Of a stretch of DNA of 40,024 nt, positions 1 to 40,024 are shown piece by piece. Within the stretch, counting starts at the first letter, position 1, and each line of letters opens with the position of its first letter. The notes below the pieces were generated by a model. It was not told where the DNA came from, did not search any database, and saw only the letters and a list, made by a program, of their open reading frames with translations. The translations under genes and the position numbers were made by a program. The stretch is from Candidatus Methylomirabilis oxygeniifera (GTDB lineage: Bacteria; Methylomirabilota; Methylomirabilia; Methylomirabilales; Methylomirabilaceae): assembly GCA_016190285.1 (NCBI GenBank), contig JACPQW010000039.1, positions 1 to 40,024 on the forward strand. The letters are read 5' to 3'.

Positions 1-774
1 GATAAGTTTGATGAAAAGATCCTCGAACAACTGAACCTGAAAGGGCAGGTTGTGGAAGGGCTGATCGGACGCCACCTGCTGCTTCATGAGGCAAGACGAT
101 TAGGCATCGTAATCAGTCCGGATGAACTTATCGCAGAGATCACCACCATACCGGCTTTCAGCGATGCAACAGGCTTTAAGCGGGACAGATATCTTCGGAC
201 CCTTCAATCGGCGCGCCTGACGCCTGAGCGGTTCGAAGAAAGCCTGCGTGAAGACCTGCTGCTTCGCAAGGTGGAAGAGTGGGTAAAGGGCGGGGTTCAT
301 CTCCTCCCGGATGAGACGTGGGAGGCCTTTCGCTTTAATCGGGCTTCCGTCAAGGCGGAGTACTTGATGTTCTCAGATCCGAAGACGCAACAGGCTACCG
401 TTCAGAAAATCACCGGACTACTCAAGGATAAAAAGTCCTGGGACGAGATCGTCAAGACGTCCGGACTCAAGCCGATCATCAGCGATTTCTTCTCATGGGA
501 TCGTAGCCTCCCGCAAATACCGGATCAAGAGCGGTTCAAGGAGACCGCCTTGGCAATGGAGCGGGGCGCAATCAGCCCGATCATCCAGGGCACGAAGGCG
601 AGCTACCTCCTGCGAGTCATCGATCGAAAAGACCCGGATGCCGCAGCATTCGAACGCGAGAAGGCTCAGTTCAGCCGCGGGCTCCTGCAAAGAAAGCAGG
701 AGCAGGTGTTTGCCGACTGGATTCGCCAAGTCCGGGCGCGAGCCAAGATCAAGATCGAAACAGCCAACCTTTAA
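1..774 (+). CDS. SurA/PpiD-like peptidyl-prolyl isomerase (5' end missing)
   Basis: The reading frame is open from base 1, so the gene begins outside the window and 257 C-terminal codons are seen. The first part has the helical pattern of a SurA N-terminal chaperone domain (QVVEGLIGRHLLLHEARRLGI), in which a helix pair is followed by residues like 'FKRDRYLRTLQSARLTPERF'. The second half (roughly residues 110-240) resembles a divergent parvulin rotamase domain with a final basic helix. Family knowledge: such proteins help outer-membrane or secreted proteins fold in the periplasm. The canonical parvulin glycine/histidine motifs are weak here, so it may act only as a chaperone. The N-terminal membrane anchor, if present, is outside the window. 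Confidence 0.75.
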   Translation, partial: DKFDEKILEQLNLKGQVVEGLIGRHLLLHEARRLGIVISPDELIAEITTIPAFSDATGFKRDRYLRTLQSARLTPERFEESLREDLLLRKVEEWVKGGVHLLPDETWEAFRFNRASVKAEYLMFSDPKTQQATVQKITGLLKDKKSWDEIVKTSGLKPIISDFFSWDRSLPQIPDQERFKETALAMERGAISPIIQGTKASYLLRVIDRKDPDAAAFEREKAQFSRGLLQRKQEQVFADWIRQVRARAKIKIETANL

Positions 775-873
775 ACGCGGGATAGCGAGAGAGATGTTCC
801 CTTCCCCGTTCAAGGCGCAAACCCGACCACCAATCCGCGCCTATTTTGAATAGTAGCGAGGCGTGGTCACATC

Positions 874-1425
874 TCACTGGATCTCAATGGCGTGGAACCC
901 GGTTACGAAGAATCCCCCGAAGGCGTCGCTGATCGTGATGACCCAGTTCAGTCGCCCTCTGGCGAACAGCGATGCGGCGTCCACTGTAACGAAAAAGTTC
1001 GTCCGATCGTCGGGAGCTTGGATGCCAAAAAAGGAGAAACCGCCCGCCACCAACTGGCCACGCGGATCAAACACAAAGAGCGTCAAATCCGCTGTGGTCC
1101 CTGCCAAGCCGGATTCGAGCAGGACGGCGTTGAACTCGATCGACTCTGTGATGGAGAAGGTGTCGCGCGATGCCGCCACCGCATCCCCTAACCCTCCGGT
1201 TGGGGGGGTGGGAGGGGCGGTGAAGGCAGCCGTGACTTCTGCAAAGAAAGTGGGGATTGTCTGGGCTTGGGCCGTCAGACTCTGAGTCTGCTTGGTCGCC
1301 TCGCCGGAAACCGCCGGTCGCGCGCCGGCGGCCGGGGCTGACCCAGCCCAAGCGGGCACACCGGCTGTCACGTAGAGCAAGAGTGCCGCTGCCGTTATTG
1401 CGCCGGTCTTGAACCATCGTCTCAT
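874..1425 (-). CDS. Secreted protein of unknown function
   Basis: This 183-aa protein begins with a clear signal peptide: basic MRRWFK, a hydrophobic stretch to about residue 24, then an AWA-type signal peptidase site near residue 27. A low-complexity Ala/Gly/Pro linker follows. The remainder is predicted beta-rich, with alternating hydrophobic strands such as 'LNWVITISDAFGGFF', and ends AIEIQ. The start has a good upstream purine-rich site (GGAGGAAGGATC before the ATG). I do not recognise the family. The beta-rich mature part could be an Ig-like or jelly-roll fold, but that is inference. It is encoded against its neighbours and appears to be a single-gene unit. Confidence 0.6.
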   Translation of the reverse strand: MRRWFKTGAITAAALLLYVTAGVPAWAGSAPAAGARPAVSGEATKQTQSLTAQAQTIPTFFAEVTAAFTAPPTPPTGGLGDAVAASRDTFSITESIEFNAVLLESGLAGTTADLTLFVFDPRGQLVAGGFSFFGIQAPDDRTNFFVTVDAASLFARGRLNWVITISDAFGGFFVTGFHAIEIQ

Positions 1426-1698
1426 GATCCTTCCTCCTGGTCCAGGGTCATCTGTCGCGCACCATATCTAGACGTTACCTGTCACATACCTACCGAATCT
1501 ACATTACACTACGATACATGGGCAAGCCCGGTCACATCCGGTGCGCCTGGAGAAGTGGGGACGGAAACTGCTTGCCTTCTCGGGGTTGGAAACAGTAGAA
1601 TTTTGTGGAGCTCAGATCTCGAAGATGGCGGTCCGAGTGTGCCGTAAATCCGGTCGGCTCGTGCGCCCACAGCGTTTACTTATCCGAGGATGGCGCCT

Positions 1699-2061
1699 AT
1701 GGTAGAGATCTTGCCGTATGTCTTCTTAGGTCTGGTTGCAGGAATCTTCAGTGGCCTGATCGGAATCGGCGGAGGGATTATCATCATCCCTGTGCTGGTC
1801 TTAGTGTTCGGGTTGTCACAGCATCAGGCCCAAGGGACAACCTTGGCCCTCTTAGTGCCGCCGATCGGCTTGTTGGCAGCCTGGACCTATTACAGCAAAG
1901 GGTATGTCGACCTGCGAATAGCCGGTCTGATCTGCATCGGCTTCTTCGTGGGGGGCTTAGCGGGTGCCAAGCTGGCGGTCGGCTTGTCCAGCTCGGTGCT
2001 GGAGAAGCTGTTCGGGGCCGCGCTGTTGCTGATCGCGTTGAAGATGATCTTTGCCAAATAG
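1699..2061 (+). CDS. Half-length TauE/SafE (TSUP) family membrane protein
   Basis: A 120-aa, very hydrophobic protein with about four transmembrane segments. It starts with the glycine-rich motif typical of the TauE/SafE (DUF81) family: 'GLVAGIFSGLIGIGGGIIII' followed by PVLVLVFGLSQHQAQGTT. Full-length members have two such repeats (about 250 aa), so this is one repeat unit and would have to dimerise. Family members are thought to export sulfite, sulfoacetate or other organosulfur anions; the substrate here is unknown. I chose ATG 1699 because GAGG at 1686-1689 is 9 bases upstream. An in-frame ATG at 1690 abuts that site and is less likely. Confidence 0.75.
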   Translation: MVEILPYVFLGLVAGIFSGLIGIGGGIIIIPVLVLVFGLSQHQAQGTTLALLVPPIGLLAAWTYYSKGYVDLRIAGLICIGFFVGGLAGAKLAVGLSSSVLEKLFGAALLLIALKMIFAK

Positions 2062-2163
2062 CAGGGCGGCGCCTCTGGAATGACTCCGATACGTCCGACT
2101 CGTACCGCAACCCTCTTCCCTGTACTGAAAGATCCCAGCCGCTGCCCGCCAGATCCACAACCG

Positions 2164-3414
2164 TCAGGTGAGATGGAAGAGCGTGATCTCCGGACTGGCG
2201 TTGACGCGGACGGGGGTTCCGGTAGTCCCCAGACCACGATTGACATACAGGTGAGAATTCCTGAGACGGTACAGACCCTCCGGGTATGAGCTCAGCAGGT
2301 GAGCAAGGCTGATACTCAGTCCGAGCGCACTGACCTTAACCTGCCCCCCATGGTAATGACCGGACACCGTGAGGCCGATGTTGCGCGAGGCAGCCTGCGG
2401 AAAGATTTCAGGACGATGGGACAGCAGTATGGTTGGAAGCGTCGGATTCAGGCTTTCCAGCGCTCGACCAAGATCGGGCCTGCCGACACGCAGATCGTCG
2501 ATGCCCGCAACGGCAATGGAGCCGCGATCGGTCTCCACAACCCGATGAGTATTCTGCAGCATCGAGATCCCTGCACCTTCGAAGGCAGCAATAATCTTTT
2601 CGGTCTCTCCGTACCAATGTTCGTGGTTGCCAAGGACGGCGAAACTCCCATACCGGCTCTCAACCCGCGCCATTTCCTCGATGCAGGGGGGGAGGTCGGC
2701 TGCCGAGTTAGAGATGAAATCCCCTGTCAGCACGAACAGATCAGGCTCAAGCTGCCGGATCGCCTGGACACAATGGCGCATCTGGGCGGGGGTCATAAAG
2801 AGGCCGGAGTGGATGTCGGATACCTGGACCACCTTCAGCGGGGGATCAAAAGGACGGGCCGGACTGAGCGACAGACGTACCTCCTCAACCTCCCATCCAC
2901 TGCTCGCATAGGAGGCCCCATAGCTCGAGATCAAGATCGGCGCTGCGGCCAGCGCGCCCAGTGAGGTCTGCATAAATACCCTGCGCGAGGGATCGAGTGG
3001 TGGCGTGGAGGCTTTAGCCTGCGAGCCAACCCTGGAGCGGAACCATCTGACGCCATAACCGCTCAAATTGGCCAGAAACAGCAATAGCGATGAGAACAAC
3101 GATCCGAAACTCCAGATCGCGGTCGGATAAATCAACGTATATAGGATCAGTGGAGAAGGGTGCTCGAGAGGAGCCCATTGAGAGAGGAATGCAAAATAGA
3201 TGGCCAATGTTGAAACAAGGAATCCGGTCAGGGCGAGACGGAGCAGTTTCTTGCGCAGGGGACTCCACAGGGATAGCCGCAACGCCCGATCCCCTCTCAC
3301 GAAGAGATAGAGCTGAGATGCGACGAGAATCCCAAAGATGATCGACCGGAGCAGTATAAATCGCAAGAACAGGGGTATCCTCTGATGGACGTCCACACAG
3401 GAGAAGGTGGACAA
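2164..3414 (-). CDS. Membrane-anchored metallophosphoesterase (YkuE/YaeI type)
   Basis: This 416-aa protein has an N-terminal part with about three to four membrane segments (residues about 14-38, 55-78, 88-117) and a C-terminal calcineurin-like phosphoesterase domain. The metal-binding motifs are all visible: D200-x-H202 (VSDIHSG), GD231-232 (LTGDFIS), GNHE 262-265, H333 (SHRPE) and GHYHGGQ at 352-358. A twin-arginine-like motif, SRRVF at 143-147, precedes a hydrophobic stretch, as in Tat-exported family members. Family knowledge suggests phosphodiesterase action on envelope substrates such as UDP-diacylglucosamine-type lipids or phosphodiesters. The substrate is not determinable here. The first codon would be TTG at 3414 with no good ribosome site; GTG at 3393 is an alternative. 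Confidence 0.85.
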   Translation of the reverse strand: MSTFSCVDVHQRIPLFLRFILLRSIIFGILVASQLYLFVRGDRALRLSLWSPLRKKLLRLALTGFLVSTLAIYFAFLSQWAPLEHPSPLILYTLIYPTAIWSFGSLFSSLLLFLANLSGYGVRWFRSRVGSQAKASTPPLDPSRRVFMQTSLGALAAAPILISSYGASYASSGWEVEEVRLSLSPARPFDPPLKVVQVSDIHSGLFMTPAQMRHCVQAIRQLEPDLFVLTGDFISNSAADLPPCIEEMARVESRYGSFAVLGNHEHWYGETEKIIAAFEGAGISMLQNTHRVVETDRGSIAVAGIDDLRVGRPDLGRALESLNPTLPTILLSHRPEIFPQAASRNIGLTVSGHYHGGQVKVSALGLSISLAHLLSSYPEGLYRLRNSHLYVNRGLGTTGTPVRVNASPEITLFHLT

Positions 3415-3547
3415 GTAAACCTAATAATGCTAATAGATTTCCGTACGCCGTACAAGTTTTTTTTCCACCTTAGTCTGGCGCAGAACGATCCTGGCAGCAA
3501 ACCGATAGCGACGTAGTCCCGGGAACCCATTCGGATGAGGTGTCTGT

Positions 3548-4450
3548 GTGGGTGCGAATGCGATAGCGATGGCCGGTGCTCGTCCGCTCGTCCGTCCAAC
3601 CGCCTTTGACTGGAACCCAACCCTCGAACCGAAGCTGGCGGAGATTGATGAGGGGACGGTCGCATATGTCGTAACCGGCGATGGCCCGCCGCTCCTCTTG
3701 CTTCACGGCTTTGGAGGAGAGATCTGGATGTGGGAAAGGCAGGTGGCGGCGCTGTCAAAGCGGTATCGCCTGTACATCCCCGATCTCCTCGGATACGGCT
3801 ATTCTGATCGGCCGAGGGTCGACTACACGCCGTCGCTTTTTATCAGTACGATCAGACAGTTCATGGACCGACTCGGTGTGAGAAGTGCCGGCCTGATCGG
3901 CAACTCAATGGGTGGGGGAATCGCCTGGGCGTTCGCCCTCACCTACCCCACGCGAGTGGACAAGCTTGTCCTGATTGATAGCATCCCCCCACAGGTGGTT
4001 CCCGCGGTTCGCAATCGCCTCTTTCGTTGGTTCCTCGCGATCCGTCACGTCCCACTCTTGCCGCACCTGGCCGTCGCATTACGGACTCGAGGCATGGTGC
4101 GGACGGCGCTCACGCAGGTCGTCTATGACGATCGGCTGATCACCGATGAGGTGGTAGAGCGACAATACCGGATCAGCCGCATTGCAGGGACCGCCAGGGT
4201 CATAGCCTCTACGGTGCGCTACGCTGATGAGGTGACTCGGTATGCGGGAGCGCTGGAGACCTTGCGCCAGCCGACATTGATTATCTGGGGCGAACAGGAT
4301 GGGCTCTTTCCTGTAACGGTTGGCGGGCAGCTCCACGCCTCAATTCGGAATTCCGAGTTGGTCATCATCAAAGACAGCGGTCATATGCCGATGTGGGAGA
4401 AACCCGACGAGACCAACCGGGCGATCCTGGAGTTCCTTGGCCGGGAGTGA
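3548..4450 (+). CDS. Alpha/beta hydrolase
   Basis: A 300-aa alpha/beta-hydrolase-fold enzyme. The oxyanion-hole motif HGFGG is near residue 53 and the nucleophile elbow GNSMGG places Ser120. The acid is Asp251 (WGEQDGLFP) and the catalytic histidine is His279 (SGHMPMWEKP), so the triad is complete. A helical cap lies between about residues 150 and 220. The substrate is unknown; esterase, lipase or haloalkane dehalogenase-like activity is possible from the fold. GTG 3548 gives the longest frame; ATG 3569 is an alternative start. It converges with the Nudix gene, with only 36 bases between the two stop codons. Confidence 0.85.
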   Translation: MGANAIAMAGARPLVRPTAFDWNPTLEPKLAEIDEGTVAYVVTGDGPPLLLLHGFGGEIWMWERQVAALSKRYRLYIPDLLGYGYSDRPRVDYTPSLFISTIRQFMDRLGVRSAGLIGNSMGGGIAWAFALTYPTRVDKLVLIDSIPPQVVPAVRNRLFRWFLAIRHVPLLPHLAVALRTRGMVRTALTQVVYDDRLITDEVVERQYRISRIAGTARVIASTVRYADEVTRYAGALETLRQPTLIIWGEQDGLFPVTVGGQLHASIRNSELVIIKDSGHMPMWEKPDETNRAILEFLGRE

Positions 4451-4486
4451 CGAACAGCGCACTGTTGGGTGTTGCTAAGGCTGCCG

Positions 4487-5056
4487 TCAAGTCGGCTGTC
4501 GCTGATCGTGGAGCGGTGGGAGATCGAGCCGTTGCTTGGCCCAGAGAATACCAACGATGCTCTTGGCATCCACGATCTTGTGTGATAAGACCCACTGGTA
4601 GGCCTGCTCGAACGGGATCGCATGGACCTGCAGGAACTCGGTGGGATCGTGGCGGCGGTCGCGACCGGCCATAAGTCCTTGGGCCAGAAAAAGCCGGATA
4701 GATCCGGTAGAGAACCCGACCGCGGAATAGAAGGTACACAGTGTGAGCAGCCGGCGCGGGCGAAGTCCAATCTCTTCCTCGCACTCCCGGCGAGCGGTGG
4801 CAGTCGGGCGTTCGCCGTGATCGATAATCCCGGCGGGGATTTCATAGATAGCCCGCCGGATGGCCGGCCGATACTGCCGAACCAGGTAGATTCGACCATC
4901 ATCGCCGATCGGCACAATCGCAACAGCGTCCGGAGGACGAACGATGTCGCGGACCGCCTGTCGTCCATCCGGCAGGACAACCGTCTGTTGCTCGGTTGAC
5001 AGATATTTCCCCGCGTAGACGACCTGCGTGCTGAGTATGTGTTCGATCAGTTTCAC
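4487..5056 (-). CDS. Nudix hydrolase, ADP-ribose pyrophosphatase type
   Basis: The protein has a complete Nudix box, G-x5-E-x7-REUxEExGU, seen as GIIDHGERPTATARRECEEE followed by IGL. It is preceded by the ADP-ribose-pyrophosphatase-like 'VRQYRPAIRRAIYEIPAG' region. Family members hydrolyse ADP-ribose or related nucleoside diphosphate derivatives with Mg2+, as housecleaning enzymes. I chose GTG 5056, preceded by GGGAGGAG. A longer TTG start at 5119 is rejected because it lies on the -35 box of a good promoter (5091-5119). The product is 189 aa, a usual length for the NudF-like group. It diverges from the histidine kinase gene. Confidence 0.85.
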   Translation of the reverse strand: MKLIEHILSTQVVYAGKYLSTEQQTVVLPDGRQAVRDIVRPPDAVAIVPIGDDGRIYLVRQYRPAIRRAIYEIPAGIIDHGERPTATARRECEEEIGLRPRRLLTLCTFYSAVGFSTGSIRLFLAQGLMAGRDRRHDPTEFLQVHAIPFEQAYQWVLSHKIVDAKSIVGILWAKQRLDLPPLHDQRQPT

Positions 5057-5090
5057 ATCTCCTCCCGCGACTATTGAGCCTGACGAGGAA

Positions 5091-5119
5091 AGGATAAAGA
5101 CCTTGCAGGCCACTGTCAA
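5091..5119 (-). promoter_or_regulatory. Sigma70-type promoter of the Nudix gene
   Basis: On the minus strand there is a perfect TTGACA (5114-5119), a 17-base spacer and TATCCT (5091-5096, 4 of 6 matches to consensus). The predicted transcript begins near 5084, about 28 bases before the GTG start. This is read directly from sequence; activity is inferred. Confidence 0.6.
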
Positions 5120-5138
5120 CGTCGACTTTTACGTTGAC
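5115..5138. promoter_or_regulatory. Perfect 8-bp inverted repeat, candidate operator
   Basis: GTCAACGT (5115-5122) and ACGTTGAC (5131-5138) form a perfect inverted repeat with an 8-base centre. One arm overlaps the -35 box of the Nudix promoter. It lies in the divergent region between the Nudix gene and the histidine kinase gene, so a regulator binding here could control one or both. The regulator is unknown. Confidence 0.4.
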
Positions 5139-5210
5139 GCTCGGTTCCACGTTCTCTTCTCGTTGGATCGGGTCGGCTGAGAGGAAGCCGGCTCAAGAGA
5201 CGGTGCGACT

Positions 5211-6983
5211 ATGGTTCGCAGCAATACCACATTACGTAAAGAGCTCGTGAGCCACTTTTCAGCGAAGGGCGAACTGCTCCGGCGAGAATGGGTCCGCCGG
5301 ATGCGGGCAAAAGACCTGCTGGAGGGACTTACCCTTGACGAGATCGAGACCGAGTCCGGCGCGCTCTGTACCATCGTTCTGGAATGTGTGGAGACCGGGA
5401 GATATGATCCGGCCCTGGCCTATGCCCATCTCAAGGCGAAACAGGGGGTGCTTGGAGGACGGACTCCGGAGCAGATCATCGATCGCCTGGCGTTGCTGCA
5501 TGATGTGTACAGGCACTCCCTCTTCAAGAGGTATCGGGGCGAGGTGGATCGGCTGGCGAAGCTCCTCGATCTCTACGCCCCCGTAGCACACCGCCTCCAG
5601 ACCCTGATCACGCTCACGTTTGTGGAGGAACGGGAGCGGATGAGTAAGCGAGAGATGAACCAGCTTCGGATGCTGATACGCGCGGGGATGATCCTCAGCG
5701 CGAAGCTCTCTCTTGAAGAGGTCTTGCAGCGTATCGTCAACATGGCCTGTAAGTTGATGAGCGCCAAATACGCCGCCCTTGGCGTCTTAGATGGCAAGGG
5801 CGGCCTCAGCCGGTTCATCACGGCGGGCATTGACGAGACTGCCAGACAGGCCATAGGCCCTCCGCCGGTCGGAAAGGGGATTCTAGGTGTGCTGGTGCGC
5901 GAGGGAAAACCCTTGCGCCTGAAGAACCTGACCGCGGACCCGCGCGCGCGCGGCTTTCCACCTCATCATCCCGCGATGCACTCCTTCCTGGGCGTACCCG
6001 TCGTGTCAAAAGGGAAGGTCCGTGGCAACCTCTATGTGACGGAGAAGCAGGGCGCCGCCGAGTTCAGTGAAGAGGATGAGACCCTGGCCATCACGCTGGC
6101 CACTCAGGCCGCCATTGCGCTCGAGAACGCCAGCCGGTATGAGGAACTGCGCCGCTCGTATGACGAGTTGAAACAGTCGCAGCAGTTGCTAGTGCGACAG
6201 GAGAAGCTCGCCTCGCTTGGCCGATTGGCCGCCGGCCTGGCCCATGAACTGAACAACCCCCTCTCCTCCGTAGCCGGTTTCGCCGAGGCCCTTCAGCGGC
6301 GTGTCGAGACAGCGGAGATCGGTGACCATGCCGCCCTTGCAGAGTGGAGGCAATATGTCACGATGATCCAGGATGAAGTGGCTCGTGCAGCAACCATTGT
6401 CCGTCGCCTGCTCGATTTCGCGCGCCAACGCGAGCCTGCCTTCAGTTTGGTGGATGTGTATGATGTGGCGTTACACGCGGTCTCGTTTGTGGAGCGGCAG
6501 GCCAGCCTCGAAAATCAGCGGATTGTCGTGGCCCCATTCCCGGTTGGGAGCATGGTGCAGGCCGATGCCCAGATGCTTCAGCAGGTCTTCCTCAACCTTC
6601 TGACGAATGCGCTCGATGCCATCGAGAGCGGCGGGGAGATCCGCATCGACGCCCATCACCGTCGAGAGACTATCGGACCGGCTTGTGAACAAGCATGGCT
6701 CGATGTGTTCGTGTCCGATACGGGCAGCGGAATCTCGCCGGACAACCTTTCGAGGATCTTCGATCCTTTCTTTACCACCAAGGAGGTGGGCAGAGGGACG
6801 GGCCTTGGCCTGGCCATCAGCCAGAGTATCGTTGAACAGCACAAAGGCACCATCGAGGTGCGAAGTGAGGGGGTTGGAAAGGGGACGACGGTCATTGTCA
6901 GTGTACCGCTGGCCGATCGCCACACGATGAATGAGAAGCGATCCGATCTCCGGACAGGGGGTGAAGATGGTTCACGCGGTTGA
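5211..6983 (+). CDS. GAF-domain sensor histidine kinase
   Basis: A 590-aa cytoplasmic kinase; no membrane segments are evident. Residues about 1-150 are helical and look like an RsbRD-type N-terminal sensor region. Residues about 155-305 form a GAF domain. A coiled linker leads to the HisKA domain, with phospho-acceptor His345 in LAHELNNPLSS. The HATPase domain shows the N box (NLLTNALDAIE), G1 (DTGSGIS), the F box (FDPFFTT) and G2 (GRGTGLGLA). The GAF domain probably binds a small ligand or senses redox/light; which is unknown. The last codons overlap the start of the downstream NtrC-type regulator, so the two are almost certainly a cognate pair and translationally coupled. Confidence 0.9.
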   Translation: MVRSNTTLRKELVSHFSAKGELLRREWVRRMRAKDLLEGLTLDEIETESGALCTIVLECVETGRYDPALAYAHLKAKQGVLGGRTPEQIIDRLALLHDVYRHSLFKRYRGEVDRLAKLLDLYAPVAHRLQTLITLTFVEERERMSKREMNQLRMLIRAGMILSAKLSLEEVLQRIVNMACKLMSAKYAALGVLDGKGGLSRFITAGIDETARQAIGPPPVGKGILGVLVREGKPLRLKNLTADPRARGFPPHHPAMHSFLGVPVVSKGKVRGNLYVTEKQGAAEFSEEDETLAITLATQAAIALENASRYEELRRSYDELKQSQQLLVRQEKLASLGRLAAGLAHELNNPLSSVAGFAEALQRRVETAEIGDHAALAEWRQYVTMIQDEVARAATIVRRLLDFARQREPAFSLVDVYDVALHAVSFVERQASLENQRIVVAPFPVGSMVQADAQMLQQVFLNLLTNALDAIESGGEIRIDAHHRRETIGPACEQAWLDVFVSDTGSGISPDNLSRIFDPFFTTKEVGRGTGLGLAISQSIVEQHKGTIEVRSEGVGKGTTVIVSVPLADRHTMNEKRSDLRTGGEDGSRG

Positions 6984-8325
6984 ACGACGCGGAGCGACCC
7001 GCGCGCTTGTGGTCGATGACGAGCGACCCATCCGGCTGCTCATGGAAAATGAGCTGCCACGGGCAGGGTATATAGTCACCTGCGCCGGAAGCGGCGAAGA
7101 GGCCCTGGAGCAGTTGCGAATGCGGGAGTTTGACGTCATCCTCCTCGACCTCAAGATGCCGGGGATCGGGGGGATGGAGGCACTCCGCCGGATTCGCGAT
7201 TCCGGGACCTCGGCGGAGGTGGTTGTCCTCACCGGTCACCCCGATGTGGATAGCGCTATTCAAGCGATGAAGCTGGGCGCCTACGACTACCTGACCAAAC
7301 CCTTCAAACTCTCCGAATTGGAGGATGTGCTGCGGCGCGCCGCAGACCGAAAGCGCCTGCAAACGGAAAATACTGCCCTGCGCCGTATGGTTGCCCAGCG
7401 CGAGCCTGCACCGATCATGGTCGGCCATAGTCCCGCCATGGCCTCCCTGCTGGCCACCGTGCGGCGGATCGCGCCAAGCGAGGCGAGTGTTCTGATTCAG
7501 GGGGAGAGCGGGACCGGCAAGAGCCTGGTGGCCAAGGCTATTCATATGGCAAGCCCTCGCGCCAACGGGCCGTTCCTGGTCATCAACTGCAGCGGTTTTC
7601 AGGATCCATTGCTGGAGAGCGAGCTGTTCGGACATGAGAAAGGGGCGTTCACCGGCGCAACCAGCGTCAAGATGGGTCTCTTCGAGGTGGCCGGAAGCGG
7701 GACCCTCTTACTGGATGAGGTGGGGGAGATGAGCTCCGCCATGCAGGCCAAGCTCCTTCAGGTGCTCGACACCAAGGAGTTGCGACGGGTTGGGGGCACC
7801 CGCGTGCACCGGGTGGATGTGCGCATCATCGCTGCGACCAACAAGGATCTGGCCCAGGAGGTACGGACGGGCCGGTTTCGCGAGGATCTCTACTATCGAC
7901 TGAACGTCGTCAGCTTGATGTTGCCGTCCTTGCGTGAGCGGAAGGAGGACATCTCGCTATTGATTGAGCACTTTGTGAAGCAATTCCGGGTGACTGGTCA
8001 AAAGCCCAAGACCGTCTCCCAGGAGGCCATTCACGCGCTGGCAGACTACCCGTGGCCCGGCAATGTGCGAGAGCTTGCGAATACGATCGAGCGCTTACAG
8101 ATTCTCTCCTCCGGCGACGTCATTGGTCTTGAAGATCTGCCACCCAACATCCGATTTCCGAGCGGCCTCACGGGTGGGCCAGCCTCGCTCCAGGAGATGG
8201 AGCGGCTGCACCTCATCCGGGTGCTCGATCACACGGGCGGCAAGAAAATGCAGGCAGCCAGACTTCTCGGCATCGACCTCAAAACCTTGAACAGCAAAAT
8301 CAAGCGGTATAATATTTCCCTCTGA
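6967..8325 (+). CDS. Sigma54-dependent response regulator (NtrC family)
   Basis: The receiver domain (about residues 10-125) has the acidic pair Asp17-Asp18, phospho-acceptor Asp61 (LLDLKMPG), a conserved Thr (VLTGH) and Lys (LTKPF). The AAA+ domain has Walker A GESGTGKS, the sigma54-contacting GAFTGA loop, and Walker B LLLDEVGEM. The C-terminus carries a Fis-type helix-turn-helix (AARLLGIDLKTLNSKIKRY). Such proteins activate sigma54 promoters when phosphorylated, so the GAF kinase immediately upstream should be its partner. I chose ATG 6967, which follows a G-rich site and overlaps the end of the kinase gene. The frame is also open from ATG 6931, but no ribosome site precedes that codon. Target genes are not evident here. 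Confidence 0.92.
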   Translation: MVHAVERRGATRALVVDDERPIRLLMENELPRAGYIVTCAGSGEEALEQLRMREFDVILLDLKMPGIGGMEALRRIRDSGTSAEVVVLTGHPDVDSAIQAMKLGAYDYLTKPFKLSELEDVLRRAADRKRLQTENTALRRMVAQREPAPIMVGHSPAMASLLATVRRIAPSEASVLIQGESGTGKSLVAKAIHMASPRANGPFLVINCSGFQDPLLESELFGHEKGAFTGATSVKMGLFEVAGSGTLLLDEVGEMSSAMQAKLLQVLDTKELRRVGGTRVHRVDVRIIAATNKDLAQEVRTGRFREDLYYRLNVVSLMLPSLRERKEDISLLIEHFVKQFRVTGQKPKTVSQEAIHALADYPWPGNVRELANTIERLQILSSGDVIGLEDLPPNIRFPSGLTGGPASLQEMERLHLIRVLDHTGGKKMQAARLLGIDLKTLNSKIKRYNISL

Positions 8326-8404
8326 AATGCCGGGCTCCATGCGCCAGGCGTCAGGTTCGAACCTGGAACTTGGGACCTGGAACAGCGTGATTGGAGATAA
8401 AGCC

Positions 8405-9313
8405 ATGAAGGTAGCGGTGGTGGGGGTGGGGGCAGTGGGGGGCTACTTCGGCGGCCTGCTGGCCAAGGGCGGCGCCGATGTCACGTTCATCGCACGCGGG
8501 AAGCGCCTGGAGGCGCTCAGAGCGAGGGGCCTTTCGGTCAAGAGTTGGAAGGGGGACTTCTCTATCCGGGTCAGCGCCAGTGATGATCCGGCCGAGGTCG
8601 GCCCCGTCGACCTGGTCCTGTTCTGCGTGAAATCGTACGACACCGAGTCGGCTATTCGTCAGGCACTCCCCATGATCGGGCAGCAGACCGACGTTCTGTC
8701 GCTTCAGAATGGGATCGATAACGAGGAAAAGATCGCATCTTTCATCGGACAGGAGAAGGTCTTGGCGGGAGTCGCCTACATTGGGGCGAGCACGCCGGAG
8801 CCCGGGGTGATCCTTCACCAGGAAAGTGGGAAGATCGTATTCGGAGAGCTCGACGGGGGCGTCAGCGAGCGGGTTATCAGGCTCAAGGCGTTCTTCGACG
8901 GTTACGGCTTTCCGGCCGACACCTCGCCCAATATCACAATAGTCTTATGGGCGAAGCTCGCCTGGAATGCTCCTTTTAATGCGATCAATACACTGGTCGG
9001 CGGCCCGGTCAAGGTCATCCTCGAGAACCCCCACACCCTTGAGCTGGCGAGGCTAGTGACGGCGGAGGTTGTCGCTGTGGCGAATGCGTCGGGGGTCGGC
9101 CTTACTCTTAAAGAGGTATGGGAACGACACGTCAAGTTCTCCCGGCACTACGGCGTGAAGACGTCAATGCTTCAGGACCATGAGGCGGGGAAACCGTTGG
9201 AGCATGAAGCCTTGAATGGCGCTATCATCAAAAAAGCGGCCGAACATGGTCTTCACGCACCTTACAACTTCGCCCTCTATGCCCTTCTGTCGCGGCTTCA
9301 GTTCACGAGTTGA
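8405..9313 (+). CDS. panE: 2-dehydropantoate 2-reductase (ketopantoate reductase)
   Basis: A 302-aa protein starting with the Rossmann motif VGVGAVGGYFGGLLAKGG, which binds NADPH. The ApbA/PanE pattern continues with VDLVLFCVKSYDTESAI, LQNGIDNEEKI and the C-terminal helical domain that contains the catalytic lysine region (WAKLAWNAPFNAI). It reduces 2-dehydropantoate to pantoate for coenzyme A synthesis. ATG 8405 is preceded by GGAG with 8-base spacing; upstream in-frame codons lack homology. Many ApbA/PanE paralogues act on other 2-oxoacids, so the exact substrate is likely but not certain. Confidence 0.88.
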   Translation: MKVAVVGVGAVGGYFGGLLAKGGADVTFIARGKRLEALRARGLSVKSWKGDFSIRVSASDDPAEVGPVDLVLFCVKSYDTESAIRQALPMIGQQTDVLSLQNGIDNEEKIASFIGQEKVLAGVAYIGASTPEPGVILHQESGKIVFGELDGGVSERVIRLKAFFDGYGFPADTSPNITIVLWAKLAWNAPFNAINTLVGGPVKVILENPHTLELARLVTAEVVAVANASGVGLTLKEVWERHVKFSRHYGVKTSMLQDHEAGKPLEHEALNGAIIKKAAEHGLHAPYNFALYALLSRLQFTS

Positions 9314-9466
9314 GCCGTACCCGCGCGATCTCAGGGCACGCACGCCGCAGCCGCCGCCTAGGTATCTTGCGCTTTGCATGTGATTGCCTTACTATGAAAC
9401 CACTACCTGCAATGGTCCTGGAAGGCGTAATAGCCGTGTAGCGCGTTAGCGCTTGGAGAAGCCGCC

Positions 9467-9605
9467 ATGAACATCCTGCTGCTCTCCATGCCTGATTCAT
9501 TCGAGCACATGCCGACGGTAGCCATCCGGATGCCGAACGCCGCCCTCACGTCAGATCTTCGAGCGCTATCGCGCCCTCCGGCAGACCGAGCGCGAGCATC
9601 TGTGA
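9467..9605 (+). pseudogene. Internally deleted relic of a B12-binding radical SAM-like gene
   Basis: The frame from ATG 9467 (site GGAG nine bases upstream) encodes MNILLLSMPDSFEHMPTVAI followed by RMPNAALTS, which reads like the N-terminus of cobalamin-binding radical SAM proteins. Homology then stops. In another frame, bases about 9552-9605 read QIFERYRALRQTEREHL and stop, which looks like the end of such a protein. A gene of several hundred codons therefore seems reduced to its two ends by an internal deletion with a frame change. The family assignment rests on memory of the motif, not a search. Confidence 0.4.
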
Positions 9606-9743
9606 CTCGCGGACAAACCTGTGGTATGGTAGCTTTGACTTGTTCACACAGATAAACCAGGCAACCGCTCATAGATGAGCCACTGCGGGTGTGTGACTCC
9701 TGGTTGCAGGCTAACCATTCGAGAGGAAAAGCGAAAAAAGCTC

Positions 9744-10550
9744 ATGAGTGAACACGAGGAGATCCTGCCGGGACACGGACTGCACGTTGAGAAGATGCCG
9801 GGGCACTGGCTGCTGGCACAGATGGGAAAGCGGGTGTTGCGTCCCGGCGGCCTTGAATTGACCCGCCGGATGCTGGACGCACTCACGATCGGCCCAACGG
9901 ATAGGGTGGTCGAATTTGCGCCAGGGCTGGGGGTGACGGCGCAACTGGTGCTGGCGAAATCGCCGTCCGCCTATACTGCGGTAGAAGCTGACGATGCCGC
10001 CGCGAAGCGAGTACAGAGCTATCTGAAAGGCGATAATCAGCGTTGTGTCGTCGGGCAGGCAGAACGCTCAGGCTTACCGGACAGTAGCGCCACGGTGGTG
10101 TACTGCGAAGCGATGTTGAGCATGAAAACCCCTGAGAATAAGGCCAGGATTATTCAAGAGGCCAAGCGCGTACTGGCGCGAGGCGGGCGTTGTGGCATTC
10201 ATGAACTATCTTTAGTTCCTGACGATATCGATCATGCGACCAGAGACGCCATCAACCGCGCACTCTCGCAGTCCATTCATGTGGGGGTGCGTCCGCTGAC
10301 CGTGTCGGAATGGAAGGCGCTGCTGCAAGGCGAAGGGTTCATTATCAAGGCGCAGGCAACCACCCCGATGCACCTGCTCGAACCGTCTCAGATGATCCGG
10401 AATGAAGGGCTGGCGGGGATGGCGCGAATCGCCTGGAATGTTCTGCGAAACCCGGCGGCACGCCAGCGGATACACACAATGCGGCGCGTATTCCGTCAGT
10501 ACGACCGGAACCTTGCGGCGCTCATGCTCGTTGCTGAAAAGGGGAATTAA
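9744..10550 (+). CDS. Class I SAM-dependent methyltransferase
   Basis: A 268-aa protein with the SAM-binding motif I (VVEFAPGLGVTAQLVLAK) near residues 54-71, an acidic motif II (AVEADDAA), and a Methyltransf_11-like pattern VVYCEAMLSM followed by EAKRVLARGGRCGIHE. The substrate is unknown; the C-terminal half (about 180-268) is a helical region that may bind it. ATG 9744 begins a natural MSEHEEILPG start. The frame extends to 9675, but those codons look non-coding. No close operon partner is present; it converges with the DUF3386-like gene. Confidence 0.75.
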   Translation: MSEHEEILPGHGLHVEKMPGHWLLAQMGKRVLRPGGLELTRRMLDALTIGPTDRVVEFAPGLGVTAQLVLAKSPSAYTAVEADDAAAKRVQSYLKGDNQRCVVGQAERSGLPDSSATVVYCEAMLSMKTPENKARIIQEAKRVLARGGRCGIHELSLVPDDIDHATRDAINRALSQSIHVGVRPLTVSEWKALLQGEGFIIKAQATTPMHLLEPSQMIRNEGLAGMARIAWNVLRNPAARQRIHTMRRVFRQYDRNLAALMLVAEKGN

Positions 10551-10562
10551 CGACGCCCGAGA

Positions 10563-11303
10563 TCAGGAAGCCGGGACCTTGGCCGCTTCTTTCGGAAGCA
10601 GGCGGTGCTTTTGGAAGTGAATCTTCGAGATTTCGATCTTTGCCCCTTGGGCGACGAAGATCACACGGGACTCAGGAAGCCAAAACCTTTCCACCTCGAT
10701 GTACTCATCAGTAAAGACGGTGCTTTTCCCAAGCACACCCTTTTCGTCGAACTGGAAGACGGCCACCTGCCTGGGCAAGAAGCCATGAAGTGTCTGGACG
10801 TACTCTAAGACATTGAGGCTCAGCCATCCTTTTTCGGTCTTCTGGTTGACCTGGAGAATCTGTCGATCCTTGATGCGGTACGTCGATGAGAAACGGTCGC
10901 CTTTCTTCACCAGGCGTCCCAGCGGATGCTGATCCTCGGAACCAAAGGCAACCGGCGCCTCTTCGTGCTTGTGTGTTTCCGTTTTCAGTCGATGGTTAAC
11001 GAGCGACTTCAGGATCCCCCCGACCCACTCTGCCGCCTCGCGGTCTTGAAGCGTAACCTCCACCTTTCCGGATGGCAGGACCGTCAGTTCGCCGCCCGAC
11101 CTTTTTCCATCATGATCTACATCGAGTGTCGCCTCAAAGCCCGGGAAGCGGTCCCATACGACGACGCGCCGGCGGGCCTCTTCCAGGAGCGCACGGGCCT
11201 CAGGATCGTCGCGAATCTCCTCGGCTTTCAGGGGATCACCTGCAAAGGCGAGAAGAAGAACGGTGAAAAACAGGCTTTGGATCCAGCGTGACCGTCTCGT
11301 CAT
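10563..11303 (-). CDS. Exported DUF3386-like protein
   Basis: A 246-aa protein with an N-terminal signal sequence (basic RRSRW, then SLFFTVLLLAFAG). The mature part begins 'ARALLEEARRRVVVWDRFPG' and continues FEATL with strands such as GKVEVTLQD, resembling the DUF3386 family, where a conserved FPGF/Y motif is followed by beta-strands. The family's function is unknown; proteins of this sort look like periplasmic lipid- or lipoprotein-binding folds. ATG 11303 has an excellent ribosome site (GGAGGAAGGAACCT). The next gene upstream on this strand is a multi-span membrane protein about 175 bases away, so co-transcription is possible. Confidence 0.6.
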   Translation of the reverse strand: MTRRSRWIQSLFFTVLLLAFAGDPLKAEEIRDDPEARALLEEARRRVVVWDRFPGFEATLDVDHDGKRSGGELTVLPSGKVEVTLQDREAAEWVGGILKSLVNHRLKTETHKHEEAPVAFGSEDQHPLGRLVKKGDRFSSTYRIKDRQILQVNQKTEKGWLSLNVLEYVQTLHGFLPRQVAVFQFDEKGVLGKSTVFTDEYIEVERFWLPESRVIFVAQGAKIEISKIHFQKHRLLPKEAAKVPAS

Positions 11304-11479
11304 AGGTTCCTTCCTCCTTGTCAACAAAGAAACAATAAAGGGCTCAGGTGAAGTGTAGGCCAGGCGAGAAGCTGCGTCAAGCCGTCCTCAGCCGCTCGCG
11401 GTGATTTGCAGGACAACACCAGCAGAAGGATTCTTCGACCGCTGAGATCCTCTGGTGTTGACATAACGCCTTCACCTGA

Positions 11480-12523
11480 TCACCCCGGATGCGGGATGGG
11501 GCGGCCACTTCGAACAACCGCCAAGGCTGCCAAGCCGGCAACCACCACGGCCAGCTCTCGTATCCGTCTGACAACACTGAAAGAGAGCGCTACCTCCGCC
11601 GTTAACCCCACGGCCAGGAAGACGGCCACATTGCCCCCCTCCTCCACGCCGATGGCGCCAGGAACCAGGAAACCGGCGGCCTTGATGGCCGAGCTGAAGC
11701 CCTCGATAACCACGGCTGTCGTCAAGGAGATCGGAAGCCCGAGCAGCCAGAGGATCAGGTAGACCTCCAGGATCCCGACCAGAGACGCCATCAGGTGAAA
11801 GAGATACGACAGGGTGAGGCGCGGGCGGTGGGTCGTGTAGAACGCGGCAATGGCTTCATCCAGCCCCTGAGCGGCCTCTGCCCCCCGATGCCACGTAAAG
11901 CCCAGGCGGTTGAGCATCATCAGGGATCGACTGCAGAGCCCGCGTCGCTGCGCCATGATAAATCCTCCGATCGTCAACACCCCCAGCAGCGCCAGGCCCA
12001 CCATTCCACTCAGAAAGGAAGATCCTGCCGGTAAGAGCAGAGGGGAGAAAACGATGCCAAGCAGGAGCACGCATACCTGGGCCAGAAGCGACGTCGTCTT
12101 ATCGATGACCACCGAGGCTGCGCCTTCTTCTATGGATACCCACGGGCGGAGGAGATAGACCTTGACCGGTTCACCCCCCAGGGTGGCGGTGAGGCTCATC
12201 ATATTGAAGGCTTTACCCGCCAGGCGAACAGGTAAAAGAGTAGAAGCGGGTAGAAGGCGTCCTCGAAAGGCGTATCGCCATCCGAAGGTATCCAGAATCG
12301 TGGTAAGCCCGCACGGGAAAAGAAGGAGCAACAGTCCCCAGGAGAGGGATCGCACCTGATAGAGGACCGGGCGCAAGTCAATCCTGGCGAGGAGCACTCC
12401 CAAGAGCACGAGACCCAGGAGCAGGAGAAGACTACGGATCCGACCCACTTTTTTATCCCTTCCGTTTACGGTTGTACCCATTGCCGCCTTACCGTCATCG
12501 GTGCCTGCAGCGCGTGGAGGCAT
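11480..12523 (-). CDS. LPG-synthase-type/flippase-like integral membrane protein
   Basis: A 347-aa protein with about seven to eight membrane segments and the pattern of the lysylphosphatidylglycerol synthase transmembrane domain (UPF0104). It contains 'FNMMSLTATLGGEPVKVYLL', the glycine/proline signature near residue 110, and 'EGFSSAIKAAGFLVPGAIGV' followed by EEGG towards the C-terminus. It lacks the cytosolic aminoacyl-transferase domain. Related stand-alone proteins are proposed lipid flippases or hopanoid/glycolipid-associated proteins (HpnL-like). The substrate is not evident. The start is uncertain between ATG 12523 and ATG 12481. Confidence 0.75.
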   Translation of the reverse strand: MPPRAAGTDDGKAAMGTTVNGRDKKVGRIRSLLLLLGLVLLGVLLARIDLRPVLYQVRSLSWGLLLLLFPCGLTTILDTFGWRYAFRGRLLPASTLLPVRLAGKAFNMMSLTATLGGEPVKVYLLRPWVSIEEGAASVVIDKTTSLLAQVCVLLLGIVFSPLLLPAGSSFLSGMVGLALLGVLTIGGFIMAQRRGLCSRSLMMLNRLGFTWHRGAEAAQGLDEAIAAFYTTHRPRLTLSYLFHLMASLVGILEVYLILWLLGLPISLTTAVVIEGFSSAIKAAGFLVPGAIGVEEGGNVAVFLAVGLTAEVALSFSVVRRIRELAVVVAGLAALAVVRSGRPIPHPG

Positions 12524-12871
12524 GCTCCCTTTGGTGTTGATCGGGTATACCCCATCGAAACACCTAACACTAATATACTACCCGGTCGTCCCGTGATACA
12601 TGATACGCCGTCCATAGTTCCCGGTCGATCATGCTTTTGTCATACCAGCGAGCGTTGCCCATGTATGATCACTCGACTTTCGATACAGAGGGGTATGTTG
12701 AATTTGAATAATGAGTCTGCTAAGCTAGGAGCAATAAAGGCGGGGCGCGTTGCAGCCAAACCCGGGAAGGTTCTACTAAACGCTCCCGCATTTACCGTGT
12801 CGTAATAAAGGTGCATATCTGGGTTTGCCAACGGGAAACGGAGTCAGGTCACACCATCGCAGGGGGATATA
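12524..12871. other. Divergent intergenic region, no gene seen
   Basis: Between the divergent membrane-protein gene and the DegP gene. It should hold both promoters, but I find no convincing -35/-10 pair. A 10-bp palindrome GGGTATACCC lies at 12543-12552, just upstream of the minus-strand gene. An AT-rich patch near 12700-12730 and GC-rich, C-run sequence near 12740-12790 suggest a structured leader, but no known riboswitch core is recognised. Confidence 0.4.
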
Positions 12872-14356
12872 ATGCGTAATGGACGGTTTCACACCAGGAC
12901 CTTAATCGCCGTTGCAGCGTCCTGTTTGATTCTTGGGGTGCTGATTACGGCCTCCTTGAATTTGGTCCCGCTCACAAAGGCCACGACGGCTCAAGTCTGG
13001 ACCGAAAAAGCAGAGAGCGGGCTGTTTAGTTCGAGCCAAATCTCAGACGGGAAGCTTTGGGTCAAACTGGCAAAGGAGTTGACCCCCGCTGTGGTGAATA
13101 TCAGCACCACCCAGGTGGTCAAAAGGGGCATCCAGTCACGGGGCCCTTTCAGCGAAGATGACCCTTTCAACGAGTTCTTCAAACGGTTCTTCGGCGACCA
13201 GCCGAGGCAGTTCAAGGCAACCAGTCTGGGGTCCGGATTCATTATCAACAAAGACGGCTACATCCTGACGAATAACCACGTGGTCGAAAATGCGACGGAC
13301 ATCACCGTCAAGCTGGGTGATAGTCGAGAGTTCAAGGCGAAGGTGATCGGGAGGGATCCGAAGACTGATATCGCCCTCATCAAAATCGAGGCCTCCAACC
13401 TCCCGGTGATCCCGCTTGGCAACTCGGACAAGTTGGAAGTCGGCGAGCCGGTCATGGCGATCGGTAATCCGTTCGGTCTCAATCAGACGGTCACCACCGG
13501 CATCGTCAGCGCCAAGGGCCGGTTTATCGGCGAAGGCCCATATGACAACTTCATCCAGACCGATGCGTCTATCAATCGAGGTAACAGCGGCGGACCGCTG
13601 ATCAACACGAACGGCGAGGCGGTGGGAATCAACACCGCGATCTTCAGCCCAACGGGCGGTTCGATCGGGATCGGTTTCGCGATTCCCATCGATATGACGA
13701 AAGAGGTCCTGCCCCAGTTGAAGGAGCGTGGGCAGGTGACCCGCGGATGGCTTGGCGTAGCGATTCAGCCGATTACCCCGGACCTCGGTAAGAAATTCTC
13801 CCTCAAGCAGGCAAATGGCGCCCTGGTGTCGGATGTGATGGAGGGATCACCGGCCGAACACGCCGGGGTCAAGCAGGGGGACGTCATCGTAGAGTTTGAC
13901 GGTAAAAAAATCAAGTCCTCCACCGATCTGCCGCATATGGTAGCCAGTACGCCGGTAGGAAAAGAGGTCCCCATGAAGGTTGTCCGCGACGGGGCCGAAG
14001 TCACGCTGCAGGTCAAGGTTGGGGAGCTTAAAGAGGAGCAAGTGGCGGCCATGACGTCGACTTCTCCGAAAACGAAGCTGGGGATCGATATTCAGGAGCT
14101 CACGCCGGCACTCGCACGTAAGTTTGGATTAAAGGGCGAAAAAGGGGTCGTGATCACAGAGGTTGAACCCGATAGCCCGGGCGACTCGGTCGGGTTGCAA
14201 CCCGGAGATCTGATCCTGGAGATTAACCGTGTCAGGGTGACAACAGTGAACCAGGTCAGGCGTGTCCTGGAGAAAACCAAGCCGGATGAACCGACACTTC
14301 TTCTGGTCAAGCGAGACGGTGGAACGCGGTATGTAGTGATCGGGTCGGAAGGGTAG
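12872..14356 (+). CDS. degP: DegP/HtrA periplasmic serine endoprotease with two PDZ domains
   Basis: A 494-aa protein with a N-terminal signal/anchor (residues about 9-30). The trypsin-like domain carries the triad His136 (TNNHVVEN), Asp166 (KTDIALIKI) and Ser239 (NRGNSGGPL). PDZ1 (about 285-380; RGWLGVAIQ, GSPAEHAGVKQGD) and PDZ2 (about 395-490; PDSPGDSVGLQPGD) complete a Do-family protease of usual length. It degrades and refolds misfolded periplasmic proteins and forms oligomeric cages. An acidic/aromatic insert SEDDPFNEFFKRFFGD at about 94-109 is the family's LA loop. The ATG follows a G-rich site (GGGGGATATA). An intrinsic terminator follows at 14407. Confidence 0.95.
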   Translation: MRNGRFHTRTLIAVAASCLILGVLITASLNLVPLTKATTAQVWTEKAESGLFSSSQISDGKLWVKLAKELTPAVVNISTTQVVKRGIQSRGPFSEDDPFNEFFKRFFGDQPRQFKATSLGSGFIINKDGYILTNNHVVENATDITVKLGDSREFKAKVIGRDPKTDIALIKIEASNLPVIPLGNSDKLEVGEPVMAIGNPFGLNQTVTTGIVSAKGRFIGEGPYDNFIQTDASINRGNSGGPLINTNGEAVGINTAIFSPTGGSIGIGFAIPIDMTKEVLPQLKERGQVTRGWLGVAIQPITPDLGKKFSLKQANGALVSDVMEGSPAEHAGVKQGDVIVEFDGKKIKSSTDLPHMVASTPVGKEVPMKVVRDGAEVTLQVKVGELKEEQVAAMTSTSPKTKLGIDIQELTPALARKFGLKGEKGVVITEVEPDSPGDSVGLQPGDLILEINRVRVTTVNQVRRVLEKTKPDEPTLLLVKRDGGTRYVVIGSEG

Positions 14357-14406
14357 GCGTATCGGGCTTCTGTGCTATCTGGTGGGCAGGCCCTCTGACA
14401 TCGCTC

Positions 14407-14449
14407 AGGGCAGGCTTTCGCAGGGAGGAGAGCCTGCCCTTCTATTTTT
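14407..14449 (+). terminator. Intrinsic terminator downstream of degP
   Basis: A perfect 10-bp stem (AGGGCAGGCT at 14407-14416 with AGCCTGCCCT at 14431-14440) and a 14-base loop are followed by TCTATTTTT. This fits a rho-independent terminator for degP. Confidence 0.8.
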
Positions 14450-14497
14450 GGTGACATCCTAGTAGCCACTTAGGTAGATAGACTGTAGGAACGCGCC

Positions 14498-14599
14498 ATG
14501 CGAGACCATACCAAACTCAGAGCGTTTGAACTGGCCGACGAAGTGCGCCTTGATTCGGTCCGTGCGCAACGACTAACAGCCTACAGCCTAAACACCTGA
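14498..14599 (+). pseudogene. 5' relic of a four-helix-bundle (IVP/S23) gene
   Basis: ATG 14498 opens a 33-codon frame starting MRDHTKLRAFELADEV, which matches the start of four-helix-bundle proteins related to those encoded in 23S rRNA intervening sequences. After about 16 codons the similarity is lost and the frame soon stops. I read it as a truncated remnant between degP and queE. The identification is from motif memory only. Confidence 0.45.
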
Positions 14600-14629
14600 G
14601 TAGTTAAGCATCCTGAAGTCGAGGCGGTT

Positions 14630-15271
14630 ATGAGCCTCCGCGTGAACGAAATCTTCTACAGTATCCAGGGAGAATCGACCTATGCCGGTCGGCCCTGTGT
14701 CTTTGTTCGCCTGACCGGGTGTAATCTTCGGTGCCGGTGGTGCGATACGACATATGCGTTCCACGAGGGCGAACAACGCTCGATCGAGCAGGTGCTGGAA
14801 CAGGTGCGAGGCTATAAGTGCCCGTTGGTCGAGATTACCGGGGGGGAGCCGCTGTTGCAGGGAGAGGTGTATCCTCTGATTCATCGCTTGCTCCTTGAGG
14901 GGTACGAAGTCCTGATCGAAACAGGGGGAAGCCTCAGCATCGATCGCCTCGACCCCAGGGTGGTCAAGATCCTGGACCTCAAGGCTCCTGGAAGTGAGAT
15001 GGACCCTCACAACAATCTTGAGAACCTCCAGCATCTCGACAGGAAGGATCAGATCAAATTTGTCGTGGCGGATCGTCGTGACTACGAGTGGGCCAGACGA
15101 GTGACGGCGGAGCATGCCCTGGCCGAAAAGGCCCACATCCTCTTCTCGCCGGTTCTCGGCGAACTCCATCCGAGGGAGCTGGCTGAATGGATCTTGACGG
15201 ACCGACTGAATGTCAGGCTTCAGATTCAGCTTCATAAGTATTTGTGGGATCCGAACCGGCGGGGGGTGTAG
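14630..15271 (+). CDS. queE: 7-carboxy-7-deazaguanine synthase (QueE)
   Basis: A 213-aa radical SAM enzyme. Its start [17 protein letters not shown] and the cluster-binding cysteines in [11 protein letters not shown] (CxxxCxxC) are diagnostic of QueE, with [10 protein letters not shown] as the SAM-contact GGEP motif. It converts 6-carboxytetrahydropterin to 7-carboxy-7-deazaguanine for queuosine/preQ0 synthesis, using SAM, a 4Fe-4S cluster and Mg2+. Its TAG stop overlaps the GTG start of queC by one base, so the two are translationally coupled. QueD and QueF are not in the window. Confidence 0.95.
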
Positions 15272-15993
15272 TGAACCCGTCTGCGTGCAGCGCACAGGCA
15301 GGCAAGCCTGCCGTGGTCCTGTTGAGCGGCGGGATCGACTCCGCAACGGCGGCCGCGTTGGCAAAGGCCAAGGGGTATCAGCTTCATGCCCTGACCTGTC
15401 GCTACGGCCAGCGTCACGCGCGCGAGGTGGAAAGCGCGAAGCGGATCGCAGTGGCCCTCGGCGCGTCGCAGCACCTGATCCTTGAACTTGATCTTCGCCG
15501 GATCGGAGGTTCGGCGCTGACTGCTGAAATCCCGGTGCCGAAGGGTCGCGAGATGAAAGAGATCGGCTCCGGTATCCCCATTACATACGTTCCCGCCCGC
15601 AATACCATCTTTCTCTCCTATGCGCTGGCCTGGGCCGAGGTGATCGGTTCGGAAGATATCGTGCTCGGGGTGAACGCCATCGACTACAGCGGGTATCCGG
15701 ATTGTCGGCCTGAATATATCGCGGCCTTCGAGCAGATGGCGAATCTGGCGACCCGCGCCGGCGCTGAAGGCAGATCCGCGCTCACCATTTACACTCCGCT
15801 GATCCACCTGTCCAAGGCCGAGATCATACGCCAGGGCGCTGCCCTTGGGATCGATTTTCGGCTTACCTGGAGCTGTTACGACCCGACCCCGGATGGACGG
15901 CCCTGCCGCGCCTGCGACAGTTGTATGCTAAGGGAGAAAGGCTTCGCCGAAGCCGGCATCCCCGACCCCGGCCTTGGAGCGGCGAAGGGCTAG
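15271..15993 (+). CDS. queC: 7-cyano-7-deazaguanine synthase (QueC)
   Basis: A 240-aa ATP-dependent synthase. The PP-loop motif SGGIDS is at about residues 19-24. [19 protein letters not shown] and [16 protein letters not shown] follow, and the C-terminal zinc-binding cysteines are in [19 protein letters not shown]. It converts 7-carboxy-7-deazaguanine to preQ0 using ammonia and ATP. GTG 15271 in a TAGTG overlap with queE is preferred. The frame runs back to GTG 15244, inside queE. A decayed copy of its 3' half lies at 16629-17020. Confidence 0.95.
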
Positions 15994-16035
15994 GATGAGC
16001 CGGACACACGTGTGACCCATGAAGGAGGAACGACC

Positions 16036-16548
16036 ATGAGCGACGATGTGAACGCCGCAGGTAAACACGGTATGACAGCCTTGATGAGAGCGGCTCAGGA
16101 CGGCTCTCCCAAGGCCGTGCAGGCGCTGATTGCGGCGGGCGCGAATGTGAACGCCAGAGATGAATATGGCTGGACGGCCTTGATGAGAGCGTCTCTAAGA
16201 GGCCATCTCGAGGTCGTACAAGCGCTGATTGCGGCGGGCGCGTGGGTACACGTCAAATCCGACGCGGGCTGGACGGCCTTGATGAGAGCGTCCCTGGCCG
16301 GCCATCTCGAGGTCGTACAAGCGCTGCTTGCGCAGGGCGTGGATGTGAACGCCACGCAGGATAATGGCGCAACGGCCTTGCTGTGGGCGTCTCAGGAAGG
16401 CCATTGCGAGGTCGTACAAGCGCTGCTCGCGGCGGGCGCGGATGTGCACGCCAAAACCAACAATGGCATCACGGCCTTGAAGATCGCGTTTAATAGGAGC
16501 GAGAACGAGGTCGTACGGCTCCTCAAGGAAGCCGGGGCAACGGAATAG
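16036..16548 (+). CDS. Ankyrin-repeat protein
   Basis: A 170-aa protein made almost wholly of five ankyrin repeats of 33 residues. Each has the pattern [24 protein letters not shown] (for example '[20 protein letters not shown]'). ATG 16036 has a strong ribosome site (GAAGGAGGAACGACC). No signal peptide is seen, so a cytoplasmic protein-protein interaction role is inferred; the partner is unknown. The repeats are also highly similar at DNA level, so the copy number could vary by recombination. The gene sits between intact queC and a degenerate partial queC copy, suggesting it arrived with a rearrangement of this locus. Confidence 0.85.
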
Positions 16549-16577
16549 CCCCCAAGAAAGATTGCCAATATCCCACG

Positions 16578-16617
16578 CAAGGGCTTACGACAACGCGTCG
16601 TAGGCCCTTGTTGTCTG
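16578..16617 (+). terminator. Hairpin downstream of the ankyrin gene
   Basis: CAAGGGCTTACGAC (16578-16591) pairs with GTCGTAGGCCCTTG (16597-16610), 14 bp with one G-U pair and a 5-base loop. The following TTGTCTGT is only a weak U tract, so termination strength is uncertain. Confidence 0.5.
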
Positions 16618-16628
16618 TGCTAACAGAC

Positions 16629-17020
16629 CGCAACACCATCTTTCTCTCCTGTGCGCTGGCCTGGGCGGAGGTGATCGATTCGGAAGATATCGTGCTCGGG
16701 GTGAACGCCATCGACTACAGCGGGTATCCCGATTGTCGTCCTGAGTATATTGCGGCCTTCGAGCACATGGCGAATCTGGCGACGCGGGCCAGCGTAGAAG
16801 ACAGATCCACACTCACCATTCACATTCCGCTGATCCCCACTTGTCCAAGGCCGAGATCATCCGGCAAGGCGCTGCCCTTGGGGTCGATTTCCATCTCACC
16901 TGGAGCTGCTACGACCCAACCCCGGACGGACGGCCCTGTCGCGCCTGCGACAGTTGCATGCTGAGGAAGAAAGGCTTTGGCGAAGCCGGCATCCCCGACC
17001 CCGGTCCTATTGCCTTGTAA
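16629..17020 (+). pseudogene. Frameshifted partial copy of queC
   Basis: From [20 protein letters not shown] onward, this copies the 3' half of queC (15598 to about 15975) at an offset of 1031 bases. I count 8 differences in the first ~123 bases aligned by eye. After the codons for IPLI the copy has two extra bases (CTGATCCCCACTTG versus CTGATCCACCTG), which shifts the frame. The queC C-terminus, including the cysteine-rich PCRACDSC segment, then continues in the new frame to TAA 17018-17020 with a different last few residues. It lacks the PP-loop and start, so it cannot be functional. The divergence suggests an old duplication or recombination with a related queC. Confidence 0.9.
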
Positions 17021-17311
17021 GGTGCCTGATGTTCACCATCCGGCTTTCGGCAAGCAATGTCTTCGCACCCCGCACATCCCCTGTAGGACCTGCCCCGACA
17101 ACTACCTACCTGAGCGTCTGACACAAAAAACAGACGCGTGCTGATACCTCTTCGCTCGGTGAGATGCTAGCGTTGCTCTTAGCAACGAGGGCGACACATT
17201 CACGGGGCGCTTCTGAAAGTCGGGGGGGTGCCGGAAGAGCCCATTCTTTAAATTCTCACAACACATTCCTATCACGCTCTGCATCCCGTGGTCGAAGAAT
17301 GGAGATCTGGG

Positions 17312-17962
17312 ATGACCCCTTATCGCGTGATCGTGGCTGCCGATCACAGTTTGTTCCGCAGCGGTCTGAGAAGCCTTCTGGAAAAGGACCCGGCTATTCA
17401 CATCGTCGAGGAGACGGGGAACGGCCTTGAACTCCTCAGCCTTTTGGAAAGGGTGACCACCGATCTGGTGATCCTCGACATCTCGCTGCCCGGTCTGCGG
17501 GGCATCGAAGCGATCCACGAAATCCAAAAAGGCTTTCCCGGCGTGGGAGTATTGGTCCTCACCATGCATAATGAGAGAGCATTCCTCCAGCAGGCCCTCG
17601 CGGCCGGCGCGCAGGGGTACCTGCTTAAAGACAACACCGCCGCGGATCTCTTTTCTGCCATCGAGAGAATCAGACAAGGGAACATTTACATCTCCCAAGC
17701 TCTTTCTGAGGGGATGGACCCTGAATGTATAACGGCCCTCCAATCGGATTCGCGGCCCTTCGCTCAGCCGGAGCGATTGACGATCCGCGAGAAAGAGGTG
17801 TTGAAACTGATTGTGGAAGGGAAAACAAGCAAGGAGATCGGCAACCTGCTCTTTATCAGCTTTCGCACGGTGAATCGCCACCGGTCCAGTATCATGCGGA
17901 AGCTGCACGTCAACAAGAATACCGACCTCGTGAAATACGCCATCCAGCACGGCTATATTTAA
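17312..17962 (+). CDS. NarL/FixJ-type response regulator
   Basis: A 216-aa two-domain regulator. The receiver (about 4-120) has phospho-acceptor Asp56 (VILDISLPG), Thr84 and Lys106 (YLLKD), but the usual acidic pair near the N-terminus reads AAD (residues 9-11), so one metal-binding acidic residue is replaced by alanine. The C-terminal LuxR-type helix-turn-helix is clear: 'LTIREKEVLKLIVEGKTSKE' and then IGNLLFISFRTVNRHRSSIM. ATG 17312 is preceded by GGAG. No histidine kinase is adjacent, so it is an orphan regulator. Typical targets are unknown here. Confidence 0.85.
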   Translation: MTPYRVIVAADHSLFRSGLRSLLEKDPAIHIVEETGNGLELLSLLERVTTDLVILDISLPGLRGIEAIHEIQKGFPGVGVLVLTMHNERAFLQQALAAGAQGYLLKDNTAADLFSAIERIRQGNIYISQALSEGMDPECITALQSDSRPFAQPERLTIREKEVLKLIVEGKTSKEIGNLLFISFRTVNRHRSSIMRKLHVNKNTDLVKYAIQHGYI

Positions 17963-18128
17963 GCGCTGCCCCGTAACCCGGTTCACGGTACCTGGGATAT
18001 TTCCCTCCCGAGTTGACAAATGGATATTTATATTCATGGCATTCTGCACACTCAACGCTTATGGTCACAATAGGAGAGGCAATGTCAAAGTGAGTTGACC
18101 TGTGCGAAGTAGACTCCCGATCATGCGA

Positions 18129-18578
18129 TCACGCAACCTGACGCTTTTGTATGCGCATCTTCCCACTGAGTTCCTTGTGCAATATATGGCGCAACAGTGG
18201 AAGGGCGAGGACACTTTTGAGCCAGTCAAGCCGCAGCGTGATGTCGGGAAGGGCTGCGACACACCCTCTCCGTTTCTACTCAACACTCCGCCACCGATCG
18301 ACCGTGTCGGTGCGCTGTTCGATAAATGCGCTGACGGATTCAAGACAATTGGTCGTCTTCAGGCTCATGCCCAGGGCCGAGCAGACGCCAAGGCGGTGGA
18401 GCGTGAGTGGCGCCTCGAACCCCTCACCGGGACTTGCCGCCGTCGATCCGCTCAGCATTCGGGTTGCCCTCTTCATGAAGCGACTCCTTTGTGTGCGGGG
18501 TACTCGGTTAGCGGTGCTGACCGCCCTACCATCAGGGAGTCGCGTCGCTTGTTCAACTAAGAATGGCACACCTTCCAC
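18129..18578 (-). pseudogene. Mutator/IS256-like transposase C-terminal relic
   Basis: The minus strand encodes LTLHRLGVCSALGMSLKTTN, CLES and EQRTDTVDRWRSVE, then an in-frame TAG at 18276-18278, then KRRGCVAALPDITLRLDWLK and LPLLRHILHKEL to TGA at 18129. This pattern (TLHRLG, KTTNCLES, DRWR, EPRL-like, LPLLR) matches the C-terminal part of mutator-type transposases as I remember them. The N-terminal catalytic part is missing and an internal stop is present, so it is dead. No terminal inverted repeats could be paired. Confidence 0.65.
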
Positions 18579-18580
18579 AA

Positions 18581-18626
18581 AGAGGGCCGTCTCTTGTTTA
18601 GTGAAAAGAGACGGCCCTCTTTTTTC
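18581..18626 (+). terminator. Strong orphan intrinsic terminator
   Basis: A perfect 15-bp stem (AGAGGGCCGTCTCTT at 18581-18595 with its complement at 18606-18620) and a 10-base loop are followed by TTTTTTC (run starting at 18620). This is a textbook rho-independent terminator in the plus direction, yet no plus-strand gene precedes it closely. It may end an unannotated transcript or be left over from inserted DNA. Confidence 0.75.
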
Positions 18627-18805
18627 TACGGGTGACCCGCGAGACCTTTGGGGCTCTTATCCCAAACATGGCCGGGAATGCCATGCTCCGAAGGTCACTG
18701 GTTGGCGGAACGAGGGAGCGGTGCACTCCGCGTATCACCGGCTGACAATGAAGCACGGCGGAATTGCCAGTCTGAGTTGGACCGCTTGTTGGCAAACATC
18801 CCCAA

Positions 18806-19111
18806 TCAATGGACCTCGGCGTACACCTTGACCTCTCTCTCAAGACGGTTACCCAGCTCATCCTCCTCGACATCAAGGTCATACTGAACCTGGAGCCCAA
18901 TCCAGAACTCAGGTGATGTGCCAAAATAGCGGGCCAAACGCAGAGCCGTATTGGCCGTCACACCCCGCTTGCCCAAGATGATCTCGTTGATGCGGCGTGG
19001 GTCAACCCCAATATCGAGCGCCAGCCGATGCTGACTGAGACCCAGCAGTTTGAGGAACTCCTCCTGCAGGACTTCTCCGGGGTGGATCGGTGCCATCTTC
19101 TGTTTTACCAT
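18806..19111 (-). CDS. higA: HigA-family antitoxin
   Basis: A 101-aa HTH protein with the HigA signature: MAPIHPGEVLQEEFLKLLGL, SQHRLALDIGVDPRRINEI, GKRGVTANTALRLARYFGTS and PEFWIGLQVQYDL. It binds its own operator and neutralises the HigB mRNA-interferase toxin encoded just upstream. ATG 19111 is chosen because AGGAG lies nine bases upstream, within the toxin gene's stop region. The reading frame is intact while its toxin partner is frameshifted, so it is now an orphan antitoxin that could still cross-neutralise or regulate. Confidence 0.9.
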   Translation of the reverse strand: MVKQKMAPIHPGEVLQEEFLKLLGLSQHRLALDIGVDPRRINEIILGKRGVTANTALRLARYFGTSPEFWIGLQVQYDLDVEEDELGNRLEREVKVYAEVH

Positions 19112-19123
19112 CCGATGCAACTC

Positions 19124-19403
19124 CTAATGATAGTCTGTGATCTCCACCTCAAAGGCATCGCTCCCTCGCCAGACGAAACAAATCCGCCATTGATCATTGA
19201 TACGAATCGAAGCTGCCCCGTACGATTGCCCTTGAGCTTTTCCAAATGATTCCCGGAAGGGCCAGAAGATCTGGTAACGAACGCGCGTTGTTCAGCATCC
19301 TCAGCTTCCGCAAGGCCGTCCGTTGAATGTCTTGCTGGAACTTCTTCGAATAAAGACGCTCATACACCTTCTCGGTCTCTTTGTCCTTGAAGGACTTGAT
19401 CAT
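19124..19403 (-). pseudogene. higB: HigB/RelE-family toxin gene with two frameshifts
   Basis: The start MIKSFKDKETEKVYERLYSK is HigB-like, and the gene precedes higA in the usual toxin-first order. After ARSLPDLLALPG the frame slips: the natural continuation NHLEKLKGNRTG is in a second frame, and SIRINDQWRICFVWRGSDAF followed by EVEITDYH and a TAG stop at 19124 is in a third. Two single-base indels, near 19251 and 19220, explain this. The product as read would be a 69-aa fragment lacking the catalytic C-terminal part, so the toxin is inactive unless the shifts are sequencing errors. Confidence 0.85.
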
Positions 19404-19739
19404 GATAAGGAAATATAGCGACTCTCGCTAGGCGTCAAGCACTATACGGGGATGTCACTCTGGGCAGCACGCTGTAGATTACCACCACGAATCTGCACTA
19501 TCCATCCCACAATTAGGGCTACCGTGGATAGACGGGCTGTGAGCGATGAAAAAGCAATGATGGGGGTAAGCGGAAATTGGTGACCCGTCGCGGACTCGAA
19601 TCAAGTATTTGGCACTCCAGAACCTCGATTTGACCATCCCCTTCTCAGGAAGGGTGGCGGTCTGATGGAGCAATTTCGCCTTAATGCAGTAAGGTCAGAC
19701 GCTCGCCTATTCTAGCGCAGTGCGTTACTTGGTTTATTG
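19404..19739. other. Non-coding stretch containing a tRNA-end fragment
   Basis: No gene is supported. At 19578-19600 there is an imperfect copy (20 of 23 bases) of the tRNA-Lys 3' end. A short inverted repeat lies just after the toxin promoter region. The remainder shows no coding bias. Confidence 0.4.
19578..19600 (-). repeat. Degenerate tRNA-Lys 3'-end fragment (old att-like site)
   Basis: These 23 bases match the repeats at 20665 and 26803 except for three adjacent positions, and with 20665 the match continues into TCA. The repeat corresponds to the T-stem, acceptor end and CCA of tRNA-Lys. It probably marks an earlier insertion into the same tRNA. Confidence 0.6.
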
Positions 19740-20156
19740 TCAGTTCATCAGCATGCGCTGCGACTGCAGCCGAGCACTGGGACCTGCCAGTCTTCTCTGT
19801 GCATGTGCATGCGATTGTTTCCGGCTCGCCGATTTGGAGTCCGGTTCGTCTTCGGCGATACCGGACAGAGCGACCGGTGGGCGATCAGGGAATTCCGCGA
19901 CAAGAGATAGCGTTCCGCCCATCGCTTCAACGGTTTTCCGCAAGGTAGAAATCATCAGATCGGTACGTTTCTCGATCTTAGAAATGCCGTCCTGCCCGAT
20001 GCCAAGCTTCTTAGCCATGCGGACCTGCGTGAGCTTGCGTGCGCGCCGGAGTTCCTGTAACGTCAACTCCTCCGCGATGAGCTGGGCCGCGCGGGCTGCG
20101 ATCTTCTTGCGACGGGTCGGGCTTAGTTCCTTCCTTATGCGTTCGAGATGTGTCAC
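19740..20156 (-). CDS. XRE-family antitoxin (HigA2-like)
   Basis: A 138-aa protein. Residues about 30-85 form an XRE helix-turn-helix (LQELRRARKLTQVRMAKKLG, IGQDGISKIEKRTDLMISTL), followed by VEAMGGTLSLVAEFPDRPPV as in antitoxins paired with Gp49/HigB-like toxins. It starts at GTG 20156, three bases after the end of the toxin frame. The tail after SGIAEDEP is longer than I expect, basic and low-complexity, and may be a read-through extension. It should bind the module's promoter and neutralise the upstream toxin. Confidence 0.8.
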   Translation of the reverse strand: MTHLERIRKELSPTRRKKIAARAAQLIAEELTLQELRRARKLTQVRMAKKLGIGQDGISKIEKRTDLMISTLRKTVEAMGGTLSLVAEFPDRPPVALSGIAEDEPDSKSASRKQSHAHAQRRLAGPSARLQSQRMLMN

Positions 20157-20159
20157 GGC

Positions 20160-20549
20160 TTACCCCCTTTCCTTTTTCTTCTGCCTTTTGAGTGTAGCCA
20201 GATGTGCATCAAAACGCGCATCGGCCTTGTCGATCAGTTAACGGTAGAACCGCTTGTCACTCACGCGGGACTTATCTCCGGCTGCCAGAATAATAGCCTT
20301 GCGGTATGGATCGAACGCAAATGCCACACGCCAGATACCATTAGCGGCATCGAACCGCAATTCCTTCATATGTGCATGACGTGAACCCTTCAGGGTGTCT
20401 GCATGGGGCCGCCCGAGCTGCGGGCCGAACTGTTCAAGCAGTTCGATGTGGGCCAGTAGTTCGTCCTGCACGTCCTTATGCAGATCGCGGTACTCGGGGG
20501 CGAAATCGTCGTGGAGATCAGCTTCCCACCTCACGTATGCAGTATGCAC
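20160..20549 (-). pseudogene. Gp49/HigB-like RelE-superfamily toxin with premature stop
   Basis: The frame encodes DVQDELLAHIELLEQFGPQL, GRPHADTLKGSRHAHMKELR and FDAANGIWRVAFAFDPYRKA, then GDKSRVSDKRFYR, all typical of phage Gp49-like toxins. A TAA at 20238-20240 stops it at 103 aa. The natural C-terminal continuation LIDKADARFDAHLATLKRQK is still encoded in the same frame, ending with TAA at 20160. The nonsense codon therefore removes about 23 residues. The core fold may survive, so residual activity is possible. Order and spacing with the XRE gene are those of an intact module. Start codon GTG 20549 or GTG 20534. Confidence 0.75.
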
Positions 20550-20570
20550 TATAATAACTATTTCGTCAAG

Positions 20571-20643
20571 TCCGCGTACGGCACTATCGTCATCGGCGTG
20601 AAGGACAAAACGAAAGAGGTGATCGGCATCGCTGGTCGCGCAG
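20571..20643 (+). pseudogene. Fragment of an AlbA_2/Schlafen-type ATPase domain
   Basis: A short plus-strand stretch reads FVKSAYGTIVIGVKDKTKEV followed by IGIA, matching the conserved strand pair of the AlbA_2 (divergent AAA_4) domain found in mobile-element regulators. No start or remainder is present. It lies just before the att repeat at 20665 and is probably a remnant of lost cargo. Confidence 0.4.
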
Positions 20644-20664
20644 GGCCTCGGCGACAGGCATGTA

Positions 20665-20687
20665 TGGTGACCCGTTCGGGACTCGAA
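20665..20687 (-). repeat. att site, integrase-proximal copy
   Basis: A 23-base sequence identical to the 3' end of tRNA-Lys at 26803-26825. It lies 11 bases beyond the integrase stop codon. The two copies are direct repeats bounding a 6.1-kb segment, as produced by site-specific integration into a tRNA gene. Confidence 0.88.
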
Positions 20688-20698
20688 TCACCCCCCTC

Positions 20699-21793
20699 TT
20701 AGAAACCAATAGATTCAAGGAGTTGCGTGACGGCCATTTTCTCAGTGCTACTCTGGGTGCTACTTCCATCGCCAGTTTCGGGGTCAGCCAGCCGTTCGAC
20801 CGCCGTTCGAAGGTGCGCGTCTTCGACCTTGAGATACCGCCGGGTGGTCCGGAGGTCCCGATGTCGGGCCAGGGCCATCAGGGTCGTCGCGCTCACATGG
20901 GGGGCCAGTCTCGATATGAATGTATCTCGCAAGCAGTGAAACGTCACGCCTTCCAAGCCTGCTCGCTTCGCATACTCTACGAAACGGGTCGATACTCCCT
21001 CGGGAATGTCCGGAAACACCAGGGGGCCGGTTCGCTCCAGAGAGGTCAGCAGCCGTCGGGCCGTCTGGTTTAATGGCAGCACTTCACGCTTGCCGCTCTT
21101 GGGCCGGGTGACGGTCAGGGTCCCTTGCTCCAAGTCGGTATCCTTCCAGGTTTGCGCCCTCAGCTCGCCCAACCGAAGACCGGTATGGATCGCAAACCGC
21201 GTGAAGGCATGGTAGCGCGTCGGAAGCACACTCAACAGCCGTGCCTCGTCATCCGCGCTCAACGGTCGGGGGTGTTCGTCCGGCTCTTTGAGAGGGTCCG
21301 TATCGGCCAGGGGGTTCAGGGTAGCCAGCTTCCAGGTCCTCGCCTTCGTGAACAGGTGCCCGAGAACGGTACGCTCTCGATTGATCGTGGCCGGGGCCGC
21401 ACCCTCACCCTTCCGGCGTTCGATGTAGCCCTCCAGCGCCTCACTGTCGATGTCGGTCAACGGCTTCGGGCCGAACGCCGTCACCAAGTGCTTCATGGCG
21501 CATTGCCGGAACACCACAGACCGCGGCCGCTCACGCTCCGCCCATGCCAGGTACCGGCTCGCGACATCTTGGAACAGGACCGGCTTCTCCGCCTCTCGCT
21601 GAGCCTTGGCCTCGGTCAAGCAGAATCCTTCGAGCTTGACTTGAAGCTTGCGCTTCTGGTAGTAGTCGCGGGCCAGTCCCTTCGCCGTGCCGATCTTTTC
21701 CCGGTGCCGATGCCCATACGGGCACACCCAGAGAATCCACCAGACGCCCTCACGTCGGAACAACCCTCGATCTACGCCACCGTTACGCGCCAT
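20699..21793 (-). CDS. Tyrosine recombinase / integrase
   Basis: A 364-aa phage-type integrase. The N-terminal part has a short CPYGHRH motif and an Arg/Lys-rich arm-binding region, then a SAM-like core-binding domain (about 72-165) and the catalytic domain. Catalytic residues are Arg207 (TGLRLGEL), Lys235, His286 and Arg289 (FHCLRDT), His311 (LARHRD) and the nucleophile Tyr320 (TTRRYLK). It should integrate and, with a directionality factor, excise the element at tRNA-Lys. It is the last gene of the minus-strand operon, with GGAGAG just before ATG 21793, 13 bases after the RHH gene. Its 3' end contains candidate arm-type repeats. Confidence 0.95.
   Translation of the reverse strand: MARNGGVDRGLFRREGVWWILWVCPYGHRHREKIGTAKGLARDYYQKRKLQVKLEGFCLTEAKAQREAEKPVLFQDVASRYLAWAERERPRSVVFRQCAMKHLVTAFGPKPLTDIDSEALEGYIERRKGEGAAPATINRERTVLGHLFTKARTWKLATLNPLADTDPLKEPDEHPRPLSADDEARLLSVLPTRYHAFTRFAIHTGLRLGELRAQTWKDTDLEQGTLTVTRPKSGKREVLPLNQTARRLLTSLERTGPLVFPDIPEGVSTRFVEYAKRAGLEGVTFHCLRDTFISRLAPHVSATTLMALARHRDLRTTRRYLKVEDAHLRTAVERLADPETGDGSSTQSSTEKMAVTQLLESIGF
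20743..20767. repeat. Candidate arm-type integrase sites, left end
   Basis: Two direct copies of GTGCTACT start at 20745 and 20757, 12 bases apart, inside the 3' end of the integrase gene. A 25-base match (22 identical) occurs at 26669-26693 near the other end of the element in the same orientation. Confidence 0.45.
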
Positions 21794-21806
21794 AGCCTCT
21801 CCGTCG

Positions 21807-21986
21807 TTACCGCTTACTTGGGGGGTTCAGGTAGGCCGTCAACGCCTCGATAATAATCGCTCGCAGACTGCTTCGGGTCTCAATCGCTCGATGCTGGCAA
21901 GCCTTCCAGAGGTCTTCAGGGAGGGTCAGACTCGTTCTCACCATTGCGGGCTCCTCTGTGTTGGGTTTCTGCTTCGATGTCTTCAT
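21807..21986 (-). CDS. Ribbon-helix-helix regulator (59 aa)
   Basis: A small gene upstream of the integrase. The protein contains MVRTSLTLPEDLWKACQHRA and SLRAIIIEALTAYL, a clear ribbon-helix-helix (Arc/CopG-like) fold: one beta-strand then two helices, with RTSLTL forming the DNA-contacting strand. It starts at ATG 21986, 9 bases after the preceding gene, and stops at TAA 21807, 13 bases before the integrase start. It probably controls the integrase or the operon promoter, or acts in excision. A second ATG 14 codons in could be the true start. Confidence 0.8.
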   Translation of the reverse strand: MKTSKQKPNTEEPAMVRTSLTLPEDLWKACQHRAIETRSSLRAIIIEALTAYLNPPSKR

Positions 21987-21995
21987 GCTTGTATG

Positions 21996-22400
21996 CTATA
22001 GCGTATCAGGTACGCTGTCAAGAGGAAAATCGGGGGGTGACACGTTGCTTCCTTCTCCCTCATCCTCGGGTACTCCAACTCTTGCCACGATCTTCTGTTT
22101 GAATCGGTCATACTGCCTGGTCTTCGGTCGGCTCTGTCTTCGCTTTTCCTCAAGCTCCCACTTGTGCCGTACCCATTCATCAATCAGGGTGGGGGTCGTG
22201 GCGAGACCGTGCCCAAGGTGTGCACACCGGAGCGGGTTTTCAACGTCCAGGCGCCATCTGTAGAGCGTTCGGGGCGATACCCCCAGCGCCGCACAGATCG
22301 TTTTCGCGCCGGTGAGTACATACCGCCCCTTGAAGGCGAGCGCCGCCTCAATCTTCGCCTCGATCCGTGCCAAGTGCTCCCGTATCGGATCGTCATCCAT
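21996..22400 (-). CDS. HTH DNA-binding protein of the element
   Basis: A 134-aa protein. Residues about 28-55 read VLTGAKTICAALGVSPRTLY followed by RWRL, a MerR/terminase-small-subunit-like helix-turn-helix. A WELEEKRR helix and a disordered acidic, proline-rich tail follow. Its start overlaps the end of the coiled-coil gene by 8 bases, so the genes are coupled. It may be a regulator or an origin-binding protein; I cannot distinguish these. Confidence 0.65.
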   Translation of the reverse strand: MDDDPIREHLARIEAKIEAALAFKGRYVLTGAKTICAALGVSPRTLYRWRLDVENPLRCAHLGHGLATTPTLIDEWVRHKWELEEKRRQSRPKTRQYDRFKQKIVARVGVPEDEGEGSNVSPPDFPLDSVPDTL

Positions 22401-23082
22401 GTCGCTCGCCCTCCATTTCGATGCTGACGGCGAAATTGTGCGTCGCCGGTAGCTCCGGGTCGAAACGTACTCGCCTGGGTCGGATCGTCAGCCCGAAGCG
22501 CTCCTGTAGGGTGCTATGCCAGAGACTTAACTCCGCCGCGTGCACTCGAACGGTCGTGTACCGGGTCAGCATCTCTTCGACTTCCTTCTGAAGGGTGCGC
22601 TGCTCCTGCTTGAAGAGCACATCCGCATAGCGCTCGATCTCGGCTTCCACGATGGGCCGTACCCGTTCCCAATCCCTCTCAGCCGTCCTCAGCCCGTCAT
22701 CAATCCGTACAAGTGCTTCCCGGTAGGTCTCCGCTTCAATTTTGCGGATATGGTACCGTGCACGGTCTCGGTCATAGTCCAGGCTCTCAAGCTCGCCCGC
22801 TGTCAGCTTGGCGTGCAACGCCTCACGTTCGCGTTCGAGTGCGGCTATCGTGCTTGTCCAACCGTCCCGCACGCTCCGGGCCTCGGTGAAACTCCGGTGC
22901 AGATCCGCAAGCCAGGGGAAGACCGCCTCTCTGAAATCCTTTGGGTCGTAATCAACCGGCCAGGGTCGGGCCAAGCCTCGCAACCGCGCTTGCACGATGG
23001 ACACGGGTCCCGATTGTCTTGTCAGCTCATCGCTCAGGTCCGCTTGCCGTTGTCTCAATCGTTCACTCAGATTGTCTCGCAT
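22393..23082 (-). CDS. Coiled-coil protein of unknown function
   Basis: A 229-aa, charged protein with long helical heptad-like segments (for example 'SVRDGWTSTIAALEREREAL', 'RIDDGLRTAERDWERVRPIV' and a further helix to about residue 170). A C-terminal beta-rich tail ends in PELPATHNFAVSIEMEGERH. I recognise no family. It has a good ribosome site (GGAGGGGATGAGAAG) and lies in the middle of the element operon, so it probably serves the element, for example in replication or interaction with a host factor. Confidence 0.65.
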   Translation of the reverse strand: MRDNLSERLRQRQADLSDELTRQSGPVSIVQARLRGLARPWPVDYDPKDFREAVFPWLADLHRSFTEARSVRDGWTSTIAALEREREALHAKLTAGELESLDYDRDRARYHIRKIEAETYREALVRIDDGLRTAERDWERVRPIVEAEIERYADVLFKQEQRTLQKEVEEMLTRYTTVRVHAAELSLWHSTLQERFGLTIRPRRVRFDPELPATHNFAVSIEMEGERHG

Positions 23083-23086
23083 CTTC

Positions 23087-23470
23087 TCATCCCCTCCCGC
23101 TCAGATGCAGTTCGTCTTTCCCGCAGAATGGACACCGGGCTTTCTCCTGATACCAGCGCTTCGCCGCCTCTTCGAGCGTTCGCCAGGCTGTGTCTGCTCC
23201 GACGTGCTGCTCCAGATGGTCGATCTCTCGATGAAGCGCCTTGAAGGTCTCCAGAGGGTCGGTCTCGGGTTTGCTCCAGTATTTCCGGTACAGGTCGGCC
23301 AGGGTACGGCCAGGTTGCAGAAGTCGCAGGAGGTCTTCCTTGTGCTGCACGATCTTCGCCTTGAGTTCCGGCGTCACCTTGTCTCTCGGACCGAAGGCCA
23401 GTTTATCGCCTCTCGGGTGGAGCGTTACCCCTTGGTTCTGTAGCTCGCTGAGTAGGGCCGTCGGAGTCAT
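23087..23470 (-). CDS. TubC-docking-like protein with C-terminal Cys pair
   Basis: A 127-aa protein. The first ~55 residues (MTPTALLSELQNQGVTLHPR, then LKAKIVQHKEDLLRLL) have the pattern of the TubC N-terminal docking domain, a small fold also common in mobile-element proteins. A helical middle follows, and a single CPFCGK motif near the end could be half of a zinc site. It starts three bases after the primase stop codon (GAGGAGGTG ribosome site). Function unknown; a protein-protein adaptor is a guess. Confidence 0.6.
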   Translation of the reverse strand: MTPTALLSELQNQGVTLHPRGDKLAFGPRDKVTPELKAKIVQHKEDLLRLLQPGRTLADLYRKYWSKPETDPLETFKALHREIDHLEQHVGADTAWRTLEEAAKRWYQEKARCPFCGKDELHLSGRG

Positions 23471-23473
23471 CCG

Positions 23474-25501
23474 TCACACCTCCTCAAAGAGGGTTTCAGA
23501 AGGGGAAATACTGCGTCCCAAGATTTCCACCGGGTCCCCGTTTTTATCAAAAGCATGGGAACGAGAATACACTGAATCGTTTTCGCTACTTACGCCGTTT
23601 TCGGATGCTTGTTTTGCTTGTTCCCGCATATATATGGGAACAAGGGAACAAGAATCTGAAACCGCATAGCGATAGGGGTCGCCCTTACCCCCCTTGCCGG
23701 ACCTGGAAAGCTTCCCCGCCGCTACCAATTGCCGGAGTGCTCGGCGCTTGACTGCGAGCCGCGCTTCCACCGCGTCATTAATCTCCGGCTCGGTCACCGG
23801 CTCCCGCTGGGTCCTCAGAAACTCCAGAATCTTGTCAGCCACTTCTTGCCCCTCCACCTCTTGCCGGGACGGGCCAGCCGACACCCTCCGCGTGTCAGGG
23901 TCCAGGGTGAGCGTCACTTCTTCGAGGTCTTCGCCGTATCGCTGAATACTTCGCAACGTTCGATACTGGTCTCTCCGGGTCAGAAGCAACGCTGTGTCAA
24001 CGCTCCCGAAGATCGCCGTACTGCCAAGAATGCCGTCACCGTCGCCGCTCCCCTTCTTACTCGAATGATGCACAAGCAGCACATGGGCTCCCGTTTGCCG
24101 GGCCAGGGTGAGCAGGGGCTCCAGGGCCGCCGTCACCTGAGTGTAATCGTTCCCATCTTTCACGCGCACAAACCGGAAGAGGGGGTCAACCACAATCAAG
24201 ACCGGCTGATGAGCCTCCGCCGCCTTGCGAAGCTGGGCCAGGCCATCCGCCGGAGATGGTTCCATGAAGAGATACAGGTGATCCTCCCCCGTCGCGCCCA
24301 TCGCCTCGAAGTGCCGCCGGAGTTCCGCCCGCTTTTCCTCCAGCGCCAGATAGAAGACTGTCCCTTGGCTAGTCTGACACCCCAGCCAGGACTCGCCTTG
24401 AGCCACCGCCAACGCCAAGCATCGCGCCAGGGTGCTCTTCCCCACCTTGGGCTTGGCCGCCAGGATGGACAGGCCGCCGCTTGGCAAACGCTCCTCCACC
24501 AACCAGGACACGACTTCCTCGGGCTCCGCCAACAAGTCACCCAACCGCGTCAAGGGAAGGCCGCCGCTCTCCTGGGTGTGGGCCGACTCTTGCCGATCCG
24601 CCTTCCCGTTCGCATGATGGTTTCCCACGTAAAACTCCGTCCGGCCACTCAGGGCCTTGGTAACCACAGCTTCGAGATAGGTCTGTCCGTCGCCGTAGTG
24701 TCGTTTATCCCACTTCTCCCGCGCAAGGCCGGAGCTTCGCATCAGGGTTTCCAATTTCATCGCATCGGGGCCGGTCCAGAAGGCGAGCAGAGAGGCTAAC
24801 GCCATGTCCGCCTCACTTGCGGAGGGGTAATCAGTCGTGTCGCCATTCCACAGCCGCTGGAGCTTGTCGCCGTTCGCTGCGTCAAACGCCCGCGCCAGCA
24901 GCTTATCGTCCGTCGCGTCCAGGCCGCTGCCGTTCGTATTAGATTTCGTGTCACGCTGCTGAGAGAAGTAGGTGGCGAGCAACCAGTCTACAGCTTCTTG
25001 CCGCTCCTCGATCATCGAGGGATATGCTGACATGCACTTACCGGTGATGGTGAAGTACCGCCACCGGTCATAGACCTCAATGGGTCCCTTTTTCCGGCCT
25101 CCGCTTGGGAGGGTAGCCTTCATGATGAGATGTTGACCTTGGCCGCTTGGGGACAGCTCGCAATAGCTGTCGAATCGCCTCAAGATGGTCTGTCGGTCCT
25201 CCTCTAGTAATTCCTTGTCCAGGTCAATCCCCGTATAGGGATCATCTTCCGCGAATACGTAGCCGACGCCATCGAAGCCGCCGCGCTCGTACAGCCTCCA
25301 CGCTGCTTCGAATGACAGCCAGGTCGCAGGCTCCGTGCTGCTCGCCTTGCGGCCCACCGCGTAGTACGGGACCTTGGTAGGCTTGGGTTCGCCCTCCCGA
25401 AGCTCAAGTCGCCATACCACCCACTGCGAGCGAGCCCTCAGCTCTCCGGGGATGGTGTCGCGCAATGGGGCTAGGATCGGAGCTGTCGCCGTCCCGCTCA
25501 T
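23474..25501 (-). CDS. Primase-polymerase / RepA-type helicase fusion
   Basis: A 675-aa replication protein. Residues about 15-165 look like an archaeo-eukaryotic primase/NrS-1-polymerase-type domain: WVVWRLE, metal-binding GIDLD (Asp93, Asp95), LSPSGQGQHL (His124) and YDRWRYFTITG. A linker helical domain (about 205-285; DYPSASEADMALASLLAFWT, GLAREKWDKRHYGDGQTYLE) follows. The AAA_25/RepA-like ATPase domain has Walker A AAKPKVGKST (Lys355) and Walker B VLIVVDP (Asp439). The C-terminus has a winged-helix-like region and a short disordered tail. It should prime and unwind DNA for autonomous replication of the excised element. Its ATG overlaps the stop of the AlpA-like gene (ATGA). Confidence 0.85.
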   Translation of the reverse strand: MSGTATAPILAPLRDTIPGELRARSQWVVWRLELREGEPKPTKVPYYAVGRKASSTEPATWLSFEAAWRLYERGGFDGVGYVFAEDDPYTGIDLDKELLEEDRQTILRRFDSYCELSPSGQGQHLIMKATLPSGGRKKGPIEVYDRWRYFTITGKCMSAYPSMIEERQEAVDWLLATYFSQQRDTKSNTNGSGLDATDDKLLARAFDAANGDKLQRLWNGDTTDYPSASEADMALASLLAFWTGPDAMKLETLMRSSGLAREKWDKRHYGDGQTYLEAVVTKALSGRTEFYVGNHHANGKADRQESAHTQESGGLPLTRLGDLLAEPEEVVSWLVEERLPSGGLSILAAKPKVGKSTLARCLALAVAQGESWLGCQTSQGTVFYLALEEKRAELRRHFEAMGATGEDHLYLFMEPSPADGLAQLRKAAEAHQPVLIVVDPLFRFVRVKDGNDYTQVTAALEPLLTLARQTGAHVLLVHHSSKKGSGDGDGILGSTAIFGSVDTALLLTRRDQYRTLRSIQRYGEDLEEVTLTLDPDTRRVSAGPSRQEVEGQEVADKILEFLRTQREPVTEPEINDAVEARLAVKRRALRQLVAAGKLSRSGKGGKGDPYRYAVSDSCSLVPIYMREQAKQASENGVSSENDSVYSRSHAFDKNGDPVEILGRSISPSETLFEEV

Positions 25502-25704
25502 CGCCGCCTCTCGCCGGGAAACCCTTCGCGCCCGCGTTCCAACAGCCGGAGCAGATCCGATTCGAGGAACACGATCCTTCCGCCGATCCGCCGCGCCTGC
25601 AACCCGAGACGGATTCGAAACCGACGATCGCTCAACGAGCGGGGGGATACTGCCAACATTTCGCTTGCCTCTCCGACGCTTAAGGCTCTTTCACGCTCAC
25701 GCAT
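25498..25704 (-). CDS. AlpA/excisionase-like HTH protein
   Basis: A 68-aa protein, LSVGEASEMLAVSPRSLSDR followed by RFRIRLGLQARRIGGRIVFL, with the winged helix-turn-helix pattern of the AlpA/MerR-like excisionase family. It is probably the directionality factor for the integrase or a transcriptional activator. ATG 25704 has AAGGAGA upstream. It overlaps the primase start by four bases (ATGA). A palindrome lies 24-43 bases upstream of the start. Confidence 0.75.
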   Translation of the reverse strand: MRERERALSVGEASEMLAVSPRSLSDRRFRIRLGLQARRIGGRIVFLESDLLRLLERGREGFPGERRR

Positions 25705-25727
25705 ACGCCCTTCTCCTTACGCCGCCC

Positions 25728-25747
25728 GTCGCGCATCAGTGCGCGAC
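25728..25747. promoter_or_regulatory. Perfect palindrome upstream of the element operon
   Basis: GTCGCGCA (25728-25735) and TGCGCGAC (25740-25747) flank TCAG. It lies just before the ribosome site of the AlpA-like gene, so it could be the operator for one of the element's HTH or RHH proteins, or a hairpin in the mRNA leader. Confidence 0.4.
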
Positions 25748-25856
25748 ATTGTGCGTCCTAGCGTGTAAGGTAACGGGGCCATGGCGCTAGTGTAAATCAG
25801 TGACGTTCAGCGAGAGTTTGTGGGCTGTTTTTGCGCGAAGAGTTACGGTAAGAGTG

Positions 25857-26495
25857 TTACGGTTCGGGGGGGAAGAATTTCCGGTAGGTCGCCTCATACT
25901 CAGCAGGCCAGTCAACCTTGTGCAGGCGAACACGGAGAAGTTCTGCAGGATCGTCTTTCCCTCGGCTCGAACCGCTTTGAAGACGCAAGACAGAGGTACC
26001 TGTTGCGGTTTCGGCCAGGGCCAGCATCTCCTTATAGTGTGGCCGCCTCAGCCGCTCTCGAAGCTCCTGTTCGAGCACTTTAAGAATTACCGTCTCCTCA
26101 AGCGGGCCTCGCCATCCGCGCTTGCCATGAAACCCATGTGCCTTGAGAAAATTCCGCATGGCCGCATCGGATCGGCGAACCTGCCGAGACGCTTCTTGTG
26201 TGGCTCCCACAGTCTTCTTGAGCTTGCGGATCGAGCTTGTCGGGTTCTTCGGAAAGTAGGGCAACAAGCCAGCACAGGTACCTTCAAGCTGTATGAGTTT
26301 CTTCTTGAAGTCTTGGGCCAGTGCAGGGTACTGAGGCTTCGGAATACGCGCCTTCTTTGACTCAGGGGTCAGATACCACAGCAGGGCGATCACGTTGTCA
26401 GGATTGCCGCCTTTCTTGGTGTAGCGCGTGAAGAAGTCCTCGCACTTACAGAGTAGGCGAGCGTGAAACTCCAGGTAGGGGCGCGTTGTCGGCAT
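25857..26495 (-). CDS. Hypothetical cargo protein of the element
   Basis: A 212-aa, basic, largely helical protein (starts MPTTRPYLEFHARLLCKCED, with later helices such as 'EETVILKVLEQELRERLRRP'). No signal peptide or membrane segment is seen and I recognise no domain. A strong ribosome site (GGAGGAGCC) precedes ATG 26495. A structured leader lies upstream. It is separated from the replication operon by about 150 bases and is nearest to the tRNA end, where integrative elements often carry cargo. A defence, regulatory or excision role cannot be assigned from sequence. Confidence 0.6.
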   Translation of the reverse strand: MPTTRPYLEFHARLLCKCEDFFTRYTKKGGNPDNVIALLWYLTPESKKARIPKPQYPALAQDFKKKLIQLEGTCAGLLPYFPKNPTSSIRKLKKTVGATQEASRQVRRSDAAMRNFLKAHGFHGKRGWRGPLEETVILKVLEQELRERLRRPHYKEMLALAETATGTSVLRLQSGSSRGKDDPAELLRVRLHKVDWPAEYEATYRKFFPPEP

Positions 26496-26802
26496 GGCTC
26501 CTCCGTCGAGCGTCCGAAGAGGTCCCCGGTCAGGTCGGTCGGAAGCCGACTCTTCGGGCCGTCGCCCTAGACCGGGGAGAAAAATTGTATGTCAGTGTAG
26601 CGAATATATGAGGGGGGGTGGGGAAGCAATCCGAAGACCGTACGCCCCTCGCTTTTGCGCCTCAAATTCAGTGCTACTCCAGGTGCTACTCCCGCGTCTG
26701 AAATGGTCGTTTTCCGTCGTACTCTAGCATGGTTCGTGCCAAGCGTATAAGTGTACGTGAATACAGGATTGTTCAGCGTTTTTAGGCAGATAGGAAGAGG
26801 GG
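26496..26802. other. Element right end: structured leader and arm-type repeats
   Basis: Between the hypothetical gene and tRNA-Lys. CCCCGGTC (26524-26531) pairs with GACCGGGG (26570-26577), enclosing a smaller GTCGG/CCGAC hairpin; CGAAGA/TCTTCG nearby may form an alternative fold. On the minus strand this is the 5' leader of the hypothetical gene. The repeat at 26669-26693 lies between it and the tRNA. A 98-codon minus frame here overlaps the tRNA and is not credible. Confidence 0.45.
26669..26693. repeat. Candidate arm-type integrase sites, right end
   Basis: Two direct GTGCTACT copies start at 26671 and 26683, 12 bases apart, matching 22 of 25 bases of the pair at 20743-20767 in the same orientation. 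They lie about 110 bases inside the att core at 26803. Confidence 0.45.
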
Positions 26803-26825
26803 TGGTGACCCGTTCGGGACTCGAA
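26803..26825 (-). repeat. att site, tRNA-proximal copy (tRNA-Lys 3' end)
   Basis: The 23 bases covering the T-arm end, acceptor strand, discriminator and CCA of tRNA-Lys are repeated exactly at 20665-20687. The tRNA remains complete after integration, as expected. Confidence 0.85.
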
Positions 26826-26878
26826 CCCGAGACTCCCTGCTTAAAAGGCAGGAGCTCTGCCAACTGAGCTAACGGGTC
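26803..26878 (-). tRNA. tRNA-Lys (anticodon UUU)
   Basis: The minus strand forms a full cloverleaf. The acceptor GACCCGT pairs with ACGGGTC, the D-arm reads TAGCTCAGTTGGCAGAGC, and the anticodon stem-loop CCTGC-CTTTTAA-GCAGG has TTT at its centre. The T-arm CGGG-TTCGAGT-CCCG is followed by discriminator A and an encoded CCA. It serves as the integration target of the neighbouring element. Confidence 0.97.
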
Positions 26879-26888
26879 GTGAAAATGG

Positions 26889-26962
26889 AAGCTGTCAGCT
26901 TTCAGCGGTCAGCTATTCTGATAGGTTACCGTATTGTCTGAAGCTGATGGCTGAGCACTGAA
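26889..26962. repeat. AGCTGA-type intergenic repeat tract (downstream of purA)
   Basis: A string of GCTGTCAGC, TTCAGCGGTCAGC, AAGCTGATGGCTGAGCACTGA units. Similar tracts occur at 29598-29669 and 31267-31301. Confidence 0.55.
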
Positions 26963-26980
26963 CGCTCTTTCTAAGGCAGC

Positions 26981-28291
26981 TTAGCGTGTCAGCCCCCACT
27001 GCCGCAAGGCCGGCGTCGAGCGAAGGATCGTCTGGTCCCGCCGGGGCCCGGTAGAGATGAGCCCGACCTTGACCCCTGTCAGCCCCTCAATCCGCTCGAT
27101 ATAGGCCCGGCAGTTGGCCGGCAGACGCTTGTATGAGGTGATGCCGTCGATACTCTGGTTCCAGCCTGGCACCTCTTCATAGATCGGCTCACACGCCTGC
27201 AGCAGACCGATTTCGTTCGGAAACTCTCGAAGGATCGTATCGTTGCATCGGTAGCTCGTACAGATCCGGATCGAGTCGCAGGCATCCAGGACGTCCAGCT
27301 TCATGAGCGCGAGGGCCGAGAGGCCGTTGATTCTGGCGCTGTATCTGAGGGCCACGGCATCGAACCAGCCGCAGCGCCTCGGTCGTCCCGTCGTGGCTCC
27401 AAACTCCTGCCCGCGCGTCTGCAGCATCTGACCGGTGCTATCCGTGAGCTCCGTCGGCATCGGACCCTCACCGACTCGCGTCGTATAAGCCTTGGTGACG
27501 CCGAGGACACCGTCGATCGTCAGCGGACTGACCCCGGTCCCGGTACAGGCGCCTCCGGCTGTGGCGCTCGATGAGGTGACGTAGGGATAAGTCCCGAGAT
27601 CAACATCCAGGAGGGTCCCCTGCGCCCCCTCAAACAGGACGCGCTTCCCGGTTTTGATCAGATCGTGAATCACGAGGGAGCTGTCCACCACGAAACCGCG
27701 GATACGCTCAAACTGTTCAAGTTGCTCCGCCGCCATCTTTTCGTAATCCAGCTCCTGTAGTTCCTGATGGTGGGGGAACTGGGCTTTCTTTTGTTCAAGG
27801 TTACTGCGGAGCCGCTCTCTGAAGAGCTCGCGGTCGGCCAGCTCGCCTACCCGGATCCCTGTCCTCGCCATCTTATCCACATAGGCCGGCCCGATCCCGC
27901 GTCGGGTCGTCCCGATCTGCCGACCCTCTCGGAGCCGCTCCAGTTCCGCGTCGAGGATCATATGATAGGGGAGCACCAGATGCGCGTTTTTGCTGATAAA
28001 GAAGTTCTCCTCGATCTTGACGTGCAGCCTGCCGAGCTGATCCATTTCCTGGATGAGGGCGGTCAGATCAATCACCACGCCGTTCCCCAGGATGCAGACC
28101 TTCCCTTTCCTCAGCACGCCTGACGGGACCAGATGCAGGACAATCTTCTCCTCTTCTACGACGACCGTATGGCCGGCGTTGGACCCACCCTGGTACCGGG
28201 CCACCGCATCGAAATACTCGGAGAGAAGATCAACAATCTTCCCCTTCCCTTCATCGCCCCACTGCGTGCCGACAACGATTACATTAGCCAT
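26981..28291 (-). CDS. purA: Adenylosuccinate synthetase (PurA)
   Basis: A 436-aa enzyme starting MANVIVVGTQWGDEGKGKIV, with the GDEGKGK phosphate loop and catalytic Asp13. GGSNAGHT (His at about 41), the IMP-binding RGIGPAYVDKMARTGIRVG and the GTP-binding C-terminal STGPRRDQTI are all present. It converts IMP, aspartate and GTP to adenylosuccinate. ATG 28291 is chosen; it overlaps the hisZ 3' end by 13 bases, so the two are translationally coupled. Length is normal for the family. Confidence 0.97.
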   Translation of the reverse strand: MANVIVVGTQWGDEGKGKIVDLLSEYFDAVARYQGGSNAGHTVVVEEEKIVLHLVPSGVLRKGKVCILGNGVVIDLTALIQEMDQLGRLHVKIEENFFISKNAHLVLPYHMILDAELERLREGRQIGTTRRGIGPAYVDKMARTGIRVGELADRELFRERLRSNLEQKKAQFPHHQELQELDYEKMAAEQLEQFERIRGFVVDSSLVIHDLIKTGKRVLFEGAQGTLLDVDLGTYPYVTSSSATAGGACTGTGVSPLTIDGVLGVTKAYTTRVGEGPMPTELTDSTGQMLQTRGQEFGATTGRPRRCGWFDAVALRYSARINGLSALALMKLDVLDACDSIRICTSYRCNDTILREFPNEIGLLQACEPIYEEVPGWNQSIDGITSYKRLPANCRAYIERIEGLTGVKVGLISTGPRRDQTILRSTPALRQWGLTR

Positions 28292-29592
28292 CGCCGCTCT
28301 CCACGTTCGACCTCGCCGCAAAACCGCTCGACCGGGACCCGCTCCTCAGCCCCGGAGGCAAGATCCCTGATAAGCAACTCATCTTGAGGCAGATGAGGAA
28401 GGCCCAGCACGATCGCTCGGCCGATCCCGGATCTCTTGGCATAGTCAAATGAGCCTTCCAGGTCCCGCGTAATGATGTCTCTCGCCGCCATGTAACCCTG
28501 TTCCCGCAGAAGCCGCGCGACGCGAAGGGCGTTCCGCTTATCGGGGTTGAAGTCGATAATCAGGAACCTCTGACCGGTCGCGAGCGGAGGCCGGGTCTCG
28601 GTCGCTACCGCCTCCATGACCTTGTCCAGATCGAAGGCGAAGCCGGTGGCGGGGCACGGATACCCAAACCCACCGATCAGGTTGTCGTATCGGCCGCCGC
28701 GCGAAATCTCGGAACCCAGGCCCTGCGCAAATGCCGAAAAGGTGACGCCGGTGTGGTACTCAAAGGCCCTCGCTTCACCGAGATCAATGATTACCTGATC
28801 CGCCAGACCGTACTGCTCCAGCACCTCATAGACCTGGGTGAGGTTTCTCAGAGCCTCCTGTGAGCGCCGGTTGGGCGCCAGATCCCGCCCGCGAGCCAGG
28901 ACCTCCTTCCCCCCATAGAGCATCGGCAGTTCCAACACCGCCTGCTTGGACTTGTCGTCCGCGTCCAGACCTCGGACGAGCAGTTCAATCTCGACAGTAT
29001 CCTTCCTATCGATGGCCGAGACCAGCGCCCGGCGTCGATCAGGTGGAAGTCCCAGGGCATCGACGAGCCCCCGCACATACTCGATCTGCCCCACATCGAT
29101 TTGAAAGCGCTGCAGGCCGAGGGCCCGACAGCCTTCCACCGCCATCGCCACCATCTCGGCATCGGCCTCCGGCCGCTGCAGCCCGATCAGCTCCACGCCA
29201 AGCTGGACATACTCGCGTTGCCGACCCGTCTGAGGGGCCTCATCGCGAAAGATATTCGTCGCGTACGAAAGACGCAACGGCAAGGGACGGTGCCGAAGGG
29301 TGGTGGCCGCGAGGCGCGCCACCTGAGGGGTCGGGTCGTACCGCAGCGCGAGCAGACGGCCGGTCTGCCGGTCGACGAACTTGAAGATCTTGTCTCCACC
29401 CTCCCGCTCCGGTTCTCCCGAGAAGACCTCCAGATATTCGAACGTCGGGGTGATGACCTCCTGGAACCCCCATCGCTCGAAGACCGTAAGGATCCGGCGC
29501 TCAGCCCAGCGGCGCAGTGCGGTTTCCTCCGGCGGAAAGACCCGAACCCCTTTCGGGATGGCGGTCTTGGGGGAATATTCGAAGTCGCTCAT
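28279..29592 (-). CDS. hisZ: ATP phosphoribosyltransferase regulatory subunit (HisZ)
   Basis: A 437-aa histidyl-tRNA-synthetase-like protein: 'RVFPPEETALRRWAERRILT' at the N-terminus, motif 2-like 'RLSYATNIFRDEAPQTGRQR' followed by EYVQLGVELIG, and a 'SEISRGGRYDNLIGGFGYPC' region. The anticodon-binding domain typical of HisRS is reduced or atypical. HisZ partners the short HisG to start histidine synthesis. It is followed directly by purA, an arrangement known in several bacteria. hisG is not in the window. A true short HisRS is less likely because the motif context and the ...PKGVRVFPPEE start match HisZ. Confidence 0.88.
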   Translation of the reverse strand: MSDFEYSPKTAIPKGVRVFPPEETALRRWAERRILTVFERWGFQEVITPTFEYLEVFSGEPEREGGDKIFKFVDRQTGRLLALRYDPTPQVARLAATTLRHRPLPLRLSYATNIFRDEAPQTGRQREYVQLGVELIGLQRPEADAEMVAMAVEGCRALGLQRFQIDVGQIEYVRGLVDALGLPPDRRRALVSAIDRKDTVEIELLVRGLDADDKSKQAVLELPMLYGGKEVLARGRDLAPNRRSQEALRNLTQVYEVLEQYGLADQVIIDLGEARAFEYHTGVTFSAFAQGLGSEISRGGRYDNLIGGFGYPCPATGFAFDLDKVMEAVATETRPPLATGQRFLIIDFNPDKRNALRVARLLREQGYMAARDIITRDLEGSFDYAKRSGIGRAIVLGLPHLPQDELLIRDLASGAEERVPVERFCGEVERGERRWLM

Positions 29593-29597
29593 GGGAG

Positions 29598-29669
29598 ATC
29601 AGCTTTCAGCATTCAGCCATCAGCATTCAGCTTTTCCTGATCGCTGACCACTGATCGCTGACCGCTGCT
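29598..29669. repeat. AGCTGA-type intergenic repeat tract (between serA and hisZ)
   Basis: Tandem-like CAGCATTCAGC, CAGCTTTCAGC, CTGATCGCTGACC units fill the spacer. They leave no clear ribosome site directly before the hisZ start. Confidence 0.6.
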
Positions 29670-29670
29670 T

Positions 29671-31251
29671 TTAGGCCTTCACCAGCTTGACGAAAACGAT
29701 ATTGGGGAGTCGCCGGATCTCATCGATGACATGAGCGGGAACAGGATTGTCGACATTCACCACCGATACGGCCCGGCCGCCAGGCTGCTCCCGTCCCAAC
29801 TGCATTCCGGCAATGTTGACCCGGTGCTTTCCGAGCAAGGTGCCGATCGTCCCGATGACTCCGGGTACGTCCAGGTTGGAGAAGATCAGGAGATACCCTT
29901 CGGGGATAGCTTCCAGACGGAATTCGTTGATCCGGACGACCCTGGGCTCGCGGCGGCTGAAGAGCGTCCCTGCAACCTCACTCGTGCCACGGTCGCCCTT
30001 GACCGAGACGGTGATGAGGCTCGCGTAGTCGGCCTCCTCCAGCACCTTACTCTCAATGATCCGGATACCGCGCCCTTTCGCCAGAGCCAAGGCGTTGACG
30101 TAATTGACCTCATCGCCCAGGAAGGGGTCCAGCGTCCCCTTGACGACGGACGCGGTGAGCGCCGCCGGGTCGTAGCCCGCAATCTCGCCCCGGTAATCGA
30201 TCCGAATCTGACGCAGCCCCCCCTCGGCAAGCTGAGAGGCCAGGCGGCCCAGTTTCTCGGACAGGGTGAGGTACGGCTGAAGTACCTTGTACAGCGCCGG
30301 ATCGATCGACGGGGCATTCACGGCGTTCCTGATCAGCCCTTTCTGGAGGTACTCGACGACCTGCTGGGCGATCTCGACGGCGACATTCTCCTGCGCTTCC
30401 TCGCTCGCCGCGCCGATATGCGGAGTGCAGACAAAGTTGTTGAGCGTAAACAGTGACGAGTCGGTGGTCGGCTCCTGTTCAAACACATCCATCGCCGCGC
30501 CCGCAACCTTGCCGGCCTTCATCGCCTCATACAGGGCCGCCTCGTCGACGATCCCGCCCCTCGCGCAATTGATGATCCGAACGCCCGTCTTCATCTGCGC
30601 GATCGCGTCGCGATCGATGAGATGGTACGTCTCCGGGGTGATAGGGGTGTGAACGGTGATAAAATCCGACCGTTGGAACAGGTCCGGGAGTTCCACCAGT
30701 TCGACCCCCAGCGCGGTCGCGGTCTCCTCGGACACAAAGGGATCGGAGACGATGACGCGCATAGCAAACCCTTTGGCGCGTCGAGCCACCTCGCCGCCGA
30801 TCCGCCCCAAGCCGATGATCCCCAATGTCTTACCCCCCAACTCGACACTGAGAAATGCGCCCTTCTCCCACCGCCCGCCCTTCATCGAGGCGGTCGCCTG
30901 CGGGATATTCTTGGCGAGGGACAGCAGGAGCGAGAAGGTATGCTCGGCGGTGGCCAGGGTATTGCCGCTCGGGGCATTCATCACCAGGACGCCGCGAGCT
31001 GTCGCCGCCTCGACGTCGATATTGTCTACCCCGACACCCGCCCGCCCTACCACCTTGAGGCGGTGCGCAGCCCTCAGGATCGGCGCGGTGACTTTGGTGG
31101 CGCTACGGACAATCAGGCCGTCGTAGTTGTCGATGCACTCCTGCAGCGCCTCTGGGGTCAACTTGCGCCGCTCATCGACCTCAAACCCCTCGGCCTGGCG
31201 CAACACCTCAATGCCGCGCGGCGACAAGCCGTCGCTCACAAGAATCCGCAT
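29671..31251 (-). CDS. serA: D-3-phosphoglycerate dehydrogenase (SerA)
   Basis: A 526-aa, long-type enzyme. The NAD-binding motif is GLGRIGGEVARR. Catalytic-region motifs are NCARGGIVDEAALYEA (Arg), the Glu in the same helix pair, and TPHIGAASEEAQ (His). An intervening ASB domain (about 320-450) and a C-terminal ACT domain (about 450-526; 'SNLDVPGVIGTIGTLLGKHR') follow. It oxidises 3-phosphoglycerate, the first step of serine synthesis, and the ACT domain usually gives serine feedback control. ATG 31251 is preceded by AGAGGAACGG. It lies next to an aminotransferase that may act in the same serine/glyoxylate metabolism. Confidence 0.96.
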   Translation of the reverse strand: MRILVSDGLSPRGIEVLRQAEGFEVDERRKLTPEALQECIDNYDGLIVRSATKVTAPILRAAHRLKVVGRAGVGVDNIDVEAATARGVLVMNAPSGNTLATAEHTFSLLLSLAKNIPQATASMKGGRWEKGAFLSVELGGKTLGIIGLGRIGGEVARRAKGFAMRVIVSDPFVSEETATALGVELVELPDLFQRSDFITVHTPITPETYHLIDRDAIAQMKTGVRIINCARGGIVDEAALYEAMKAGKVAGAAMDVFEQEPTTDSSLFTLNNFVCTPHIGAASEEAQENVAVEIAQQVVEYLQKGLIRNAVNAPSIDPALYKVLQPYLTLSEKLGRLASQLAEGGLRQIRIDYRGEIAGYDPAALTASVVKGTLDPFLGDEVNYVNALALAKGRGIRIIESKVLEEADYASLITVSVKGDRGTSEVAGTLFSRREPRVVRINEFRLEAIPEGYLLIFSNLDVPGVIGTIGTLLGKHRVNIAGMQLGREQPGGRAVSVVNVDNPVPAHVIDEIRRLPNIVFVKLVKA

Positions 31252-31266
31252 CCGTTCCTCTCTACA

Positions 31267-31301
31267 AAGCAGCAGTTAGCTATCAGCTATCCGCTAAAAG
31301 C
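31267..31301. repeat. AGCTGA-type intergenic repeat tract (upstream of serA)
   Basis: AGCAGTTAGCTATCAGCTATCCGCTAAAAG, a shorter and more degenerate member of the same repeat class. Confidence 0.4.
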
Positions 31302-31310
31302 CGTTCTTTC

Positions 31311-32450
31311 TCAACCTGCCTGGCCCAGTACCTCCTGGACCGCCCGTACCCCCTCGCCCAGCTTGACCGGGTAGCCGAGATCCGTAAGGGTTCGTTCCAG
31401 TGCCGCGAGGCAGATAACAACATCGGATTCATCAGCGTATCCCAGGTGGGCCAGCCGGAAGATCTTCCCCTTGAGCTGAGCCTGTCCGCCCGAGATGGTG
31501 ATGCCGTGGGCCGTTCGAAGCCTTTTCACGATAGCACCGGCCTCGATACCCGACGGGGCAGTCACAGCGGTCAGCGCCGGGGTAGGCCGGTCGGCGAACA
31601 GTTCGAGCCCGAGCGCCCGAACGCCGGCGCGGGTCGCCCGCGCAAGCCGGTCATGCCGCGCGAACAGCGCGGTGAGACCCTCCGCTCTGATCGCGGCGAG
31701 AGACTCGTGAAGCGCCATCACCAACGAGACCGCCGGCGTGAAGGTATTCTGGTTCTTCTCCAGGCTCTTCCGCTCGGCCAGGAAGTTGAAGTAGAACTTC
31801 GGAAGACGGGATTGTCGCGCCATCGCCCAGGCTTTGTCAGAGACCGCGCAGAAGGCGAGGCCTGGCGGGATCATCAAACCCTTCTGAGATCCGCCCACAA
31901 CGACGTCCACCCCCCAGGCATCCATCGGCAGGCTTGCCACCCCCAGACTCATAATGGCGTCAACGACCAGGATGGCGCGCGTCCTTCCCACGATCCGGGC
32001 GATGGCCTCAATATCGTGCAGGACGCCCGTGGAGCTTTCCGTGTGCGTAGCAAAGACTGCCTTGATCGAGGGATCAGCCGCGAGCGCTTCCGCCACGAGG
32101 TCGGGCTCTACCGCCCGCCCCCACTCTACATCGATGTAGCACGGCTGAAGGCCATAGGCCTCGCAGATCTCTCCCCAGCGTTCGCCGAACTTACCGCTCC
32201 TGATGACCACGGCATGATCGCCGGGCGAGAGCGTGTTCACCACCGTCCCCTCCATCCCACCGGTACCGGATGAGGTGAACAACAGCACCTCGTTTTTGGT
32301 TTGGAAGAGAAATTTGAGCCCTTCCCGGACGGAGGCAAGGAGGGCTTCATACTCCGGACCGCGATGATACAGAATCGGCCTGGCCATCGCCAGCAAGGCG
32401 TCCGGAAGGACCGGAGTCGGGCCTGGCGCTAGTAAATGTCGCTTTTTCAT
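31311..32450 (-). CDS. Alanine/serine--glyoxylate-type aminotransferase (class V)
   Basis: A 379-aa PLP enzyme of fold type I, starting KKRHLLAPGPTPVLPDALLA. Family motifs are LFTSSGTGGMEGTV, HTESSTGVLHDIEAIARIVG, VDAIMSLG and the PLP-lysine region VVVGGSQKGLMIPPGL. This group includes alanine-glyoxylate and serine-glyoxylate aminotransferases and phosphoserine-like transaminases (SerC substitute). Its position next to serA suggests a role in serine synthesis or glyoxylate metabolism. ATG 32450 has GAGG upstream. The exact donor and acceptor cannot be decided by sequence reading. Confidence 0.88.
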   Translation of the reverse strand: MKKRHLLAPGPTPVLPDALLAMARPILYHRGPEYEALLASVREGLKFLFQTKNEVLLFTSSGTGGMEGTVVNTLSPGDHAVVIRSGKFGERWGEICEAYGLQPCYIDVEWGRAVEPDLVAEALAADPSIKAVFATHTESSTGVLHDIEAIARIVGRTRAILVVDAIMSLGVASLPMDAWGVDVVVGGSQKGLMIPPGLAFCAVSDKAWAMARQSRLPKFYFNFLAERKSLEKNQNTFTPAVSLVMALHESLAAIRAEGLTALFARHDRLARATRAGVRALGLELFADRPTPALTAVTAPSGIEAGAIVKRLRTAHGITISGGQAQLKGKIFRLAHLGYADESDVVICLAALERTLTDLGYPVKLGEGVRAVQEVLGQAG

Positions 32451-32572
32451 TGCTGCCTCTAACGTTATGATGATGCCGATATGTCCCTTTAATCCGTGCC
32501 GACTATATCCAAAACGGCGCGCGACTGTCAAGGTGAAACGCGGTTCGGGAAGGCTGGGCGCACATCCGTCGC

Positions 32573-32923
32573 TTACTCATCGGTCTCTGCTCCCCCTCCG
32601 GCCGCCCCCTCTTCCTCCATCGCCTGCTCCATCATTTCATCAAAGTCCTCACCGACATCCTCGCCCATCGCTTTCCCCATCCGCTTGGCCCAGCGCGCCA
32701 CACTCTTCGGATCGTTCTCATCGAGATCGCCGAAATTGCTGGGGTCAGCCATTCGCTCGAAGCGGCTTTCTTCAGACTTGACCACCGCGAACCGGGAGAG
32801 CAGCCGCGTCAACTCCAGACCCCCACAGCGGGGGCAAACGGGTGTGGCGGGGCTATGGATATTCCGGATCAGCAGGCTCACCCGCTTCCTGCAAGTGCGA
32901 CACGCGTATTCATAGATCGGCAT
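32573..32923 (-). CDS. FmdB-family zinc ribbon protein
   Basis: A 116-aa protein starting MPIYEYACRTCRKRVSLLIR, then CPRCGG, giving the two CxxC pairs of the FmdB/CxxC_CxxC_SSSS zinc ribbon. The middle has PSNFGDLDENDPKSVARWAK and an acidic, methionine- and glutamate-rich tail (EEEGAAGGGAETDE). The family has been linked to regulation of formamidase or is uncharacterised. ATG 32923 is preceded by GAGGTGTACG. Single-gene unit; its 5' side faces a plus-strand gene. Confidence 0.85.
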   Translation of the reverse strand: MPIYEYACRTCRKRVSLLIRNIHSPATPVCPRCGGLELTRLLSRFAVVKSEESRFERMADPSNFGDLDENDPKSVARWAKRMGKAMGEDVGEDFDEMMEQAMEEEGAAGGGAETDE

Positions 32924-33312
32924 CGTACACCTCATGTCTGCTAAGGCTCATCACCGCACAGAGCCGCCAGCTCTCGGCATAGGAGGAGACAACCCCCTAC
33001 TCGTGTAAGCAGTTATCAGATCACCCCGCCGCTGTCAAGACCAGACGGCTACCCCAAGAACACCGATAGGCCAGACGGGTTCCGGCTCCCAGGGCCTGGC
33101 ACCTAGCCGCTGTAGCTCGCTCGGGACGGCGGATGACAGGATCGGCAGTTATATAGCGGCCAACAGTGGGTCATGGCACACCTTGACAAGTCCCCGCAAA
33201 GGCGAGAGAATCGGCACGTTGCTTGGATGTTTCACGAGTCGAGATAGCTGGACCGGTTTCATGACAGTCTGGCCCACCGCGCCTTACGCTGGGGTGAAGG
33301 AGGAATACCTTG
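32924..33312. other. Divergent intergenic region, no gene seen
   Basis: About 390 bases between divergent genes. No convincing frame or known RNA is seen. A candidate plus-strand promoter lies at 33183-33211 (separate entry). Confidence 0.4.
33183..33211 (+). promoter_or_regulatory. Candidate promoter upstream of the zinc-ribbon membrane gene
   Basis: TTGACA (33183-33188), a 17-base spacer, and GAGAAT (33206-33211; 4 of 6 matches to TATAAT). It lies about 100 bases before ATG 33313. Confidence 0.4.
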
Positions 33313-33648
33313 ATGGAAGTGCTCCGCTGGCTGATCCCGTTGCTGGCAGTCGTGGCGATCTTTGTGATGGGTGCCCGCGCCGTCTTATCGTTAAGTCGCT
33401 CTGAGGAGTCCCTGATCTGCACAACCTGCGGCGCTCAGACTGACACGCCTCACACAAAGACCAGAGGCTCAGTTGTGATCGAGGTTGTGCTGTGGTTCGC
33501 GCTGATCATTCCCGGCCTTCTCTATAGCCTGTGGCGTCAGTCAACTCGCCAGAAGGTATGCCCTGCATGCGGCAACGCGACGTTGATTGTGGCGAACACA
33601 CCCGATGGACGCAAACTTGCGGAGCAGTTTTCCGGGCGGAAGCGCTGA
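33313..33648 (+). CDS. Small membrane protein with split zinc ribbon
   Basis: A 111-aa protein with an N-terminal membrane segment (residues about 5-25), CTTC at about 38-41, a second membrane segment (SVVIEVVLWFALIIPGLLYS) and CPAC near residue 83. The two CxxC pairs could form one zinc ribbon bridging the membrane segments on the cytoplasmic side. A very good ribosome site (AAGGAGGAATACCTTG) precedes ATG 33313. The gene ends 17 bases before the next start, so the two form an operon. Function unknown. Confidence 0.7.
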   Translation: MEVLRWLIPLLAVVAIFVMGARAVLSLSRSEESLICTTCGAQTDTPHTKTRGSVVIEVVLWFALIIPGLLYSLWRQSTRQKVCPACGNATLIVANTPDGRKLAEQFSGRKR

Positions 33649-33665
33649 GAGGCGGGAGGGCATTC

Positions 33666-34190
33666 ATGGGGACGGTGAGTGACGTTGAGTGCTGCGATTC
33701 TGCTGCACCGATCGATAGTGCGCAGATTATCGCAGGGCCTCAAGAGCGTAAGGCCGGATTCTGGATTCGACTGGCGGCCTGGATCGCCGATCTTACCTGC
33801 CTCTTTCTGATTACCATGGCTCTTACTTTTGTTGCATTGACGACTATTTATCTCGGCGGTCAGTTAGGCGGCGAGATCAATGACCAGGTCATCGCATTGG
33901 CCGGCTATACAAGCGCGGCCATCGTCCTGTTCAGCGGCGTGGTATATTTCACCATCTTTGTCGGATCGTGTGGGCAGACGCCGGGGAAGATGCTCTTCCG
34001 CCTGAAGGTCGTTCGAGTGGACGGTCAGAAGATAACCTACGGCAAGGCATTGCTTCGCTCGCTGTGCTGGATGCTCTCGCTGCTGCTTTTCGGCCTTGGT
34101 TTTCTGATGATCGCATGGACCCGGCAAAAGCGCGCCATACACGATATGCTGGCAGGCACGTCCGTCATCCGTCTTCAGCCCCCATCCTAA
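33666..34190 (+). CDS. RDD-family membrane protein
   Basis: A 174-aa protein with three to four membrane segments and the RDD pattern: GFWIRLAAWIADLTCLFLIT (Arg ... Asp), 'SCGQTPGKMLFRLKVVRVDG' and 'KALLRSLCWMLSLLLFGLGF' followed by MIAWTRQKRAIHDMLAGTSV. The family is of unclear function; some members are thought to be transporters or envelope-stress factors. ATG 33666 is preceded by GGGAGGG. It follows the zinc-ribbon gene closely. Confidence 0.85.
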   Translation: MGTVSDVECCDSAAPIDSAQIIAGPQERKAGFWIRLAAWIADLTCLFLITMALTFVALTTIYLGGQLGGEINDQVIALAGYTSAAIVLFSGVVYFTIFVGSCGQTPGKMLFRLKVVRVDGQKITYGKALLRSLCWMLSLLLFGLGFLMIAWTRQKRAIHDMLAGTSVIRLQPPS

Positions 34191-34209
34191 CAATTATGCA
34201 GTTTTAACC

Positions 34210-34238
34210 TTGACAAGGGGCGCCGAGAGGGCTATTTT
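34210..34238 (+). promoter_or_regulatory. Sigma70-type promoter of ffh
   Basis: Perfect TTGACA (34210-34215), 17-base spacer, TATTTT (34233-34238, 4 of 6 matches to TATAAT). It lies 28 bases before the ffh start, so the leader should be short. It probably drives ffh and the downstream ribosome/RNA genes. Confidence 0.65.
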
Positions 34239-34265
34239 TAGGCGCTGCAAAGGGAGTAGTGTAAG

Positions 34266-35609
34266 GTGTTTGAAGGGCTTACAGAACGATTAAGCGTAGT
34301 CCTGAAAAAGCTTCGTGGCCACGGGCGGCTCACCGAGGAGAACATCACTGAAGCGCTTCGAGAGGTGCGACTTGCGCTCCTCGAAGCCGATGTCAACTTC
34401 AAGGTCGTCAAGGTATTCATCGAGCGCGTCCGCGAACGTGCTGTCGGCCGCGACGTGTTGGAGAGTCTGACCCCAGGCCAGCAGGTCGTCAAGGTCGTCT
34501 ACGAAGAGCTGGTTGAAGTGCTGGGCAAGACACGGGCCCCGCTGACCTATGCGTCGGATCCCCCGACCACCATCATGCTGTTCGGCCTGCATGGATCCGG
34601 CAAGACGACCACGTCGGCGAAGCTGGCTCGATGGTTCGTGTCGGAAGGGCGGTCGCCGCTTCTGGTGGCGGCTGATACGGTGCGGCCCGCGGCCAGAGAG
34701 CAGCTCCAGACTCTGGGACGCGCCCTTGGGGTGCCCGTATACGCGGGACCGGGTTCTGCGCTGCAGGTATGCCAGGAGGCAAGAAAACTGGCAAAAGAGC
34801 GCGGGCAGAATCCGGTGATCCTTGACACCTCCGGGCGACTCCATATCGATGAGCCGCTGATGCAAGAGCTGGTGGCGATCGCTGCGGCCACCGCGCCGAC
34901 CGAGCGGCTGATGGTTGCCGACGCCATGACCGGACAGGATGCGGTCAATTCCGCCGTCCGGTTCAATGCGGATCTTGACCTGACAGGGTTCATCCTCACG
35001 AAGTTGGATGGGGATTCCCGAGGCGGCGCAGCCCTCTCGATCAGGTCGGTCACGGGAAAGCCGATCAAGTTCATCGGTGTCGGCGAGAAGCCGGATGCCC
35101 TTGAACCGTTTCACCCCGAACGACTGGCTTCGCGGATCCTCGGGATGGGCGATATCCTGACCCTCGTGGAAAAGGCGCAGGCGAGGGTGGATCAGAAACA
35201 GGCCCAGGAGCTTGTCAGGAAGGTTCGTTCTGAGGGCTTTACGCTGGAGGATTTTCGTCTGCAACTCCAGCAGTTGAAGGATATCGGGCCCCTCGATCAG
35301 GTGATGGAGATGATCCCGGGGTTGTCGCGGCACAAGGGCCTGGCTGACACCTTTTCAGCAGAGCGAGAGTTCAAGCAGGCCGAGGCGATTATGAACTCGA
35401 TGACCCGGAAGGAGCGGGAGGTTCCCGAGATCCTGAATGGGAGCCGACGCCGACGGGTCGCCGGCGGAAGCGGCACATCGGTCGCAGACGTGAATCGTCT
35501 GCTCAAACAGTTTGTCCAAGCCAGGAAACTGATGAAACGGGTCATGCCTGGGGGTAGCGGGGCGAGGGCAAAAATGGCAAAGCGCCTTCGGTCCTTCATG
35601 GGCGTGTGA
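34266..35609 (+). CDS. ffh: Signal recognition particle protein Ffh (SRP54)
   Basis: A 447-aa GTPase. The N domain (about 1-85) is helical. The G domain has GLHGSGKTTTSAKLA, DTSGRLHIDEPLM, and TKLDGDSRGGAALS, with KPIKFIGVGEKPDALEPFHP after. The methionine-rich M domain (about 300-447) includes GPLDQVMEMIPGLS and ends in a basic KMAKRLRSFMGV. It recognises signal sequences on ribosomes, with 4.5S RNA. GTG 34266 is preceded by GTAAG, only a modest ribosome site. It heads the gene cluster that continues with rpsP. Confidence 0.97.
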   Translation: MFEGLTERLSVVLKKLRGHGRLTEENITEALREVRLALLEADVNFKVVKVFIERVRERAVGRDVLESLTPGQQVVKVVYEELVEVLGKTRAPLTYASDPPTTIMLFGLHGSGKTTTSAKLARWFVSEGRSPLLVAADTVRPAAREQLQTLGRALGVPVYAGPGSALQVCQEARKLAKERGQNPVILDTSGRLHIDEPLMQELVAIAAATAPTERLMVADAMTGQDAVNSAVRFNADLDLTGFILTKLDGDSRGGAALSIRSVTGKPIKFIGVGEKPDALEPFHPERLASRILGMGDILTLVEKAQARVDQKQAQELVRKVRSEGFTLEDFRLQLQQLKDIGPLDQVMEMIPGLSRHKGLADTFSAEREFKQAEAIMNSMTRKEREVPEILNGSRRRRVAGGSGTSVADVNRLLKQFVQARKLMKRVMPGGSGARAKMAKRLRSFMGV

Positions 35610-35661
35610 CGCCGGGCAAACTGCCTGTGCGGGAGACGCAGAAGAGTAAAGGGAGATCAAT

Positions 35662-35943
35662 ATGTCTGTGAAGATTAAGTTGCGGCGGATGGGGGCAAAG
35701 GCGCACCCCTTCTATCGCCTGGTGGTAGGAGATGCGCCGGTCGCGGTGGGCGGCAAGGTCCTGGAGACCCTAGGCACCTACGATCCTCACGGCGATCCGC
35801 CTGTGCTGTCCGTACAGGCCGAGCGCGCATTGCATTGGTTGCAACGGGGCGCTGAGCCCACCGACAGCGCCCGGCAGCTTTTGCGTCGGGCAGGCATCAT
35901 GCGCCAGTTAGCTGAGCTGAAAGCCGCCGGCAAGGGTCAATAA
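35662..35943 (+). CDS. rpsP: Ribosomal protein S16
   Basis: A 93-aa protein starting MSVKIKLRRMGAKAHPFYRL, typical of bS16, then VVGDAPVAVGGKVLETLGTY and DPHGDPP. It binds 16S rRNA in the 30S body. The start has AAGGGAGATCAAT upstream. It follows ffh by about 50 bases, in the frequently conserved ffh-rpsP-rimM-trmD-rplS order. Confidence 0.97.
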   Translation: MSVKIKLRRMGAKAHPFYRLVVGDAPVAVGGKVLETLGTYDPHGDPPVLSVQAERALHWLQRGAEPTDSARQLLRRAGIMRQLAELKAAGKGQ

Positions 35944-35982
35944 CGCTGGGGTTGTTGGGCCAACGCACCGGAAGGAGGACAC

Positions 35983-36267
35983 ATGGAAGGCGGTCCGTCG
36001 GTTCCGAATCAGAGTCCCGTAGAGGAAGCGCAGGCGCTCAAAGATCTGGTGGAACGGATGGCCAGGGCGCTGGTGGACAGTCCGGATCAGGTAACCGTCG
36101 AAGCGGCAGAGGCGGATAACGCGATGGTCCTCCGGCTGCGAGTGGCCTCCTCCGATGTCGGCAGAGTCATCGGCAAGCAAGGCCGGACGGCCAAGGCGAT
36201 GCGTACAGTGCTGCACGCCATCGCGGCCAAGTCGAAGCGCCGGGCCGTTCTGGAGATACTGGAATAG
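35983..36267 (+). CDS. khpA: KH-domain RNA-binding protein (KhpA/YlqC)
   Basis: A 94-aa protein. The first 25 residues are a less conserved extension, then EALKDLVERMARALVDSPDQ-like helices lead to the KH GxxG-type loop VIGKQGRTAKAMRTVLHAIA. The family binds RNA and, with KhpB, affects cell division and elongation in some bacteria. Ribosome site GGAAGGAGG precedes the ATG. Its stop codon is directly followed by the rimM GTG. Confidence 0.92.
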   Translation: MEGGPSVPNQSPVEEAQALKDLVERMARALVDSPDQVTVEAAEADNAMVLRLRVASSDVGRVIGKQGRTAKAMRTVLHAIAAKSKRRAVLEILE

Positions 36268-36795
36268 GTGAATAGCGCACCGCACCTTGCGCTGGGTAGA
36301 GTCGTCAAGGCTTGGGGGCTGAAGGGGGAAGTAAAAGTACAGCCCTACGCCGACTCGATCGTGATTGCAGTAGGGGCGGTAACCCTGTACCTCAGGGCGG
36401 CTACAGGCGACCTTGTCGAGTACGTCGTAGAGCGGGTTCGACAGGTAGGCCGCGCCTGGATTATACAGTTGCGGGACGTACAGACTATTGAGCAGGCGGA
36501 ACAACTGGTTGGCCGCGAGATGCTCATTTCCAGATCGGCTGCTCCAACGCTTCCAGAGGGAACGTATTACCAGACCGATCTCATCGGCCTTCGGGTCGTG
36601 ACTGAGGATGGACGAGAGCTTGGACGGATCGTCGAAATCCTGGAAACGGGCGCCAACGATGTGTACGTGGTCCACGGCGGAGGTTCCGAATGGCTGGTGC
36701 CCGCCACCAGGGAGGTCGTGAGAAAGGTCGATCTTGCGCGGAAGATGATGCTGATCCATCTCCTGGAAGGGATGATCGAAACTGAGGCGATATGA
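36268..36795 (+). CDS. rimM: 16S rRNA processing protein RimM
   Basis: A 175-aa protein with the RimM N-terminal domain (LALGRVVKAWGLKGEVKVQP) and the PRC-barrel C-terminal domain (YYQTDLIGLRVVTEDGRELG, NDVYVVHGGGSEWLVPATRE). It assists 30S head assembly near ribosomal protein S19. GTG 36268 directly follows the khpA stop. The ribosome site lies within khpA (GGAATAG). Its 3' end overlaps the trmD frame. Confidence 0.94.
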   Translation: MNSAPHLALGRVVKAWGLKGEVKVQPYADSIVIAVGAVTLYLRAATGDLVEYVVERVRQVGRAWIIQLRDVQTIEQAEQLVGREMLISRSAAPTLPEGTYYQTDLIGLRVVTEDGRELGRIVEILETGANDVYVVHGGGSEWLVPATREVVRKVDLARKMMLIHLLEGMIETEAI

Positions 36796-37522
36796 TATCC
36801 TCACCCTCTTCCCTGGGTTTTTTCAGGGACCCCTGTCGGAAAGCATCCTCAAGCGAGCCCAGCAGCGCGGCATTGTGCAGATCGCCGTTCACGATCTTCG
36901 GAGCTATGCTCATGATCGCCATGCCATTGTGGATGATCGGCCATACGGGGGCGGCGCCGGCATGGTGCTCAAGCCCGAGCCGATCTTTGAGGCGGTCAAG
37001 AGCCTCCGACAGGGACCAGAGTCTTATCTGGTCCTCTTGACCCCACAGGGTCGTCCGTTTAAGCAGGCGATTGCCCGAGAGCTTATCGAACACCAGCACC
37101 TGTTGTTAATCTGCGGCCGGTACGAGGGGTTCGATGAGCGGGTAAGAGACCTCCTGTCGCCCGACGAGATTTCGATCGGGGACTACGTCCTGACAGGGGG
37201 AGAGTTGCCGGCGCTTGTGCTCCTGGATGCCGTGATCAGGCTGCTGCCTGGCGCGCTGGGCGATGAAGACTCGGCCCGGTACGACTCATTTGTGGACGCG
37301 TTGTTGGACTTTCCACAGTATACGCGGCCGCCGAGTGTGCAGGGGCTTGCAGTTCCGGACGTGCTGTTGTCCGGCGACCATGAGCGGATCAGGCGGTGGC
37401 GTCGGAAGGAGGCCCTCCGACGCACCAGGGTGCGTCGGCCTGATCTGCTGCAGTACGCTTCGCTGAGTGAAGAGGATCTTGAGCTCCTGGGAGAGATCGA
37501 AGAAGAACAAGGGACCGGTTAA
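36782..37522 (+). CDS. trmD: tRNA (guanine-N1)-methyltransferase TrmD, probable CTG start
   Basis: The frame read from CTG 36782 gives (M)RYDILTLFPGFFQGPLSES and then ILKRAQQRGIVQIAVHDLRS, exactly the expected TrmD N-terminus. The trefoil-knot motifs follow: PYGGGAGMVLKPEPIF, LICGRYEGFDERV, and 'EISIGDYVLTGGELPALVLL'. No ATG, GTG or TTG lies between the in-frame stop TGA 36773-36775 and GTG 36875; starting at that GTG would delete about 31 conserved residues. GGAAGGG at 36764-36770 is 11 bases upstream of the CTG. The gene overlaps rimM by 14 bases. It methylates G37 of tRNAs to prevent frameshifting. Product 246 aa, normal length. Confidence 0.88.
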   Translation: MRRYDILTLFPGFFQGPLSESILKRAQQRGIVQIAVHDLRSYAHDRHAIVDDRPYGGGAGMVLKPEPIFEAVKSLRQGPESYLVLLTPQGRPFKQAIARELIEHQHLLLICGRYEGFDERVRDLLSPDEISIGDYVLTGGELPALVLLDAVIRLLPGALGDEDSARYDSFVDALLDFPQYTRPPSVQGLAVPDVLLSGDHERIRRWRRKEALRRTRVRRPDLLQYASLSEEDLELLGEIEEEQGTG

Positions 37523-37588
37523 ACGATTCGAGAGTCGATTGGTACGGTGCGAAATAGCTCGCACGTTTTGCATAGCGGAGGCAGCAAT

Positions 37589-37936
37589 ATGGATGTCATC
37601 AGAAGCGTCGAAGTACCCTCGCTGAAGGCGCAGACCCTGAGCTTCTCGCCCGGCGACACGATTAAGGTGCAGGTGAAGGTGCGGGAAGGGGACAAGGAAC
37701 GACTCCAGGCCTTTGAAGGGACAGTCATTCGCAAACGCGGCAGCGGACTGGGCGCCACCTTTACGGTCCGCAAGGTAACGTACGGTGTCGGCGTGGAGCG
37801 CATCTTCCCTGTCCATTCCCCTATGATCGAGAAGATCGAGTGCACAAGACGGGGTCGTGTCCGTCGAGCCAAACTCTACTACCTGCGGAAGCTGAAGGGC
37901 AAGGCGGCTCGGATCTCAGAGCGCAAGCTGACATAA
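37589..37936 (+). CDS. rplS: Ribosomal protein L19
   Basis: A 115-aa protein with the bL19 pattern: [60 protein letters not shown] and [22 protein letters not shown] 37589 is chosen because GGAGGCAGCAAT precedes it; an ATG-like start further upstream at 37547 lacks homology. It sits at the 30S-50S interface. Confidence 0.96.
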
Positions 37937-37965
37937 AGAGGATCGCTGCGCTGCCGCCCGCAGAG

Positions 37966-38553
37966 GTGGAATCCTGCCTCCGTGCCGCCGGATATCATCT
38001 TCTTGCGGGTGTTGATGAGGCCGGGCGCGGGTCGCTGGCCGGGCCGGTCGTAGCTGCCGCCGTAATTCTTCCGCCGACGTGCGCGATCAAAGGGGTGGAT
38101 GACTCCAAGGCGCTCAGCGCGCAGCAACGCGAGCGACTCGACCTGGCGATCATGTCCGAAGCGGTCGCCGTCGGCTTCGGCGTGGTCCAGGAGGAGGTGA
38201 TCGATGCCCTCAATATCCTCCAGGCAACAATGCTTGCCATGCGGCGCGCCATCGAGGCGTTGAACCCGCCCCCCGGGTTCGTCCTGATCGACGGCGACCA
38301 ATCCCCCCGTTGCGCCATTCCTCATCGATTGATCCCTTCCGGGGATCGTCTCTGCTTCTCCATCTCTGCGGCGTCCATCCTTGCGAAGGTTGCCCGGGAC
38401 CGGATCATGCGGGCGTACGACCTAGCGCTCCCGCACTACGGCTTCGGCCGACACAAAGGGTACGGGACCTCGGAACATCTGTCGACCATTGCGCGGTTCG
38501 GTGTGAGCCCTATCCATCGGAAGAGCTTCAAAGGTGTCCGGGAATACGTGTAA
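37966..38553 (+). CDS. rnhB: Ribonuclease HII
   Basis: A 195-aa protein with the catalytic acids in GVDEAGRGSLAGPVVAAAV (DE), DSKALS, and FVLIDGDQSPRC, plus SILAKVARDRIM and GFGRHKGYGTSEH. It cleaves RNA in RNA-DNA hybrids and removes misincorporated ribonucleotides. The start is uncertain: the frame runs from within rplS. GTG 37966 is the first standard start after the rplS stop but has a weak site. A CTG at 37951 sits 9 bases after AGAGG and would give a slightly longer N-terminus. Confidence 0.93.
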   Translation: MESCLRAAGYHLLAGVDEAGRGSLAGPVVAAAVILPPTCAIKGVDDSKALSAQQRERLDLAIMSEAVAVGFGVVQEEVIDALNILQATMLAMRRAIEALNPPPGFVLIDGDQSPRCAIPHRLIPSGDRLCFSISAASILAKVARDRIMRAYDLALPHYGFGRHKGYGTSEHLSTIARFGVSPIHRKSFKGVREYV

Positions 38554-38566
38554 CGGAGGCCTGCGG

Positions 38567-38956
38567 ATGAGAACCGGACGGTCAGCTCTGGGAGCGGAAG
38601 GAGAGCGCACAGCGAAGGCGTATCTGCAGGCCAAAGGATTCCGGATCCTCCACGAGAACTACGCAACTCCACTGGGCGAGATCGACCTGATTGCGCAGGA
38701 CGGCGGCGTCGTGGTATTCGTGGAGGTCAAGACACGCACGTCGGGAGAGTTCGGTCCGCCGCAGGCCTCGGTCACACGTCGGAAGCAGCACCAGATCGTC
38801 AAGGTGGCGGAGCTGTTTTTGCAGCGTAACAGGCTCTCGTGGGCAGCGTGCCGCTTCGATGTTGTCGCCGTCACGTTTGCAGGGAGTCAGGCAGGGCGGC
38901 CCGAGATCCTTCTCATCCGGGATGCGTTCAGCAGCGAGGGGACCGCCCTCTTTTGA
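38567..38956 (+). CDS. yraN: UPF0102 / YraN family endonuclease-like protein
   Basis: A 129-aa protein: [40 protein letters not shown] and [10 protein letters not shown], the PD-(D/E)XK-like nuclease core (E-x-D ... ExK) of the UPF0102 family. Function is not established; it is commonly linked with rnhB and comM. ATG 38567 has GGAGG upstream. It lies just after rnhB. Confidence 0.92.
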
Positions 38957-38966
38957 CGGAGACAGA

Positions 38967-40024
38967 ATGCTGGCCAAGGTATTATCCAGTGCAGTGCTGG
39001 GGGTCGAGGCCTATCTGGTTGATGTCGAGGTCGACATCGCCCAGGGCCTGCCCAACTTCAACACCGTCGGGCTGCCGGATGCGGCGGTCAAGGAGAGCCG
39101 TGACCGGGTGAGGGCAGCCATTAAGAACTGTGGCTTCGACTTTCCCGCACGACGGATCACCGTCAACCTGGCGCCGGCCGATATCAAGAAGGAGGGCGCC
39201 TGCTTCGACCTCCCCATCGCCTGCGCCATCCTGGCGGCCATGGGCCTGATCAAACCTGATCGGCTCCAGAGCCATCTACTGCTGGGCGAATTGGCGCTGG
39301 ACGGCGGTATCCGAGGGGTCACCGGCGCCCTGCCGATGGCAGTCGCAGCCGCGCGCACCCGACTTACCGGGATGGTCCTGCCTGCAGAGAATGCCCCAGA
39401 GGCGGCCGTCGTGGAGGGGATCCAGGTCTTCGGGGTTGAGACACTTCCGCAGGTGGTGGAGTTTCTGAACGGCGCACAGGAGGTTCCGCCCACGCGGGTC
39501 GATCTCCAGGAGGTCTTCGCGCAGCACGCCGGCTACGGCGTCGATCTGGCCGATGTGAAAGGGCAGGCCCACGCAAAGCGGGCACTTGAGGTGGCGGCGG
39601 CCGGCGGCCACAACATCCTCTTCATCGGACCGCCCGGCTCCGGCAAGACGATGCTTGCCAGGCGACTCGCCACTATCCTGCCTGATCTGGTCCTGGAGGA
39701 AGCAATCGAGGTGACAAAGATCCATTCCATCTGCGGCCTTGTGCCTTCCCGTGCGGCGCTGGTAGCGACGCGACCCTTCCGGGCGCCTCACCACACCATC
39801 TCGGATGCCGGGCTGATCGGCGGCGGGACGAACCCGCGCCCAGGCGAGGTAAGTCTGGCACACCACGGGGTTCTCTTCCTGGATGAACTGCCGGAGTTCA
39901 AGCGGTCGGTTCTGGAGGTGTTGCGTCAGCCGCTGGAGGACGGCACGGTGACCATCGCGCGCGCGGCGACTTCCGTCACCTATCCGGCTCGTTTCATGCT
40001 AGTCGCTGCCATGAATCCCTGCCC
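38967..40024 (+). CDS. comM: ComM/YifB Mg-chelatase-like AAA+ protein (3' end missing)
   Basis: The reading frame is open to the last base, so about 352 residues are seen. The N-terminal ChlI-like domain starts [20 protein letters not shown], then [20 protein letters not shown] and [19 protein letters not shown]. The AAA+ part has [20 protein letters not shown], Walker [16 protein letters not shown], and Walker [10 protein letters not shown]. ComM is a branch-migration helicase used in natural transformation and recombination. ATG 38967 is preceded by GGAGACAGA. Confidence 0.95.

Follow-up and report, generated by a model that had tools for sequence, protein, structure and literature searches.

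A primase-helicase with a candidate C-terminal docking tail in a small tRNA-Lys integrative element of Candidatus Methylomirabilis oxygeniifera

The window considered here, a stretch of 40,024 nucleotides of Candidatus Methylomirabilis oxygeniifera DNA, contains a mobile element of 6138 bp (20665-26802) whose seven genes all lie on the minus strand and whose host site is a tRNA-Lys gene. One of these genes encodes a 675-aa primase-helicase. Sequence comparison leads us to the explanation that this is probably the replication protein of the integrative element and that its C-terminal tail probably docks onto a partner, encoded by the next gene, that carries a bHD domain. The features of the region, in which genes were called as simple open reading frames, are the following:

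26803-26878, minus strand: tRNA-Lys(TTT) gene, whose 3′ end is the attachment site (ARAGORN, Rfam, direct repeat)
26803-26825: attL core TGGTGACCCGTTCGGGACTCGAA, within the 3′ end of the tRNA-Lys(TTT) gene (direct repeat)
26511-26577, minus strand: int-alpA RNA (RF02996; Rfam 50.2 bits against a gathering score of 35.8), att-proximal and upstream of the first element gene
25857-26495, minus strand: 212-aa protein with no assigned function
25498-25704, minus strand: HTH_17 protein, excisionase/AlpA-like (Pfam HTH_17, 5.7e-7; phrog_66)
23474-25501, minus strand: 675-aa primase-helicase, with its ATG at 25501 and its stop at 23474; the plus strand has stops there
23474-23500, minus strand: codons of SETLFEEV and the stop, the candidate docking peptide; GAGGAGGTG doubles as Shine-Dalgarno of the next gene
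23087-23470, minus strand: 127-aa partner, with a TubC_N/bHD domain (residues 1-54), a helical part and a putative CPFC..H zinc motif
22393-23082, minus strand: 229-aa protein with no assigned function, kept in sister elements (68% in G033)
21996-22400, minus strand: 134-aa HTH protein (44% in G033)
20699-21793, minus strand: tyrosine integrase (Pfam Phage_integrase, 9.5e-20; 63% in G034)
20665-20690, no strand: attR, with an exact copy of the 23-nt core of the tRNA-Lys 3′ end
19740-20549, minus strand: HTH antitoxin (19740-20156) and Gp49/RelE-like toxin (20238-20549), both flanked by the left-hand pair of att copies
19578-19603, no strand: third, diverged att copy, marking the outer limit of an earlier tandem insertion

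In two relatives (G031 and G029), the tRNA-Lys gene lies directly beside the queC gene and the site is empty; compared with them, the window holds about 9.7 kb of extra DNA in the form of layered insertions. A small bounded element in a tRNA gene, together with an empty site in relatives, supports a history of integration. The left flank of the third att copy (19578) matches the tRNA-Lys flank of another species (G021), and the tRNA-proximal end of the window's element recurs in an element that G032 carries at the corresponding tRNA. Sister elements or their int-alpA RNAs are present in several species, and a decayed relative of the element lies near tRNA-Sec in the same genome. The preliminary description of this DNA had proposed a small element, and its small size, its borders, its insertion in a tRNA gene and the empty site in relatives agree with that proposal, which missed the conserved docking partner and the modular swapping described below. 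The 1.1-kb antitoxin/toxin block at 19578-20690, flanked by two att copies, resembles a tiny tandem element of its own, and a pair 89-91% identical to it adjoins an att copy in another species (G030, L068). To the left of this insertion hotspot, at 15597-17004, the queC 3′ region is partly duplicated and stretches of ankyrin-like repeats occur. A family of small tRNA-integrated elements is thereby described; mobile elements of what is probably the Methylomirabilis group seem to have been little studied.

Besides the partner, sister elements keep the HTH_17 protein and the int-alpA RNA, of which G019, a genome from another genus, has four copies. The RNA is absent from satellite P4 and from E. 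coli CP4-57, so it offers no direct link to those elements. A search across the order found no relatives of the 212-aa protein. Promoter and terminator scans of the element gave no excess over chance, and a scan for origin repeats gave weak short repeats only, located upstream of the HTH gene.

The primase-helicase can be read in a clear domain order: an NrS-1-type AEP domain (about 16-180), a helix-bundle domain (HBD, 229-291), an AAA_25/RepA-like helicase domain (318-484) and the C-terminal tail SETLFEEV. Pfam matches the HBD (NrS1-1_pol-like_HBD, PF22763, 7e-22) and AAA_25 (6e-38), and the PHROG profile phrog_1829 ("DNA primase") matches residues 16-302 (1.5e-81). Among proteins of known structure, phmmer finds the DNA primase 7ola (3e-30) and NrS-1 (6k9a/6a9w, 1e-28 over 22-283) within residues 16-289, and RadA and RepA for the helicase part. 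An AlphaFold2 model built from 28 sequences reaches a pLDDT of about 90 over most of 16-180 and 200-290; Foldseek ranks the NrS-1 N300 structures first (6e-20), followed by RadA, DnaB and RepA (1nlf, TM to target 0.62). The reading frame at 23474-25501 thus proved real, on the minus strand, and both families to which the preliminary description had assigned it (AEP/NrS-1 and RepA/AAA_25) were recovered by profile, while the AEP fold that it placed at residues 15-165 is present in the model. The composition of an NrS-1-type AEP, a helix-bundle domain and a RecA-fold helicase domain of the RepA/RadA/DnaB kind is confirmed at the level of sequence and predicted structure.

The individual residues agree as well. 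The two aspartates of GIDLD (D93 and D95), proposed earlier as metal ligands of the AEP type, are invariant across the 28 aligned sequences; GQGQH, named with them, contains H124, and SEAD sits at the start of the HBD, the middle helical domain that had been anticipated. Residues S117-P118-S119, H124 and R148-Y149 align with S108-P109-S110, H115 and R145-Y146 of NrS-1, and R261, K263 and Y275 of the HBD, counterparts of R249, K251 and Y261, are nearly invariant. The SPS loop, the R/Y motif and the HBD residues matter in NrS-1 (PMC8718748). Because the residues for catalysis and de novo priming in NrS-1 are conserved here, primer-independent synthesis is a fair prediction. The predicted Walker A/B helicase is borne out by a Walker A motif (KPKVGKST), a Walker B motif (LIVVD) and an HH motif. 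The matches to NrS-1 stop at residue 283 and the C-terminal half is AAA_25, in place of the ring domain that ends NrS-1. An AAA_25-like helicase was found in 4 of 37 NrS-type proteins examined from viral contigs. Among plasmid records, the closest AEP+HBD relatives (H31-H60) are haloarchaeal, at ~38-46% identity, which suggests cross-domain transfer.

What this protein does for the element is plausibly priming and autonomous replication after excision, both being predictions. Among recognisable families it is the only replication gene of the seven, as had been claimed, yet several of the others lack an annotation, and its neighbour, the next gene, encodes a companion that is conserved. The epithet "self-contained" does not fit, as no replicative polymerase, SSB or ligase was recognised and host factors, possibly also a helper, would be needed. 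That the element belongs to the PICMI-type phage satellites, and would replicate only upon infection by a helper phage and be packaged by it, is quite possible, if short of an even chance; such a life style would fit both views of the tail discussed below. Its size, gene set and HTH_17 protein resemble those of PICMI115 (six genes, with int, alpA and prim; PMC10803314), and in the G028 sister element a gene for an XkdF-like phage serine protease (L033:12323-12724, minus strand; Pfam 1.8e-19) directly follows the partner gene and hints at a phage-satellite life style. However, the insertion is in tRNA-Lys and not beside fis, the primase is an NrS-1 AEP with AAA_25 and not a DUF3987/DUF5906 protein, and no helper phage or packaging signal was identified. 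The earlier view, by which the integrative element is plasmid-like and, once excised spontaneously, replicates on its own, strikes us as somewhat doubtful: the haloarchaeal plasmid proteins among its closest AEP+HBD sequences and the tandem att copies, which show repeated integration, speak for it, whereas no partition, mobilisation or origin feature was found.

The two halves of the primase-helicase have been exchanged independently in sister elements while the next gene was retained. The G028 protein matches that of the window in its helicase half only (298-648, 55%), the N-terminal half being different. In the G031 and G032 elements, a PF09250 Prim-Pol with PriCT_1 is joined to another AAA_25, and in a second G032 element the Prim-Pol is followed by a DUF3631 helicase-like domain. 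In the tRNA-Lys element of G032, a transposase-like gene (L057:3990-5078, IS630-like by appearance) interrupts this DUF3631 domain. The G033 element combines a RepB-like primase with DUF3631, and the G034 element combines DUF3854 with DUF3631. Within a single genus, N-terminal modules of at least four types are thus combined with C-terminal modules of at least three types. Similar AEP-helicase architectures are known across bacteria (PMC5862659); what is new locally is that the module swaps are visible between sister elements.

The constant companion of these changing proteins is the 127-aa partner. All seven elements of the genus retain its gene, and the products, which show 33-59% identity to that of the window, have 25 invariant residues. 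Residues 1-54 match TubC_N (Pfam, 2.8e-12), and a profile of the seven partners matches the solved bHD domains of AerJ (4.8e-6), EpoB (6.5e-5), Kj12 and TubC. The remainder is helical, with an invariant CPFC and an invariant His forming a putative zinc site. A single-sequence model of the tail with the partner gives an alpha-beta-beta-alpha-alpha fold, and its top 11 Foldseek matches are all bHD domains, each weak in E-value (AerJ, TM 0.71 to target). In this read-through model, made without an alignment and with a tether of only two residues, the tail forms no strand and confidence is low; the model speaks for the bHD fold but lends no support to a contact with the tail. Pfam finds no condensation, carrier or other megasynthase domain on the 127-aa protein, which sets it outside the NRPS/PKS enzymes. 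In those, the final ~5 residues of the protein upstream are bound by the bHD domain, to which they add a strand (PMC6195595, PMC9113145). A Lys or Arg occupies the position of Kj12 R24 in six of the seven partners, an acid stands at position -2 in some tails only, and in some elements the pattern of the last five residues departs from the Kj12 salt-bridge rules. No relatives of the partner were found in IMG/VR, phage and plasmid records, and a search of openly accessible literature turned up TubC_N neither in mobile elements nor in replisomes. Another genus (G019, L201:8748-9182, minus strand) has a homologue of the zinc-motif portion that lacks TubC_N; its replication protein ends in ..GEEAKEP, and the motif is absent.

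The replication proteins whose genes precede that of the partner have the C-termini LFEEV, DFEEV, EEVCVL (twice), EEVTVI, EELSL and AWETL, and a linked replication protein from another family of the same class ends in EEAEL. NRPS genes of the same phylum that lie upstream of TubC_N-NRPS genes end similarly, in REEIEL, VIEEF and REDIAF. With the tail pattern defined as E[DE], then 0-3 residues, then a final hydrophobic residue, it is found in 7 of 8 linked replication proteins versus 0 of 34 genes of this genus that are coupled by a Shine-Dalgarno (Fisher 3e-7, with rows that share ancestry; p ~2e-4 against this first control set when related junctions are collapsed to five lineages). It occurs in 1 of 370 genes within 400 kb of G024, in 0 of 35 NrS-type AEPs of viral contigs, and in none of the four replication proteins of the order that have no TubC_N neighbour (L037, L038, L201, L222). 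Exceptions to the pairing of tail and partner are L252 (LPLWDQP), L244 (EEGRE) and G049, in which TubC_N is not adjacent.

Since the first tails were already in view when the pattern was defined, the search of 400 genomes of Chloroflexota (the phylum of Oscillochloris) with PF18563 is a semi-independent test only. The matches comprise NRPS genes (with tails such as EREEIEL), many short TubC_N proteins and fusions of TubC_N with a 3′-5′ exonuclease and DNA_pol_A:

L256:10087-12288: TubC_N-exonuclease-family A DNA polymerase fusion
L257:9993-12287: TubC_N-exonuclease-family A DNA polymerase fusion
L236:1-1680: TubC_N-exonuclease-family A DNA polymerase fusion

Genes directly upstream of TubC_N include those of AAA_25, D5_N/DUF5906, DUF3631 and DUF927 proteins; other upstream genes gave no helicase match in the sequence portion examined. 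In two genomes, a Prim-Pol gene ending in EWEDIEL or EWEEFDL overlaps the gene of a TubC_N-exonuclease-DNA_pol_A fusion, and the G367 element repeats the layout of an integrase, an HTH_17 protein, a Toprim-DUF3631 protein ending in DEEVL and a TubC_N protein. By the original pattern 8 of 15 tails fit, and 10 of 15 if the final residue may also be W, Y or M, versus 0 of 25 local Shine-Dalgarno-coupled controls from one genome (Fisher 4e-6 for the wider pattern, the rows being not independent).

An acidic-hydrophobic C-terminus on the upstream protein, as in docking pairs, is thus distinguished from controls, in a comparison partly confounded by the Shine-Dalgarno. Indeed, at the junction GAG GAG GTG TGA CGG ATG, the GAG GAG that encodes the EE of the tail is a strong Shine-Dalgarno of the next gene, the EE of many linked tails is encoded in the same manner, and part of the motif may be translational in origin. 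One may go further and regard the element as ordinary, with a primase-helicase acting alone, a tail that is an in-frame Shine-Dalgarno and a TubC_N-like domain that binds something else. This we hold to be unlikely: the strength of the Shine-Dalgarno and the frequency of AEP-helicase fusions in tRNA-integrated elements (PMC5862659) are in keeping with it, but the coupled controls (0/34 and 0/25) make the Shine-Dalgarno alone look insufficient as a cause, the motif is missing in the four replication proteins of the order that have no TubC_N neighbour, and genuine NRPS partners carry matching tails. Although TubC_N is chiefly known from NRPS, it is highly improbable that domain and tail are a functionless remnant left by recombination with a cluster of NRPS genes, as the partner has been kept in seven elements, with its invariant residues, while neighbouring modules were replaced, and TubC_N accompanies replication genes and polymerases in another phylum.

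For the docking explanation, which we prefer, the following course can be proposed. The integrase and the HTH_17 protein would excise the element, after which the primase-helicase would unwind the circular form and make primers de novo, to be extended by the host polymerase, perhaps together with the AEP itself. The ..LFEEV end would act as a short linear motif (SLiM) adding a strand to the bHD domain of the partner, and the docked primase-helicase would carry the zinc-motif partner along, most likely as an accessory recruited at the primer or origin. In other elements, those of Chloroflexota, the cargo of this connector would be a DNA polymerase. As such a connector sits at the C-terminal end, the primase and helicase modules upstream could be exchanged without breaking the partnership. 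On balance, we lean towards a broader statement, in which the SLiM/bHD connector of NRPS/PKS would also serve the replication machines of mobile elements as a general connector: whatever its fold type, a primase-helicase would use a short terminal motif to recruit a bHD partner (a zinc-motif protein here, a DNA polymerase in Chloroflexota), and modules would swap while the partnership stays. If true, the docking code that has been investigated and engineered in the assembly lines of antibiotics would, in DNA replication, also couple primase-helicases to polymerases or accessory factors, which would explain the free exchange of primase and helicase domains in mobile elements.

Several known systems share parts of this arrangement. 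The NrS-1 phage primase-polymerase (NrSPol; PMC7102993, PMC8718748) has the same AEP fold, DxD, SPS loop, His, R-Y motif and helix-bundle residues, but carries a C-terminal ring domain where the window protein has an AAA_25/RepA-type helicase. With the helicases RSF1010 RepA and RadA it shares a RecA-like ATPase core with Walker A, Walker B and HH motifs, which is here fused behind a primase. The phrog_1829/7OLA-type primases and the fusions of AEP and helicase described by Kazlauskas et al. (2018; PMC5862659) likewise combine an AEP with exchangeable helicases in elements at tRNA genes; the PrimPol-PV1 families, however, have PriCT domains, in contrast to the NrS-1 HBD, AAA_25 and bHD partner found here. 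PICMI satellites (PMC10803314) also bring together int, an AlpA-like HTH protein and a primase in ~6 kb; gene set and size resemble theirs, whereas two of their defining traits, the fis site and the DUF3987/DUF5906 primase, are replaced here by tRNA-Lys and NrS-1 AEP + AAA_25, with no known helper. Finally, the SLiM-bHD pairs of NRPS/PKS (TubC, EpoB, Kj12, Bamb_5915 and AerJ; PMC6195595, PMC9113145) likewise consist of an N-terminal bHD domain downstream and an acidic-hydrophobic C-terminus upstream, encoded by adjacent coupled genes; unlike them, the pair of the tRNA-Lys element has no megasynthase domain on either side and joins replication enzymes instead.
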